Origin: Actinomycetota bacterium
GTDB lineage: Bacteria > Actinomycetota > Rubrobacteria > Rubrobacterales > Rubrobacteraceae
Reading direction: 5' to 3'
DNA: 49,844 nt
NCBI GenBank assembly: GCA_004563715.1
Contig: SIRX01000110.1
Coordinates: 1 to 49,844, forward strand
Shown: positions 1 to 49,844 of the stretch, piece by piece
How the letters are laid out: every line of letters begins with the position of its first letter
How positions within the stretch are numbered: the first letter of the stretch is position 1
The notes under the pieces: generated by a model
Databases searched by the model: none
Told to the model about the DNA's origin: nothing
What the model saw: only the letters and a program-made list of their open reading frames with translations
Program-made: the position numbers and the translations under genes

Positions 1-130
1 ACCTGATCCATCCTCAACATCCTTCCTCCAGCAGCCCGGGGACACCGCCCGCAAAGCTACCGGAATCGGGGTCGAGGTGGGTCAGCTTTCGCTGATGGGT
101 GGGTCAATTTCTGAGCGTTGCGTCCACCAC
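1..130. mobile_element. possible IS element end (IS21-like repeats)
   Basis: No gene is recognised here. The octamer GTGGGTCA occurs twice in direct orientation, at 77-84 and 99-106, so the repeats are 22 bp apart. Closely spaced repeats of about 20 bp are typical of the transposase-binding ends of IS21-family elements. No istA or istB coding sequence can be read in the short stretch before them. The call rests on the repeat pattern and the position at the window edge next to tRNA genes. It could instead be an unrelated intergenic repeat. Confidence 0.3.
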
Positions 131-184
131 ACTTAGATCTGTTTCTGGTTTGTCGGCAGGAGGGTGTTGGAGACGGCCTCTGAG

Positions 185-258
185 TGGGCCCACCAGGACT
201 CGAACCTGGGACCGTCCGATTATGAGTCGGATGCTCTAACCAACTGAGCTATGGGCCC
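185..258 (-). tRNA. tRNA with CAU anticodon (elongator Met or Ile2)
   Basis: A complete 74-nt cloverleaf on the minus strand. The 7-bp acceptor stem GGGCCCA/TGGGCCC is perfectly paired, with discriminator A. The D arm, the T arm with GGTTCGAGTCC and the anticodon loop CTCATAA are all readable, so the anticodon is CAU. It lacks initiator features. Elongator Met and lysidine-modified Ile2 tRNAs share this loop. The GGGCC-type acceptor resembles many isoleucine tRNAs, so the amino acid is left open. CCA is not encoded. It lies 27 bp downstream of tRNA-Asn on the same strand and is probably co-transcribed with it. Confidence 0.9.
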
Positions 259-285
259 TCGGGGGACGTGGAGCAGCGTCCCGAG

Positions 286-358
<73 letters not shown>

Positions 359-401
359 AGGTTTTGTGCGCAGGAGATTATACGGGCTAAGTCGGCGGGC
401 T

Positions 402-2180
402 TCAAGATTCCTCCGTTATGGTCCGCAAGGCTTCCCTAAGGAGTTGTACCTCGGAGTGAATCCGGATTTTTTCGTCGTAGTCAGGAGTCTGTCTCTTATC
501 GTGCTCGCGCCGCAAGATACGCAAGCGGAGCCACGCAGCCTTTATCACGGCTGGCGAAGGATACAGTTTCTCTGCTTCCGCGTAGAGGCTCCCGATTCCG
601 GCCAGCAAAGGCCGGGTGTCCTCATCGACCAGGAGATCTTCCGGACCTCGGTCCGGATGCCTCTTGAGCAAGGCAAAGAGGCTGGCCTGCTCCTCCTCGG
701 CGAAGTCATCCGCTTCCAACACGAGCGCGCCCGGGAGCCAACGGACCGCCACGCCTTCTCTCAAGAGCTTCGCGTTGAGATCCGGGCGAGCCAGGGTCAG
801 AGCCAGTACCTGGCGTCCGGCATGCGACCACGGACTCGAAAAGCCGTCTTCTGGCATCCTGGAGGGGGACGAAGCAGCGCCTCGTGAGGGTTGCCTCACC
901 TGTTCAAAGACGCTGGGGTTCACACCCAGCGCTTCGGTCGCCAGCCGGACGGCCTCGTTGTGCAACACCGGGTCTTCGATCTGGCACACCAGCCGCTGAA
1001 CATCCGAAACAGCTCTGGAGCGCTCCATCGCGCCGGCTCCCCTCACATGCTCCACCGCCCGACGTATGCTGTACTCTAGAATTGGCACGGCCTCGTTCAG
1101 CATCTGCTCAAACTCTTCCGGAGTATGGTGCAGCAACCAGTCTGCGGGATCCTCGTTGAGCCGCAACACTCGCAGGTCTTGTTTGAGCTCGGCAGCCGTG
1201 GCCGCAGCGCGCTCTATAGCCTTCTCCCCCGCTGTATCGGGATCAAACAACAAACAGACTTGGTCGGCGTAGCTGCTCAAGGTGCGAAGGTGACCGGGGG
1301 TGGTGGCTGTGCCCAGGGTCGCAACGGCGTTTTTAATACCCGATTGGTAGAGCATGAGGACGTCCGTGTAGCCCTCGACGACGAGCGCCGCCCGCTTCCG
1401 GCGCATGGCGTCCGTCACCTGCGGAAAACCGTACAGCAAGTCCCGTTTGTTAAAGATCTCGGTCTCCGGCGAGTTGAGGTATTTGGGCTGCTCGTTACCC
1501 AACACGCGAGCACCAAAGCCAACGATTCTTCCACGCCGGTCGGAGATGGGGAAGGTTATCCTGCCGGAGAATCTATCGCCACCCCGGGAGGACAGCAGAC
1601 CCGCCGCCTCCAGTATCGTACGTTCTATCCCTAGCTTCTGAGCCACCCGGATAAAACCCGCGCTGCCTCGGGGTGGAGCCAGGCCGAGGCGAAATTCTTC
1701 TATAGTAGAATGCGCTATCTCGCGCTCTTTCAGATAAGCCCGGGCCCGCTGGGCTTCAGGCGTTACGCTTTCCAGCAGGTATTTGTGATAGTAAGCGGTA
1801 GCTGCGGCCAGAGCTCTGTGGATGGCACGGCGCCGCTGGTTCCGTTCTCTCGCAGCCTGGGCCTCGGCGCCTGAAGCTCCCTCGAACTCCAGTTCTATAC
1901 CGGACTTCTCTGCCAGGTAGGTAACCGCCTCGACGAAAGGCAACGACTTGAGGTCGGTTATGAGCTTGATCGCGTCTCCGCCCTTGCCGCATCCGAAGCA
2001 GTAGTAGAAGCCCTTATCTGGAGAAACGCTAAAAGAGGGGGTTTTCTCGGAATGGTCCGGGTAGGGGCACAACCCCGTGTAGCGGGCACCCTGACGCCGG
2101 AGCGCTGTGAACTCGGCAGCGACCTCCACAATGTCCACCGTGTCGCGTACCGTTTCGATGCTGCGCTGCGAAATCCTCAC
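402..2180 (-). CDS. dnaG: DNA primase DnaG
   Basis: Primase of about 592 aa that makes RNA primers at the replication fork with DnaB. The GTG start at 2180 is chosen because the protein then begins with the family N-terminus (RISQRSIETVRDTVDIVEV) and has GGGAG eight bases upstream of an ACAGAGGC spacer. The N-terminal zinc-binding domain shows C38-PYPD-H43 and C61-FG-C64. The first pair is spaced C-x4-H, not the common C-x2-H. The catalytic core and TOPRIM region follow, with the VVEGYTDV glutamate motif and LLFDPDTAG in place of the usual DGDxAG. The C-terminus is the variable helicase-binding part. It is transcribed away from the divergent ppc, with two tRNAs downstream. In many Gram-positives dnaG follows dgt or recO. 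Here ppc separates it from dgt. Confidence 0.95.
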   Translation of the reverse strand: MRISQRSIETVRDTVDIVEVAAEFTALRRQGARYTGLCPYPDHSEKTPSFSVSPDKGFYYCFGCGKGGDAIKLITDLKSLPFVEAVTYLAEKSGIELEFEGASGAEAQAARERNQRRRAIHRALAAATAYYHKYLLESVTPEAQRARAYLKEREIAHSTIEEFRLGLAPPRGSAGFIRVAQKLGIERTILEAAGLLSSRGGDRFSGRITFPISDRRGRIVGFGARVLGNEQPKYLNSPETEIFNKRDLLYGFPQVTDAMRRKRAALVVEGYTDVLMLYQSGIKNAVATLGTATTPGHLRTLSSYADQVCLLFDPDTAGEKAIERAAATAAELKQDLRVLRLNEDPADWLLHHTPEEFEQMLNEAVPILEYSIRRAVEHVRGAGAMERSRAVSDVQRLVCQIEDPVLHNEAVRLATEALGVNPSVFEQVRQPSRGAASSPSRMPEDGFSSPWSHAGRQVLALTLARPDLNAKLLREGVAVRWLPGALVLEADDFAEEEQASLFALLKRHPDRGPEDLLVDEDTRPLLAGIGSLYAEAEKLYPSPAVIKAAWLRLRILRREHDKRQTPDYDEKIRIHSEVQLLREALRTITEES

Positions 2181-2292
2181 GCCTCTGTTTCTCCCGAAGC
2201 TCTGTTTTCTAACCCGCCTGTTCCTATGTACCTTTGTATAAAATCTGCTAATACTCGTATTATCCGCCGGAGCTAATGTTAACCTACAAACC
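2181..2292. promoter_or_regulatory. dnaG/ppc divergent intergenic region
   Basis: A 112-bp AT-rich gap between divergent starts that must hold promoters for both genes. For ppc, TTGTAT (2234-2239) and TATTAT (2258-2263) are spaced 18 bp and form a plausible but weak pair. A perfect palindrome AATAC-TC-GTATT (2250-2261) overlaps this -10 and could be an operator. No good Shine-Dalgarno precedes the ppc GTG. The assignment is by pattern only. Confidence 0.35.
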
Positions 2293-5115
2293 GTGAGCGC
2301 CATCGAGAAAAACCTGACTCGTGCCCCAGAAGTTGGATACGCCGACCTTCCACCGGGTGTCGGGTTCGCGGACAAAGACGAGCCTCTGCGGCGGGACATC
2401 AACTTGCTGGGCAGGATACTCGGCCAGGTGTTGATCGAGCAGGAAGGCCAGAGCCTCTTCGATACCGAAGAGGAGATAAGGTTGCTCTGCAAGCAACTAC
2501 GCTTCGCTTACGATCCCGCCCTCGACGAACGGCTCAAAGAAAAGATAGACAAGATGGGAGTGCGGGAGTTGGAGCGAATCGTTCGGGCGTTCTCCGTCTA
2601 CTTCCAGTTGGTCAACATAGCCGAAAGGTACCATCGGGTCAGGCGGCGTCGACAGCACGAAGCCTCTCCGGACAACCCTCCCCAGCGGGCGTCCCTCGGA
2701 AGCGCCCTCGCGCGCCTCAAAGAAGAAGGCTTGGAAGCCGGGGGCCTGCAGAAGCTTTTGGACCGTTTAGGAGTCGGGCTGGTTCTGACTGCGCATCCCA
2801 CGGAAGCCCTCCGCCGGAGCGTACGGCGCAAGCACGTAAACGTCGGGCACATGCTCGAATCTCTCGACACCGGCGCCCTCACCTGGAGAGAGCGCCGGAG
2901 GCTGGAAGAAAAGCTCGCCGAAGAGATCACGCTCCTGTGGCAGACAGATGAATTGCGCGCCCAACGCCCGGAGGTAGAACAGGAAATACAGCGCACGCTG
3001 CTCTTTTTCGAGGAGCCTTTGATCTCAGCTACGCTCGACGTCTATCGAGAGTTCGAGGAAGAGTTGGAGCGCCAGTATCCGGAGGACACCCCGCGACTGG
3101 GACGGGTGCTGACCTTTGGCTCATGGGTCGGCGGCGACCAGGACGGCAATCCCTTCGTCAAAGCCGAGACACTCAGCACGGCCCTGGGCCTACACCAGGA
3201 CTTGATCCTGAACCGGCACATAACCTCCGTTCTGCAGCTGGCCGACCACATGAGCCAGTCCCGGAAGCTCGTTGCCGTCTCGAAGGAACTTCTCGACTCG
3301 CTGGAGAACGACCAGAAGCTTTTGCCGGAGGCCGTAGAGCGGATCCAGGGTGACGATCCAAACGAGATGTATCGCAAGAAGCTACTCCTGGTTTGTGAAC
3401 GCCTGAAGCACACTTTGCAGGACCCGGAATCTGCGACGTCTTACTCGAGGGTAGAAGAGTACATCGACGATCTCGCGGTCATCAGGGCAAGCCTTCTGGA
3501 GAACGGCGGAGATAGAGTTGCCAACGGCGAACTGAAGGACTGCATCCGTCAGGCGGAGATCTTCGGTTTTCATCTGGCCAAACTGGACGTGCGGCAGGAG
3601 AGTTCCCTGGTGGTCGATACGGTGGCCGAGCTGGTCTCGGCCGCTACCGGCGAGGACTTGAAGAACATGGAAGAGCCGGAACGCGCCGAGCTGCTCCGGA
3701 AACATCTGGTAGCGCCGGAGCTAGACTTGCCTCAGCCGGATGACATCTCGGACCAGAGCCGACAGATCCTGGAGACCTTCGAGCGTATACAGCGCGCACG
3801 AGACGAGTTTTCGTCGCCTCCGGTCGAAACGTTCATATTGAGCATGGCCCACGAGGCGAGCGACGTGCTATCCGTACAGCTTCTGGCCCGGCGCGTCGGT
3901 CTGCTAGAGGTGGATGACGAGGGAAATTGCGCGGCCAGCTACCTGCGGGTTACCCCCCTCTTCGAGACGATAGCGGACCTGACCCACGCCCCGGAAGTCT
4001 TGGAACGTCTGCTATCGGATTCCTTCTACCGATCCTCGTTAGCCCAGGACGATGACCTGCAAGAAATCATGCTCGGCTACAGCGACTCGGGCAAAGACGC
4101 GGGTTATGTGACGAGCAACTGGACGCTGTACAAGTCGCAGCGGCGGCTGACAGAGGTGTCCCGTCAGCACGGCGTAAAGCTGCGGCTCTTCCACGGCCGG
4201 GGCGGTAGCGTCGGGCGGGGCGGGGGCCCGAGTTACGAGGCGATAACCGCGCAGCCTCCCGGCACGCTGGACGGCAACATCCGCATAACCGAACAGGGCG
4301 AAGTCATCTCGTTCAAGTACAGCATGCAGGGATTGGCACGACGCAACCTCAACACCGTTCTGGCGGCCGTTATGGAGGCTGCGGCCGAAGAGCCCGACCG
4401 GGGGCCGAACACCCGCTGGATCGACGTCATGGAACACCTGTCGTCACGTTCCCGGGATGCCTACCGGACGCTGGTCTACAAGAACGAAGATTTCCTCGAC
4501 TTCTTCTCCGGGGCCTCGCCAATCCGCGAACTCTCGATGCTAAACATGGGCAGCCGTCCCGCCCGCCGGGTGCAAAGCCCGGACGTAGAAAGCCTGAGGG
4601 CCATACCCTGGGTGTTCGCCTGGACTCAGAACCGCTTCCTGCTGCCTTCCTGGTACGGCGCGGGAACGGCCCTTTCAACCTACACAAGCAACCAGAGAGG
4701 GCTCGACACCCTGCGCGAGATGTACCGCGAGTGGCCGTTTTTCCGGACTTTGATCAGCTTTATGCAGATGACCCTGGCCAAAAGCGACATGCGGATCGCG
4801 GAGACATACACGGCGCTCGTAAAGGACGGCGAGCTTCGGAAGCGCATGTGGGAGCTAATCTCCCGCGAGCACGACGCGTGCGCGAAGGCCTTGATCCGGA
4901 TAACAGATAACGAGAACCTGTTAGATGACAGCCCGGTTCTCCAGCGTTCGATCCGGCTCCGCAACCCCTATGTAGACCCGATCTCCTACATCCAGGTGAG
5001 CCTCTTGCACCGGCTCCGGGCGTTATCCGAAGACTCGCCGGAGCGAGACGCCGTGTTGAATACCTTACTCCGCACCATCTCCGGCATATCGTCCGGCATG
5101 CTCAATACGGGCTAG
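2293..5115 (+). CDS. ppc: phosphoenolpyruvate carboxylase
   Basis: A 940-aa PEP carboxylase, the usual family length, which makes oxaloacetate from PEP and bicarbonate to refill the TCA cycle. Visible signatures are the first active-site histidine in LTAHPTEALRRS (H168), the FHGRGGSVGRGGGP glycine-rich loop around H634 and R636, GYSDSGKDAGY just before it, and the C-terminal NTG that closes the active site. The start is GTG. No clear Shine-Dalgarno is seen and there is no better in-frame start upstream. It is the only plus-strand gene in the first 18 kb and lies between the minus-strand genes dnaG and dgt, ending 15 bp from the end of dgt. This suggests an insertion into an older dgt-dnaG arrangement. 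Confidence 0.95.
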   Translation: MSAIEKNLTRAPEVGYADLPPGVGFADKDEPLRRDINLLGRILGQVLIEQEGQSLFDTEEEIRLLCKQLRFAYDPALDERLKEKIDKMGVRELERIVRAFSVYFQLVNIAERYHRVRRRRQHEASPDNPPQRASLGSALARLKEEGLEAGGLQKLLDRLGVGLVLTAHPTEALRRSVRRKHVNVGHMLESLDTGALTWRERRRLEEKLAEEITLLWQTDELRAQRPEVEQEIQRTLLFFEEPLISATLDVYREFEEELERQYPEDTPRLGRVLTFGSWVGGDQDGNPFVKAETLSTALGLHQDLILNRHITSVLQLADHMSQSRKLVAVSKELLDSLENDQKLLPEAVERIQGDDPNEMYRKKLLLVCERLKHTLQDPESATSYSRVEEYIDDLAVIRASLLENGGDRVANGELKDCIRQAEIFGFHLAKLDVRQESSLVVDTVAELVSAATGEDLKNMEEPERAELLRKHLVAPELDLPQPDDISDQSRQILETFERIQRARDEFSSPPVETFILSMAHEASDVLSVQLLARRVGLLEVDDEGNCAASYLRVTPLFETIADLTHAPEVLERLLSDSFYRSSLAQDDDLQEIMLGYSDSGKDAGYVTSNWTLYKSQRRLTEVSRQHGVKLRLFHGRGGSVGRGGGPSYEAITAQPPGTLDGNIRITEQGEVISFKYSMQGLARRNLNTVLAAVMEAAAEEPDRGPNTRWIDVMEHLSSRSRDAYRTLVYKNEDFLDFFSGASPIRELSMLNMGSRPARRVQSPDVESLRAIPWVFAWTQNRFLLPSWYGAGTALSTYTSNQRGLDTLREMYREWPFFRTLISFMQMTLAKSDMRIAETYTALVKDGELRKRMWELISREHDACAKALIRITDNENLLDDSPVLQRSIRLRNPYVDPISYIQVSLLHRLRALSEDSPERDAVLNTLLRTISGISSGMLNTG

Positions 5116-5130
5116 AACGTGCCGAGTGAG

Positions 5131-6090
5131 CTACCATCCGAAAATCGCGTTGTCGCGAGGTAGAAACAAGCGCTTGTAAGTCGTTATCGCGTAGCGGTCG
5201 GTCATGCCGGCGATAAAGTCCACGGTTTCGGTAATGGGATCTGGGTCGGTTACCGTACGTTGCTCGGGGTGCTCAAGATAGTATTCGAACAGCGCTACGA
5301 TCACCTCTCCGGCTTTCTCGTTCTGCCGGGAGAGCGGGTTCCGGTACACGTTCTCGAAAAGCCACGACCTCAATTGCCTGAGGGCCTCGTAAACCCCTTC
5401 AGAGAGAGATATCTCCCCACTTTCCCGAGAAGTCGAGATCATGTCGCGCACCAGCGTGTTTATTCTCCGGCTCATTTTTTGTCCCAACATAGCCAGCGGT
5501 TTTTTGGGCAGGTCTTCCCACGAGATGACCCCAGCCCTCAGTGCATCGTCAACGTCGTGGTTCACGTAAGCGATCCGGTCAGCTATCCGCACGACCTCCC
5601 CTTCACGCGTCACGGGATAGCCTTTGCCCGTATGGTTGAGTATGCCGTCCCGGACCTCGTTGGTGAGGTTGAGCCCCTGCCCTTCTCGCTCCAGCACGTC
5701 CACCACGCGCAGGGAGTGTTCGTTATGCCGGAAGGAGCGCCCGTAGGCCGCCAGATTCTCCGCCAGGGCTTCTTCCCCGGTGTGGCCAAAAGGCGTGTGG
5801 CCAAGGTCGTGCCCGAGCGCGATGGCTTCCGTGAGATCTTCGTTGAGGTCCAAAGCCCGGGCGATGGTGCGCGCGACCTGCATCATCTCCAACGTGTGGG
5901 TCAATCGGGTGCGGAAGTGATCTCCATCCGGCGCGATAAACACCTGGGTCTTGTGCATTAGCCGCCGGAAGGCTTTGGCGTGGATGATCCTATCCCGGTC
6001 CCGCTGGAAGTCGCTGCGGACGCCATCTGGCGGCTCGGGTCTCCGCCGTCCCGAGCTTTCCCGGCAAGCCCAGGACCTGCCCGCCTTCAT
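5131..6090 (-). CDS. dgt: dGTPase-like HD-domain triphosphohydrolase
   Basis: A 319-aa deoxyguanosinetriphosphate triphosphohydrolase-like protein of the HD superfamily, which cleaves dNTPs to nucleoside and tripolyphosphate. The metal-binding residues are visible as H65 (RLTHTLEM) and the H94-D95 pair in GHDLGHTPFGH. A later aspartate follows in the ADRIAYVNHDVDDA segment. The N-terminus RDRDRIIHAKAFRRL is typical of the shorter class-2 Dgt proteins. Its ATG overlaps the recO stop by 4 bp (ATGA), so translation is probably coupled. It is the last gene of the phoH-to-dgt run and converges on ppc. Class-2 members can act on several dNTPs, so substrate specificity is uncertain. Confidence 0.92.
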   Translation of the reverse strand: MKAGRSWACRESSGRRRPEPPDGVRSDFQRDRDRIIHAKAFRRLMHKTQVFIAPDGDHFRTRLTHTLEMMQVARTIARALDLNEDLTEAIALGHDLGHTPFGHTGEEALAENLAAYGRSFRHNEHSLRVVDVLEREGQGLNLTNEVRDGILNHTGKGYPVTREGEVVRIADRIAYVNHDVDDALRAGVISWEDLPKKPLAMLGQKMSRRINTLVRDMISTSRESGEISLSEGVYEALRQLRSWLFENVYRNPLSRQNEKAGEVIVALFEYYLEHPEQRTVTDPDPITETVDFIAGMTDRYAITTYKRLFLPRDNAIFGW

Positions 6091-6833
6091 GCCGGACGCC
6101 GCGTCCCGGAACCATCTAACGCCGGGCTCCCGGGAGCGTGGGCAAAGACGTGAGCCCGGATCACCCGCCGCACGCTCTCCCGCAAGTGGTCTTCAACCAG
6201 GCTTTCCTTCAGAGAGCGGGAGATCAGAGTCCGCAGCCCCTCGACGGTACCGGGTGGTACCAGGAATGCCTCGCCAACGTCCGGACGACACCCGGAACAG
6301 ACCAAGCTGCCGAGCACCGGCGCGAAGTAGTGATGGTCCTCCACCTCACCGGCACCGACACCACAACTCGTGCAAGTGTCGAGTTGCGGCGCGTAACCGG
6401 CCAGTATAGAGAGCTTCAGCGCAAAAGCAGCTTCCAACGCCTCGAACTCAGTACTGCGTCCTTCAAGGGCGTCCAGGCCGTGGTACAGCAGGTTGAAGAC
6501 GCGACGGTCGGCCTCATCACCACCAGAGAGAGCCCGCACGAACCCCACCAACCTCCCGGCGGCCTCGAAACGGGAGAGGTCCTCCCGAACCTCGTGGAAG
6601 CTCCGGAGCACCTCGACCTGGGTTATGGTGTCGAGGGTGCGTCCCCGGTAGGCCATGAAGTCTACGCAAGACAGCGGCTCCAGCCGGCCACCAAAGCGGG
6701 ATTTCGTACGCCGGATCCCCTTGGCGATGCCGGAAACAAGCCCGGCGTCCCGCGTGTAGAGGTCTATAATGCGATCCGCCTCACCGTACCGGATAGAGCG
6801 GAGTACGATGCCCTTACTCTTGTAGACCGCCAC
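6087..6833 (-). CDS. recO: DNA repair protein RecO
   Basis: A 248-aa recombination mediator that loads RecA on SSB-coated DNA with RecR. An N-terminal OB-fold begins KSKGIVLRSIRYGEADRI. A helical middle and a zinc site with two CxxC pairs (TCTSC near 155 and LVCSGC near 180) follow, which is the usual RecO layout. The start is GTG with AGAGG six bases upstream. The gene overlaps deoC by 20 bp upstream and dgt by 4 bp downstream, so all three are probably on one message. The C-terminal tail is rich in proline and arginine and is not conserved in the family. Confidence 0.93.
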   Translation of the reverse strand: MAVYKSKGIVLRSIRYGEADRIIDLYTRDAGLVSGIAKGIRRTKSRFGGRLEPLSCVDFMAYRGRTLDTITQVEVLRSFHEVREDLSRFEAAGRLVGFVRALSGGDEADRRVFNLLYHGLDALEGRSTEFEALEAAFALKLSILAGYAPQLDTCTSCGVGAGEVEDHHYFAPVLGSLVCSGCRPDVGEAFLVPPGTVEGLRTLISRSLKESLVEDHLRESVRRVIRAHVFAHAPGSPALDGSGTRRPA

Positions 6834-7521
6834 CCTCGGCCTCTTTCATCACAGACACGCTGCTGCTCATCCCCAGGCGGGAGGCCCCCGCGTTCAGCAG
6901 ATCCATAGCTTCCTGCAGCGTGCGCACGCCTCCCGAAGCTTTTACCGCCAGGCCCTCGGGAGCTTCTTCCCGCAACAGCGCTACGTCCTCGACCGTCGCG
7001 CCAGCGGGGGCGAAGCCCGTCGAAGTCTTCACGAAGTCCGCACCACTGGAAGCCACGATCCGGGTCGCGAGCTGCTTCATCTTGTCCGAGAGGTAGGCCG
7101 TCTCGATGATCACCTTCGTAACCACGTCGGTGAGGCCGTTGTTCATCGCCACGACCCCGATCTCCTGGTTGAGGCTGCTGAGCTCGTCGGCGACGTAGTT
7201 GAAGTCTCCCGAGAGGAACCTGGTGAGGTTCATGACTACGTCGAGCTCCGACGCACCACCGGCGATGGCGTCCCGGACCGCCGCGGCCTTGACCGCCGTA
7301 GTATCCGCCCCGAACGGGAACGAGACCACGGTCGCCACCTTTACGTCCACCCCACGCAACTCCCGGGCACAGCGGCGCACGTAGCAGGGCGGCACGCACA
7401 CCGCTGCAAAGTGGTAGCTGGCCGCCTCCTCGCAGAGGTCTACCACGTCCTGCTCCCGGATGTTCGGCTTCAGGAGGGTGTGATCCACCGTCTTAGCAAA
7501 CTCTCTTACCCTCATGCCCAA
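6814..7521 (-). CDS. deoC: deoxyribose-phosphate aldolase
   Basis: A 235-aa class I aldolase that splits 2-deoxyribose-5-phosphate to glyceraldehyde-3-phosphate and acetaldehyde. The Schiff-base lysine is K165 in FVKTSTGF, the partner lysine is K194 in VKASGG, and the catalytic aspartate is D94 in ELDVVMN. The TTG at 7521 lies 8 nt after GGAGGT and is preferred. An in-frame ATG two codons later (7515) is the alternative. The gene lies between era and recO, which are neighbours in many Gram-positive genomes, and together with cdd forms a small pyrimidine deoxynucleoside salvage theme in the operon. Confidence 0.93.
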   Translation of the reverse strand: MGMRVREFAKTVDHTLLKPNIREQDVVDLCEEAASYHFAAVCVPPCYVRRCARELRGVDVKVATVVSFPFGADTTAVKAAAVRDAIAGGASELDVVMNLTRFLSGDFNYVADELSSLNQEIGVVAMNNGLTDVVTKVIIETAYLSDKMKQLATRIVASSGADFVKTSTGFAPAGATVEDVALLREEAPEGLAVKASGGVRTLQEAMDLLNAGASRLGMSSSVSVMKEAEGGGLQE

Positions 7522-7574
7522 CGGAACCTACCTCCCGACGCCGCTCCCAGACCAACTGGCCACATCAAGCTGCA

Positions 7575-8498
7575 TTATAACCCTAGCTGTTCCAGGAACC
7601 GGACGTCTCCCCTCCAGCCAGGGCTCACCTTTACTTTGAGGTCCAGGTAGATCCTGGTCCCCAGCAGGCGCTCCACGTCGCGGCGGGCTTCGGTTCCTAT
7701 CTGCTTGATGGTCTTGCCGTTCTTGCCGAGCGTTATCATGCGTTGCGAGGCGCGTTCAACGTGGATGATGGCGTAGATGACGGTTACTTTTTCCTTGCGC
7801 TCGACTTCTTCGATCTCGACGGCGATGGCGTGGGGAACTTCCTCCCGGAGTACGTTGAGAGCTTTCTCCCTGATGTACTCGGCCAGGATAAGCGTCTCCG
7901 GGTGGTCCGTCACGAAGCCCTCGGGGAAGTAGCGTGGTCCGGACGGCAGCATCTCCGCCACGGTGTGCATGAGCGGCTCCACGTTGAGGCCCCCGGTTGC
8001 GCTGAGGAGAAAGGTATCGTGCCAGTCACCGAGCCTGGCGACCTCATCCACTATAGGGAGTGCTTCGGCACCGTTCTTCAAGAGGTCAACCTTGTTGACG
8101 ACCGCTATGGCCGGGGTCGCCGACGAGAAAACCAGCCGGGCGACATAGCGATCGCCGCGGCCGATGCCTTCCCGAGCCTGTTGGGCGTCGATCAGAAACA
8201 GGATCACGTCGGACTCCGAGAGGCTGTCGAGAACTTGCTGCTGCATCCGGCTGCGCAGGGTGTCGCGGGGCTTTTGAGAGCCTGGAGTGTCCACGAAGAC
8301 GGCCTGATACCCTTCGCCGTTGCGAACGCCGCGGATGGGGCTCCGAGTCGTCTGGGGCCGGGGTGAGGTTATGGAGACCTTCTCGCCCACCAGCCGGTTG
8401 ACCAGCGTGGACTTGCCCACGTTGGGCCTCCCGACCACCGCGACAAAACCGCTGCGGAAACCTTTTTCCACCGGCTCCCGTCCATCAGCCTCGCTCAA
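7575..8498 (-). CDS. era: GTPase Era
   Basis: A 307-aa GTPase that binds the 3' end of 16S rRNA and controls 30S maturation. The G1 loop GRPNVGKST is at 23-31, followed by the switch region SPRPQTTRSPIRG, G3 DTPG and G4 NKVD. The C-terminal KH domain includes the RMITLGKNGKTIKQIG segment. The TTG at 8498 is chosen because it overlaps the cdd stop (TTGA) and lies 4 nt after GGAGG. A longer reading into cdd would add about 31 low-complexity residues. The 53-bp gap before deoC is the largest in this part of the operon. Confidence 0.95.
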   Translation of the reverse strand: MSEADGREPVEKGFRSGFVAVVGRPNVGKSTLVNRLVGEKVSITSPRPQTTRSPIRGVRNGEGYQAVFVDTPGSQKPRDTLRSRMQQQVLDSLSESDVILFLIDAQQAREGIGRGDRYVARLVFSSATPAIAVVNKVDLLKNGAEALPIVDEVARLGDWHDTFLLSATGGLNVEPLMHTVAEMLPSGPRYFPEGFVTDHPETLILAEYIREKALNVLREEVPHAIAVEIEEVERKEKVTVIYAIIHVERASQRMITLGKNGKTIKQIGTEARRDVERLLGTRIYLDLKVKVSPGWRGDVRFLEQLGL

Positions 8499-8887
8499 AG
8501 ATCCTCCGGGCCGAACGAGTGAGGGAGTATCTGCTCGAACGGGTAACGATGCAGGTCTCCGTTTTCGTCCTCCACCACGACCTCTTTGCAACCGAACTCC
8601 CGCAGCACCTGCCGGCAGGCACCGCAGGGAAAACAGGGGGCGGCCTCGGGACTCGCGACGGCGACGAGCCGTATCTCGCGATCCTCTTGGCTGGCCTGTA
8701 CCATCTCGCCGACTGCGTTGCGCTCAGCGCAAACTGTAAGCCCATAAGAGGCGTTCTCGATGTTACACCCGAGGCGCACCGTCCCGCTCTCGGTCAAGAT
8801 AGCAGCCCCCACGTGAAAATTACTGTATGGGGCGTAGGCTTTATCCGCTGCTGTTCGGGCAGCATCCATCATCTCTCGCAGATCCAA
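8495..8887 (-). CDS. cdd: cytidine deaminase
   Basis: A 130-aa homotetrameric-type cytidine deaminase that converts cytidine or deoxycytidine to uridine or deoxyuridine. The catalytic zinc motif C53-A-E55 and the PCGAC pair C88/C91 are present, as is the substrate loop NIENASYG. The TTG start at 8887 follows AAAGGAG at 5 nt, which decides the start. It would give a normal family length, whereas longer readings run into the neighbouring gene in another frame. The stop overlaps the era start by 4 bp. The same dgkA-cdd-era order occurs in Bacillus. Confidence 0.95.
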   Translation of the reverse strand: MDLREMMDAARTAADKAYAPYSNFHVGAAILTESGTVRLGCNIENASYGLTVCAERNAVGEMVQASQEDREIRLVAVASPEAAPCFPCGACRQVLREFGCKEVVVEDENGDLHRYPFEQILPHSFGPEDL

Positions 8888-8898
8888 GTTCGCTCCTT

Positions 8899-9624
8899 TC
8901 AGAAAAGCTGGAACACAGCAACCGTGATCAGAACCCCGATCACGGCCCCGATCACCACCTGGTAGAGGTTGTGGGTCCCGCTCTCGATGCGGCTCTGGCA
9001 TACCAACAAGGCCATGAGCAGCGAGATGAGCGAGATCAGGCCTCCATACGGCCCACCGGCGGCTATAAAGCTCGCGGCCACCCACCCGGCGAACGCCACG
9101 GCCGCATGTCCCGAGGGCATTCCACCGGCGAACGCGCTCGGTGAGCGGGTAAGCGCCTTGCCCAGAAGGACCGCCAGCACCACCAGCACCAGCGCGACCA
9201 GCGTCAGGTGCCCCGGCCAGCGTCCGACGCTCTGCACCGTCTCCAGCGTGAACGGCCCGAGGTCGTCCGCCAGCACCAGGTACCCTACCAGCACCGCCCC
9301 GATGCTGGAGACCAGCACCGCCCCGGCGGCCACGTCTTTCGCCAGCTTCGCCAGCGGGTGGTACTCGGTCGTCACCAGGTCCACGGCGAACTCCATCGCC
9401 GTGTTGAACATCTCGGTGATCAGGACCAGGGTTATGACGAGCACCAGCAGGGCAAGCTCCAGCTTGCTCACGCCCAGGAGCACACTAAGGACCAGAACCA
9501 CGATCGCGGCGACGACGTGGAAGCGCATATTGCGTTGGGTCCGAACGGCGTAGACCATGCCCCGGTAAGCGTGGTTGAAGCTTCGAACCGTGGCCTGCTG
9601 GCGCTTTCCCGGTTTTTTAGCCAT
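8899..9624 (-). CDS. diacylglycerol/undecaprenol kinase fused to PAP2 phosphatase
   Basis: A protein of about 241 aa with two membrane modules. Residues about 15-125 match DgkA-type kinases, with ITEMFNTAMEFAVDL and the KDVAAGAVLVSSIGA helix. Residues about 135-241 match the PAP2 acid phosphatase family, with MPSGHAAVAFAG and a third motif SRIESGTHNLYQVVIG. In that third motif the position after the histidine that is usually aspartate is Q. The fusion pairs a lipid kinase with a lipid phosphatase, probably in undecaprenyl-phosphate or diacylglycerol recycling. The ATG at 9624 is used. A GTG five codons upstream is possible. It lies between ybeY and cdd, where Bacillus has a stand-alone dgkA. 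Confidence 0.88.
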   Translation of the reverse strand: MAKKPGKRQQATVRSFNHAYRGMVYAVRTQRNMRFHVVAAIVVLVLSVLLGVSKLELALLVLVITLVLITEMFNTAMEFAVDLVTTEYHPLAKLAKDVAAGAVLVSSIGAVLVGYLVLADDLGPFTLETVQSVGRWPGHLTLVALVLVVLAVLLGKALTRSPSAFAGGMPSGHAAVAFAGWVAASFIAAGGPYGGLISLISLLMALLVCQSRIESGTHNLYQVVIGAVIGVLITVAVFQLF

Positions 9625-9629
9625 GCTCT

Positions 9630-10037
9630 TCAGCCACACAGCTCATTTATCACGGCTTCCTGTACCCGGGCCATCTCGCTCGCGTCGAAGTCTTCGCCGT
9701 GGTCCATTTCGGCGAGGTGCAACGCCCCGTGGACCACCAGCTCTTCGACGTTCATCTCAGGTCCGGCGCACTCCGGAGCCACGACGATCTCCCCTACCAT
9801 CTCGCCGTGGGGTCCGTCGATCTCAAAGCTCAAGACGTCGGTGGGAGCGTCAACACCTCGAAACTCCCGGTTGAGATTTCGTATGCTCTGGGCGTCCACC
9901 AGTACCAGGGAAACCTCACCCATCCGCGAGACGTCGAGCCCGCAGCGGGTAAAGGCTGCCGTACACAACTCGGTGGCTCGGTCCGGGCTCAACCCGTTGT
10001 AGCCAACCTCGTCTAGAATCTCGACCGTAAAATACAT
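9630..10037 (-). CDS. ybeY: endoribonuclease YbeY
   Basis: A 135-aa metal-dependent endoribonuclease needed for 16S rRNA 3'-end processing and 70S quality control. The family zinc motif is seen as HGALHLAEMDH (three histidines spaced 4 and 6). The preceding REFRGVDAPTDVLSF block is the usual conserved strand. The ATG at 10037 follows GAGG with no spacer. The fourth codon is ACG (10028), which lies 9 nt after the same GAGG, so the start is not certain. It is 9 bp after pgpH and 5 bp before the kinase-phosphatase fusion, as part of one operon. Confidence 0.94.
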   Translation of the reverse strand: MYFTVEILDEVGYNGLSPDRATELCTAAFTRCGLDVSRMGEVSLVLVDAQSIRNLNREFRGVDAPTDVLSFEIDGPHGEMVGEIVVAPECAGPEMNVEELVVHGALHLAEMDHGEDFDASEMARVQEAVINELCG

Positions 10038-10046
10038 CCTCGGCCG

Positions 10047-12266
10047 TCAGGTCGTCTTGCTCGTGGCTTTGTCCGGTGTCTTGGGCTCGGGGGCGGCGGG
10101 GTACTCGATGCGGGGGCCGAGAAAGCCGATCAAGGCCTCGCCTATCGCCTCGCCGACCTCGTGTATCTCGTGCATCGTCAGCTCGCATTCGTCGAACTGG
10201 CCGCCGTCTAGCTTCTGCTTGATCGTGCTGCTCACCACGTCTTCGAGGCGTTTGGGGGTCGGCTTGGAGATGGACTTGACGGTCGCCTCCACCGAGTCCG
10301 CAATCATCACTATACCCGCCTCCTTTCTCCGGGGCAGCCCGCAGGAGTAGCGGAAATCCGCCTCGCGTATGGTCTCACCCTCCAGGGCCTCTTCGAGGGC
10401 CTTGCGGTAGAAGTACTCGATGCGGGTAGAGCCGTGGTGCTGGGCGATTATCTCCAGGATCTCCTCCGGCAAGTCCCAGGCGCGCCCTATCTCCAGGCCG
10501 TCCTTGACGTGCCGCCGGATGATGCGGGCCGAGAGCGTGGGGGTCAGCGCGTTGTGCGGGTTCATCTGGGAGATCTGGTTCTCGATAAAGTACGCCGGGT
10601 GCTCGAGCTTGCCGATGTCGTGGTAGTAGGCCCCGACCCGGGCCAGCAAGGAGTCGGCCCTGATACGCTCGGCGGCGTTCTCCGCCAGGTTTCCCACCAT
10701 CATGGAGTGGCTGAAGGTGCCCGGCGCTTTTTGCAAGAGCTTATGTAACAAGGGACGGCCAGGGTCGGAGAGCTCCAGGAGCTTCATCGGCGTCAGTATG
10801 TTGAAGGCGTTCTCCAGCAGCGGCAGCAGCACCATCGCCAGCATGAGCGAGAGAAAGCCGTTGCCCAGGCCCACGGCCCCCTGGCGCAAAGCAAAGACCA
10901 GCGTGTTACCGCCGATCAGGCTGACCGCAAAGGTTACCAGGGCGGTAATGATGGCTACGAACAACCCGGCTTTGAGCAGTTGCGTCCGGGAACTGACGCG
11001 CACCACGGTGTAAATGGCGAACCCCGAGGCGAGCAACAGCGCCGCGGTGAGGTAGAAGTCGTTGCCGGCGATTATGCCGACGTTGACGCTCGTGATCACG
11101 ACCATGAGGAACATCAGGCGCGGCCCCAGAAGTATGGTGCCGATTATGCTCAGGCCGGCGAGGGGTGTCAGGTACGGCGGGAAAGCCAGCGTGATAAAAA
11201 AGCGGGCCAGAGCGGTAAACATTATCATCAACGAAGCCGCCAGGATTATGCGAACCAGGGCGTTGGTGCGCAGGATGCGACGCCCAAAGCGCTCCAGGAA
11301 GTACCAGGCCATCCCCATCTCGGCGGCTACTGCGAGTCCTACCCCGAGAAACACCGTCCACGGGTTGGACTCCCGGTTGACGCTCAGGGCTTCGAGCAGC
11401 GCAGCGGTGTCCCGGTCCACGACCTCACCGCGGGCTATGATGCGCTCACCCTGCTGAACACTCCGGGTTACCGGCTCTACCTCGGCCGCGGCGTTGTCGC
11501 GGGCTGTCTGGGTAGCCTCCCGGTCTATGACATAGTCCGGTTCGAGAAAGCCCTGGCTTATCGCCTCCACGAGCGTCCTGACGTCTCCAGAGGCATCCCG
11601 GCTGGCCGCGTCCGAGAGCCGGGCCTGGCCTTCGGAGAGCGGAACGACCGAGAACGGCGTGCTTTCTACGTTGTTGTCTGCTACCGAGTACGTCTCGTAT
11701 AGTTCCTGCAAGTTCTCTACGGTGTACCGTTCGGCGTCGTCGATCTCCTCGTCTTCAAGAAACAAGAGCAGGCGGGCAGTATCCTCCGGCAAGAAGAACG
11801 GCGTGAGGTTCGAGATCTCCTGCACCTGTTCTTCCACCGGTTCGTCTCCGTCGCGTATATCCCTCACCTCGTCGAAAAAGGCGTACACGTTGTCCACTAC
11901 CTGATCCGAGACAGCGGGGTTCTCGCGGTAGACGTCATCCACCGCGTCGGCGGCCTGGGCGCGCGCCTGCTCTGTAGCGACCGGGTCTTCGTAGGTGATG
12001 TTCCGCGGGGCGTAGATGTCCTCCTCGGCCACGGCCCCGACCTCGTAGCGAACGTCGTCCTGCAAAACCCCCAGGGCCGCCAACGTCCGGGTATCGAGGC
12101 TGATCAGGAGCGTCAGCGAGGCCCAGGTGATTACGAGCAGCGCAACGTACAACCGCCTCCGGGGCAGACGCTCGATCCAGAGCCGGAAGCGTTCGAACCA
12201 CGTGGCGGGCCGGTGAAGCTCACTGGTCCTCTTTTCCGAAGGGGAAGTCCCTTTTTTCGGGCTCAT
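10047..12266 (-). CDS. pgpH: 7TM-HD protein, cyclic di-AMP phosphodiesterase PgpH family
   Basis: A 739-aa membrane protein. An N-terminal membrane helix (about 38-58) is followed by an extracellular 7TMR-HDED-type region to about residue 300. Several membrane helices and a cytoplasmic HD domain with H549-D550 in the HDIGK motif follow, preceded by FSHSMMVGNLAENAAERI. In Listeria and Bacillus this architecture hydrolyses cyclic di-AMP. The ATG lies 5 nt after GGGGA. The order phoH-pgpH-ybeY-dgkA matches the Bacillus yqf cluster. The final proline- and lysine-rich tail is not conserved. Cyclic di-AMP as substrate is inferred from family members. Confidence 0.92.
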   Translation of the reverse strand: MSPKKGTSPSEKRTSELHRPATWFERFRLWIERLPRRRLYVALLVITWASLTLLISLDTRTLAALGVLQDDVRYEVGAVAEEDIYAPRNITYEDPVATEQARAQAADAVDDVYRENPAVSDQVVDNVYAFFDEVRDIRDGDEPVEEQVQEISNLTPFFLPEDTARLLLFLEDEEIDDAERYTVENLQELYETYSVADNNVESTPFSVVPLSEGQARLSDAASRDASGDVRTLVEAISQGFLEPDYVIDREATQTARDNAAAEVEPVTRSVQQGERIIARGEVVDRDTAALLEALSVNRESNPWTVFLGVGLAVAAEMGMAWYFLERFGRRILRTNALVRIILAASLMIMFTALARFFITLAFPPYLTPLAGLSIIGTILLGPRLMFLMVVITSVNVGIIAGNDFYLTAALLLASGFAIYTVVRVSSRTQLLKAGLFVAIITALVTFAVSLIGGNTLVFALRQGAVGLGNGFLSLMLAMVLLPLLENAFNILTPMKLLELSDPGRPLLHKLLQKAPGTFSHSMMVGNLAENAAERIRADSLLARVGAYYHDIGKLEHPAYFIENQISQMNPHNALTPTLSARIIRRHVKDGLEIGRAWDLPEEILEIIAQHHGSTRIEYFYRKALEEALEGETIREADFRYSCGLPRRKEAGIVMIADSVEATVKSISKPTPKRLEDVVSSTIKQKLDGGQFDECELTMHEIHEVGEAIGEALIGFLGPRIEYPAAPEPKTPDKATSKTT

Positions 12267-12294
12267 GATCTTCCCCGGCAGCCCATGCTTGCCC

Positions 12295-13254
12295 CTACCC
12301 CTCCTGGGCCTGATCGTAGGCGTCTACGATCCTCATCACCAGGTCGCTGCGGATGATGTCGTCCCGGCGCAGCCCGATAAACGAGACGCCTTCTACCCCT
12401 TCGAGGGTGCGCCGCGCGTCCTGCAGGCCGCTCGTGTGGCCTTTGGGTAGGTCCACCTGCGTGATGTCCCCGGTAACCACCATCTTCGAGCCGAAGCCCA
12501 GGCGCGTTAGAAACATCTTCATCTGCTGAGGCGTCGTGTTCTGGGCTTCGTCTAGTATTACGAACGCGTCGTTCAATGTCCGGCCTCTCATGAACGCCAG
12601 CGGCGCTATCTCGATTATACCCCGCTCCAGATGCCCCTGGAACTTGGCCGGGTCTATCATCTCGTAGAGCGCATCGTAGAGGGGCCGGAAGTAAGGGTCT
12701 ACCTTCGCCATCATGTCCCCAGGCAGGAAACCGAGCGACTCCCCCGCCTCGACAGCGGGACGCGTCAGTATAATGCGCGAGACTTCGCCGCGGTTGAGGG
12801 CGTCGACAGCGAGTGCCACCGCCAGGTATGTTTTGCCGGTCCCCGCCGGTCCTATGCCGAACACGATTTGGCTCTCCCGGATCGCGTCCGTATAAGCCTT
12901 CTGGTTGCGGGTTTTGGGTGCTACGCGCCGGCCCCGGTGCGTCAGGATCACGTCCCCGAGGACTTCCCGCCCGCGACCGCCGGAACCCATTTTGTAGAGC
13001 CGCTCGGCGGTCTCCGGCGTCGGGTGGTGGCCGTCCTCGGCGAGCCCGACGAGGCCGTTGAACACCGACTCGGCCTCCTCTACCTCCCGCTCGCCGCCGC
13101 GCAACACTATCTCGTTGCCGCGCACGACGACCTCGCACTGCACCAGATCCTCGACCCGCCGCAGGACTACATCTCGATCACCGAACACGTCCAGCATCCG
13201 CCCCGGCGGGATGACGATCTTGGCCTCAACCTGGTTTTCGGTCCTGGTCTCCGT
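12295..13254 (-). CDS. phoH: PhoH-like ATPase, apparently ACG-initiated
   Basis: A PhoH-family P-loop ATPase, 319 aa if it begins at ACG 13254. The Walker A GPAGTGKTY is near residue 135 and Walker B VILDEAQNTT near 235, with the RNA-binding-like N-terminal domain before them. In the frame between an upstream TAG and the first ATG (13197) there is no ATG, GTG or TTG. The reading METRTENQVEAKIVIPPGR restores a normal family N-terminus, and AAAAGGAGG (13259-13267) ends 4 nt before this ACG. The ATG at 13197 has no Shine-Dalgarno and would remove the first strand. The conservative extent is 12295-13197 (300 aa). It sits 32 bp after yqeY and 28 bp before pgpH. Confidence 0.93.
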   Translation of the reverse strand, partial: TETRTENQVEAKIVIPPGRMLDVFGDRDVVLRRVEDLVQCEVVVRGNEIVLRGGEREVEEAESVFNGLVGLAEDGHHPTPETAERLYKMGSGGRGREVLGDVILTHRGRRVAPKTRNQKAYTDAIRESQIVFGIGPAGTGKTYLAVALAVDALNRGEVSRIILTRPAVEAGESLGFLPGDMMAKVDPYFRPLYDALYEMIDPAKFQGHLERGIIEIAPLAFMRGRTLNDAFVILDEAQNTTPQQMKMFLTRLGFGSKMVVTGDITQVDLPKGHTSGLQDARRTLEGVEGVSFIGLRRDDIIRSDLVMRIVDAYDQAQEG

Positions 13255-13258
13255 TTTT

Positions 13259-13267
13259 CCTCCTTTT
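13259..13267 (-). promoter_or_regulatory. Shine-Dalgarno deciding an ACG start of phoH
   Basis: AAAAGGAGG on the minus strand, a near-perfect anti-16S match, in the short yqeY-phoH gap. The only codon it can serve at a normal distance in the phoH frame is ACG at 13254, 4 nt away. The next canonical start (ATG 13197) is more than 60 nt downstream. Confidence 0.6.
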
Positions 13268-13286
13268 GTGTACTGCTACGGTGCGG

Positions 13287-13733
13287 CTACTGCTGCAACC
13301 GGCTCCGGACCAGCGCGGAGAGCTCCCGGCCCTCCGCCCGGCCTTCAGCGAGCGCCATAGCGCGGCCCATCACAGCGCCCATGTCCTTCATGCTGCTGGC
13401 GCCGGTTTCCTCTACCGCCCGACCCACGATCCGCTCCAGCTCTTCTCCGGACATGGGCGCCGGCAGGTAACCCCGTACGATCTCGGCTTCCGCGGCTTCC
13501 CGCTCGGCTTGTTCTCGACGCCCGGCTTTGTTGAAGGCGTCCGCAGACTCCTCGCGCTGCTTGAGTTGCCGGCGGAGAACGGCCCGCTGCTCCTCTTCAC
13601 CCAGAGGGTGGCCCGCCTCTATCTCGGAGTTCTTGAGCGCGGAAGAGAGCATCCTGAGCGCCGCCACCCGCGTCCGATCCCGGCTCTTCATGGCTTCTTT
13701 TGTATCACGTTGTATTTGCTCTGTTAAGCTCAT
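13287..13733 (-). CDS. yqeY: YqeY/GatB-C-terminal-like protein
   Basis: A 148-aa protein of the YqeY family, related to the tail domain of GatB, which binds tRNA during amidotransfer. The biological role of the stand-alone form is not established. It shows the helical N-terminal half (MSLTEQIQRDTKEAMKSRD) and the C-terminal motif EIVRGYLPAPMSGEELERIV, then the KDMGAVMGRAMAL helix. The ATG at 13733 overlaps the stop of the preceding HIT remnant, so its translation may depend on passage of ribosomes through that remnant. A weak AGGAA lies upstream. Confidence 0.92.
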   Translation of the reverse strand: MSLTEQIQRDTKEAMKSRDRTRVAALRMLSSALKNSEIEAGHPLGEEEQRAVLRRQLKQREESADAFNKAGRREQAEREAAEAEIVRGYLPAPMSGEELERIVGRAVEETGASSMKDMGAVMGRAMALAEGRAEGRELSALVRSRLQQ

Positions 13734-13996
13734 GGCATTCCTATTCTTGGTCCGCTCATTGCATGCAGGCGCAAGCGGGAAACCTCCTGCCCGGCATCGG
13801 GACGGTTGTTGATCCTGACGGCGCACCCGCTCCCGGGCACCCCGGGCTTCTCGGCCACCTCTAATGAGGCTCCGAAGATACGCTTCACCACCCCGTCGGG
13901 CAACTCCTCGGCCTGAGCCAGAGACCCGACGCGCTGCCTTTCGCCTGCGACCTCTTTGTCTGCTATTTCGCAGAACAAGCGATTATGCTTACCCAC
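13730..13996 (-). pseudogene. decayed HIT-family (histidine triad) gene
   Basis: An open 88-codon reading frame between rsmE and yqeY, whose two ends match HIT hydrolases. The start MGKHNRLFCEIADKEVAGER corresponds to the family FCxIxxGE opening. The end INNRPDAGQEVSRLRLHAMSG corresponds to the INxxxxxGQxVxHxHxHxxxG block. The middle of about 30-40 residues, normally holding VLAFxDINPxAPxHxLVIPK, is missing. The first and the nucleophilic middle histidine of HxHxH are both arginine (CGC codons), and only the third remains. The frame stays open, overlaps the rsmE end and overlaps the yqeY ATG, so it may survive as a translated linker. It is very unlikely to be an active hydrolase. Confidence 0.7.
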
Positions 13997-14729
13997 GGCC
14001 TCCGCTCCCTTCCGAAGCCTCAGCGCAGCGCTCCAGGACCGCCCGGGCCCGCGCGACGGCCACGATGCCAGCGGTCTCGCTGCGGAGCCGGTACGGGCCG
14101 AGTTGAGCCAGCGGCATACCGGCCTCCCGGGCTACCGCCACCTCCGCCTCGCTCCATCCACCTTCCGGACCCACGAAGAGGCTCACCGCGGGACCATCGA
14201 TCACCTTCTCCAGCGCCGGCAAACCGTTCCCGTTGTGCAGCATAACGCCGCCGGATCCAGAGCCTCTCAAAGTCTCTCCGAGCGGCACGGGGTCCCGAAC
14301 CTCCGGTATCCGCAGCTGCAACGATTGTCGAGCCGCCGCAGCCGCCAGCCGCCGCCACCGCTCGACCTTGCCGCCCTCTCCTACGGGACGGGCCACGCTC
14401 CGGTCGGTAACGAGCGGCACGATCACGTCCGCACCAAGCTCTGTAGCTTTTTCGACTACGAGGTCCATGTTCTTCCCCTTGGGAACGGCCTGGTACAGAT
14501 ACACCCCTGTAGAGTCTCTACCCGCCTCGCTCAGCTTCTCCAGGATAGCGGCTTCCCGGCCGTTGCGCAGCCGGGCGAGGAACAAGCTGCGGGCTACGTC
14601 TACCACCTCGATGTGGTCCCCGCTCCGGCCCCGGAGTACCTTGCTGATGTGCCGGGCTTCACGTTCCGGCAGGGTCAGCGGTTCGCCGCTCGACAGGGTA
14701 TCGCTAACGAAGATGCGGGTGATAGCCGT
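13989..14729 (-). CDS. rsmE: 16S rRNA m3U1498 methyltransferase, apparently ACG-initiated
   Basis: An SPOUT-class methyltransferase that N3-methylates U1498 of 16S rRNA using SAM. The C-terminal knot is clear in LFVGPEGGWSEAEV and LGPYRLRSETAGIVA. The N-terminal PUA-like domain (TRIFVSDTLSSGEPL then REARHISKVLRGRSGD) is fully readable, but the frame has no ATG, GTG or TTG before it. ACG at 14729 lies 8 nt after AGAGG (14738-14742) and gives 246 aa, the normal length. The first canonical start, GTG 14606, would give 205 aa and delete about 40 residues of the RNA-binding domain. It follows dnaJ by 17 bp and overlaps the HIT remnant. Confidence 0.93.
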   Translation of the reverse strand, partial: TAITRIFVSDTLSSGEPLTLPEREARHISKVLRGRSGDHIEVVDVARSLFLARLRNGREAAILEKLSEAGRDSTGVYLYQAVPKGKNMDLVVEKATELGADVIVPLVTDRSVARPVGEGGKVERWRRLAAAAARQSLQLRIPEVRDPVPLGETLRGSGSGGVMLHNGNGLPALEKVIDGPAVSLFVGPEGGWSEAEVAVAREAGMPLAQLGPYRLRSETAGIVAVARARAVLERCAEASEGSGGRG

Positions 14730-14737
14730 GCGAGAAA

Positions 14738-14742
14738 CCTCT
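14738..14742 (-). promoter_or_regulatory. Shine-Dalgarno deciding an ACG start of rsmE
   Basis: AGAGG on the minus strand, 8 nt before ACG 14729, with a second purine run AGGAG (14744-14748) just upstream overlapping the dnaJ stop. An ATC at 14723 is the only other initiator-like codon nearby in this frame. Confidence 0.5.
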
Positions 14743-14746
14743 GCTC

Positions 14747-15883
14747 CTACCGGAAGACGCTTCTGAGCCGGTCGAAGAAAGATCCACCGCTGCCGTTGTA
14801 GGTCTCTTTGCCGCTGGACTCCTCGAACTTCTCCAAAAGCTCCCGCTGCTCCGGTGAGATCCGGGTCGGGACCATGACGTCCACCACCAGCTTGAGGTCT
14901 CCACGGCCCCGTTTGCGGAGGCGCGGCATCCCTTCGCCGCCGATGCGCAGCGTGGTTCCGGGTTGAGTCCCGGCCTCTATATCTACGGCCCTGCTGCCTT
15001 CCAGCGTCGGCACCTCCACCGTGGTCCCCAACGCAGCTTCGACGAAGGTGATCCGCATGCGGTGAACCAGGTCATCGCCGTCGCGCAGAAGCTCGGGGGC
15101 GTCTTTGACCTTTATTATTACGTAGAGGTCTCCCGGGGGCGCTCCCGGGTCACCGTCGTGGCCGGCGCCACTAATCCGCATCCGCATGCCATCTTCGATG
15201 CCTTCCGGGATGCGAATGTGACGCGAGGCCATCTCTGATACCCGGCCGCCACCCCGGCAGTTCTCACAGGTGACCTCGATGATCCTGCCGCTACCGCCAC
15301 AGGTGGAGCACTGCTGCGTGCTGACCATCTGGCCCAGCAGGCTGTCGCGGACGGTCTGTATGATGCCCGCGCCGCCGCAGGTGCCGCAGGTGCGGGTCTG
15401 GGTTCCACCCACGCCCCCGCAGACGCTACAGTTCCTGACCGTCTGTACGTTTACCTCGCGCTCGGCACCGAAAGCCGCTTCGTGGAGAGACAGCTCCACC
15501 TCCACCTCGGCATCGCCGCCGCGGCTGGGACGGCGGGCGCCCGCCCCTCCGAAAAAGGTTCCGCCGCCGAAGCGGTCTCCGAAGAAAGCCTCGAAGATGT
15601 CCTGGAAACCGCCGAACGGATCTCCGCCACCCGGGTAACCGCCACCGCCCCCCCCGCGCGGGACCTGGTGGCCGTAGGTGTCGTAGGCCCGGCGGGCTTC
15701 GGGATTGGAGAGAACCTCGTAAGCTTCGGTAAGCTCCTTGAATCGTTCTTCGGCACCGGTGTCCCCGGGGTTGGCGTCCGGGTGATGGTCACGCGCGAGA
15801 CGGCGGTAAGCCTTCTTCACGTCCGCCTCGGATGCCTCCCGCGGCACGCCCAGTACCTCGTAGTAATCGCGCTTCGCCGCCAT
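14747..15883 (-). CDS. dnaJ: chaperone DnaJ (Hsp40)
   Basis: A 378-aa type I DnaJ, which stimulates the DnaK ATPase and delivers clients. The J domain covers 1-70 with HPD at 34-36, followed by a Gly/Phe-rich linker (about 75-125). Four CxxC zinc repeats follow (CSVCGG, CGTCGG, CSTCGG, CENCRG) at about 150-215, then the client-binding barrels and a C-terminal dimerisation end. The ATG is separated from the hrcA stop by one base, with no Shine-Dalgarno, so it is probably translated by re-initiation. dnaK and grpE, usual partners in hrcA operons, are not in the window. Confidence 0.96.
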   Translation of the reverse strand: MAAKRDYYEVLGVPREASEADVKKAYRRLARDHHPDANPGDTGAEERFKELTEAYEVLSNPEARRAYDTYGHQVPRGGGGGGYPGGGDPFGGFQDIFEAFFGDRFGGGTFFGGAGARRPSRGGDAEVEVELSLHEAAFGAEREVNVQTVRNCSVCGGVGGTQTRTCGTCGGAGIIQTVRDSLLGQMVSTQQCSTCGGSGRIIEVTCENCRGGGRVSEMASRHIRIPEGIEDGMRMRISGAGHDGDPGAPPGDLYVIIKVKDAPELLRDGDDLVHRMRITFVEAALGTTVEVPTLEGSRAVDIEAGTQPGTTLRIGGEGMPRLRKRGRGDLKLVVDVMVPTRISPEQRELLEKFEESSGKETYNGSGGSFFDRLRSVFR

Positions 15884-15884
15884 G

Positions 15885-16907
15885 TCAGAACTGGTTGCTC
15901 AGACGGAGGGTCAGGGACTCGGCCGCCGAACGAACGGTGGCGATCGCGGCGTCGTACTCCATACGCTTGGGCCCGATAAGGCTGACGACGCCGTAGGGCC
16001 GCTCCCGGTGGCTGTAGGCAGCGGCGACGAAGCTCGTGTTCGCGAGCCGGTAGAAGCCGCTCTCGGCACCGATGGAGACTACGAGACCGGTGGGGTTGGA
16101 GAGCGAGCGCTGCAAGGCGTCGCCCATCAAGCGAAGCAACCAGCGGCGGCGCTCGAAGATCTCTATAACCGTCGCCAGGCTCGACGGGTCAAGGTCGTCC
16201 AGACGGGCGAGCAGGGCAGAAACCCCCTGGATAAAAAGCCCGCGCTCGGTAGCCCGGCTCAGGATCTCGACGGCCTCCAGCACGGCCTCCACCACGAGCG
16301 GGTTGTGGTCCGAAAGCACCTTGCGGGCAGCCAGCGAAAGCTCCAGGTCTACCCCGAGAGGGCGGCCTTGTATCCAGCCGTTGATGGCCGAGAAGATCTC
16401 GCGCATCTCTTCGTCGTCGACCTGGGCCGGAATCGCCAGGGTCGTGCTGGACGAGGCGCCGCTCTCCATCGAGACCACCAGCAACACAGTTTCCCGGGAA
16501 AACGGCAGGTAATCCACCCGGGCGAGCGAGTCACCCAGGGCTCCCGGCCCGGCGACCACGGCGAGGAGGCGGGTCACCTCGCTCATGTTCTCGGATACTC
16601 CGCGGAGCAACTCGTCCACGTTCCCGGAACCCAGCGGTGCTTCAAAAGAGCCCTCCTGCGGCGTGTCCCCGGCAACCAGGGCGTCCACGTAGTAGCGATA
16701 GCCGGCATCGGTCGGTACGCGTCCGGCGGACGTATGCGGGTGGGTAAGCAGGCCAACAGATTCCAGGTAGGCGAGCTCGGCCCGGATGGTGGAGCTGCTG
16801 GCCTCCACGAACTCGCCCAACGCATGACTGCCCACGGGCGTTCCGGTGGAGATGTATAGCTCCAAGGTTTTGATCAGTATCTCGTGTTGCCTGCTAGTGA
16901 GGTTCAT
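15885..16907 (-). CDS. hrcA: heat-inducible transcription repressor HrcA
   Basis: A 340-aa repressor of class I heat-shock genes. A winged-helix DNA-binding domain covers about 1-75 (SRQHEILIKTLELYI through TIRAELAYLESVGLLTHPHTSAGRVPT). A GAF-like middle domain and a C-terminal segment VSLIGPKRMEYDAAI match the family. No CIRCE inverted repeat is visible in the 34 bp between lepA and hrcA. The ATG has no Shine-Dalgarno but lies 9 nt after a TAGAAT hexamer, which suggests an almost leaderless transcript. It is followed one base later by dnaJ, a likely regulatory target on the same message. Confidence 0.95.
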   Translation of the reverse strand: MNLTSRQHEILIKTLELYISTGTPVGSHALGEFVEASSSTIRAELAYLESVGLLTHPHTSAGRVPTDAGYRYYVDALVAGDTPQEGSFEAPLGSGNVDELLRGVSENMSEVTRLLAVVAGPGALGDSLARVDYLPFSRETVLLVVSMESGASSSTTLAIPAQVDDEEMREIFSAINGWIQGRPLGVDLELSLAARKVLSDHNPLVVEAVLEAVEILSRATERGLFIQGVSALLARLDDLDPSSLATVIEIFERRRWLLRLMGDALQRSLSNPTGLVVSIGAESGFYRLANTSFVAAAYSHRERPYGVVSLIGPKRMEYDAAIATVRSAAESLTLRLSNQF

Positions 16908-16916
16908 ACGGCAGAA

Positions 16917-16922
16917 ATTCTA
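16917..16922 (-). promoter_or_regulatory. -10-like TAGAAT before hrcA
   Basis: TAGAAT on the minus strand, ending 9 nt before the hrcA ATG, in the 34-bp lepA-hrcA gap. No convincing -35 is seen. If used, the transcript would begin 1-3 nt before the start codon. Confidence 0.45.
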
Positions 16923-16941
16923 ACACGGAGAGTAGCGGTTC

Positions 16942-18726
16942 CTAGATGCGCAAAGCCGCCAAGAAGGCTTCCTGAGGTATCTCGACGCTGCCCACCTGCT
17001 TCATGCGGCGCTTGCCGGCTTTCTGCTTCTCCAGCAGCTTGCGTTTGCGGGTTATATCGCCGCCGTAGCACTTGGCCGTTACGTCCTTACGGTAGGCGCG
17101 GACCGTCTCGCGGGCGATGATCCGTTTCCCGACTGACGCCTGCACCGGCACCTCGAACTGCTGGCGTGGGATCAACTCCCGCAGCTTCTCGGCCAGCGCC
17201 CGGCCCCGCGCGTACGCCTTCTCCCGGTGAACGATAAACGAGAGAGCATCCACCGGATCGCCGGAGACCAGTATTTCGACCTTCACCAGGTCCGAGGCCT
17301 CGTAGCCCTTCGGCTCGTAATCGTAGGAGGCGTAGCCGCGGGTGCGGCTCTTCAACGCATCGAAGAAGTCGGTGATGATCTCCGCGAGCGGCAGGTCGTA
17401 CGTGAGTTGCACCCTGCGGGTGGAGATGTACTCCATGCCGATCGAGACGCCGCGCCGCTCGTGGGCCAGGCCCATCACAGCCCCGACGTACTCCTTGGGG
17501 CAGATGATCGTGGCCCGCACGACGGGCTCCCGGATCTCTTCGAAGACCTCCGGCAGCTCGCTCGGGTTCGTGACCTCGATGGTCTCGCCGTCCACAACGA
17601 CCTCGTACTTCACGCTGGGAGAGGAGGCGATCAGGTCCAGCCCGAACTCCCGCTCCAGGCGCTCCTGTACGATCTCCATGTGCAAAAGCCCCAGGAAACC
17701 GCACCGGAACCCGAAACCCATCCGCGAGTTCTCCGGCTCGAAGAACAGCGAGGCGTCGTTTAGCTGCAGCTTGGCGAGGGCGTCGCGCAGGCGCTCGAAG
17801 TCGTCAGCGTCAGCAGGGTACAGTCCAGAGAAGACCGTCGGTAGCGCCCGGGCGTAACCGGGCAAGGGCTCCGTATCCGGGTCTTCTACCCTGGTCACCG
17901 TATCGCCGACACGCAACGCCTCGATGTCCTTGAGACCAGCGATCACGTACCCAACCTCCCCGGTCTGCAGGGAAGACAGGGCGGTCGGCTTGGGTGAGTA
18001 GCAGCCGACTTCCAGGATCTCGAACTGCTCCTCGCTGCCCATCGCCTGGACCGTGTCACCTTTTCTTATCTCGCCGTCGAAGAGGCGGGCGAGCGAGATC
18101 ACACCCCGGTAAGGGTCGTAGTGGGAGTCGAAGATCAGGGCGCGCGTCTGCTCGCGGGTGGTCTCGGGAGCCGGTATGCGGTCCACCACGGCGTCCAGCA
18201 CGTCCTGAACGCCCTCGCCGGTCTTGGCGGAGATCTTGAGTATCTCGTCTTCCTCGACCCCGAGCAGCTCGACGAGCTCCTCCACGACGGCGGGCACGTC
18301 GGCCACGGGCAGGTCTATCTTGTTGACGACGGGGATGATCTCCAGGTCGTGCTCCATCGCCAGGTAGAGGTTGGCGAGGGTCTGGGCCTGGATGCCCTGT
18401 CCAGCGTCCACGACGAGCAGGGCCCCCTCGCAGGCGGCTATGGCGCGCGAGACCTCGTAGGCGAAGTCCACGTGGCCCGGCGTGTCGATCAGGTTCAGGG
18501 TCCACTGGCCGTCAGAGCGATTGTAGAGCAGGCGTACGGCCTGCGCCTTGATCGTGATGCCCCGTTCGCGCTCCAGCTCCATCGTGTCGAGTATCTGGGC
18601 CATGCGTTCCCGCTCGGGGACGGCGTCCGTGGCGTCCAGAAGCCGGTCGGCCAGCGTGCTCTTGCCGTGATCAATGTGCGCGATAATGCAGAAGTTGCGC
18701 GTTCGTTCGATGCTGTCCACCCGCAA
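16942..18726 (-). CDS. lepA: elongation factor 4 (LepA)
   Basis: A 594-aa translational GTPase that associates with ribosomes and affects initiation and back-translocation. G1 AHIDHGKST is at 16-24. DTPGH, NKIDLP and the SAKTG motif follow, then the LepA-specific C-terminal domain with [35 protein letters not shown] (its start and end are quoted here as key residues KRIIARET and RKRKLLEKQ). Starts possible are TTG 18726 and GTG 18720. Neither has a Shine-Dalgarno. TAGACT at 18727-18732 ends 6 nt before the GTG, so a leaderless GTG start is attractive. It is divergent from rpsT. Confidence 0.96.
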
Positions 18727-18732
18727 AGTCTA
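18727..18732 (-). promoter_or_regulatory. -10-like TAGACT before lepA
   Basis: TAGACT on the minus strand, directly upstream of the two candidate lepA starts. With the usual 7-nt distance, transcription would begin on the G of GTG 18720. No -35 match is seen. Confidence 0.4.
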
Positions 18733-18760
18733 ACATGATTGCCCCTTTGTTCCCGGTGTG

Positions 18761-18788
18761 TTACATTTTCCCGGTTACGCCTTTTATA
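18761..18788 (+). promoter_or_regulatory. rpsT promoter
   Basis: TTACAT (18761-18766) and TTTATA (18783-18788) are spaced 16 bp, upstream of rpsT. The predicted 5' leader is about 13 nt and includes the Shine-Dalgarno AAAGGA. Confidence 0.5.
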
Positions 18789-18807
18789 GAGTCGAAAGGA
18801 ACCAACT

Positions 18808-19080
18808 ATGCCCGCTCCCTCCAAGCGCGACAAGCAGAGCCTCAAGCGGTTCGAGCACAAGAGAACCATCAGGACCCGGCTCAAGAACCTGTCCAAAACC
18901 TTCTACCGCTCCGTGGAGGCAGGAGACCTCGATAGAGCCCGCGAGGTCCGCGACGAATCCCAGATAGCCTACGCCAAGGCGGCCAGCAAAGGCATCATTC
19001 ACCCGAACAAAGCCGCCCGCAAGGTCAGCCGTTTCGACAGGGCACTCGCCGGCAGCACCGTCACCGAGAACGACGCCTGA
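18808..19080 (+). CDS. rpsT: 30S ribosomal protein S20
   Basis: A 90-aa basic, helical S20 that binds the 5' and 3' minor domains of 16S rRNA. It shows the lysine-rich N-terminus (PAPSKRDKQSLKRFEHKRT), the RTRLKNLSKTFYRSVEAGD helix and the GIIHPNKAARKVSRFDRAL C-terminal signature. The ATG is preceded by AAAGGA at 8 nt. It stands alone on the plus strand between the divergent lepA and the convergent holA. This neighbourhood (holA-rpsT-lepA) is conserved in Gram-positive genomes, but here rpsT has flipped strand relative to holA. Confidence 0.96.
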   Translation: MPAPSKRDKQSLKRFEHKRTIRTRLKNLSKTFYRSVEAGDLDRAREVRDESQIAYAKAASKGIIHPNKAARKVSRFDRALAGSTVTENDA

Positions 19081-19081
19081 T

Positions 19082-19104
19082 CCGGCCAGCCAACCAGCGG
19101 CCGG
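19082..19104. terminator. inverted repeat between rpsT and holA
   Basis: CCGGCC (19082-19087) and GGCCGG (19099-19104) form a 6-bp stem with an 11-nt loop, directly after the rpsT stop and before the convergent holA stop. There is no U-tract. It is probably a weak bidirectional terminator. Confidence 0.4.
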
Positions 19105-19108
19105 GCGT

Positions 19109-20032
19109 CTAGCGACCCAGGGCCTGGACGGCGAGCTCCACCTGTAGCTCGTCGGTGAGTTCCTTACCCCCTTTCAACCCCCGCTCCAGGTCGAGAATGC
19201 GTTCCAGCGCCCGCTCGGCTTCTCCTTCGTCCAGCAGACGCCCCTGCTGTTCCAGCTTGCGCACGACAAAGGGTGGGACTTTAAGCTCTCTGGCCAGCTC
19301 ACCAGCCGGAACTCCCCGCCCCAACAGCGCGCGCGAGCGGGCGAGAAGCTGGAACTGGCGCCGGATCATGTACGCTATCCGCAACGGGGGCTCGCCGGTC
19401 ACGAGCAACTCCTCCAGCAAACGGACGGCACGGCCTTTCTCTCCGACAGCCAGTGAATCTACGAACGCGAAGATGTTGGATTGGAGATCCGGGGGACACA
19501 ACGCTTCTACGTCGCGGGTATTCGCAGGCGCGTCGTCGGGTACGTAGAGCGCGAGCTTCTGGATCTCGCGAACGGCCCGGTTCTTGTCCCCGGAGCACCG
19601 CTCGACGAGAAATGCGGCGACGTCTTCCGGCAGGGCCAGCCCAAGCTTCTTCGCGTACCCAGCGGCCCACCGGACCAGGGCCCGGCCGGTAGGCTGCTCC
19701 AGGTTGTGCACCTCTCCAACCTCTTTCACCTTCGTGAGGAGCTTTTCGCGCGCGCCGAGCTTGCCGCCGAGCATTACCAGGTCGGTCTCAGACGTGGGGT
19801 CCTTAAGATAGTCGACGATGACGGCCTTGCGGGCGGCGTCCCAGGCGTCGAGGTTGCGAACCAGCACGAAGGCGCCGTTCCCGAACAGGGAGTAAGAGTT
19901 ACAGGCCGAAACCACCTCCTCGGGCGAGGCTTCCGAGGCGTCGTAAGCTTCTATCAGGCGGCCACGGCGCAGCTTCTCCACGCTACGGGCCTTGCGCTCT
20001 TCGTCGTCTCCGAGTAACAAGTATACCGGCAC
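19109..20032 (-). CDS. holA: DNA polymerase III subunit delta
   Basis: A 307-aa delta subunit of the clamp loader, which opens the beta clamp with the DnaX complex. The N-terminus VYLLLGDDEERKARSVEKL, the middle SLFGNGAFVLVRNLDAW and KLGLALPEDVAAFLVERCSGD, and the C-terminal collar RIAYMIRRQFQLLARSRAL match the family. The GTG start at 20032 has no Shine-Dalgarno, but TAGAAT ends 7 nt upstream, so it may be leaderless even though it is only 10 bp after comEC. It converges on rpsT. Confidence 0.92.
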   Translation of the reverse strand: MPVYLLLGDDEERKARSVEKLRRGRLIEAYDASEASPEEVVSACNSYSLFGNGAFVLVRNLDAWDAARKAVIVDYLKDPTSETDLVMLGGKLGAREKLLTKVKEVGEVHNLEQPTGRALVRWAAGYAKKLGLALPEDVAAFLVERCSGDKNRAVREIQKLALYVPDDAPANTRDVEALCPPDLQSNIFAFVDSLAVGEKGRAVRLLEELLVTGEPPLRIAYMIRRQFQLLARSRALLGRGVPAGELARELKVPPFVVRKLEQQGRLLDEGEAERALERILDLERGLKGGKELTDELQVELAVQALGR

Positions 20033-20039
20033 GAACTGT

Positions 20040-20045
20040 ATTCTA
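20040..20045 (-). promoter_or_regulatory. -10-like TAGAAT before holA
   Basis: TAGAAT on the minus strand, ending 7 nt before the holA GTG, so +1 would fall on or next to the start codon. A TTGACG lies upstream, but at 21 bp it is too far to be a standard -35. Confidence 0.45.
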
Positions 20046-21647
20046 ACCCCTAGCTACGCCGACGAGCGTCAACCAGAGGATGACCCACAGCAGCATCAGG
20101 CCAGCCCACCGCGGCCAGGTCTCCTCCGGCGAGAACTGGCCGACTATAGCCGCGGGGACGCACCCCGCGTAGAAAGCCCCAATAAGCGGCAGCGTAACAC
20201 CCGAGGCGGTTACGGCCGCAAACGGCAGGCCAGACGCGGCCTGGGCGGTCCACCGGACGAGGGTGATCAGAAACCCGTTGACGTAGTTCATCGGATAAGC
20301 CAGTTCCGGCAGTACGTTACCGGTCGCAGCGGCCAGCAGGCCCAGAGTCAGTATCGGACCCGAGAGCGGCACGGCTATGAGGTTGGTCAGGGTGCCGACG
20401 ACCGAAACCTCCTCGAAGGTGGCGGCTATTATCGGGGCCGTGGCTGTCTGGGCTGCGAGCGAGATCGACAGCAGGCTCGCCAGGAGCTCCGGAGGACGCT
20501 TCAGCGGCCGGAGGACGGTGCGTTCCAGCAGCGCCTTCAGAGGTTTTCTCAGCAACAAGATACCGAACACCGCTGAGACGGAGAGCTGAAACCCCGTGCT
20601 GTAGATCAGGTCCGGCTTATATGTCAGCACCGCCGCGAGCATGGTCGTCGTAAAGTGCAGCGGCGAGAGCTGGCGACGAAACAGCAACGCCCCGAGCACC
20701 AGGGTAGATACGACCCCCGCCCGGACGGCCGAGGGCGGGGCTCCCGCAATCGTTATATACAACCACACCAGCCCTAGGGTAACCGGCGTTCGGACCATCA
20801 GCGGAACGGCGAGAAAGCGTAGCACGAAGTACGTCATCGCCACGAGGATCGCGACGTGCTGGCCAGAGATAGCCAGGATATGAGTTATCCCACTTCTTCT
20901 GAAGTGCTCTTGAAGCTCGTCCGGCATGCGCGAGCGGTCACCGATCACCATCGCCCGGACGATGGACGCCTCCGTAGGCCGCAAGCCGTAACCCAGAGCG
21001 GCGTCCGTCCGGCTGTGGACCCGGCCGATCCAGCCCAGGTTCTCGTCTACCCGCCACACGCCGGTGGCGTAGACGATGGCGGAGATACCTCTCGTCGAGA
21101 GGTAACGGGCGTAATCGAAGCCCTCTTCTCCGACCGTGGGCCGTGTTATCTCACCGTCGACCCGCACCCGATCTCCGACCCCGACGTTTAGATCTCCGGA
21201 GAACACCTGTACCCCGCCGCCCCGCAAGACCTCACGCCCGTCGTACCACAGATGTTCCACCCTGACATCGGCCCGGTTTCCGTAGCCTCCCGGCACCGGC
21301 GGAGAGGCCACCACACCCGCTATGACCACCTCACCCGGTTCCCGGGACGCGAGTTCTGCCAGCGGGTCCGCCACCAGCCCGTGCACGGCGGCTATCCCGA
21401 CCCCGCCGCCGGCGAAGAGCGGGCTCAAAACCGCCATCATCCACCAGCTCGACGGAACCAGGTCACGCCGCAAGATCGCTGCTGCAGACACTATGAAGCT
21501 CGCTGTCACGAGCGCATAAGCGAGTGGTGGCGCGACCATGCCCGAGACGATACCGGCAACCAGAACGGCGGACCAGAGATCCAGGCGGACCGGCGGACGC
21601 AGTTCGAGGCCTAGGTTCCCCGTCTTCTTTGCATCAAACCTCTGCAA
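20043..21647 (-). CDS. comEC: ComEC/Rec2 DNA-uptake channel, without beta-lactamase domain
   Basis: A 534-aa membrane protein of the ComEC family, the channel that moves single-stranded DNA into competent cells. The N-terminal helices and OB-fold-like region (about 95-200) are followed by the competence domain, with RSRMPDELQEHFRRSGITHILAISGQHVAIL (key residues H and ISGQH) near 245, and then many membrane helices. It ends about 20 residues after the last helix, so the metallo-beta-lactamase-like nuclease domain of 750-aa homologues is absent. The TTG start lies inside the end of comEA (14-bp overlap) without a clear Shine-Dalgarno, so the start is uncertain. Confidence 0.9.
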   Translation of the reverse strand: MQRFDAKKTGNLGLELRPPVRLDLWSAVLVAGIVSGMVAPPLAYALVTASFIVSAAAILRRDLVPSSWWMMAVLSPLFAGGGVGIAAVHGLVADPLAELASREPGEVVIAGVVASPPVPGGYGNRADVRVEHLWYDGREVLRGGGVQVFSGDLNVGVGDRVRVDGEITRPTVGEEGFDYARYLSTRGISAIVYATGVWRVDENLGWIGRVHSRTDAALGYGLRPTEASIVRAMVIGDRSRMPDELQEHFRRSGITHILAISGQHVAILVAMTYFVLRFLAVPLMVRTPVTLGLVWLYITIAGAPPSAVRAGVVSTLVLGALLFRRQLSPLHFTTTMLAAVLTYKPDLIYSTGFQLSVSAVFGILLLRKPLKALLERTVLRPLKRPPELLASLLSISLAAQTATAPIIAATFEEVSVVGTLTNLIAVPLSGPILTLGLLAAATGNVLPELAYPMNYVNGFLITLVRWTAQAASGLPFAAVTASGVTLPLIGAFYAGCVPAAIVGQFSPEETWPRWAGLMLLWVILWLTLVGVARG

Positions 21648-22047
21648 AGGGTTTGATCTTCTCGAGCGTCTTCGGGCCTATCCCCGAAACCTCTTCCAGA
21701 TCATCTACCGAGCGGAACATGCCGTTCGATTCCCGGTATTCTGCGATTTTCTGGGCCGTAGCCGGGCCGACGCTGGGAAGTTCTTCCAGTTCGCCCACAT
21801 CGGCAGTATTGATGTTGACCAGCAACGGCTGGTTGGCTTCGTCGACTACCTCCTCCAGCGAAGCGCTGTATACCACCCGCGGCGCCTGCTCGGAGACACG
21901 AGAGGCATAAAATGCGCCGCCAGCGAGCACGAGAACCACCAGAAAGGAAACCAGGATTTGAGGCTTATGGCGGGCAAAGACAGCTAACAGCGAGCCTTGC
22001 CCGCTGGCTTCGTCGCTCTCTCGTGCGGTGTCGAAGCCTCTCCTCAC
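21634..22047 (-). CDS. comEA: ComEA-type DNA receptor
   Basis: A 137-aa competence protein that binds double-stranded DNA at the cell surface. The GTG at 22047 is 4 nt after GGGAGG. Longer readings would run through the tRNA-Ala gene. A short basic N-terminus and one membrane helix (about 29-48) precede a linker and two helix-hairpin-helix units: NINTADVGELEELPSVGPATAQKI (key residues NINTA and LPSVGPATA) and FRSVDDLEEVSGIGPKTLEKI. It is a short form, without the SLBB-type linker domain seen in many homologues. It overlaps comEC. Confidence 0.9.
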   Translation of the reverse strand: MRRGFDTARESDEASGQGSLLAVFARHKPQILVSFLVVLVLAGGAFYASRVSEQAPRVVYSASLEEVVDEANQPLLVNINTADVGELEELPSVGPATAQKIAEYRESNGMFRSVDDLEEVSGIGPKTLEKIKPFAEV

Positions 22048-22072
22048 CTGGCCTCCCAAGAATATCCAGGAG

Positions 22073-22145
22073 TGGAGCCGGCGGGGCTCGAACCCGCGAC
22101 CTCCACGCTGCCAGCGTGGCGCTCTCCCAACTGAGCTACGGCCCC
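22073..22145 (-). tRNA. tRNA-Ala (GGC)
   Basis: A 73-nt minus-strand cloverleaf. The acceptor GGGGCCG/CGGCTCC contains the G3:U70 wobble pair that identifies alanine tRNAs, with discriminator A. The anticodon loop is CTGGCAG (anticodon GGC), and the T arm carries GGTTCGAGCC. It lies between rsfS and comEA on the same strand. Confidence 0.96.
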
Positions 22146-22209
22146 AGAAAGACCACCAGAGTATATGTACCGCGCCCGGAAGTGTCAAACGGGCGCATGG
22201 AGAATTTTG

Positions 22210-22605
22210 TTACTCCGGCCAGTGCTCCTGGGGAACGCTGCGCCAGAGCGACTCCAGCCGGTAGTAATCGCGGGCCTCGTCGGTGAAGATGTGCACCACG
22301 ACGTCGATAAAGTCCAGGCTGATCCAGGCGGTTCCCTCTTCTATGCGGCGGGTGCGGGGCCGGTGGCCCTCCTCGTTCATCTTCTCGATCACCTCTTCGG
22401 CGATCCGCTTGGTCTGGCGTTCGGTCTCGGCGCTGGCGATCACGAAGTAGTCCGTATACGAAACGGCCTCGCGCAGATCCACCAGCACGACGTCTTTGGC
22501 GAACATCTCGCTTGCTGCCCGCGCCGCCGTGGTAGCCATCCCGTAAGTGATCTCGGCGCCTTCGCCATTCCAGGTCTCCCGCACGGCGGACTCGTCGCCC
22601 CTCAC
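22210..22605 (-). CDS. rsfS: ribosomal silencing factor RsfS
   Basis: A 131-aa RsfS (Iojap) that binds L14 and blocks subunit joining when nutrients are low. It shows KDVVLVDLREAVSYTDYFVIASAETERQ and the WISLDFIDVVVHIFTDEARDYYRLESLW end (key residues YTDYFVI and VVVHIF), which are the family signatures. The GTG at 22605 overlaps the nadD stop by 4 bp (GTGA) and follows GGAGGAG. The obgE-nadD-rsfS order is common in Gram-positives. Confidence 0.94.
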   Translation of the reverse strand: MRGDESAVRETWNGEGAEITYGMATTAARAASEMFAKDVVLVDLREAVSYTDYFVIASAETERQTKRIAEEVIEKMNEEGHRPRTRRIEEGTAWISLDFIDVVVHIFTDEARDYYRLESLWRSVPQEHWPE

Positions 22606-23246
22606 GAAATCTCCTCCTTCAAGGGTTCTCCTTCGTTTCTCTTTTCGTCGCCACGATACAGTCCTTTCTCTTCTATCATCTCGCGCACCGCCTCCGGGAC
22701 CAGGTAGCGTACCGTCTTTCCCTGGAGCATCCGGCGCCGGATTCCGGTCGCCGAAATGTCTACCCGGGAGCATTCGACCGGGAATATGCGGTCGAAGTTC
22801 TGCAAGCCGGACTCCAGATGGTCGAGCTTGGAGAGGTCGTACCCGGGACGCGTCGCCGCCACCATCACGGCCTGCTCCAGGAGGCGATCCGGTTCTTTCC
22901 AGGTGAGCAGGTTGGATACCTCGTCCGCCCCGGTCACGAAGAACCACTCGTGCTCCGGCGAACGCTCCTTGAGTATCCGCACCGTCTCGACGCTGTGCAT
23001 GGCCCGTCCGGTATCTATCTCGACCCGGTCCACCGAAAAGCGCTCGTTGCCGGCTACGGCGGCCTCTACGAGCGCCAGCCGGTCCTCCGCGCTCGCCCGC
23101 ACGCTGGAAGCCTCCTTGTGCGGCGGGATGCCGCCCGGCACGAAGATCACCTGGTCCAGGCCCAACTCGTCCATGACCTGCTCCCCGATGATCATGTGTC
23201 CCACGTGTATCGGGTCGAAGGTCCCGCCAAAGATTCCTATACGCAC
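22602..23246 (-). CDS. nadD: nicotinate-nucleotide adenylyltransferase
   Basis: A 214-aa enzyme that joins nicotinate mononucleotide to AMP in NAD synthesis. The nucleotidyl-transferase motif GGTFDPIHVGH is at 7-17 (H14 and H17), and the C-terminal ISATGIRRRM matches the ISxTxIR signature. The GTG at 23246 is chosen because GGTGAGG ends 5 nt upstream. A GTG two codons earlier (23252) lies inside that Shine-Dalgarno. It starts 7 bp after obgE and overlaps rsfS. Confidence 0.95.
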   Translation of the reverse strand: MRIGIFGGTFDPIHVGHMIIGEQVMDELGLDQVIFVPGGIPPHKEASSVRASAEDRLALVEAAVAGNERFSVDRVEIDTGRAMHSVETVRILKERSPEHEWFFVTGADEVSNLLTWKEPDRLLEQAVMVAATRPGYDLSKLDHLESGLQNFDRIFPVECSRVDISATGIRRRMLQGKTVRYLVPEAVREMIEEKGLYRGDEKRNEGEPLKEEIS

Positions 23247-23253
23247 GCGCACC

Positions 23254-24492
23254 TCACCGGAAATCGAATACCGTCTCGCCGATCCTGACCTCGTCACCCG
23301 GCTCCGCGCCCGCCCGGCGCAGGGCCGACATGACGCCCTTCCGTTCCAACTCCCGCTGGAAGTGCTCCACGCCCTCCGGGCTCCCCCAATCTGTCTTGAG
23401 CGCTACCCGCTCTACCTCTTCACCGGTCACGGAGTAAACACCCGGTCCCTCGGACTCTACCCGAAGCCCCCGCCAGGCGGGCCGGAAAACCCGGTGATCT
23501 TCTCCGGCGGCGACCGCCGTCTCGCTTTCGAGTCCCCGGGTCTTTTCCTCAAGTAGATCTCTGAGGTCTTCTACTCCTTCGCCGGTAACCGCGGAGACGT
23601 GCACCGCACCGGGAAATTCCTGCGCCAGGTAATCTCGCAACTCGCTGTCGAGCAAGTCTATTTTATTGAGCACCGTCAGGTTCGGCTTCCGCGAGAGACC
23701 GGCCGCGTGCAACTCGGCCCTCAGGGTACCTTCCGCCCCTTCCGGGTCTTCGCTCGCGTCCAGCACTACGGCCAGCAGCCGCGCCCGCGCCACGTGCCGC
23801 AGAAACCGGTTGCCCAAACCCCGGCCCTCGCTGGCGCCCGCAATAAGCCCAGGTATGTCCGCAACCACGAACGGTGATCTGTAACCGCTTTCGTCCACCA
23901 CGCCGAGCTTAGGAACGAGCGTGGTGAACGGGTACGCGCCCACTTTGGGACGGGCCGCGCTCAGGGCGGCGAGCAGGGAAGATTTCCCGGCGTTCGGCAG
24001 GCCGACCAGACCCACATCCGAGAGCACCCTGAGCTCCAGCCGAAGCTCCCGCTCCTCTCCCGGCAGGCCCCGTTCCCGGAAAGCCGGCGCCTGACGGGTA
24101 GAGGTGGCGAACGAGGCGTTGCCCCGTCCGCCCTCGCCACCCCGGGCAACGGCGAAGGAGGCTCCGGGCTCTGAGAGGTCCGCGAGCATACCATCCTCGT
24201 CGAAGACCAGAGTTCCGACCGGAACCTCCAGGACCGTATCTTCCCCCCTATGTCCGGCCCGGTTGTTGCCCGAGCCGTGGCTGCCGCGCCCGGCTTTCAC
24301 GAGCTTGCGGTAGGCGTAAGGTTCGAGGGTGGAGAGATCCTCGGTGGCCCGTAGTACCACCGAGCCGCCGTCGCCGCCGCGGCCTCCGTCCGGCCCGCCG
24401 CGCGGCTTGTACTTCTCGCGGTTGAAAGAAACGCTCCCGTCGCCGCCGCGACCCCCACGGACGACGAAACGGGCTTCATCGACGAACTGCAA
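23254..24492 (-). CDS. obgE: GTPase ObgE
   Basis: A 412-aa GTPase for 50S assembly and (p)ppGpp-linked growth control. The glycine-rich Obg fold covers about 1-158, with [25 protein letters not shown] (repeated GGxGGDG). The G domain has G1 GLPNAGKSS at 164-172, DIPGLI and NKIDLLD. The C-terminal OCT domain covers about 345-412. The TTG start is preceded by a G-run 11 nt upstream inside a small hairpin, so the ribosome-binding site may be masked. It follows rpmA by 28 bp, as in the conserved rplU-rpmA-obgE operon. Confidence 0.96.
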
Positions 24493-24493
24493 A

Positions 24494-24507
24494 GGGGCTA
24501 GAGCCCC
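24494..24507 (-). promoter_or_regulatory. hairpin over the obgE ribosome-binding site
   Basis: GGGGC-TAGA-GCCCC forms a 5-bp GC stem with a 4-nt loop, immediately before the obgE TTG. It includes part of the only Shine-Dalgarno-like G-run. It could reduce initiation or act as a weak attenuator between rpmA and obgE. Confidence 0.4.
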
Positions 24508-24520
24508 CCTATAGAGCGTG

Positions 24521-24781
24521 TCAGACCGCGGCCTCCTCGACGACGTTTACGACCCGCCGTCCCCGGCGTCGCCCGAAGTCCACGCGTCCGGCAGCCGTGG
24601 CGAAGAGCGTGTCGTCCGAGCCCTTGCCCACGTTGTTGCCGGGGTGGACCTTGGTTCCCCGCTGGCGGACGATGATGCTGCCGGCGTTCACGCGCTGGCC
24701 GCCGAACGCCTTGACGCCTAGCCGCTTGCCTTCCGAGTCGCGGCCGTTTCTCGAAGAGCCGCCGCCTTTCTTGTGCGCCAT
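24521..24781 (-). CDS. rpmA: 50S ribosomal protein L27
   Basis: An 86-aa L27 located near the peptidyl-transferase centre. It shows [23 protein letters not shown] (key residues AHKKGGGS and SEGKRLGVK) and [19 protein letters not shown], with the usual beta-barrel end. The N-terminus starts directly with AHKKG, with no Firmicutes-type cleaved extension. GTGGAGG, overlapping the end of rplU, provides its Shine-Dalgarno. Confidence 0.97.
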
Positions 24782-24782
24782 A

Positions 24783-25070
24783 CTAAACCTCCACTATCCG
24801 AAGCCGGGTCAACTCCTGCCGGTGCCCGGTCTTTTTACGATAAGTCTTCTTGGGCTTGTACTTGTAGACCTGGATCTTGTCGCCCCGGAAGTGCTCCAGA
24901 ATCTCGGCCCGCGCCGTCCGGTCCGAGAAATCGAAATCGTCTCCGTCGGCCAGGAAGCTGACCGGGAGTTCTACCTGATCTCCTACCTCACCTTTTATGC
25001 GGTCGACGACCAGCTCGTGATCCCGGGCCGTCCTGTACTGCCTTCCGCCGCTCTTTACTACCGCAAACAT
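24783..25070 (-). CDS. rplU: 50S ribosomal protein L21
   Basis: A 95-aa L21 that binds 23S rRNA domain II. It shows [21 protein letters not shown] at the start and [21 protein letters not shown] near the end (key residues YKPKKxYRKKxGHRQ), which are both family signatures. AGGAG lies 8 nt before the ATG. It is the first gene of rplU-rpmA-obgE-nadD-rsfS. Confidence 0.97.
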
Positions 25071-25114
25071 TGTATTAGCTCCTAAGCATCGAAACCGTTG
25101 TGACCATACTGGCG

Positions 25115-25135
25115 ATTCTACAACACGGTAGTATA
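25115..25135 (-). promoter_or_regulatory. candidate rplU promoter -10 elements
   Basis: Two -10-like hexamers on the minus strand, TAGAAT (25115-25120) and TATACT (25130-25135), in the 96-bp rodA-rplU gap. The first would give a leader of about 38 nt holding the Shine-Dalgarno. No -35 consensus is seen for either. Confidence 0.35.
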
Positions 25136-25166
25136 ACCGCCGGTAGCCGCCACGACCAGAAAACGC

Positions 25167-26309
25167 CTACGCGGGCCTCGGGTGTTTGGCAACCTCCGAG
25201 CGCGCCCGGATCGCGATGCTCTGCAACAAACCCAGGGATAGGATGCTCACGACGAGGCTGCTCCTCCCGTAGCTGATAAACGGGAGCGGTATGCCCGTAA
25301 CAGGCATAATGCCCATCGTCATCCCCACGTTCACGAAGACGTGAAAAAGGAAGATGGTCCCGACGCCCACGGCGAGGAGCACCCCGAAGCGGTCCCGTGA
25401 GATAGTGGCCACGTAGAGTATGCGCCAAACCAGAATAAAGAAGAGGAACAACAGCAATATGCTCCCGGCGAACCCGATCCTCTCGGCCAGGTTGGAGAAG
25501 ATAAAGTCTGTGTGGTCTTCGGGGAGAAAGCCCAAATTGGCGAGCGTCGTCGCGGACAGCCCCTTGCCGGTCAGCCCGCCGGACCCTATAGCGAGCTTGG
25601 ACTGAATCACCTGGTAGCTGAGGTCCGTCGAGCCGGCGGGGTCCAGAAACGCCGTCAGGCGCGCCACCTGGTAGTCGGCCAGCAGCCCCGCCTTTACCGC
25701 CGCAAAAGAGCCTGCTATTCCCGCTACCCCCAAGGCGGCGATCTGGTAGATCCGGGCTCCACCGGTGTAGGCCATCGTCACGAACACCGCGCCGAAGACC
25801 AGGGCTGTGCCCAGGTCCGGCTGCAAGAAAACCAGCGCAGCCGGGATGCACAGGAAACCCAGGGTCTTGAGGAAGTTCACGTTGTTGTGTATGGGCTTTT
25901 CGACCAGGTAGCCGGCGAGCGCGACGACTACCAGCAGCTTCGCGAACTCCGAGGGCTGGACCTGCACGGGCCCGATGTCTATCCAGCGCTGGGCTCCACC
26001 CGAGACCGTCCCCACGAGAAGGACCGCCAGGAGCATGACGAGCACGGTAACGTAGATGTGGCGTATGTACCTCTGCCAGATCCGGTAGTCTATAAGCGCC
26101 AGCGGCACCGCGCCCACCAGGCCCACCACAAACCCCAGCCCCTGGTTCAGGGCGTAAGCCTGCCGGTCGTCGGTTCCCGCGACGTAGACGGCGAGCATGC
26201 CGAAAGCGGTCAGCGCCAGGCCCGCCAGGAGCAGCATCGGATCCAGCGCGCCCAGCTTGCCGATGGACTCCGCCCTCGAGGGCCGGACGTTGCTTTTCGT
26301 GTAGCTCAT
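25167..26309 (-). CDS. rodA: RodA/FtsW-family peptidoglycan glycosyltransferase
   Basis: A 380-aa SEDS polymerase with about ten membrane helices, which builds lateral-wall glycan strands with the Mre elongasome. It shows QPSEFAKL, the IGSGGLTGKGL segment and the catalytic aspartate in LPEDHTDFIF. The last signature, usually SYGGSS, reads SYGRSS (codons GGG AGG). Its ATG overlaps the mreD stop (ATGA). No class B PBP gene lies next to it, although SEDS enzymes normally work with one. Calling it RodA and not FtsW rests on the mre context. Confidence 0.93.
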   Translation of the reverse strand: MSYTKSNVRPSRAESIGKLGALDPMLLLAGLALTAFGMLAVYVAGTDDRQAYALNQGLGFVVGLVGAVPLALIDYRIWQRYIRHIYVTVLVMLLAVLLVGTVSGGAQRWIDIGPVQVQPSEFAKLLVVVALAGYLVEKPIHNNVNFLKTLGFLCIPAALVFLQPDLGTALVFGAVFVTMAYTGGARIYQIAALGVAGIAGSFAAVKAGLLADYQVARLTAFLDPAGSTDLSYQVIQSKLAIGSGGLTGKGLSATTLANLGFLPEDHTDFIFSNLAERIGFAGSILLLFLFFILVWRILYVATISRDRFGVLLAVGVGTIFLFHVFVNVGMTMGIMPVTGIPLPFISYGRSSLVVSILSLGLLQSIAIRARSEVAKHPRPA

Positions 26310-26815
26310 CTAACCTCGGCCTTACGAACTGCTTTTAACAACCATCCTCCAATTAAATAGGCTAGCAGACCGTTCAGCAAAGCGTCCGGCAACACCCCGG
26401 AGAACAAGAAGCCCAGCAGCGGAGGCCGTTCCAAACCGACGAGGTCCGCCGCCAACAGCCGGATCAGGCCATAAGCCGCCACCGAAAGCGCCACCAGCTG
26501 GGCGAGCATGAACCTCTCTGCCCCCTTGCTCCACCTCGTTCCGTACCGAACCGCGAGCGTCGCCGACACGACGCCGCCCATCGCCCCGACCCCGAACAAA
26601 AACATGCCGCTACCCAGGGTGTCGCTGAGCACGCCGCCGAAAAAGCCGAGCAGGATCCCCTGGAGATCCCGCAGCCCAGCCGCCGTGAAAACTATGGCTA
26701 TTATCACGAACTTGGGCGAGAACCAACCAAAGTCGAAGTACGGTGCCACTACCGCCCCGAGCACCGCGGCGAGCGCCACCACGACCGCCGCCCGGACGAC
26801 GGAGGCGTGTCCCAT
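26306..26815 (-). CDS. mreD: rod-shape protein MreD
   Basis: A 169-aa membrane protein with about five or six helices. It begins with a hydrophobic segment (VVRAAVVVALAAVLGAVVAPYF; key residues form one helix) and continues with LRDLQGILLGFFGGVLSDTLGSG, the loop conserved in MreD (GFxxGxLxD). It sits 15 bp after mreC and overlaps rodA, the standard place for mreD. It is thought to link MreC to the SEDS/PBP synthases. Confidence 0.9.
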   Translation of the reverse strand: MGHASVVRAAVVVALAAVLGAVVAPYFDFGWFSPKFVIIAIVFTAAGLRDLQGILLGFFGGVLSDTLGSGMFLFGVGAMGGVVSATLAVRYGTRWSKGAERFMLAQLVALSVAAYGLIRLLAADLVGLERPPLLGFLFSGVLPDALLNGLLAYLIGGWLLKAVRKAEVR

Positions 26816-26830
26816 ACGGCTACCCGCCGT

Positions 26831-27733
26831 CTACCAACCGACGATCACCCTGACCTCCTGGAGGGTGTCCGGGTTGGCCGCCGGGTTCACGACTATCTTC
26901 TTGTACTGGTCTATATCCCGCGAACTGACGGACTCTACGGTCCCCACGAACAGCCCCGGCGGGAACAATAACTCCAGATCCCCGGCCCGGCCGCTGGTTA
27001 CGACGAAGTCGTCCTTCTCCACCGTAGCCCCGAGGCCTACGAAGTCTACCCCGAGGTACCCTTCCCAACTGGTCTGCAACAGGCCTTCGCCATATCTGGT
27101 CTCTTCGTCGGAGGCGTCCGACACCAGCTCGCCGGACGAAGGATCAAAGTCCGCCGGCGGCACCACCCGGACGCCGGCGGCGAAGTTCTGGTCCGTAACG
27201 AGCATAACCTCGGCCGTGTTCGCGGTGACACGGCCCGTCGTGCGACCCACAAGGGTATTGTCGCCGACGATTACCGGCTGCTCGGGCCCGATACCGTCTT
27301 CGGTGCCAACGTCGATCACTATGCGCTGCGTGAACTGGTCGCCTACAGGAGCCACGACCCCCGCGAGGGGACCGTACTCGTAGGAAGCCCGCTCCCCGTC
27401 CAGCAACTCGCGCAGGCGGTCGTTCTCGCTCTGTAGCCGCGAAGCCTGGGCGGCCAGCTCTTCGTTCTCGCGCGCTTCTTCTCGCAGACGCTCCATCTCC
27501 TCCGAATCGCTGAAGACGTTGTCGACGCTCTGGCGCGCAGAGGCCACGGGCTGCGCTACGAGCCCCACCGCGCTGCGCACCGGCTGCAACACCTCCGCCG
27601 CTCCGAGCTGTACCGTATGCAAAGGACCCGTGGGGCCTTCCCTGACGTACACAGTAAAAAGCACCAGGCAGGTTACAAAGAGCACGGCTGCGGTGATGAG
27701 TCCTCTGGTAGCGCTAGACTTCTTGCGTCCCAT
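26831..27733 (-). CDS. mreC: rod-shape protein MreC
   Basis: A 300-aa bitopic protein. A short basic N-terminus and one membrane helix (about 11-30) precede a coiled coil (about 75-115, with MERLREEARENEELAAQ). The beta-rich MreC domain follows, with VVAPVGDQFTQRIVIDVGTEDGI and VVTSGRAGDLELLFPPGLFVGTV (key residues VTSG and FPPGL). It organises the elongasome at the outer face of the membrane. It lies 6 bp after mreB. Confidence 0.93.
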   Translation of the reverse strand: MGRKKSSATRGLITAAVLFVTCLVLFTVYVREGPTGPLHTVQLGAAEVLQPVRSAVGLVAQPVASARQSVDNVFSDSEEMERLREEARENEELAAQASRLQSENDRLRELLDGERASYEYGPLAGVVAPVGDQFTQRIVIDVGTEDGIGPEQPVIVGDNTLVGRTTGRVTANTAEVMLVTDQNFAAGVRVVPPADFDPSSGELVSDASDEETRYGEGLLQTSWEGYLGVDFVGLGATVEKDDFVVTSGRAGDLELLFPPGLFVGTVESVSSRDIDQYKKIVVNPAANPDTLQEVRVIVGW

Positions 27734-27739
27734 AACCGC

Positions 27740-28765
27740 CTACGAAGAAAGCACGGTGCGATAAAGGTCCATTTCTTCCAGCGAGCGGCCGCTGCCTATC
27801 GCAACGCACATCAGCGGGTCGTCGGCGATGTGAACCGGTATCTTGGTCTCCCTCCTGAGCCTCTCGTCCAGGTGGCGCAGGAGCGCCCCGCCGCCGGCGA
27901 GCACCATCCCCCGGTCCATGATGTCCGAGGCCAGCTCCGGGGGCGTCCGGTCGAGGGTATCGCGAACGGCCGCCACGATAGCGTCCACCGGAGCGCTGAT
28001 GGCCTCCCGGATCTCCTCGCTGGTCATCACGACTGTCTTGGGCAGGCCGTTGACCAGGTCGCGGCCCCGGATCTCCGCCGACTCCTCTTCCTCCAGCGGG
28101 AAGGCGCTTCCGAGCTCTATCTTGAGTTGCTCCGACGTCTGGGCGCCGATGGCGAGCTTGTACTCCTTCTGGATGTAGCTCGCGATCGCGTCGTCTATGT
28201 CGTCGCCCGCCATCCGGGTCGAGGACTTGGTCACGATGCCGCCCATCGAGATCACGGCGACCTCGCTGGTCCCGCCGCCGATGTCCACGATCATGGACCC
28301 CTGCGCCTCGTTTACCGGCAGCCCGGCGCCGATGGCCGCCGCCAGCGGTTCCTCGATGGTGAACGCCTGCCGCGCCCCCGCGGCCTCGGTCGCCTCCCGG
28401 ACGGCCCGCAACTCTACCTTGGTCACACCCGAGGGCACACACACGACCACCCGAGGCCCGAGAATATAGCGGAACCAGCGCCGCTTGGACTGCGCCTTGC
28501 GTATAAAGTAGGCGATCATCTTCTCCGTGACCTCGAAGTCGGCGATAACGCCGTCCTTGAGCGGCCTTATCGCCACGATGTTGCCCGGCGTACGTCCGAG
28601 CATCCGCTTGGCGGCCGACCCCACGGCCACCGCCCGGTCCGTCTTGCTGTCTATGGCGACGACCGAGGGCTCGGAGAGGACTATACCCTGGCCTTTTACG
28701 AACACCAGGGTGTTAGCCGTTCCCAGGTCTATGGCCACGTCCCTGCCGAACAATTCTCCAAACAT
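27740..28765 (-). CDS. mreB: cell-shape actin MreB
   Basis: A 341-aa bacterial actin. The phosphate-1 loop [11 protein letters not shown], phosphate-2 [16 protein letters not shown], the adenosine motif [15 protein letters not shown] and the connect motifs are all present. The N-terminus [16 protein letters not shown] and the final VLSS match rod-shape MreB. AGAGGA lies 6 nt before the ATG. It heads the mreB-C-D-rodA run, 39 bp after radC on the same strand, an arrangement (radC-mreB-mreC-mreD) known from Firmicutes. Confidence 0.96.
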
Positions 28766-28804
28766 ACCGCGTCCTCTGCCTGTAGTTGACGCCCGGCCCG
28801 CAGG

Positions 28805-29491
28805 CTAGAGCATCCCGTGTTCTTTCATGCTGAAATGCCCGTCCCCGATTATTACGTGGTCGAGCACCTCTATACCGACTATACCGGCGGCAGCGTTCAG
28901 CCGCCGGGTGACCTCCCTGTCTTCCGCGCTCGGATCCACCCTACCACTCGGATGGTTGTGCGCGAGGATCACGCTCGCCGCGCTCGCCCGGATGGCCGGC
29001 TTGAATACCTCCCTCGGATGCACCAGCGAAGCCGATAGCGTTCCAACCGAGACCGTGGGGATCTCCAATACCTCGTTCTTGGTATTGAGCAGCACCGCCA
29101 CGAAGTTTTCCCGGTCAAGATTAGCTATACGTCCCCGCAAAAGCCCATCAACATCCGCGGGCGATGATACCACGGGGCGTCCCGGGTTGCGAACCCTCCC
29201 CAGCCGCTTGCCGAACTCTACCGCCGCGAGTATTATGCATGCTTTTGCTTCTCCGATACCGTGCATCTTGACGAGGTCGTGGACGCTTACGTTGTAGAGT
29301 CCGAACAGGTCGCCGCTCTCGGAGATTACGTCGCCCGCGAGCTCAACGGCGGTCTTCTCGCGGCTGCCGATACCGAAGAGTATGCCCAGCAGCTCCGCGC
29401 TGGAGAGCGCCGCCGGTCCTTCGGAGAGGAGCCGCTCTCTGGGGCGCAGTTCCGGGGGCATCTGCTTTATCGTGTACCGGCGTTGCTCCAT
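28805..29491 (-). CDS. radC: JAB-domain protein RadC
   Basis: A 228-aa RadC-family protein. The N-terminal helical half contains LPPELRPRERLLSEG-like residues (seen as MPPELRPRERLLSEGPAALS) and KMHGIGEAKACIILAA. The C-terminal JAMM metalloprotease-like motif is HNHPSGRVDPSAED. The cellular role is unclear despite the historical repair name. The ATG has no Shine-Dalgarno. TAGAAT, whose TAG is also the maf stop codon, ends 7 nt upstream, pointing to a leaderless transcript. Confidence 0.93.
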   Translation of the reverse strand: MEQRRYTIKQMPPELRPRERLLSEGPAALSSAELLGILFGIGSREKTAVELAGDVISESGDLFGLYNVSVHDLVKMHGIGEAKACIILAAVEFGKRLGRVRNPGRPVVSSPADVDGLLRGRIANLDRENFVAVLLNTKNEVLEIPTVSVGTLSASLVHPREVFKPAIRASAASVILAHNHPSGRVDPSAEDREVTRRLNAAAGIVGIEVLDHVIIGDGHFSMKEHGML

Positions 29492-29498
29492 AGCGGCT

Positions 29499-29504
29499 AT
29501 TCTA
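29499..29504 (-). promoter_or_regulatory. -10-like TAGAAT overlapping the maf stop, before radC
   Basis: TAGAAT on the minus strand. Its first three bases are the maf stop codon. It ends 7 nt before the radC ATG, so +1 would coincide with the start codon. No -35 is recognised. Confidence 0.5.
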
Positions 29505-30074
29505 GTACCAACACACCCCGAAGTGTTCGAGCATCCGGACCGTGAGGGCGAGCGGCAAGCCGACTACGTTCGTGTAGTCGCCCCCGATCCACTCCACGAA
29601 CGCCGCAGCCCGGCCCTGGATGGCGTAGCCTCCGGCTTTCCCGATCCCCTCACCGAGGGCCACGTAGGCTTCGACCTCCGTGTCACCAAGCGGGCGCAGC
29701 TTTACCTTGGTGACGGCGCGGCGCACGAGCACCTCGTCTCCCCGGGCGACGGCCACGCCGGAGTAGACCTCGTGGGTACGTCCGTGGAGCAGTTTCAGCA
29801 TCCGACGCGCCTCGCCGGCGTCCGCGGGCTGGCCAAGTACCCGTTCTCCTGCGGGCCGGTCCGGCAGATAGACTACGGTGTCGGCGGCGAGCACCACGCC
29901 GTCGTGGTCCCGGGCGACGGCTAACGCCTTCCCCCGGGCGTTGGCCTCGGCGGTCGCCACCGGGTCTGGCAGGGTGATCTCGGGGAAGCCGCTCTTGCGG
30001 GTCTCGAAGGCATAGCCCGCCTGGTGGAGCAGGGTTACCCGGCGGGCCGACTCGGAGGCCAGAACGAACTGCAC
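29502..30074 (-). CDS. maf: Maf-family nucleotide pyrophosphatase
   Basis: A 190-aa house-cleaning enzyme that hydrolyses dTTP, UTP or modified nucleotides to monophosphates. It shows [12 protein letters not shown] at the N-terminus (usual LASxSPRRxxLL, here A for P), the VVLAADTVV catalytic aspartate, and [10 protein letters not shown] followed by [11 protein letters not shown]. It has a GTG start with no clear Shine-Dalgarno. It lies 13 bp after ndk. Maf is a neighbour of radC and mreB in Bacillus too. Confidence 0.94.
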
Positions 30075-30087
30075 AAGGAAATACGGG

Positions 30088-30489
30088 CTAGGAGCCGAAA
30101 AAGAGCTTCAACTCCCGCCCGGCGCTCTCGGGGGAGTCGGAGCCGTGGACGAGGTTGTCCGGCATGCTCAGCGCCAGGTCTCCCCGGATGGTGCCGGGCT
30201 CCGCCTCGGCCGGGTTGGTGGCGCCCATCAACTTGCGTACCGTCTTGATCGCGCCTTCCCCCTGAACCTTCATTGCTACCACAGGGGTGGTGGTGATGAA
30301 CTCGACCAGCTCCTCGAAAAAGGGCTTCTCCCGGTGCTCGGCGTAGTGCTCCTCGGCCAGCTCGCGGCTCACATCCATCATCTGCATGGCGCCGATCTCC
30401 AGGCCCTTGGCCTCGATGCGGCGGATTATCTCGCCGATGAGCCGCCGTTTTACTCCGTCACCTTTTACCAGTACCAACGTCTCTTCCAC
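30088..30489 (-). CDS. ndk: nucleoside diphosphate kinase
   Basis: A 133-aa NDK that exchanges the gamma phosphate among NTPs and dNTPs through a phosphohistidine. The active-site histidine is H115 in [12 protein letters not shown], and [20 protein letters not shown] matches the nucleotide-binding block. Near the N-terminus the family K-P-D-G is K-G-D-G (codons AAA GGT GAC GGA), an unusual change beside the phosphate-binding lysine. The GTG start follows AAAGGGAG. It is followed by maf. Confidence 0.95.
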
Positions 30490-30502
30490 GATATCTCCCT
30501 TT

Positions 30503-31003
30503 CTACCAACTCATTTTCTTGCCGGTCTCCTGGTTCGTGCCGCAGTAGGGGCAGGTCTTCCAGTTGAGATCCAGCGGTCTCTCACACTCGATGCAGGGCT
30601 TCTTCAGCTCCCAGTTGCAGGCGGGACACACCAGGAAGTCTTTCTCGACCAGCGTCCGGCAGTTGGGACACAGCAGAACCCGGCTGCGCAACTCCCGCTC
30701 CAGCACGGCCAGCTCCAGCTCGCGCTCGCGGGCGTCCAGCTCGTACTCGGGAGGGCGCACGATCAGGTACACGAGGCTGCCCACGAAGGGAAAGATGACG
30801 GCCACTATCCCCCACAAGATAGCCGCGGTTCCCCGGCGCCGGGCATCGGTGTAGGTCCAGTACACCAACGCGAACCACAGCACGATGGCCAGCAAGATCA
30901 ACAACTGCGTCCCGATGCGGATGATCGGGCTGCCCAGGAAGTCCGAGATCAACTGGAAGGGGTCGGAGTCTCTCTGCAAGAGGGCAAAAACCGGTGCTTT
31001 CAT
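30503..31003 (-). CDS. membrane protein with C-terminal double zinc ribbon
   Basis: A 166-aa protein of unknown function. Two membrane helices (about 30-50 and 60-82, the second containing [23 protein letters not shown]) precede a charged helix rich in Glu and Arg (about 85-105). Four CxxC pairs follow (CPNC, CPAC, CIEC, CPYC), which would bind two zinc ions as a double zinc ribbon. Its ATG overlaps the stop of a 31-codon membrane ORF (ATGA), and it lies 13 bp before ndk. Zinc ribbons of this type often mediate protein or nucleic acid contacts. Confidence 0.85.
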
Positions 31004-31095
31004 CCGAGATACCCCGGCACCAGAAAGTACCCGGCCGCAAAGAAGACGACCGCCACCACGAGCAGGTACCCGGCTAGCTTGAGGGCGCTAGCCAC
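31000..31095 (-). CDS. 31-aa single-helix membrane microprotein (predicted)
   Basis: GTG 31095 to TGA 31000 encodes MASALKLAGYLLVVAVVFF followed by [12 protein letters not shown], essentially one membrane helix with a short cytoplasmic lead. The GTG lies inside the last codons of folC (8-bp overlap), and the stop overlaps the ATG of the zinc-ribbon membrane gene (ATGA). It therefore fills the folC to zinc-ribbon gap exactly. Precise overlap at both ends plus a clean hydrophobic profile supports a real, coupled gene. No Shine-Dalgarno is strong. The function is unknown. A partner role for the neighbouring membrane protein is a guess. Confidence 0.6.
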   Translation of the reverse strand: MASALKLAGYLLVVAVVFFAAGYFLVPGYLG

Positions 31096-32317
31096 CTTCA
31101 CGCAGCCGCTTCATAACGGCGGCGACGGTAGATAGAGACCCCGTCACAAGCACAACACCGTTTGTCTCGCGCATAACCTTCACAACCTCTTCCAATGCCT
31201 CGACCGCGTCCTCGATAACCGGTGCCCGGCGTCCCTCCCGGTCGCGGGGGCCGAACCTGCGTGAAACCCATTCCGGGTCCGCCGCCCGCCCGTCCGCCGC
31301 CCGGGTGAGCACGAGCCGGGCGGCCGCGTTTTTTAACCCGGTAAGCATACTTCCTACGTCCTTATCCCGCAAGACGCCGAAAACGACGCCCAGCGGCCGT
31401 TCCCCGTACACCTCGCGGACGGCGCCGAGCGTGGCCTCTATCCCGTCCGGGTTGTGGCCGCCGTCCACGACGACCGGCACGCCCCGCAGCCCGAAAACCT
31501 GAAAGCGCCCAGGTAGAATACTGGCCACCCGGCGCAGCACGCGCTCCCGCAGTTCCGCGCCGAGAGACCGCCCCAGCAGCACCTCCGCGGCCCCAACGCC
31601 CAACGAAACGTTGCGCGCGAGGTGCGGCGCGGAAGTTGCGCCGGCCACCCCGTACAGATCGCCCGTGGCCTCCACGAGCTTCGCGCCGGCTTCCCGGCAT
31701 CGGCATCGCGCCGCGGCCACGACCCGCGGGTCTTCGCTGCCGAGCACGAGCACACCTCCGCGAGGCACGCTGGCGAGCTTCTCCTCCGCTATCTGTTCGA
31801 CCGTCTCCCCCAGGTACGTGATGTGGTCCAGGCCAACGTTGGTGAGCACTACGGCTTCGGGCCGCGCCGCGGTGGTGGCGTCGTGGCGGGCGCCGAGCCC
31901 GGCCTCGAGTACGGCCCAGGAAACGCCCGCATCGCGGAACATGCGGAGCGCTCCGGCGGTGAGCAGCTCGAACTGCGAGGCCGGCACACCGTTGGCATCG
32001 GCGGTCTCCATGACAAGGTCCATCGCGGCGGCGAACTCTCGTTCCGAGACGTAACGGCCCCGGAGCATTACCCGCTCGGCATAGGAGAGCACGTGCGGCG
32101 AGAGGTATGCCCCGGTAGAGCAGCCCGCTTCCTCCAGGGCGGTAGCGAGCGCCACGGCGGTCGTGCCCTTGCCGTTGGTGCCGACGACCTGCACCACCCG
32201 CATGGACCCCTCCGGCTGCCCGAGCAGGGACAGCAGCGCTTCTACGCGGGACAGGCCAAGGGTAATGTACCGGCGCCGGTCCAGCTCGTCGCTTACCTGC
32301 GCGAAAGAGCGAGCCAG
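31088..32317 (-). CDS. folC: folylpolyglutamate/dihydrofolate synthase, apparently CTG-initiated
   Basis: A Mur-ligase-type enzyme that adds glutamate to folates. It is 409 aa if read from CTG 32317. The P-loop GTNGKGT is at 46-52. LSPHVLSYAERV, GLDHITYLG and VVDGGHNPDG are later signatures. The in-frame region before ATG 32203 contains no ATG, GTG or TTG, but it encodes the normal FolC opening (LDRRRYITLGLSRVEALLSLLG; key residues YxTLGLSRVEALL). AGGAGGT ends exactly 8 nt before the CTG. The ATG at 32203, with no Shine-Dalgarno, would leave only 7 residues before the P-loop strand. It follows valS by 13 bp. Confidence 0.93.
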   Translation of the reverse strand: MARSFAQVSDELDRRRYITLGLSRVEALLSLLGQPEGSMRVVQVVGTNGKGTTAVALATALEEAGCSTGAYLSPHVLSYAERVMLRGRYVSEREFAAAMDLVMETADANGVPASQFELLTAGALRMFRDAGVSWAVLEAGLGARHDATTAARPEAVVLTNVGLDHITYLGETVEQIAEEKLASVPRGGVLVLGSEDPRVVAAARCRCREAGAKLVEATGDLYGVAGATSAPHLARNVSLGVGAAEVLLGRSLGAELRERVLRRVASILPGRFQVFGLRGVPVVVDGGHNPDGIEATLGAVREVYGERPLGVVFGVLRDKDVGSMLTGLKNAAARLVLTRAADGRAADPEWVSRRFGPRDREGRRAPVIEDAVEALEEVVKVMRETNGVVLVTGSLSTVAAVMKRLREGG

Positions 32318-32325
32318 GTGCGAAG

Positions 32326-32332
32326 ACCTCCT
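32326..32332 (-). promoter_or_regulatory. Shine-Dalgarno deciding a CTG start of folC
   Basis: AGGAGGT on the minus strand, overlapping the valS stop codon and 8 nt before CTG 32317. It is one of the best Shine-Dalgarno matches in the window, and no ATG, GTG or TTG of the folC frame lies within 100 nt. Confidence 0.65.
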
Positions 32333-34859
32333 AGAGATACTCTTCGAGGCGCCGGGTGAGGGTATCGAGCATCCGGGCGTTCACGTCGAGCTTCTCCCGC
32401 TCCGCGGCAACGACATCACCGGGGGCGCGCTCGACGAAGTTCGGGTTTGCGAGCTTCTTCTCTGCGCGCTCGACCTCCTTGCCGACGCGCCCGATCTCTT
32501 TTCGCAGGCGCTCGACCTCGCCGCGGCGCTGCTCCTCGCTGAGCGCCACCTCGACCACCACGTCGCCCGCTGGCAGGACGGCTTTCGCGCCCTCTAAATC
32601 TTTTGCGGGCCGCACGCCGGCCAGCGACAAGAAAACGCCCGTCTCTACCCCCTCCGGCACGCGCCCGGCCAACTCGCCATCAACCTTCGACTCGGCCCGG
32701 AACTTTCGCACCGCCGAGACGGCCCGTTTGGTGCGGTCCAGCGTCTCCCCGGCTTCATCATACCGCAGATCCGGGTCGAAAGCGGGGAACGACTGCCGCA
32801 CGAGCAGCTCTTTTTCCCCGAGCAGGTGGGACATCTCCTCGGTGGCGAAGGGCATGGCCGGATGCAGCAGACGCAGAACACCGGAGAAGACCTCCCGCAA
32901 AACGCGTGGTGTGGCGGATGAGGGCGCGGCCTTGGCGATCTCGATGTACCAGTCGGCGAACTCGCCCCAGGCGAAGTTGTAGACGACCCTCATGGCCTCC
33001 GAGAACGCGCATTCTTCGAGCAGCGCGTCGTACTCGCCAACGACGCGGTTGAACTCCGAGAGGATCCAGCAGTCCGAGGCGGAGAGCTCGCCGTCCTCTT
33101 CCGGCTCCGGGTAGCTCAGGACGAAGCGGGTCGCGTTCCAGAGCTTGGTGACGAAGGCCCGGCCCATGGCCGCCCGCTCGTAGGAGTAGGCGAAGTCCTG
33201 GGTCGAGGACTGATAGAGCAGCCCGAAGCGCACCGCGTCCGTACCGTACTCATCGAAGAGTTCCAGGGGGTTTATGGTGTTCCCCTTGGACTTGCTCATC
33301 TTCGTGCCGTCCTCGGCGAGCACGATGGAGTGGACGTTGACCTTCTCGAACGGAACCCCGTCCCGGTAACGGAGGCCGGTCATGATCATGCGGGCCACCC
33401 ACAGGTACATGATCTCGCGCGCCGTGCTGAGCAGCTGCGTGGGATAGAAGTACTCCAGGTCCCCGGTTTCCTCCGGCCAGCCGAGCGTGGCGAACGGCCA
33501 CAGCGCAGACGAGAACCAGGTATCGAGCACGTCGGTGTCCTGCACAAAGCCCTCGCCGGGCGACTCCTTGGCGGCCACGACCTCGCCTGCGGGCCCGTAC
33601 CACACGGGGATGCGGTGGCCCCACCAGAGCTGGCGGGAGACGTTCCAGTCCTGGATGTTCTCCAGCCACCGGATCGTCTCCCGCCGCCACGAGTCCGGGT
33701 AGACCTTTATCTCCTCCTCCCGGAGCGCTTCTATGGCGGGCTCGGCCAGCTCGCGCATCGAGACCCACCACTGCTCCGAGAGCCACGGCTCGATCACCGC
33801 GCCGCAGCGATCGCAGTGGCCGACCCGGTGGACGTAGTCCTTGACCTCGCCGAGCAGGTCTTCCTCGCGCAGCCGATCCACGACCGCCGCCCGGGCTTCC
33901 TCCCGGCTCAGGCCCGCGAACGGGCCGCCGCTTTCGTTGATGGTGCCGTCGGGGTTCATGACGTTCACCGGATCTAGGCCGAGCCTCTGCCCGATTTCGA
34001 AGTCGTTCGGGTCGTGGGCCGGGGTGACCTTCAGGACGCCGGTGCCGAAGGAGGGGTCCACGTAGTCGTCGGCGAGGATCTCGATCTCCCGCTCGACGAA
34101 CGGCACCCGCACCTTGCGTCCGACGAGGCCGGTGTAGCGCTCGTCTTCCGGGTTGACCACGAGCGCCACGTCGCCGAGCATCGTCTCCGGGCGGGTGGTG
34201 AAGACCTGAGCGTAGCCTTCGCCGTCCACGAACGGGTAGCGGAGGCCGTAGAGCCTGCCGTTGACCTCCTCGTAGTTGACCTCCAGGTCGGAGATCGCCG
34301 AGCGGTCGCGCGGACACCAGTTGGTGATGCGGTTGCCCCGGTAGATCAGGCCGGCCTCGAACATCTCGACGAAAGCCGTGAGCACGGCGTCTATGTATCC
34401 CTCGTCCATCGTGAAGCGCAGCCGCCGCCAGTCCACCGACGCCCCCAGCCGCCGGAGCTGGCCGAGGATCTTGGTCCGGGCGTCTATGGCGAACTCCCAG
34501 CAGCGCCTCACGAACTCCTTGCGTCCGAGGTCCCAGCGCGACGTGCCCTCCTCCCGCAGGAGTTTCCGCTCCAGGACATTCTGGAGGGCGATGGAGGCGT
34601 GGTCCGTGCCGGGCAGCCACAGAGCCTCGTAGCCCTTCATCCGGGCGCGGCGGACAAGCGCGTCCTGTATGGCGCCGTTCAGGGCGTGGCCCATGTGCAG
34701 CTCGCCCGTAACGTTGGGCGGCGGGATGACGACGCAGTAGGGTTCTTTGTCCGGGTTGGGCTCGGCCTCGAAGGCGCCGGCCCTCTCCCACTCCTCGTAG
34801 ATGCGCGCTTCGACGGCGCGCGGGTCGTAGGTCTTGGGTATCTCTCGGGGTTGGCTCAA
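32331..34859 (-). CDS. valS: valyl-tRNA synthetase
   Basis: An 842-aa class Ia synthetase that charges tRNA-Val, with an editing domain against threonine. The HIGH motif appears as HMGH at 55-58 and KMSKS at 520-524. The editing domain holds TTRPETMLGDVALVV and TPAHDPNDFEIG. The C-terminal coiled coil, with EVERLRKEIGRVGKEVERAEKKL (heptad-like), is the tRNA-binding arm. The TTG start has no Shine-Dalgarno. TAGACT, overlapping the clpX stop, ends 10 nt before it. valS-folC adjacency is common in bacteria. Confidence 0.96.
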   Translation of the reverse strand: MSQPREIPKTYDPRAVEARIYEEWERAGAFEAEPNPDKEPYCVVIPPPNVTGELHMGHALNGAIQDALVRRARMKGYEALWLPGTDHASIALQNVLERKLLREEGTSRWDLGRKEFVRRCWEFAIDARTKILGQLRRLGASVDWRRLRFTMDEGYIDAVLTAFVEMFEAGLIYRGNRITNWCPRDRSAISDLEVNYEEVNGRLYGLRYPFVDGEGYAQVFTTRPETMLGDVALVVNPEDERYTGLVGRKVRVPFVEREIEILADDYVDPSFGTGVLKVTPAHDPNDFEIGQRLGLDPVNVMNPDGTINESGGPFAGLSREEARAAVVDRLREEDLLGEVKDYVHRVGHCDRCGAVIEPWLSEQWWVSMRELAEPAIEALREEEIKVYPDSWRRETIRWLENIQDWNVSRQLWWGHRIPVWYGPAGEVVAAKESPGEGFVQDTDVLDTWFSSALWPFATLGWPEETGDLEYFYPTQLLSTAREIMYLWVARMIMTGLRYRDGVPFEKVNVHSIVLAEDGTKMSKSKGNTINPLELFDEYGTDAVRFGLLYQSSTQDFAYSYERAAMGRAFVTKLWNATRFVLSYPEPEEDGELSASDCWILSEFNRVVGEYDALLEECAFSEAMRVVYNFAWGEFADWYIEIAKAAPSSATPRVLREVFSGVLRLLHPAMPFATEEMSHLLGEKELLVRQSFPAFDPDLRYDEAGETLDRTKRAVSAVRKFRAESKVDGELAGRVPEGVETGVFLSLAGVRPAKDLEGAKAVLPAGDVVVEVALSEEQRRGEVERLRKEIGRVGKEVERAEKKLANPNFVERAPGDVVAAEREKLDVNARMLDTLTRRLEEYL

Positions 34860-34869
34860 GGGGTCAGGG

Positions 34870-34875
34870 AGTCTA
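34870..34875 (-). promoter_or_regulatory. -10-like TAGACT overlapping the clpX stop, before valS
   Basis: TAGACT on the minus strand. Its TAG is the clpX stop, as in the radC case. It ends 10 nt before the valS TTG, which would give a leader of about 3 nt. Confidence 0.35.
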
Positions 34876-36135
34876 CGCGGTCTCTTCGTCGTAGGAGTAC
34901 TTGGAGTTGCCGGAGCCCGTTACCAGCGCCGGTTGCACACCCTCTTTGACGGTGTCCGCGTCCACGATGCACTTGGCGACGTCCGAGCGGCTGGGAAGCT
35001 CGTACATCGTTGGCAGCAGCGAAGCTTCCAGGATGCTGCGCAACCCGCGGGCGCCGGTGCCCCGTTCGAGCGCCAGCTCCGCGATCGCCGAGAGCGCAGC
35101 CTCGGTAAAGGCCAGGTCCACCTTATCGTAGCGGAAGAACTGCCGGTACTGGCGCACCAGGGCGTTCTTCGGCTCGGTGAGGATGCGGATAAGGTCCTCC
35201 TCGTCCAGCGCGCGGAGCGTGGAGATCACCGGCAAGCGGCCCACGAACTCGGGGATGAGCCCGTACTTGAGCAGGTCCTCCGGCTGGGTGTGCATAAAGA
35301 CCGCGCCCGGCTCCTCCTCCATCCGCTCTGCGGCGTCGCCCCCGAAGCCGATGCTCCGCTTGCCGATGCGCTGCCGGATCACGTCTTCAAGGCCGCCGAA
35401 CGCCCCGCCGCAGATAAACAATATGTTCTTGGTGTCTATCTGCAGGAAGTCCTGGTGCGGGTGCTTGCGCCCGCCCTGGGGCGGCACGCTCGCCACTGTG
35501 CCCTCCAGGATTTTCAAGAGCGCCTGCTGCACGCCCTCGCCAGAGACGTCGCGGGTGATGGACGGGTTGTCCGACTTGCGGGCGATCTTGTCGATCTCGT
35601 CTATGTAGATGATGCCCGTCTCGGCCTTCTTCACGTCGAAGTCGGCGGCCTGTATCAGCTTGAGCAGGATGTTCTCGACGTCCTCGCCCACGTAGCCGGC
35701 CTCGGTGAGCGCCGTGGCGTCGGCGATGGCGAACGGCACGTTGAGGATGCGCGCCAGCGTCTGGGCCAGCAGCGTCTTGCCGCTACCGGTCGGGCCGATG
35801 AGCAGGATGTTCGACTTCTGCAGCTCCGTGCCGTCGGTCGGTTCCGGCCCCATCTGGATGCGTTTGTAGTGGTTGTAGACGGCCACCGCGAGCACCTTTT
35901 TCGCGTCCTCCTGGCCTATAACGTACTCGTTGAGGATGCGGTTGATCTCGCGGGGCTTGGGGAGGTCGTCGTCCTTGAGGATCTCGGGCCCGCTGAACTC
36001 CTCGTCGATGATCTCGTTGCAGAGCTCGATGCACTCGTCGCAGATGTAGACGCCGGGTCCGGCGATGAGCTTCCTGACCTGGCGCTGGCTCTTCCCGCAG
36101 AAAGAGCACTGCAACTGGTCCGACGGGTCTCTCAT
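34873..36135 (-). CDS. clpX: ClpX, ATPase subunit of ClpXP
   Basis: A 420-aa AAA+ unfoldase. The N-terminal zinc-binding domain has C10/C13 and C32/C35. Walker A GPTGSGKT is at about 114-121, Walker [12 protein letters not shown] follows, then the pore loop GYVGED and the ClpP-docking IGF loop (RSIGFGG). GGGGAGGA lies 9 nt before the ATG. The tig-clpP-clpX order is the classic bacterial operon, with a 51-bp gap after clpP. Confidence 0.97.
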
Positions 36136-36186
36136 GCGGTTACGTCCTCCCCATGTCTGCTTCCAACATCCTGCCGACCTGGTTAC

Positions 36187-36789
36187 CTAGTGGTTGCGGA
36201 TTATGTTGTCTATGACACCGTAGTCGATGGCCTCGTCGGGTCCCATTATGTAGTCCCGGTCGGTGTCGCGCTCGATCCGCTCGTAGGGCTGTCCGGTGTT
36301 CTCGGCCAGGATCTCGTTCAGGCGCCGCTTGGTGGCGATGAGCTCCTTGGCGTGGATCTCCACGTCCGACGCCTGTCCGGCGAGACCGCCGACGCTCGGC
36401 TGGTGCAGCAGGATACGCGTGTTGGGCAGCGCGTTGCGCTTGCCTTTGGCGCCCGCCGCCAGCAGGAAAGCGCCCATCGAAGCGGCCATGCCCAGCGCCG
36501 TGGTAACGATGTCGGGCTTGACGAACTGCATGGTGTCGTAGATGGCGAGCCCCGCCGTGACGCTGCCGCCGGGCGAGTTTATGTACAGGTTGATGTCCTG
36601 CTCGGGGTCCTCGCTCTCCAGGTGCAGCAACTGCGCCATGATGGCGTTGGCCACCTGATCGTCCACCGGCGTGCCCAGGAAGATGATTCTGTCCTTCAAC
36701 AGCCGCGAGTAGATGTCCATCGCCCGCTCTCCGCGCGGGCTCTGCTCGATGACGTAGGGGATGACGCCCTGGGGGTCGTAGTAGCTCAT
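36187..36789 (-). CDS. clpP: ClpP protease subunit
   Basis: A 200-aa serine protease forming the proteolytic chamber for ClpX. Catalytic residues are S104 (GMAASMGA), H129 (TRILLHQPS) and the aspartate in ERDTDRD. The short N-terminal propeptide region ([22 protein letters not shown]; key residues form the axial loop) is normal. The ATG overlaps the tig stop by 4 bp, and GGAGAGGAAAA precedes it. Only one clpP is present here, whereas many Actinobacteria have two in tandem. Confidence 0.97.
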
Positions 36790-38237
36790 TGCTTTTCCTC
36801 TCCTTCGCTGGTCTCCGGGCTGCTGGCCGTTTCACCGACCTCGACTCTGGACTCTACCGCCGCCCCGCCACTCTCGGGCGCTGCTTCCTCCGTCTCCGGA
36901 ACGTCGGTTTCTGCTTCTTCGGCCTCTTCTTCCTCCGGCATCGGGACGGCGACGGATTTCTCTACCAGGAGGTCTAGCGCCTTCTGCCGGGCCATCTCCT
37001 CTTCCAGCAGCGTGTAGGTGCCGTTGCTCCGCATGGTCTCAACGATCTCTTCCGGCTCGCGCCCGGATTCCTCGGCGAGGTGCTCTATCTCGCGCCTGAC
37101 GGCGTGCTCGTCGGCTTCCACGTTCTCGGCACCGGCTACGGCGTCGAGGACCAGCTCCTTCTTCACCGTGTCGGCTGCGTCCGGCCGGACCCGGGCCTTC
37201 AGGTCGTTCAGGCTCACCCCGGCGAGCTGGTAGTACTGCTCGGGCTCTATGCCCTGCGCCCGGATGCTGCGCTCGAAGGAACCGACCATCTCTTCAGACT
37301 TCTCCTCGACCATCACCTCCGGCACTTCGACCTCGGCCCTCTGCGCCACCGCGTCCAGCACCCGACCCCGGAACTCGGCCTCCACCTGACGCTCGAGCGC
37401 GGCCTCTACCTGCTCCCGCACCGCCTCACGAAGCTCCTCCAGCGTCTCGAACTCGCTCGCCTCCTTGGCAAACTCATCGTCCAGCGGCGGCAGGTCACGC
37501 TCTTTTATCTCCTTGACGTGGACGTTGAACAACACGGACTGGCCCCGCAGCGACTCCTCCTGGTAGTCCACCGGGAACGTCACCGCGAACTGCTTGCGCT
37601 CCCCGGCGTTCGTGCCCACGAGGTTCTCCTCGAAGTCCGGCAGCAGCTCCCCACCGCCGACCTCCAGCATGTAATCTTCGGCCTCGGCGCCCTCCACGGG
37701 ACCACCCGTCAGGTGCTCGCCCTTGAAGTCCAGGATCACGTAGTCGCCCTGCCGCACCGGGCGGTCCTCGACCGCCGCCAGCGTGGCGAACTGCCCCCGC
37801 AACTCCTCGATCTGCTCTTCTACCTGCTCCTCGGAGACCTCGACCTCGCGCTTGGGCACTTCGAGCCCCTCGTACTCGCCGAGGACCGCCTCCGGCCGCA
37901 CCGGCACGGTGGCGGAAAAGCGGAACCCCTCTCTCTCGTCTATCGAGTCCTCGAAGTCTATCTCCGGCCGGTCGATGGGCCGCAGGTCGGTCTCGACGAT
38001 GGCCTCCGAGTACCAAGTCGGCAGCTGGTCCTGGAGCGTCTCCATGTAGATGTAGTCGCGCCCGAGGTGGTTCTCGATCATGCGTCGCGGGGCCTTGCCG
38101 GGACGGAAACCGGGAACCCGCACCTTCTGCTTTAGCTCACGGACCTTGGCCTCTACGCCCTTACGCACCGCCTCCGGAGAAACCTCCACGTCGAGCCGGA
38201 CCCTGTTGTCCTCAAGCTTCGTTACGTTCGCAGTCAT
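36786..38237 (-). CDS. tig: trigger factor
   Basis: A 483-aa ribosome-bound chaperone and peptidyl-prolyl isomerase. The N-terminal ribosome-binding domain contains [17 protein letters not shown] (the GFRxGKxP tail motif). The FKBP-like domain covers about 155-240 ([16 protein letters not shown]). The helical C-terminal arms run to about 420, followed by an acidic Glu/Ala-rich tail of about 55 residues that is not conserved. AGAGG lies just before the ATG. It is the first gene of tig-clpP-clpX, with tRNA-Leu upstream on the same strand. Confidence 0.95.
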
Positions 38238-38301
38238 ACACCTCTACTCTTCTCGACTACCAAACAACAGGCCCGGCGCTCCGACAGCCCCGGCAACGGA
38301 G

Positions 38302-38382
38302 TGCGAGAGGCGGGACTTGAACCCGCACGCCTTGCGGCACTAGATCCTAAATCTAGCGTGTCTACCATTCCACCACTCTCGC
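38302..38382 (-). tRNA. tRNA-Leu (UAG)
   Basis: An 81-nt minus-strand tRNA with a class II variable arm (TGCCGCAAGGCG). The acceptor GCGAGAG/CTCTCGC is perfect with discriminator A. The anticodon stem is CTAGA/TCTAG with loop TTTAGGA, so the anticodon is UAG. It lies 64 bp upstream of tig. Confidence 0.96.
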
Positions 38383-38404
38383 TCACCGCAAGAACCTGCG
38401 CCCG

Positions 38405-38410
38405 ATTATA
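38405..38410 (-). promoter_or_regulatory. -10 element of tRNA-Leu(UAG)
   Basis: Consensus TATAAT on the minus strand, 22 nt before the tRNA 5' end. No clear TTGACA is at the matching -35 position. Confidence 0.55.
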
Positions 38411-38439
38411 ACAGCAGCCTTTGTGTTCCCCGACACCCG

Positions 38440-38632
38440 CTACCGTTCTTGACCACCCTTTACGCTAAGGGCGCAAGCTATATGCTGGCGATAGCCGGAG
38501 AGCGGCCCGCTGTTCGGGGGAGTGCCCTCCAGCACACCGACCACGTACCCCGGCTCCAAGTCTGCGTCCGGGCCGGGCTTGAGGATAAGAAGGCGGCGAC
38601 CAGGCTCGACGCGACGTCGCCGACGGTGTCCA
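38440..38632 (-). pseudogene. possible gene remnant in the lytR-tRNA-Leu gap
   Basis: The 348 bp between tRNA-Leu (38382) and the LCP gene (38731) holds no confident gene. In one minus-strand frame ending at TAG 38440, a protein-like stretch reads LLILKPGPDADLEPGYVVG, then VLEGTPPNSGPLSGYRQHIA. It has no ATG or GTG before it and meets a TGA about 64 codons upstream. A neighbouring frame (DLDTVGDVASSLVAA) looks coding just before. This could be a frameshifted small gene downstream of the LCP gene. The family is not recognised. Confidence 0.25.
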
Positions 38633-38730
38633 GGTCACCTGGCGCATCATGGACGTGAACCTGACTTGTCGAGTGTGCCATGGGGGTGCACCCGGCGCCG
38701 TGGTTTCGTACAAGTCTATCTGGTGATCCG

Positions 38731-39666
38731 TCAGTCGCGGAACTCGCGCAGTATAGTCTCGTTGGCCTCCCGATCCGGTATCAAGACCTCGTTGCCGCTC
38801 GGCAGCGCGCCGGGCGTACCCTTTAGCTGGGTCGAGGTCATCACGCTGTTGCGCCCGTGCTTTCCGAGCATCCGGCCCAGGGCGGCCATCTCCGAGACGC
38901 TCATGTCGGTTTCGACGTTGTCGGTTACGGCCCGGATGATCTGGGGGAACCTCTCGACCGAGCGCCAGCGGAATGCCTGGCTGCGGAGGGCGGCCAGCAC
39001 CTCTTGCTGACGTCGGATACGGTCCAGGTCTCCGCCGGAGCTGGTGCGGTAGCGCGTGTAGAGCAGCGCCTTGCGGCCGTTGAGCCTCTGCGGGCCGTCC
39101 TTGACCTTCCAGTTAGGGGGAACCACGCTCTCGTCCACGTCCACCCTGACACCCCCCACGGCGTCCACGAACGCCTCGAACCCGTCGAAATCGACCACCA
39201 CGTAGTGATCGATGTAGATACCCGCGTGACGTTCCACGGCCTCTACAGTCTCCGCGGCGCCCCCGTACGAGTACACCGCATTGATTCTGTCCTCCAGGCC
39301 CGGCCTTACCTCTACCAGCAGGTCTCGCGGTATGGAGGCTACCCTCACTTTCCCCGTCCCCGGATATGCTCGAACAAGCATCAGGACGTCCGCGCGGGCA
39401 CCCTCTATCTCCGAGCCTTCCGGCCGCCGGTCTAGCCCCATGACAAGCAGGTTGCGGGGTTCGTCGGAGACGTTAGAGAGGTTCTCCAGCAAACCGGGGA
39501 TCTCGGGGTCTCGTTCTCCGGTGTCGCTCGCGCTGGTTTCGCCGGTGGTCAAAGCCGCCACGGCCCCCAGCCCGGCCAGGAACAAACATGCAAACACCAG
39601 GCAGAGATAGCCGGCCACGCTCCGCTTGCGCCGTGGACCGCAGGTTAGTTCACCAAAGTCTCGCAC
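38731..39666 (-). CDS. LytR-CpsA-Psr (LCP) family ligase
   Basis: A 311-aa LCP protein, which transfers lipid-linked glycopolymers such as teichoic acid or arabinogalactan onto peptidoglycan. A cytoplasmic N-terminus (about 1-16) and one membrane helix (about 17-40) precede the extracellular LCP domain. That domain has LLVMGLDRRPEG, RADVLMLV, VRVASIPRDLLVEV, RINAVYSYGG and the arginine-rich RYRTSSGGDLDRIRRQQ. The GTG start has no Shine-Dalgarno. A promoter places +1 on that G, so the mRNA is probably leaderless. It is divergent from the CPBP gene. Confidence 0.93.
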   Translation of the reverse strand: MRDFGELTCGPRRKRSVAGYLCLVFACLFLAGLGAVAALTTGETSASDTGERDPEIPGLLENLSNVSDEPRNLLVMGLDRRPEGSEIEGARADVLMLVRAYPGTGKVRVASIPRDLLVEVRPGLEDRINAVYSYGGAAETVEAVERHAGIYIDHYVVVDFDGFEAFVDAVGGVRVDVDESVVPPNWKVKDGPQRLNGRKALLYTRYRTSSGGDLDRIRRQQEVLAALRSQAFRWRSVERFPQIIRAVTDNVETDMSVSEMAALGRMLGKHGRNSVMTSTQLKGTPGALPSGNEVLIPDREANETILREFRD

Positions 39667-39672
39667 ACGGGA

Positions 39673-39701
39673 AGTTTAGTTTGCCCGGGACCGCCTCGCA
39701 A
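39673..39701 (-). promoter_or_regulatory. LCP gene promoter, leaderless geometry
   Basis: TTGCGA (39696-39701), a 17-bp spacer, then TAAACT (39673-39678) on the minus strand. The GTG start codon begins 7 nt after the -10, exactly at the expected +1. This is the best two-element example of a leaderless promoter in the window. Confidence 0.6.
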
Positions 39702-39816
39702 CGATCCGAGCGCGGCAACCCCCGCTCAGCAACATCCAGACCGGGCAGTAAAACCGTTCGTACATCTGTACACTGCATATCGTGCTCGCAAGGTTTCTCG
39801 TCGGAGAGGCTGACAG

Positions 39817-40656
39817 GTGAAAAGTTTACTCTTGCGTTTCCCGATTGTTTCCAGCCTGCTGCTAGCCCTGGTGTTGCTAGGGCTGCTGTACATTAGCCGG
39901 CTACCGTTTCCAACGGTAACGGTGGGTGATGTGGGAGACCTTACCCCCGAGCAGACCCGCCAGCCCACCGGCATGGAGCAGGCGATCTCTTCTCTGGCAA
40001 ACGCCGAAACCCTGTTTATCGGGTTGACTTTGCTGCTCGCCGTGGCGGTCGTCGCCTACTTCGGATGGTGGCGGGAAGTCGGCTTCAACCGGCCTCACCC
40101 ACCACGCAACCTGTTGTTTCTCTGGTTTCCGCTGCTGGTCATCGGGCTTACCCTTTCGGGCGGGACGAGGATATCCCCAACCCCAGTGTTCACAATCACC
40201 GTCCTGATCATAGCCATCGAAGCGTTCGGCAGCGAGTTGATGTTTCGGGGGATCATGTTACGCCTCCTGGCTCCCAGCGGGCTGTTGCGGGCGGTCTTCC
40301 TGACCTCGATTCTCTCCGGCGTCGTCGTACTGGCGAGAACCCTCACGTCTGGTCCCTGGCCCGAAGCCGCCTACCTGACGCTGACGGCTACCTGCGGCGG
40401 CTTTACCTATGCGGCGATCAGGTGGCGTACCGTCTCGATCTGGCCGGTGATGCTCACGCACTTTGCACTGCTTCTGGCGATTGAGGTCGCCGTGGTCCGG
40501 GCCTTCGTCTTCCCCTTCTTATTGTTTGCCACCACGATCGGGTTTATCGCCTACGGCCTCTACCTGCTCCGCAACAGGTACGTGCGCGCGGACGGGGGCC
40601 TGGGGAACGAACACACCCCGGATCGAAACCAGCCGCTACGAGGCGACACCCTGTAG
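39817..40656 (+). CDS. degenerate CPBP-family (CAAX protease-like) membrane protein
   Basis: A 279-aa membrane protein with about seven or eight helices. The segment [13 protein letters not shown] resembles motif 1 (EExxxR) of CPBP intramembrane proteases, but the first glutamate is serine. The expected motif-2 FxxxH is not seen in [17 protein letters not shown] lone histidine remains in [10 protein letters not shown]. It is therefore probably not a working protease. The GTG follows AGAGG at 7 nt. Its 3' end overlaps the convergent uvrB by 21 bp. The closest neighbour by promoter is the divergent LCP gene. Confidence 0.7.
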
Positions 40657-42636
40657 CTGGCGCTCCAGGTCCTTGATCTCGTCCCGCAGCCTGGCGGCGT
40701 ACTCGAACTTTAGCTCTTCAGCGGCCTCCAGCATCTCGGCCTCGAGGTCGGCGATGAGGTTCCGGATCTCCTCCGGGTCTCGCGGCGCTTCGCGGGCGGC
40801 CTTTTTCTTGCCAGCCTTGTACAGACCCTTGGCCTCGGCGGCGATGAGGATGTCCGAAACCCCCTTCGTGATGGTCCTAGGCTCGATACCGTGCCGCTCG
40901 TTGTATGAAGCCTGGATCTCGCGGCGCCGCTCCGTCTCCCCTATCGCGACCCGCATCGCGTCCGTTTCTTTGTCGGCATACATTATTACGCGGCCGTTGA
41001 CGTTGCGGGCGGCGCGGCCGATGGTTTGTATCAGGGCGCGCTCTCCGCGCAGGAAGCCCTCTTTGTCAGCGTCGAGGATGGCTACCAGGGTGACTTCCGG
41101 AAGGTCGAGCCCTTCTCGGAGCAGGTTTATGCCGACAAGCACGTCGAACTCTCCGGTGCGGAGTCCCCTTATGATCTGGATGCGGTCCAGCGTCTCGATG
41201 TTGGCGTGCATGTAGCGGGCCTTGACGTTGTGCTCCAGCAGGTAATCCGTCAGGTCCTCGGCCATCTTGATGGTGAGCGTCGTGATCAGGACTCGTTCGC
41301 CGTGCTCGACGCGCCTGGCGACCTCGTTGAGCAGGTCGTCTATCTGGTTTTTCGTCGGGCGGACCTCCACCTCCGGGTCCAAGAGGCCGGTCGGGCGGAT
41401 GATCTGCTCCACGATCTGCTCCGAGTTCTCCAGCTCGTAAGGTCCCGGCGTCGCCGAGACGAAGACCAGCTGGTTCGTCTTGAGCAAGAACTCGTCCCAC
41501 ATGAGCGGGCGGTTGTCCAGGGCTGAAGGCAGCCGGAAGCCGTGCTCGACGAGCGTGGTCTTGCGGGAGCGGTCGCCGTTGTACATGCCCCGCACCTGCG
41601 GCAGCGTGATGTGCGACTCGTCCACGAAGGTGATGTAGTCGTCCGGGAAGTAGTCGAGGAGGGTGTACGGCGTGGAGCCCGCCGCCCGGCCGTCCAGATG
41701 TCGGGAGTAGTTCTCGATGCCGGAGCAGTACCCCAGCTCCCGCATCATCTCCAGGTCGTAGAGGGTCCGCTGCCGCAAACGGTACGCTTCGAGAATTTTA
41801 CCTTCCTTCTCCAGCTCGGCGTAGCGTTCCTCCAGTTCCGCCTCGATGTTCTTCACGGCGACCTGTAGTCGTTCCTCGTCCGTAACGAAGTGGGTGGCCG
41901 GGTAGACGGTCAGGGTCTCGTGCTCGCGCAGGACCTCGCCGGTCAGCGGGTCGACCTCGGTCATGTCCTCGACCTCGTCCCCGAAAAAGGAGATGCGGTA
42001 GACGGTGTCCTGGTAGGCCGGGTGGATCTCCAGCACGTCGCCCCGCACGCGGAAGGTGCCGCGGGCGAGCTGGAAGTCGTTGCGGGCGTACTGGATTCGG
42101 ACCATGTCGCGCAGCACGTCGTCCAAATCGTAGAAGCCGCCCTTCTCCATCAAGACCATCTTCGAGCGGTACTCCTCCGGGCTACCGAGACCGTAGATAG
42201 CCGAGACGCTGGCGACCACGATCACGTCCCGCCGCGTGAACAGCGAGCTGGTAGCGGAGTGCCGGAGGCGGTCTATGTCCTCGTTGATCTGGGCGTCCTT
42301 CTCGATAAACGTGTCCGATGAGGGCACGTACGCCTCGGGCTGATAGTAGTCGTAGTAGCTGACGAAGTACTCGACGGCGTTGTTGGGGAAGAAGTCCGCG
42401 AACTCGCTGGCGAGCTGGGCCGCGAGCGTTTTGTTGTGGGCGATAACGAGCGCCGGCCGGCCTGCCTGCTCTATGGTGCGGGCCATCGTATGGGTCTTGC
42501 CGGAGCCGGTGACGCCGAGCAGCGTCTGGGCTCTCATGCCGGAGTCCAGGCCGGCCGCGAGGTTCTCTATGGCCTTCGGCTGGTCGCCCGTCGGCTGGTA
42601 CTCGCTGTTCACCAGAAAACCGGCTCTAGTCTCCAT
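40636..42636 (-). CDS. uvrB: excinuclease ABC subunit B
   Basis: A 666-aa damage-verification helicase of nucleotide excision repair. Walker A GVTGSGKT is at 41-48. The beta-hairpin region has [21 protein letters not shown] (key aromatic residues [10 protein letters not shown]). Helicase motifs [13 protein letters not shown] and QTIGRAARN follow, with the C-terminal UvrC-binding UVR motif ([24 protein letters not shown]; key residues AxxLxFExAAxLRDEI). The ATG at 42636 follows GGGAGGAA at the proper distance and overlaps slt by 11 bp. A longer start inside slt is not needed. Confidence 0.97.
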
Positions 42637-43228
42637 ACAGGTTCCTCCCGTAGAGGTCACGGTACACTTCGCGGGCTTCGAGGACGTTCTCCACGTAGTC
42701 GCGGGTCTCCCGGAACGGTATGTCCCGCTCGATGTCGAAGCCTTCCTGGGCTACCCAGTTGTCCACCCGGCCCTGGCCGGCGTTGTAGGCGGCCAACATG
42801 AGCCGCTCGTGGCCCTCGTAGCGGCTTTCCAGGTAGCTGAGGTACCAGGCCCCGAGCCTCAGGTTTACCCGCGGCTCGCGGTAGTCGCCTTCGATGCCGG
42901 CGCGCTCGCCGACAAAGCTGGCCGTATCCGGCAGGAGCTGCATAAGGCCGTACGCCCCCTCAGGAGACACCGCGTCGGGCCGGAAGCGGCTCTCGGTATA
43001 CACGACCGCCGCGACCAGCGCGGGTTCGAGTTCGTTTTCCACGCTGGCCTGCCGGATCTCCGCCTCGTACTCCAGCGGGTGGGTAAACCGCTGGATCGTC
43101 TCCGGCAACCGGAGGATAAAGGGCAGCACGAGGAGCCCGAGGATGACAACCCCGATAAAGAGCAGCGTCCGGCGGCGACGGCGCCGGGCTTTGGCGTATC
43201 TAGGTTTCTTGCGCGCGCGTGCCGCCGT
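42626..43228 (-). CDS. membrane-anchored lytic transglycosylase, apparently ACG-initiated
   Basis: A 200-aa SLT-fold murein transglycosylase if read from ACG 43228. A strongly basic start ([19 protein letters not shown]) leads into one membrane helix (about 21-38). The catalytic domain has the glutamate E79 in [26 protein letters not shown] (key residues ES and GLMQ), [10 protein letters not shown] and [10 protein letters not shown]. No ATG, GTG or TTG precedes the helix. The first one, GTG 43129, would cut the helix in half. GGGAG (43234-43238) ends 5 nt before the ACG. It overlaps coaE by 29 bp and uvrB by 11 bp. Confidence 0.88.
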
Positions 43229-43823
43229 GGTTGCTCCCGCCCGTAGCTTGTTTCCAGAGGTCTCTGGCCTGCTCCCTGAGTTTATCCAGCCCCCCGTCGT
43301 TTGCCACCACGAAATCGGCCCGGCGAGCCTTTTCTTCTCCCGATAGCTGTCGCTCTTCTATAGCCTGACGTTGGCGTTCCTCCACGCCCCGACCCGCCGC
43401 CCACTCCCGGCGCCGCGCTTCCGGGGCCGTAACGGCGACCGTGAGGTCGAACCTGCCGCTGCCACGTCCCTCGAACAACAACGGGATCTCGGCCACGAAC
43501 ACCTCGGCTACCGAGGCCTCCGCGCGCCGGTCGGTCTCCCGGCGCACCAGGGGATGCAAAATCTCTTCTAGGTCTTGCAACGCCTCCGGGTCTTCGAAGA
43601 CCTTTCGCCCGAGAGCTTTGCGGTCCACGCCGCGCTCACCCCGGACTTCCTCTCCGAAGCGCCCGATCACGCGCTCTCTGGTCTCGGGGTCGGTGGCGAG
43701 CAGGTCGTGGACTACCTCGTCCGCCGAGACGGTCTCCGCGCCGAGGTCGCCCAACATGCGGACGAAAGTGCTCTTGCCGCACGCGAAAGGGCCGGTGACA
43801 GCGATCTTCACCGGCCCTTTCAT
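43200..43823 (-). CDS. coaE: dephospho-CoA kinase
   Basis: A 207-aa kinase that phosphorylates the 3'-OH of dephospho-CoA, the last step of CoA synthesis. The P-loop GPFACGKST is at 11-19 (family GxxGxGKS, here with Cys before GKS). LGAETVSADEVVHDLL carries the catalytic aspartate, and EIPLLFEGRGSGRFDLTVAVTA matches the lid region (key residues IPLLFE). The C-terminal extension (about 190-207, [12 protein letters not shown]) overlaps the start of the transglycosylase. It lies 25 bp after rpsA. Confidence 0.93.
   Translation of the reverse strand: MKGPVKIAVTGPFACGKSTFVRMLGDLGAETVSADEVVHDLLATDPETRERVIGRFGEEVRGERGVDRKALGRKVFEDPEALQDLEEILHPLVRRETDRRAEASVAEVFVAEIPLLFEGRGSGRFDLTVAVTAPEARRREWAAGRGVEERQRQAIEERQLSGEEKARRADFVVANDGGLDKLREQARDLWKQATGGSNHGGTRAQET
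43234..43238 (-). promoter_or_regulatory. Shine-Dalgarno deciding an ACG start of the transglycosylase
   Basis: GGGAG (within GGGCGGGAG) on the minus strand inside the end of coaE, 5 nt before ACG 43228. The reading it opens supplies the basic flank and the whole membrane anchor of the downstream protein. Confidence 0.6.
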
Positions 43824-43848
43824 GGCTTTCGGGCTGCCGGGCTTTGAA

Positions 43849-45069
43849 CTATCCCAGGTCCAGGTCGCTCAGCTTGTCGAAGGCTCCGGTACGCAGGCCG
43901 CCCGACGGGCGCTCGGGCTCGCGCTCGCGCCGGGGGCGCTCCTCGCGCTGCTCCCGCTCCTCCTTCTTCGGCCGCAGGGAGAGCGAGAGCCGGCGGCGAC
44001 GGGCATCCACGTCTATGATGCGCGCCTCGACCTCCATGCCGCTGCGCACGATCTCGCTGGGCTCCTCGACGTGGTGGTCGGCGAGCTCGGAGATGTGGAT
44101 CAGGCCCTCCACCCCCTCGGCGACCTCGACAAAGGCCCCGAAGGAGACCAGCTTGGTAACCCGACCCTGAATCGTCTCGCCCACGTTGACCCGTTCGACG
44201 ATCTCCTGCCAGGGGTCCTTCCGGGTCTGCTTGAGGCCGAGCGAGATCCGCTCGCGGTCCCGGTCCACCTCCAGCACCTTTACCTGGACCTCCTCGCCGA
44301 CCTCTACGACCTCGCTCGGATGGTCCACGTGGTTCCAGGAGAGCTCGGAGATGTGGATAAGGCCGTCGATCCCTTCCAGATCCACGAAAGCCCCGAAGTC
44401 CACCAGGTTCGAGACCGTGCCGGTGACGATCTGGCCCTCCTCGAGGTTCGTGAGGATCTTCTCGCGCTCCTCCTTGCGCTCTTCCTCCAGCACCGCCCGC
44501 CGGGAGAGCACCACGTTGTTGCGGCTCCGGTTGAGCTCGATGACCTTGCACTCCAGCTGCTCGCCGAGAAAGGCTTCGAGGTTGCGCACGCGCCGGATAT
44601 CCACGAGGCTCGCCGGCAGGAACCCGCGGAGCCCGATATCTATTATGAGGCCGCCCTTGACCACCTCGATAACCGGCCCCCGGACCGTCTCCTGGTTGTT
44701 GTAGGCCTCCTCGATCCGGTTCCAGGCCCGCTCGAACGCGGCCCGCTTGGCGGAGAGGATCAGGCGCCCGTCGGCATCCTCTTTCTGGAGTACCAGCGCC
44801 TCTATGTGCTGCCCGAGCTCCACGATATCTGTGGGGTCGGCCCCCTTGCGGATCGTCAACTCGTTCGTCGGGATCAAACCCTCCGACTTGTAGCCGATGT
44901 CCACGAGGACCTCGTCTTTGTCGATGCGGACGACGTCGCCTTCTACGATGTCGCCGTCCTTGAAGTCTATGAGGACCCCCTCGTCGACGGGAACGATCTC
45001 ACCGTTCTCCTCGCGGAAGAAGTCCTTCATCGTTAGCTCTCGGGTCGCGTTTTCAGTGGTGTCCGTCAT
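43849..45069 (-). CDS. rpsA: 30S ribosomal protein S1
   Basis: A 406-aa S1 with four S1 (OB-fold) repeats, at about 35-100, 120-185, 205-275 and 290-360. The last two are marked by GAFVDLEGIDGLIHISELSW (key FVDLEGxDGLIHISE) and FGAFVEVAEGVEGLIHISEL. The last 40 residues are acidic, basic and disordered. S1 unwinds mRNA and helps initiation on structured or weak leaders, which is relevant to the many Shine-Dalgarno-poor starts here. The four-repeat form is the actinobacterial type. It has its own promoter after polA. Confidence 0.96.
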   Translation of the reverse strand: MTDTTENATRELTMKDFFREENGEIVPVDEGVLIDFKDGDIVEGDVVRIDKDEVLVDIGYKSEGLIPTNELTIRKGADPTDIVELGQHIEALVLQKEDADGRLILSAKRAAFERAWNRIEEAYNNQETVRGPVIEVVKGGLIIDIGLRGFLPASLVDIRRVRNLEAFLGEQLECKVIELNRSRNNVVLSRRAVLEEERKEEREKILTNLEEGQIVTGTVSNLVDFGAFVDLEGIDGLIHISELSWNHVDHPSEVVEVGEEVQVKVLEVDRDRERISLGLKQTRKDPWQEIVERVNVGETIQGRVTKLVSFGAFVEVAEGVEGLIHISELADHHVEEPSEIVRSGMEVEARIIDVDARRRRLSLSLRPKKEEREQREERPRREREPERPSGGLRTGAFDKLSDLDLG

Positions 45070-45105
45070 GTACTAGGCGCTTCCTTCTCCTTGCTTGCCG
45101 GTGGG

Positions 45106-45111
45106 ATTATA
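45106..45111 (-). promoter_or_regulatory. -10 element of rpsA
   Basis: Consensus TATAAT on the minus strand within an AT-rich stretch (about 45101-45157), giving a leader of about 30 nt that holds AAGGAGAAGGAAG before the ATG. The -35 position reads ATATAC, which is not a consensus match. The AT-rich upstream part could act as an UP element. Confidence 0.55.
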
Positions 45112-45144
45112 CAGATATTCCATGAAAAGTATATTTTACAATCC

Positions 45145-45163
45145 GGGTGGTATTTTATCACCC
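45145..45163 (-). terminator. hairpin over the polA stop codon
   Basis: GGGTG (45145-45149) and CACCC (45159-45163) flank a 9-nt AT-rich loop. On the minus strand the hairpin includes the polA stop. It could weakly terminate polA transcripts before the rpsA promoter. There is no clear U-run directly after it. Confidence 0.35.
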
Positions 45164-47662
45164 ATCTAGCGGGAGGTCGCGTACCCGTCCCCAACGCTCG
45201 CCGACCTTTACCTCAACTTCTAACGGCGGGTCGAGGTCGTAGGCCGCGACCATCCTCTCGGCCGCGAGCCGCGCCACCTCCTCCACCCGCCTGCGGTCCA
45301 CGTCGAAAACCAGTTCGTCGTGGACCTGCATGAGCATGTCGGCACCCAGGGAAGTTAGTCGCGGGTGCAAGTCAACCATCGCGACCTTTATGATGTCTGC
45401 CGCCGTACCCTGCACCCGGGCGTTGAAGGCGAGCCTCTCTCCCAGCTTGCGCACGTTTTTGTTTGAGTTCTGCAGCTCCGGGACGTAGCGCCGGCGCCCG
45501 AAGAGCGTCGTCGAGTAGCCGACTTCCTCCGCTTCTTCCAGGGTAGCCCGCATGAACTCCGTCACCTTCGGGTAGCGTTCCATGTAGCGCTTTATGTACC
45601 GGTCGGCCTCCGCCGGGTGCACGTTGCCGAGCCGGCTGGCGAGCCCGAAACCCGAGATGCCGTAGATAATACCGAAGTTGACCATCTTGGCCCGCCGCCG
45701 CAGTTCCGGCGTCACCGACTCCGGGCGCACGTCGAAGACCTCGGCTGCCGTGCGGGTGTGGACGTCCTCTCCGCCGGTGAACGCCTCGACGAGCGCCGGC
45801 TCGCCCGTCATGTGGGCCAGGATGCGCAGCTCTATCTGGGAGTAGTCGGCGACGACCAGCTCGCGGCCCGGCGAGGCAGTAAAGGCGTCCCGGATGCGGG
45901 CGCCGAGCTCGGTGCGGACCGGGATGTTCTGGAGGTTCGGCGAGTCGCTGGAGATGCGGCCCGTGGCCGTCGTCGTCTGGTTGAGGGTGGTATGTATGCG
46001 CCCGTCCTCGGAGATCAGGCCCAGCAAGCCGTCCACGTACGTTCCCCGCAGCTTGGTCAGCTCGCGGTAGCGGATGATCTTGTCCGCTACCGGGTGCTCG
46101 ATGGAGAGCTGCTGCAAGACGCGGGCGTCGGTCGAGAAGCCGGTCTTGGTCTTGCGCACCGGCGGGATGCCCATCTCGACGAACAACACCTCGCCGAGCT
46201 GCTTGGGCGACCCGATGTTGAACGGGTGACCCACGTCCCCGTAGATGCTCTCCTCCAGCCCCTCGATCCGCCCCTGTATCTCCCGCCCGACCTCCCGCAG
46301 GGTGTCGGCGTCTACCGGCATCCCGACACGTTCTAGGGAGCCGAGAACATCGGCTAGCGGAAGCTCCACGTCGTAGTAGAGCCGGGCGAGGCCCATCTTC
46401 TCCAACTCCCCTTCAAGCAGCGGCGTTAGGGCCTGGACCAGCGCCGCCCGCCGGGCGGCGTTCCTTACCCCGGGGTCTTCGTGCTCCACCACGACCTCCG
46501 GTAAGCGCCGGTCCGCCGCGAGGGTCTCCAGCTCGTAACCACCGAGACCGGGCTTTATGAGGTACGCGGCGAGGTAGGTATCGAAAGCCGCACCCCGCAC
46601 CCCGAACCCCTTGGCATCGTGTACCCGCAGCGGCAGGTCCGGCTCCTCGGAAGAGATCCGCACCTCATCTGTTCCGGCGGCCGCGCACCAGCGCCCATCC
46701 CCGACCGGGGCCGCCGCGACCGGCTCGAAGGAGAGCTCCAGCGGTTCTTCCGAGACGCGGACCGTCAACCGCTCGGGAGCCGGCATCGCCTCGCCGCCCG
46801 TAACGGGAAGCGCCGCGAAACGCGGCTCCAGGCTCCGGAACTCGTAGCGGCGCAGCACCTCGCCGGTCTGGGGTGAGACCCCCTCGAACCGCACCGCCTC
46901 CGGATCGAACTCGACCGGGGCGTCAAAGCGCATCCGGGCCAACTCCAGCGACATAAGAGCGCTCTCCCGGCCCTCCTCCAGCTTTTTGCGCGTGCCCTTT
47001 GCGGAAACTTCTTCCAGGTTTTCGTAGATGTTCTCGACGGTGCCGAATTTTTGCAGCAGGCCGGCCGCGCCCTTCGGACCGATGCCCCGCACGCCGGGGA
47101 TGTTGTCTGAGGGGTCGCCGGTGAGGGCCTTGTAGTCGGGGATCTGCTCCGGGGTGACGCCGTACTCCTCGATCACCTCGTTGCGGCCGTAGCTCTTGGT
47201 CTCGGAGACACCACGGGTCGTGCGCAGCACCTTTACCCGGCCGTTCACGAGCTGCATGGCGTCCTGGTCGCCGGTAACTATCATCAACTCCACGCCCTCC
47301 GGCAGGCGCTTCGAGAGCGTGGCGAGCACGTCGTCGGCCTCGTAGCCCTCGGCCCGGATGGCGGGGATGTTCATGGCCTCCAGGATCTCGTCCAGGTGAT
47401 CTAGCTGCGCCTTTAGCTCCTCGGGCATCGCCGAACGCTGGGCTTTGTACTCCGGGAATACCTCCGTGCGGAACTTCGGCATCCCCCCGTCCCACACCAC
47501 CCCTATCCCGACCTCTTCGTCGGTGTCGAGCAGCTTGAGCACCATGCTCGTGAAGCCGTACAGGGCGTTGGTCGGGAGCCCGCCGGAGGTGGCTATGCTC
47601 TGGGGCAGCGCGTAGAAAGCCCGGTAGAGCAAGGAGTAACCATCGATGAGGTAGACACGCAT
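45158..47662 (-). CDS. polA: DNA polymerase I
   Basis: An 834-aa family A polymerase. The 5'-nuclease domain covers about 1-290 (IDGYSLLYRAFYAL, MIVTGDQDAMQLV, GDPSDNIPGVRGIGPKGA). The middle 3'-5' exonuclease fold is degenerate. It lacks a DxE motif and keeps only FDTYLAAYLIKPG, so proofreading is probably absent. The polymerase domain has VVADYSQIELRILAHMTG, RRAKMVNFGIIYGIS and MQVHDELVFDV. The ATG lies 8 nt after a consensus TATAAT with no Shine-Dalgarno, so a leaderless mRNA is likely. It starts the polA-rpsA-coaE-slt-uvrB run. Confidence 0.97.
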   Translation of the reverse strand: MRVYLIDGYSLLYRAFYALPQSIATSGGLPTNALYGFTSMVLKLLDTDEEVGIGVVWDGGMPKFRTEVFPEYKAQRSAMPEELKAQLDHLDEILEAMNIPAIRAEGYEADDVLATLSKRLPEGVELMIVTGDQDAMQLVNGRVKVLRTTRGVSETKSYGRNEVIEEYGVTPEQIPDYKALTGDPSDNIPGVRGIGPKGAAGLLQKFGTVENIYENLEEVSAKGTRKKLEEGRESALMSLELARMRFDAPVEFDPEAVRFEGVSPQTGEVLRRYEFRSLEPRFAALPVTGGEAMPAPERLTVRVSEEPLELSFEPVAAAPVGDGRWCAAAGTDEVRISSEEPDLPLRVHDAKGFGVRGAAFDTYLAAYLIKPGLGGYELETLAADRRLPEVVVEHEDPGVRNAARRAALVQALTPLLEGELEKMGLARLYYDVELPLADVLGSLERVGMPVDADTLREVGREIQGRIEGLEESIYGDVGHPFNIGSPKQLGEVLFVEMGIPPVRKTKTGFSTDARVLQQLSIEHPVADKIIRYRELTKLRGTYVDGLLGLISEDGRIHTTLNQTTTATGRISSDSPNLQNIPVRTELGARIRDAFTASPGRELVVADYSQIELRILAHMTGEPALVEAFTGGEDVHTRTAAEVFDVRPESVTPELRRRAKMVNFGIIYGISGFGLASRLGNVHPAEADRYIKRYMERYPKVTEFMRATLEEAEEVGYSTTLFGRRRYVPELQNSNKNVRKLGERLAFNARVQGTAADIIKVAMVDLHPRLTSLGADMLMQVHDELVFDVDRRRVEEVARLAAERMVAAYDLDPPLEVEVKVGERWGRVRDLPLDG

Positions 47663-47670
47663 CGGCCAGG

Positions 47671-47676
47671 ATTATA
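47671..47676 (-). promoter_or_regulatory. -10 element of polA, leaderless geometry
   Basis: Consensus TATAAT on the minus strand, ending 8 nt before the polA ATG. No -35 match is seen at 16-18 bp. Transcription would begin at or 1 nt before the A of ATG. Confidence 0.5.
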
Positions 47677-47714
47677 CCGTAGGCTCCCGCCGCCACCGAC
47701 CCCGTTCTCCCCCT

Positions 47715-48167
47715 TCACCCATCGAGCGTGCTGAAGACCAGCTTCCCCCCAGCGTTGGTCAACCGGTACCGCTCCAGCCGGTAAGACTCGTAGGCCTCGC
47801 CCACGATCTCCGCCGCCGCCCGGTGCTCGCCGGCCTCCGCGGCCCTCCGCGCCTCTTCCCGACTCTCCCACAGGCAGAACGAGAGGCACGTGCGGTCTTC
47901 GCCGAGCTCGCCCCTGAAGTACCGGAGCAGGCCGCCGGTGCGCCGGGCCGTGGCGTAAGCCCGGTCGTCGTGCTCTTTCAGCAGCGCGTGGTCCGCGTCC
48001 GGGCGGCGCACGGAGCGGAAGACCACCAGGTACAGGGCCTCGAAGTCGTGTGATGCAAGAGAAGTCCAATCAAAGCCGTACTCCACGGGGTGGTAGGCGT
48101 AATCTGGGCGCGTTGGATTTAGTTCTTGGCAGGCCTCACGAAAACCCGCGTGGCGCTCGATGGTCAT
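47715..48167 (-). CDS. conserved protein, possible ABM/dimeric ferredoxin-like fold
   Basis: A 150-aa protein that I cannot assign firmly. It contains ALYLVVFRSVRRPDADHALLKEHDDRAYATA (start and end given as key residues YLVVFRSVRRP and HDDRAYA). A strand LSFCLWESREEARRAAEAGEHR and a C-terminal EAYESYRLERYRLT follow. The alternation strand, helix with LLxEHD, strand with LWESxEEAR resembles small dimeric alpha-beta barrel proteins such as antibiotic-biosynthesis-monooxygenase relatives. The ATG follows GGGAGGGTGATCC. It has a long leader behind a consensus promoter and lies 52 bp before polA. Confidence 0.6.
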   Translation of the reverse strand: MTIERHAGFREACQELNPTRPDYAYHPVEYGFDWTSLASHDFEALYLVVFRSVRRPDADHALLKEHDDRAYATARRTGGLLRYFRGELGEDRTCLSFCLWESREEARRAAEAGEHRAAAEIVGEAYESYRLERYRLTNAGGKLVFSTLDG

Positions 48168-48413
48168 GGATCACCCTCCCGATCTGGTCTCTATTTCACC
48201 TCCCCTCTACAAAGCGCTCCATCCCGGAAACGTCCTTCTATACCTATTACCGCGCCGCGCATAGCACCCGGCTGGCGGACGACGGTGTGACCCATGCCGT
48301 AACGGCCATCTGCGAAGCAACGCCAGCCGGGAGCCGGGCCAGATCCGGGTTGAACCCGTTGGACCCCCGTCACGATCCCCACCCCGGGGCAGCGCTTCTC
48401 CAGACAACCATAG
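48168..48413 (-). ncRNA. long structured 5' leader of the 150-aa protein gene
   Basis: About 245 nt between the predicted +1 and the ATG. It contains a perfect 11-bp inverted repeat, CCCGGCTGGCG (48267-48277) and CGCCAGCCGGG (48321-48331). This encloses a 43-nt loop with a nested GCCG-TTA-CGGC hairpin. Further down, AGGGGAGG occurs before the true Shine-Dalgarno. No known riboswitch core (TPP, cobalamin, glycine, FMN, SAM) was recognised. A 63-codon GTG-started frame (48191-48382) lies across it but lacks a Shine-Dalgarno and family resemblance. Confidence 0.4.
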
Positions 48414-48419
48414 AATGCA

Positions 48420-48447
48420 ATACTACGTAGCCGCTCGCGGCTGTCAA
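48420..48447 (-). promoter_or_regulatory. consensus promoter TTGACA-16-TAGTAT
   Basis: Minus-strand TTGACA (48442-48447), a 16-bp spacer, then TAGTAT (48420-48425). It is the only perfect -35 hexamer paired with a -10 that I found in the window. It points toward the 150-aa protein gene about 250 bp away. Confidence 0.65.
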
Positions 48448-48460
48448 GTAGGGCGGCTTT

Positions 48461-48474
48461 CGGGCCGAGGCCCG
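48461..48474. promoter_or_regulatory. palindrome between divergent promoters
   Basis: CGGGCC-GA-GGCCCG, a 6-bp inverted repeat. It lies between the leftward TTGACA promoter and the -10 of tRNA-Leu(CAA), overlapping the expected -35 of the tRNA. It could be an operator, or a chance GC palindrome. Confidence 0.3.
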
Positions 48475-48483
48475 ATGCGCTGG

Positions 48484-48489
48484 TATAAT
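48484..48489 (+). promoter_or_regulatory. -10 element of tRNA-Leu(CAA)
   Basis: Consensus TATAAT, 17 nt before the tRNA 5' end on the plus strand. The -35 position falls in a GC palindrome and shows no TTGACA. Confidence 0.55.
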
Positions 48490-48505
48490 GCCGATGCTTT
48501 CTCCT

Positions 48506-48589
48506 GCCGGAGTGGCGGAATCGGTAGACGCGCCGGACTCAAAATTCGGTGGCCTTCGGGCCGTGTGGGTTCGAGTCCCACCTCCGGTA
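48506..48589 (+). tRNA. tRNA-Leu (CAA)
   Basis: An 84-nt class II tRNA. The acceptor GCCGGAG pairs with CTCCGGT, so the first pair is a G:U wobble, with discriminator A. The anticodon stem is CCGGA/TTCGG with loop CTCAAAA (anticodon CAA). A variable arm (TGGCCTTCGGGCCGT) and T arm GGGTTCGAGTCCC are present. It reads TTG codons. CCA is not encoded. Confidence 0.95.
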
Positions 48590-48752
48590 CTTCTGAAGAA
48601 TTCCCGCAAAGGTCCTTCGGGCTCCCCGTTGCAGATGCCGACTCGTATGCCGTGCATGCCATAGAGCACGGAGCGAACGTAGTTCGGGTAAGCAGCGTTC
48701 CACCAGCACCTCCGCCGCCTCGAAGTGGTCCTCCTCGACCATTGACGCCCGG

Positions 48753-48788
48753 CCTGGCAACGGGTTCCTTTGCGCGGAAGTTGCCAGG
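48753..48788. terminator. long hairpin downstream of tRNA-Leu(CAA)
   Basis: CCTGGCAAC (48753-48761) pairs with GTTGCCAGG (48780-48788). Inside, TTCC (48765-48768) pairs with GGAA (48776-48779) after a 3-nt bulge. It lies between the plus-strand tRNA and the end of the convergent DUF998 gene, so a bidirectional terminator is the simplest reading. There is no U-tract. The remaining 48590-48752 holds no gene I can support. Confidence 0.45.
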
Positions 48789-48804
48789 TCATCCGTCCGC
48801 CCCT

Positions 48805-49440
48805 TCAGGCCTTCGAACGGCGGAAGGCCAGCAATCCCATGGCCATAAACCAGACATGGACCTCGACGCTCAGCACACGCTGTGTGAGGCCCGCCACCCC
48901 GAGCCCGGAGCCGGCCGCCACCGGGTCGAAAGTCCAGAAGAAGAGGACCACCAGCACCAGGGTCAGGGGGCTGCCGAGGAGCATCCAGCCGCCGAGCCGC
49001 CGCCACCCCGGAATGCCGCGGAGAAAGAGCCCACACGCCAGGAAGCCCACCACCGGCGTCCCGACGGCCAGCAGGAATCCGATCAGGTGCGGAAAGACCG
49101 CCTCGAGCGTGAAAATCCCGGCGACCACCATCCCGAGCGGCGAGAGGGCGAGCAGCGCCGCGCACGCCCGGCGCGCTGCGGGCCGTCCGCCCGGGGCTAC
49201 AGTCCGAAAGACGCCGACCACGCCAGCGAGAGTGAGGAACCCGCCGAGCACGAAGGCGGCGTTCATCCACGGTCCGGTGGATCCCAGGCCCAGGCCGCTG
49301 ATGGGCTGGCTTACGGACGAGTAGGGCGAGATCCAGGCGCCGAAGAGCGTGTACCCGGGACTCATTAGACCGAGGACCAGCCAGGACAGGGTGAACAGGA
49401 CCGGGCCGGCGACGGCACCGAGCGCGAGCCACCGCGCCAC
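48805..49440 (-). CDS. DUF998-like integral membrane protein
   Basis: A 211-aa protein with about six membrane helices, beginning ARWLALGAVAGPVLFTLSWLVLG (first helix). The loop SPGYTLFGAWISPYSSVSQPISGLGLGSTGPWMNAAF (key residues SVSQPISxLGxG) is typical of DUF998 proteins. Later segments include LEAVFPHLIGFLLAVG and FFWTFDPVA. The function is unknown. The GTG start at 49440 has GGAG directly next to it, so the start is not certain. It lies next to the transposase-like fragment at the right edge and may be accessory DNA. Confidence 0.7.
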   Translation of the reverse strand: MARWLALGAVAGPVLFTLSWLVLGLMSPGYTLFGAWISPYSSVSQPISGLGLGSTGPWMNAAFVLGGFLTLAGVVGVFRTVAPGGRPAARRACAALLALSPLGMVVAGIFTLEAVFPHLIGFLLAVGTPVVGFLACGLFLRGIPGWRRLGGWMLLGSPLTLVLVVLFFWTFDPVAAGSGLGVAGLTQRVLSVEVHVWFMAMGLLAFRRSKA

Positions 49441-49455
49441 CTCCGGATTCGCCGG

Positions 49456-49482
49456 GACAAATTAAGACATTAACCTTGTGAC
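49456..49482. mobile_element. possible IS end between DUF998 gene and transposase fragment
   Basis: The AT-rich string begins GACAAATTAAGACATTAACC and continues to TTGTGAC. It has paired TTAA-containing repeats and an imperfect GACAA/TTGT symmetry. It sits 38 bp past the stop of the transposase-like gene, where an element end would be expected, and differs in composition from the GC-rich flank. No target-site duplication can be tested because the other end lies outside the window. Confidence 0.3.
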
Positions 49483-49519
49483 GTATGGGTGCCGCGAGCC
49501 TGGCAGGAACAAGGATTGC

Positions 49520-49844
49520 TCAGAGGGCATCGAGGTAAGGGAACAGCACCTGCTGCAATGCCAGGGGTCGCCGCGCCCGCCGGGGTGCGTACCCTTCCAG
49601 CTCGACGACTTTCAGCCAGCCGGCTTCATCGAGCGCGAAGAGCCTGAGTTGCGGCCAGTTCCGCTTGTACGGGGTCTCGAACAGTCTCGGCCGACCAACA
49701 TTTTGGAGTTTGCCGGTGTCGGGCTCGAGTTCGACGTCGTAGCGCGAGAGCGTCTCGCCGTCGTGTTCGATGGTGAGGCTCGTCGGCTGTAGCCAGATCG
49801 CGGCGTCCTGTCTGGCGAGCCCCTCCTCGGCGTACAGCCTCCAG
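49520..49844 (-). CDS. C-terminal part of a transposase/integrase-like protein (runs off the edge)
   Basis: The last 107 residues of a minus-strand gene that enters from the right edge and stops with TGA at 49520. Readable parts include IWLQPTSLTIEHDGETLSRY, DVELEPDTGKLQNVGRPRLF, QLRLFALDEAGWLKVVELEG and a final ALQQVLFPYLDAL. The WxxPTxLxxEHxGxxLSxY and PRLFET pattern, then a GWLK-x-LExYAPRR tail, resembles the C-terminal beta region of DDE-type transposases found in many copies in Chloroflexi and Rubrobacter-like genomes. The catalytic domain is outside the window, so the family is not certain. Confidence 0.5.
   Translation of the reverse strand, partial: WRLYAEEGLARQDAAIWLQPTSLTIEHDGETLSRYDVELEPDTGKLQNVGRPRLFETPYKRNWPQLRLFALDEAGWLKVVELEGYAPRRARRPLALQQVLFPYLDAL

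Follow-up and report, generated by a model that had tools for sequence, protein, structure and literature searches.

A shortened HIT hydrolase gene overlapping yqeY in Rubrobacteraceae, probably a redundant copy in decay

Overlapping gene pairs linked by termination-reinitiation coupling include co-directed genes that share a 4-nt ATGA (PMC10666635, PMC6728339). In E. coli and Haloferax, coupling is tight at 4-nt overlaps; a distance of about 20 nt nearly abolishes it, and as little as the final 15 nt of an upstream gene can be enough (PMC10666635). In the window analyzed here (i.e., the whole 49,844-nt stretch of contig SIRX01000110.1 from a Rubrobacteraceae assembly, GCA_004563715.1), an 88-codon frame is joined to yqeY in the same arrangement. 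Unlike the described pairs, the upstream gene has decayed, and coupling is a prediction from the nucleotide sequence. Bacterial HinT and HIT hydrolases (PF01230; solved structures 5uvm, 6d6j, 3n1s, and 4egu) align weakly with the C-terminal half of this frame (E = 0.044 to 1); unlike these proteins, it lacks the central strands, the catalytic histidine, and the presumed zinc ligands and falls under the Pfam cutoff. Its closest relatives are intact HIT genes of about 114 codons (here termed HIT-A) in 20 genomes of the same family, with which it is colinear.

An 88-codon HIT-A remnant between rsmE and yqeY

The locus comprises the following features.

13730..13996, minus strand: HIT-A remnant, 88 codons with a GTG start (open frame, homology, and alignment)
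13989..14735, minus strand: rsmE (16S rRNA m3U1498 methyltransferase), the upstream neighbor; start codon tentative
13287..13733, minus strand: yqeY, encoding an intact YqeY-like protein (Pfam YqeY, E = 3.2e-46), the downstream partner of the ATGA overlap
13739..13742, minus strand: AGGA, Shine-Dalgarno-like, 5 nt before the yqeY ATG and within the last codons of the remnant (direct reading)
13939..13940, minus strand: junction left by the in-frame loss of 26 codons, between residues 19 and 20 of the remnant (aligned with the 20 intact HIT-A genes)
13979..13981, minus strand: former Cys6 codon (first Cys of CxFC), now CGC (Arg)
13931..13933, minus strand: former His48 codon (alignment numbering), now CGC (Arg)
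13763..13777, minus strand: HIT motif, RLRLH in place of HLHLH; Arg has replaced His100 and the catalytic His102, and His104 is kept

The TGA of the remnant overlaps the yqeY ATG by 4 nt (ATGA, 13733-13730), as an earlier note on this DNA had stated, and its GTG overlaps the rsmE stop codon by 8 nt. Searches around the remnant for promoters, terminators, and Rfam elements gave no match. The flanking rsmE, yqeY, phoH, and dnaJ genes are intact and show normal similarity to those of relatives.

The earlier note had matched both ends of the frame to HIT hydrolases and had pointed to the rsmE-yqeY interval of relatives as the place to look for an intact copy. Both points were borne out: intact HIT-A lies in that interval in 20 family genomes (the G017 contig ends before rsmE), and remnant residues 19/20 to 88 share 45 to 61% identity with orthologues from this locus (E values down to 3e-19). 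The nucleotide profile of the intact genes matched the remnant at an E value of 2.9e-32, and the local alignment score against HIT-A was 181, versus a shuffled mean of 34.6. The Pfam HIT match remained below threshold (E = 0.035; 15.2 bits versus a cutoff of 21.5) and covered only profile positions 37 to 95 of 98, so that the remnant contains no complete HIT domain. The orthologues (e.g., in G017, G031, and G006) occupy the same place on the same strand, and most share an ATGA or GTGA overlap with yqeY; unlike the remnant, they have about 114 to 116 codons, carry HLHLHV (or HLHAHV) with CxFC and His48 intact, and are under purifying selection. Colinear homology in a conserved neighborhood, together with a loss of constraint relative to the intact orthologues, marks the frame as a remnant of HIT-A. 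Its basal position in the HIT-A tree probably reflects long-branch attraction. Because HIT adjoins yqeY in other families of the phylum as well, the HIT-yqeY gene order is probably ancestral.

Lost residues and selection on the remnant

Aligned with the 20 intact orthologues, the remnant shows a single gap, a clean in-frame loss of 26 codons; the missing block reads VVHDEEDVLAFQDINGRAPVHVLVIP in the relative G017. The earlier note had thus rightly reported a missing central block, although its estimate of 30 to 40 residues was too large. Among the 35 invariant columns of intact HIT-A, 9 are deleted in the remnant and 9 of the 26 retained ones are changed (C6R, H48R, V69A, Y84C, G91R, H100R, H102R, V105A, and G107S); the intact orthologues each carry zero to two such changes in a leave-one-out comparison. 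In total, 28 of the 88 residues occur in none of the 20 orthologues.

His102, the middle and catalytic (nucleophile) histidine of HxHxH, is Arg in the remnant, and the HIT hydrolase motif is therefore absent. The note had correctly read this motif as RLRLH with two His-to-Arg changes; two further Arg codons replace the first Cys of CxFC and His48. Residues C6, C9, H48, and H100 correspond, we presume, to the zinc ligands of CxxC-class HIT proteins. On that assignment there is no Cys-Cys-His-His site, since Cys6, His48, and His100 are Arg and only Cys9 is left, i.e., three of the four ligands are by inference lost. Judged from its sequence, the predicted product cannot act as a HIT hydrolase, because the catalytic histidine and these presumed ligands are gone. 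As a separate observation, seven of the nine invariant-codon changes need only an AT-to-GC transition (e.g., CAC to CGC), a direction opposite to the usual bacterial mutation bias.

An assembly or sequencing artifact of an intact gene could be entertained for a draft genome of 176 contigs that is the only representative, but nine scattered invariant-codon changes, mostly single transitions, together with an exact in-frame deletion amid intact flanking genes, make it most improbable.

Amino acid change is accelerated on the remnant branch, with a dN of 0.27 versus 0.063 on the G017 branch. With dS (1.3 to 1.8) borrowed from the control genes yqeY and phoH (rsmE was unusable, with a dS of 27), dN/dS is about 0.15 to 0.21, roughly three times the background of 0.056. 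A branch-only omega of 0.07 from a codon model of the retained codons was set aside because dS was saturated (3.8). An omega of 1 over the whole branch was rejected (lnL, -2794.3 versus -2779.2), and this branch includes a long time before decay. These values, which refer to a single remnant branch because the 88-codon form is known from one genome, fit a long period of purifying selection and then a short, roughly neutral late phase, an order that is unproven. The proportion of retained invariant columns that changed, 35% (confidence interval, 17 to 56%), is about that produced by 50 neutral substitutions in simulation, and the GC content by codon position is drifting toward uniform.

The gene has been inactivated by deletion and residue loss, and its 88-codon frame is not disrupted. 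This open frame is only mildly notable and is not decisive: it needs no special selection, because about 40% of simulated frames contained no stop codon after 50 neutral changes. Once indels are added at an assumed 0.03 or 0.1 per substitution, the chance of an open frame drops to 13% or 1.4%.

The open frame with its good start, the 17 of 26 retained invariant positions that are unchanged, and the rejection of an omega of 1 for the whole branch would also suit a new short protein selected for a nonhydrolase role, an option raised in the earlier note. A conserved 88-residue form was sought among relatives (60 genomes in one search and 39 family genomes in another) and was not found outside the window genome (0 of 38 other family genomes). 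The near-neutral rate of change at invariant positions, the deleted core strands, the loss of the presumed zinc site, and the drift in codon-position GC likewise tell against this proposal, which we regard as quite unlikely.

Translation of the remnant and coupling to yqeY

The ribosome-binding site of the remnant is strong (-9.5 kcal/mol), while that of yqeY in the window is weak (duplex energy of the 20 nt preceding the start, -4.2 kcal/mol). The yqeY site averages -5.3 in genomes with intact HIT-A and about -7.5 (-5.6 to -9.8) in 12 genomes lacking it (Mann-Whitney P = 5e-5, with kinship and spacing ignored and two HIT-A-less genomes with uncertain start codons left out). The weakness of the site in the window, as in HIT-A holders, is consistent with ribosomes from the upstream frame re-initiating on yqeY, and with the stop-start overlap it makes translational coupling of the remnant into yqeY plausible.

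The earlier note had further suggested that selection may keep the frame only to carry ribosomes to yqeY. On this view, ribosomes would pass to yqeY by termination-reinitiation at ATGA, and stops and frameshifts would be purged even though the product itself is useless. The anatomy fits this suggestion: the overlap is common to most intact orthologues and is of the kind known to be tightly coupled, with coupling nearly lost at about 20 nt (PMC10666635), the remnant has kept its strong ribosome site, and the yqeY site here is weaker than in all 12 scored genomes without HIT-A. Moreover, at an assumed 0.1 indels per substitution, a frame that has taken 50 neutral changes would have a chance of only about 0.014 of still being open. 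The same chance is, however, about 0.4 for stop codons alone and 0.13 at 0.03 indels per substitution, again an assumed rate; yqeY owns an AGGA 5 nt before its ATG, and coupling can need no more than the final 15 nt of an upstream gene (PMC10666635). Relatives have also lost HIT-A entirely, and their yqeY either carries a site of its own or overlaps rsmE (G008 and G019). The anatomical part of the suggestion thus stands, but chance suffices to explain the open frame, and selection for ribosome passage, which would be compatible with decay, is a tentative proposal that we consider somewhat doubtful.

HIT-B and the pattern of HIT-A loss

The window genome has one other HIT gene, as the earlier note had thought worth checking: an intact gene, HIT-B, on contig C145. 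HIT-A and HIT-B form separate clades, and the neighbors of HIT-B are constant across the family. Because the same neighbors recur in several genera, HIT-B is probably ancestral as well. HIT-B occurs in 14 of the 15 genomes that lack intact HIT-A versus 2 of 20 with it (Fisher P = 7e-7, kinship ignored) and, at a completeness of at least 90%, in 13 of 14 versus 1 of 9 (Fisher P = 1.6e-4, kinship ignored); these counts overstate independence, given the shared ancestry of the genomes and the incompleteness of some.

The nearest relative by YqeY, G010 (taken as the same genome as L061/G060 on the basis of identical match coordinates), retains HIT-B and shows no trace of HIT-A between rsmE and yqeY. 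In G008 and G019, HIT-A is gone and rsmE and yqeY overlap directly by 4 nt. A tree of neighboring genes placed the window genome, with weak support, near G017, in which HIT-A is intact, and G005, which has none. In G005 (98% complete; rsmE-yqeY gap L129), neither HIT-A nor HIT-B seems to be present, the sole HIT match being of a divergent type on C367; HIT-B is therefore not strictly required for HIT-A loss.

Other decayed HIT-A copies were sought in the rsmE-yqeY gaps of G005, G010, G003, G012, and G015, and none was convincing. The G012 gap had a seemingly raised pairwise score, but a nucleotide profile search gave nothing convincing, and a start motif, GKH, common to G005 and the remnant was too short to count. 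At its beginning, the G012 gap (L142; 322 nt) nearly repeats the yqeY start (TGAGCGTATCGGATCG), as though through a duplication of that start. Elsewhere in the family, HIT-like matches at G033:C352:2337-2522 and G032:C298:1347-1610 contain two and one internal TAG codons, respectively, and are possible further HIT pseudogenes. Genus g3 has a second HIT-A-like paralogue away from yqeY (L023 in G028, L051 in G002, and G063:C282, the last known as a search row only).

Since lineages without HIT-A, the window genome included, nearly all keep the syntenic HIT-B, we consider it very likely that the remnant is a recently inactivated, redundant HIT-A copy, dispensable beside HIT-B and decaying in place. 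The ancestral HIT-A would have belonged to a dnaJ-rsmE-HIT-yqeY-phoH cluster and become dispensable while HIT-B was kept elsewhere in the genome. With constraint gone, it would have accumulated point changes at catalytic and presumed metal-binding residues and the 26-codon deletion, and whatever it still encodes would be a fragment that has no activity and probably does not fold. Initiation probably continues at its strong start, with ribosomes reading 88 codons and terminating at ATGA; some may re-initiate there on yqeY, which is probably also the case in relatives whose HIT-A is intact. We infer both this translation and the role of redundancy in the decay. Against decay count the open frame and the good start and ribosome site, which a purely neutral relic need not have, the rejection of an omega of 1, the restriction of the remnant to a single genome, and the absence of both genes from G005.

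The locus appears to be an ordinary case of redundant gene loss caught part-way, of modest interest as a snapshot. If selection for ribosome passage did keep the frame open, some open frames now annotated as short proteins would instead resemble leaders, with no useful product of their own. These observations suggest gene loss in progress inside a tight cluster, in which a redundant paralogue decays while an overlap that possibly feeds its neighbor persists.
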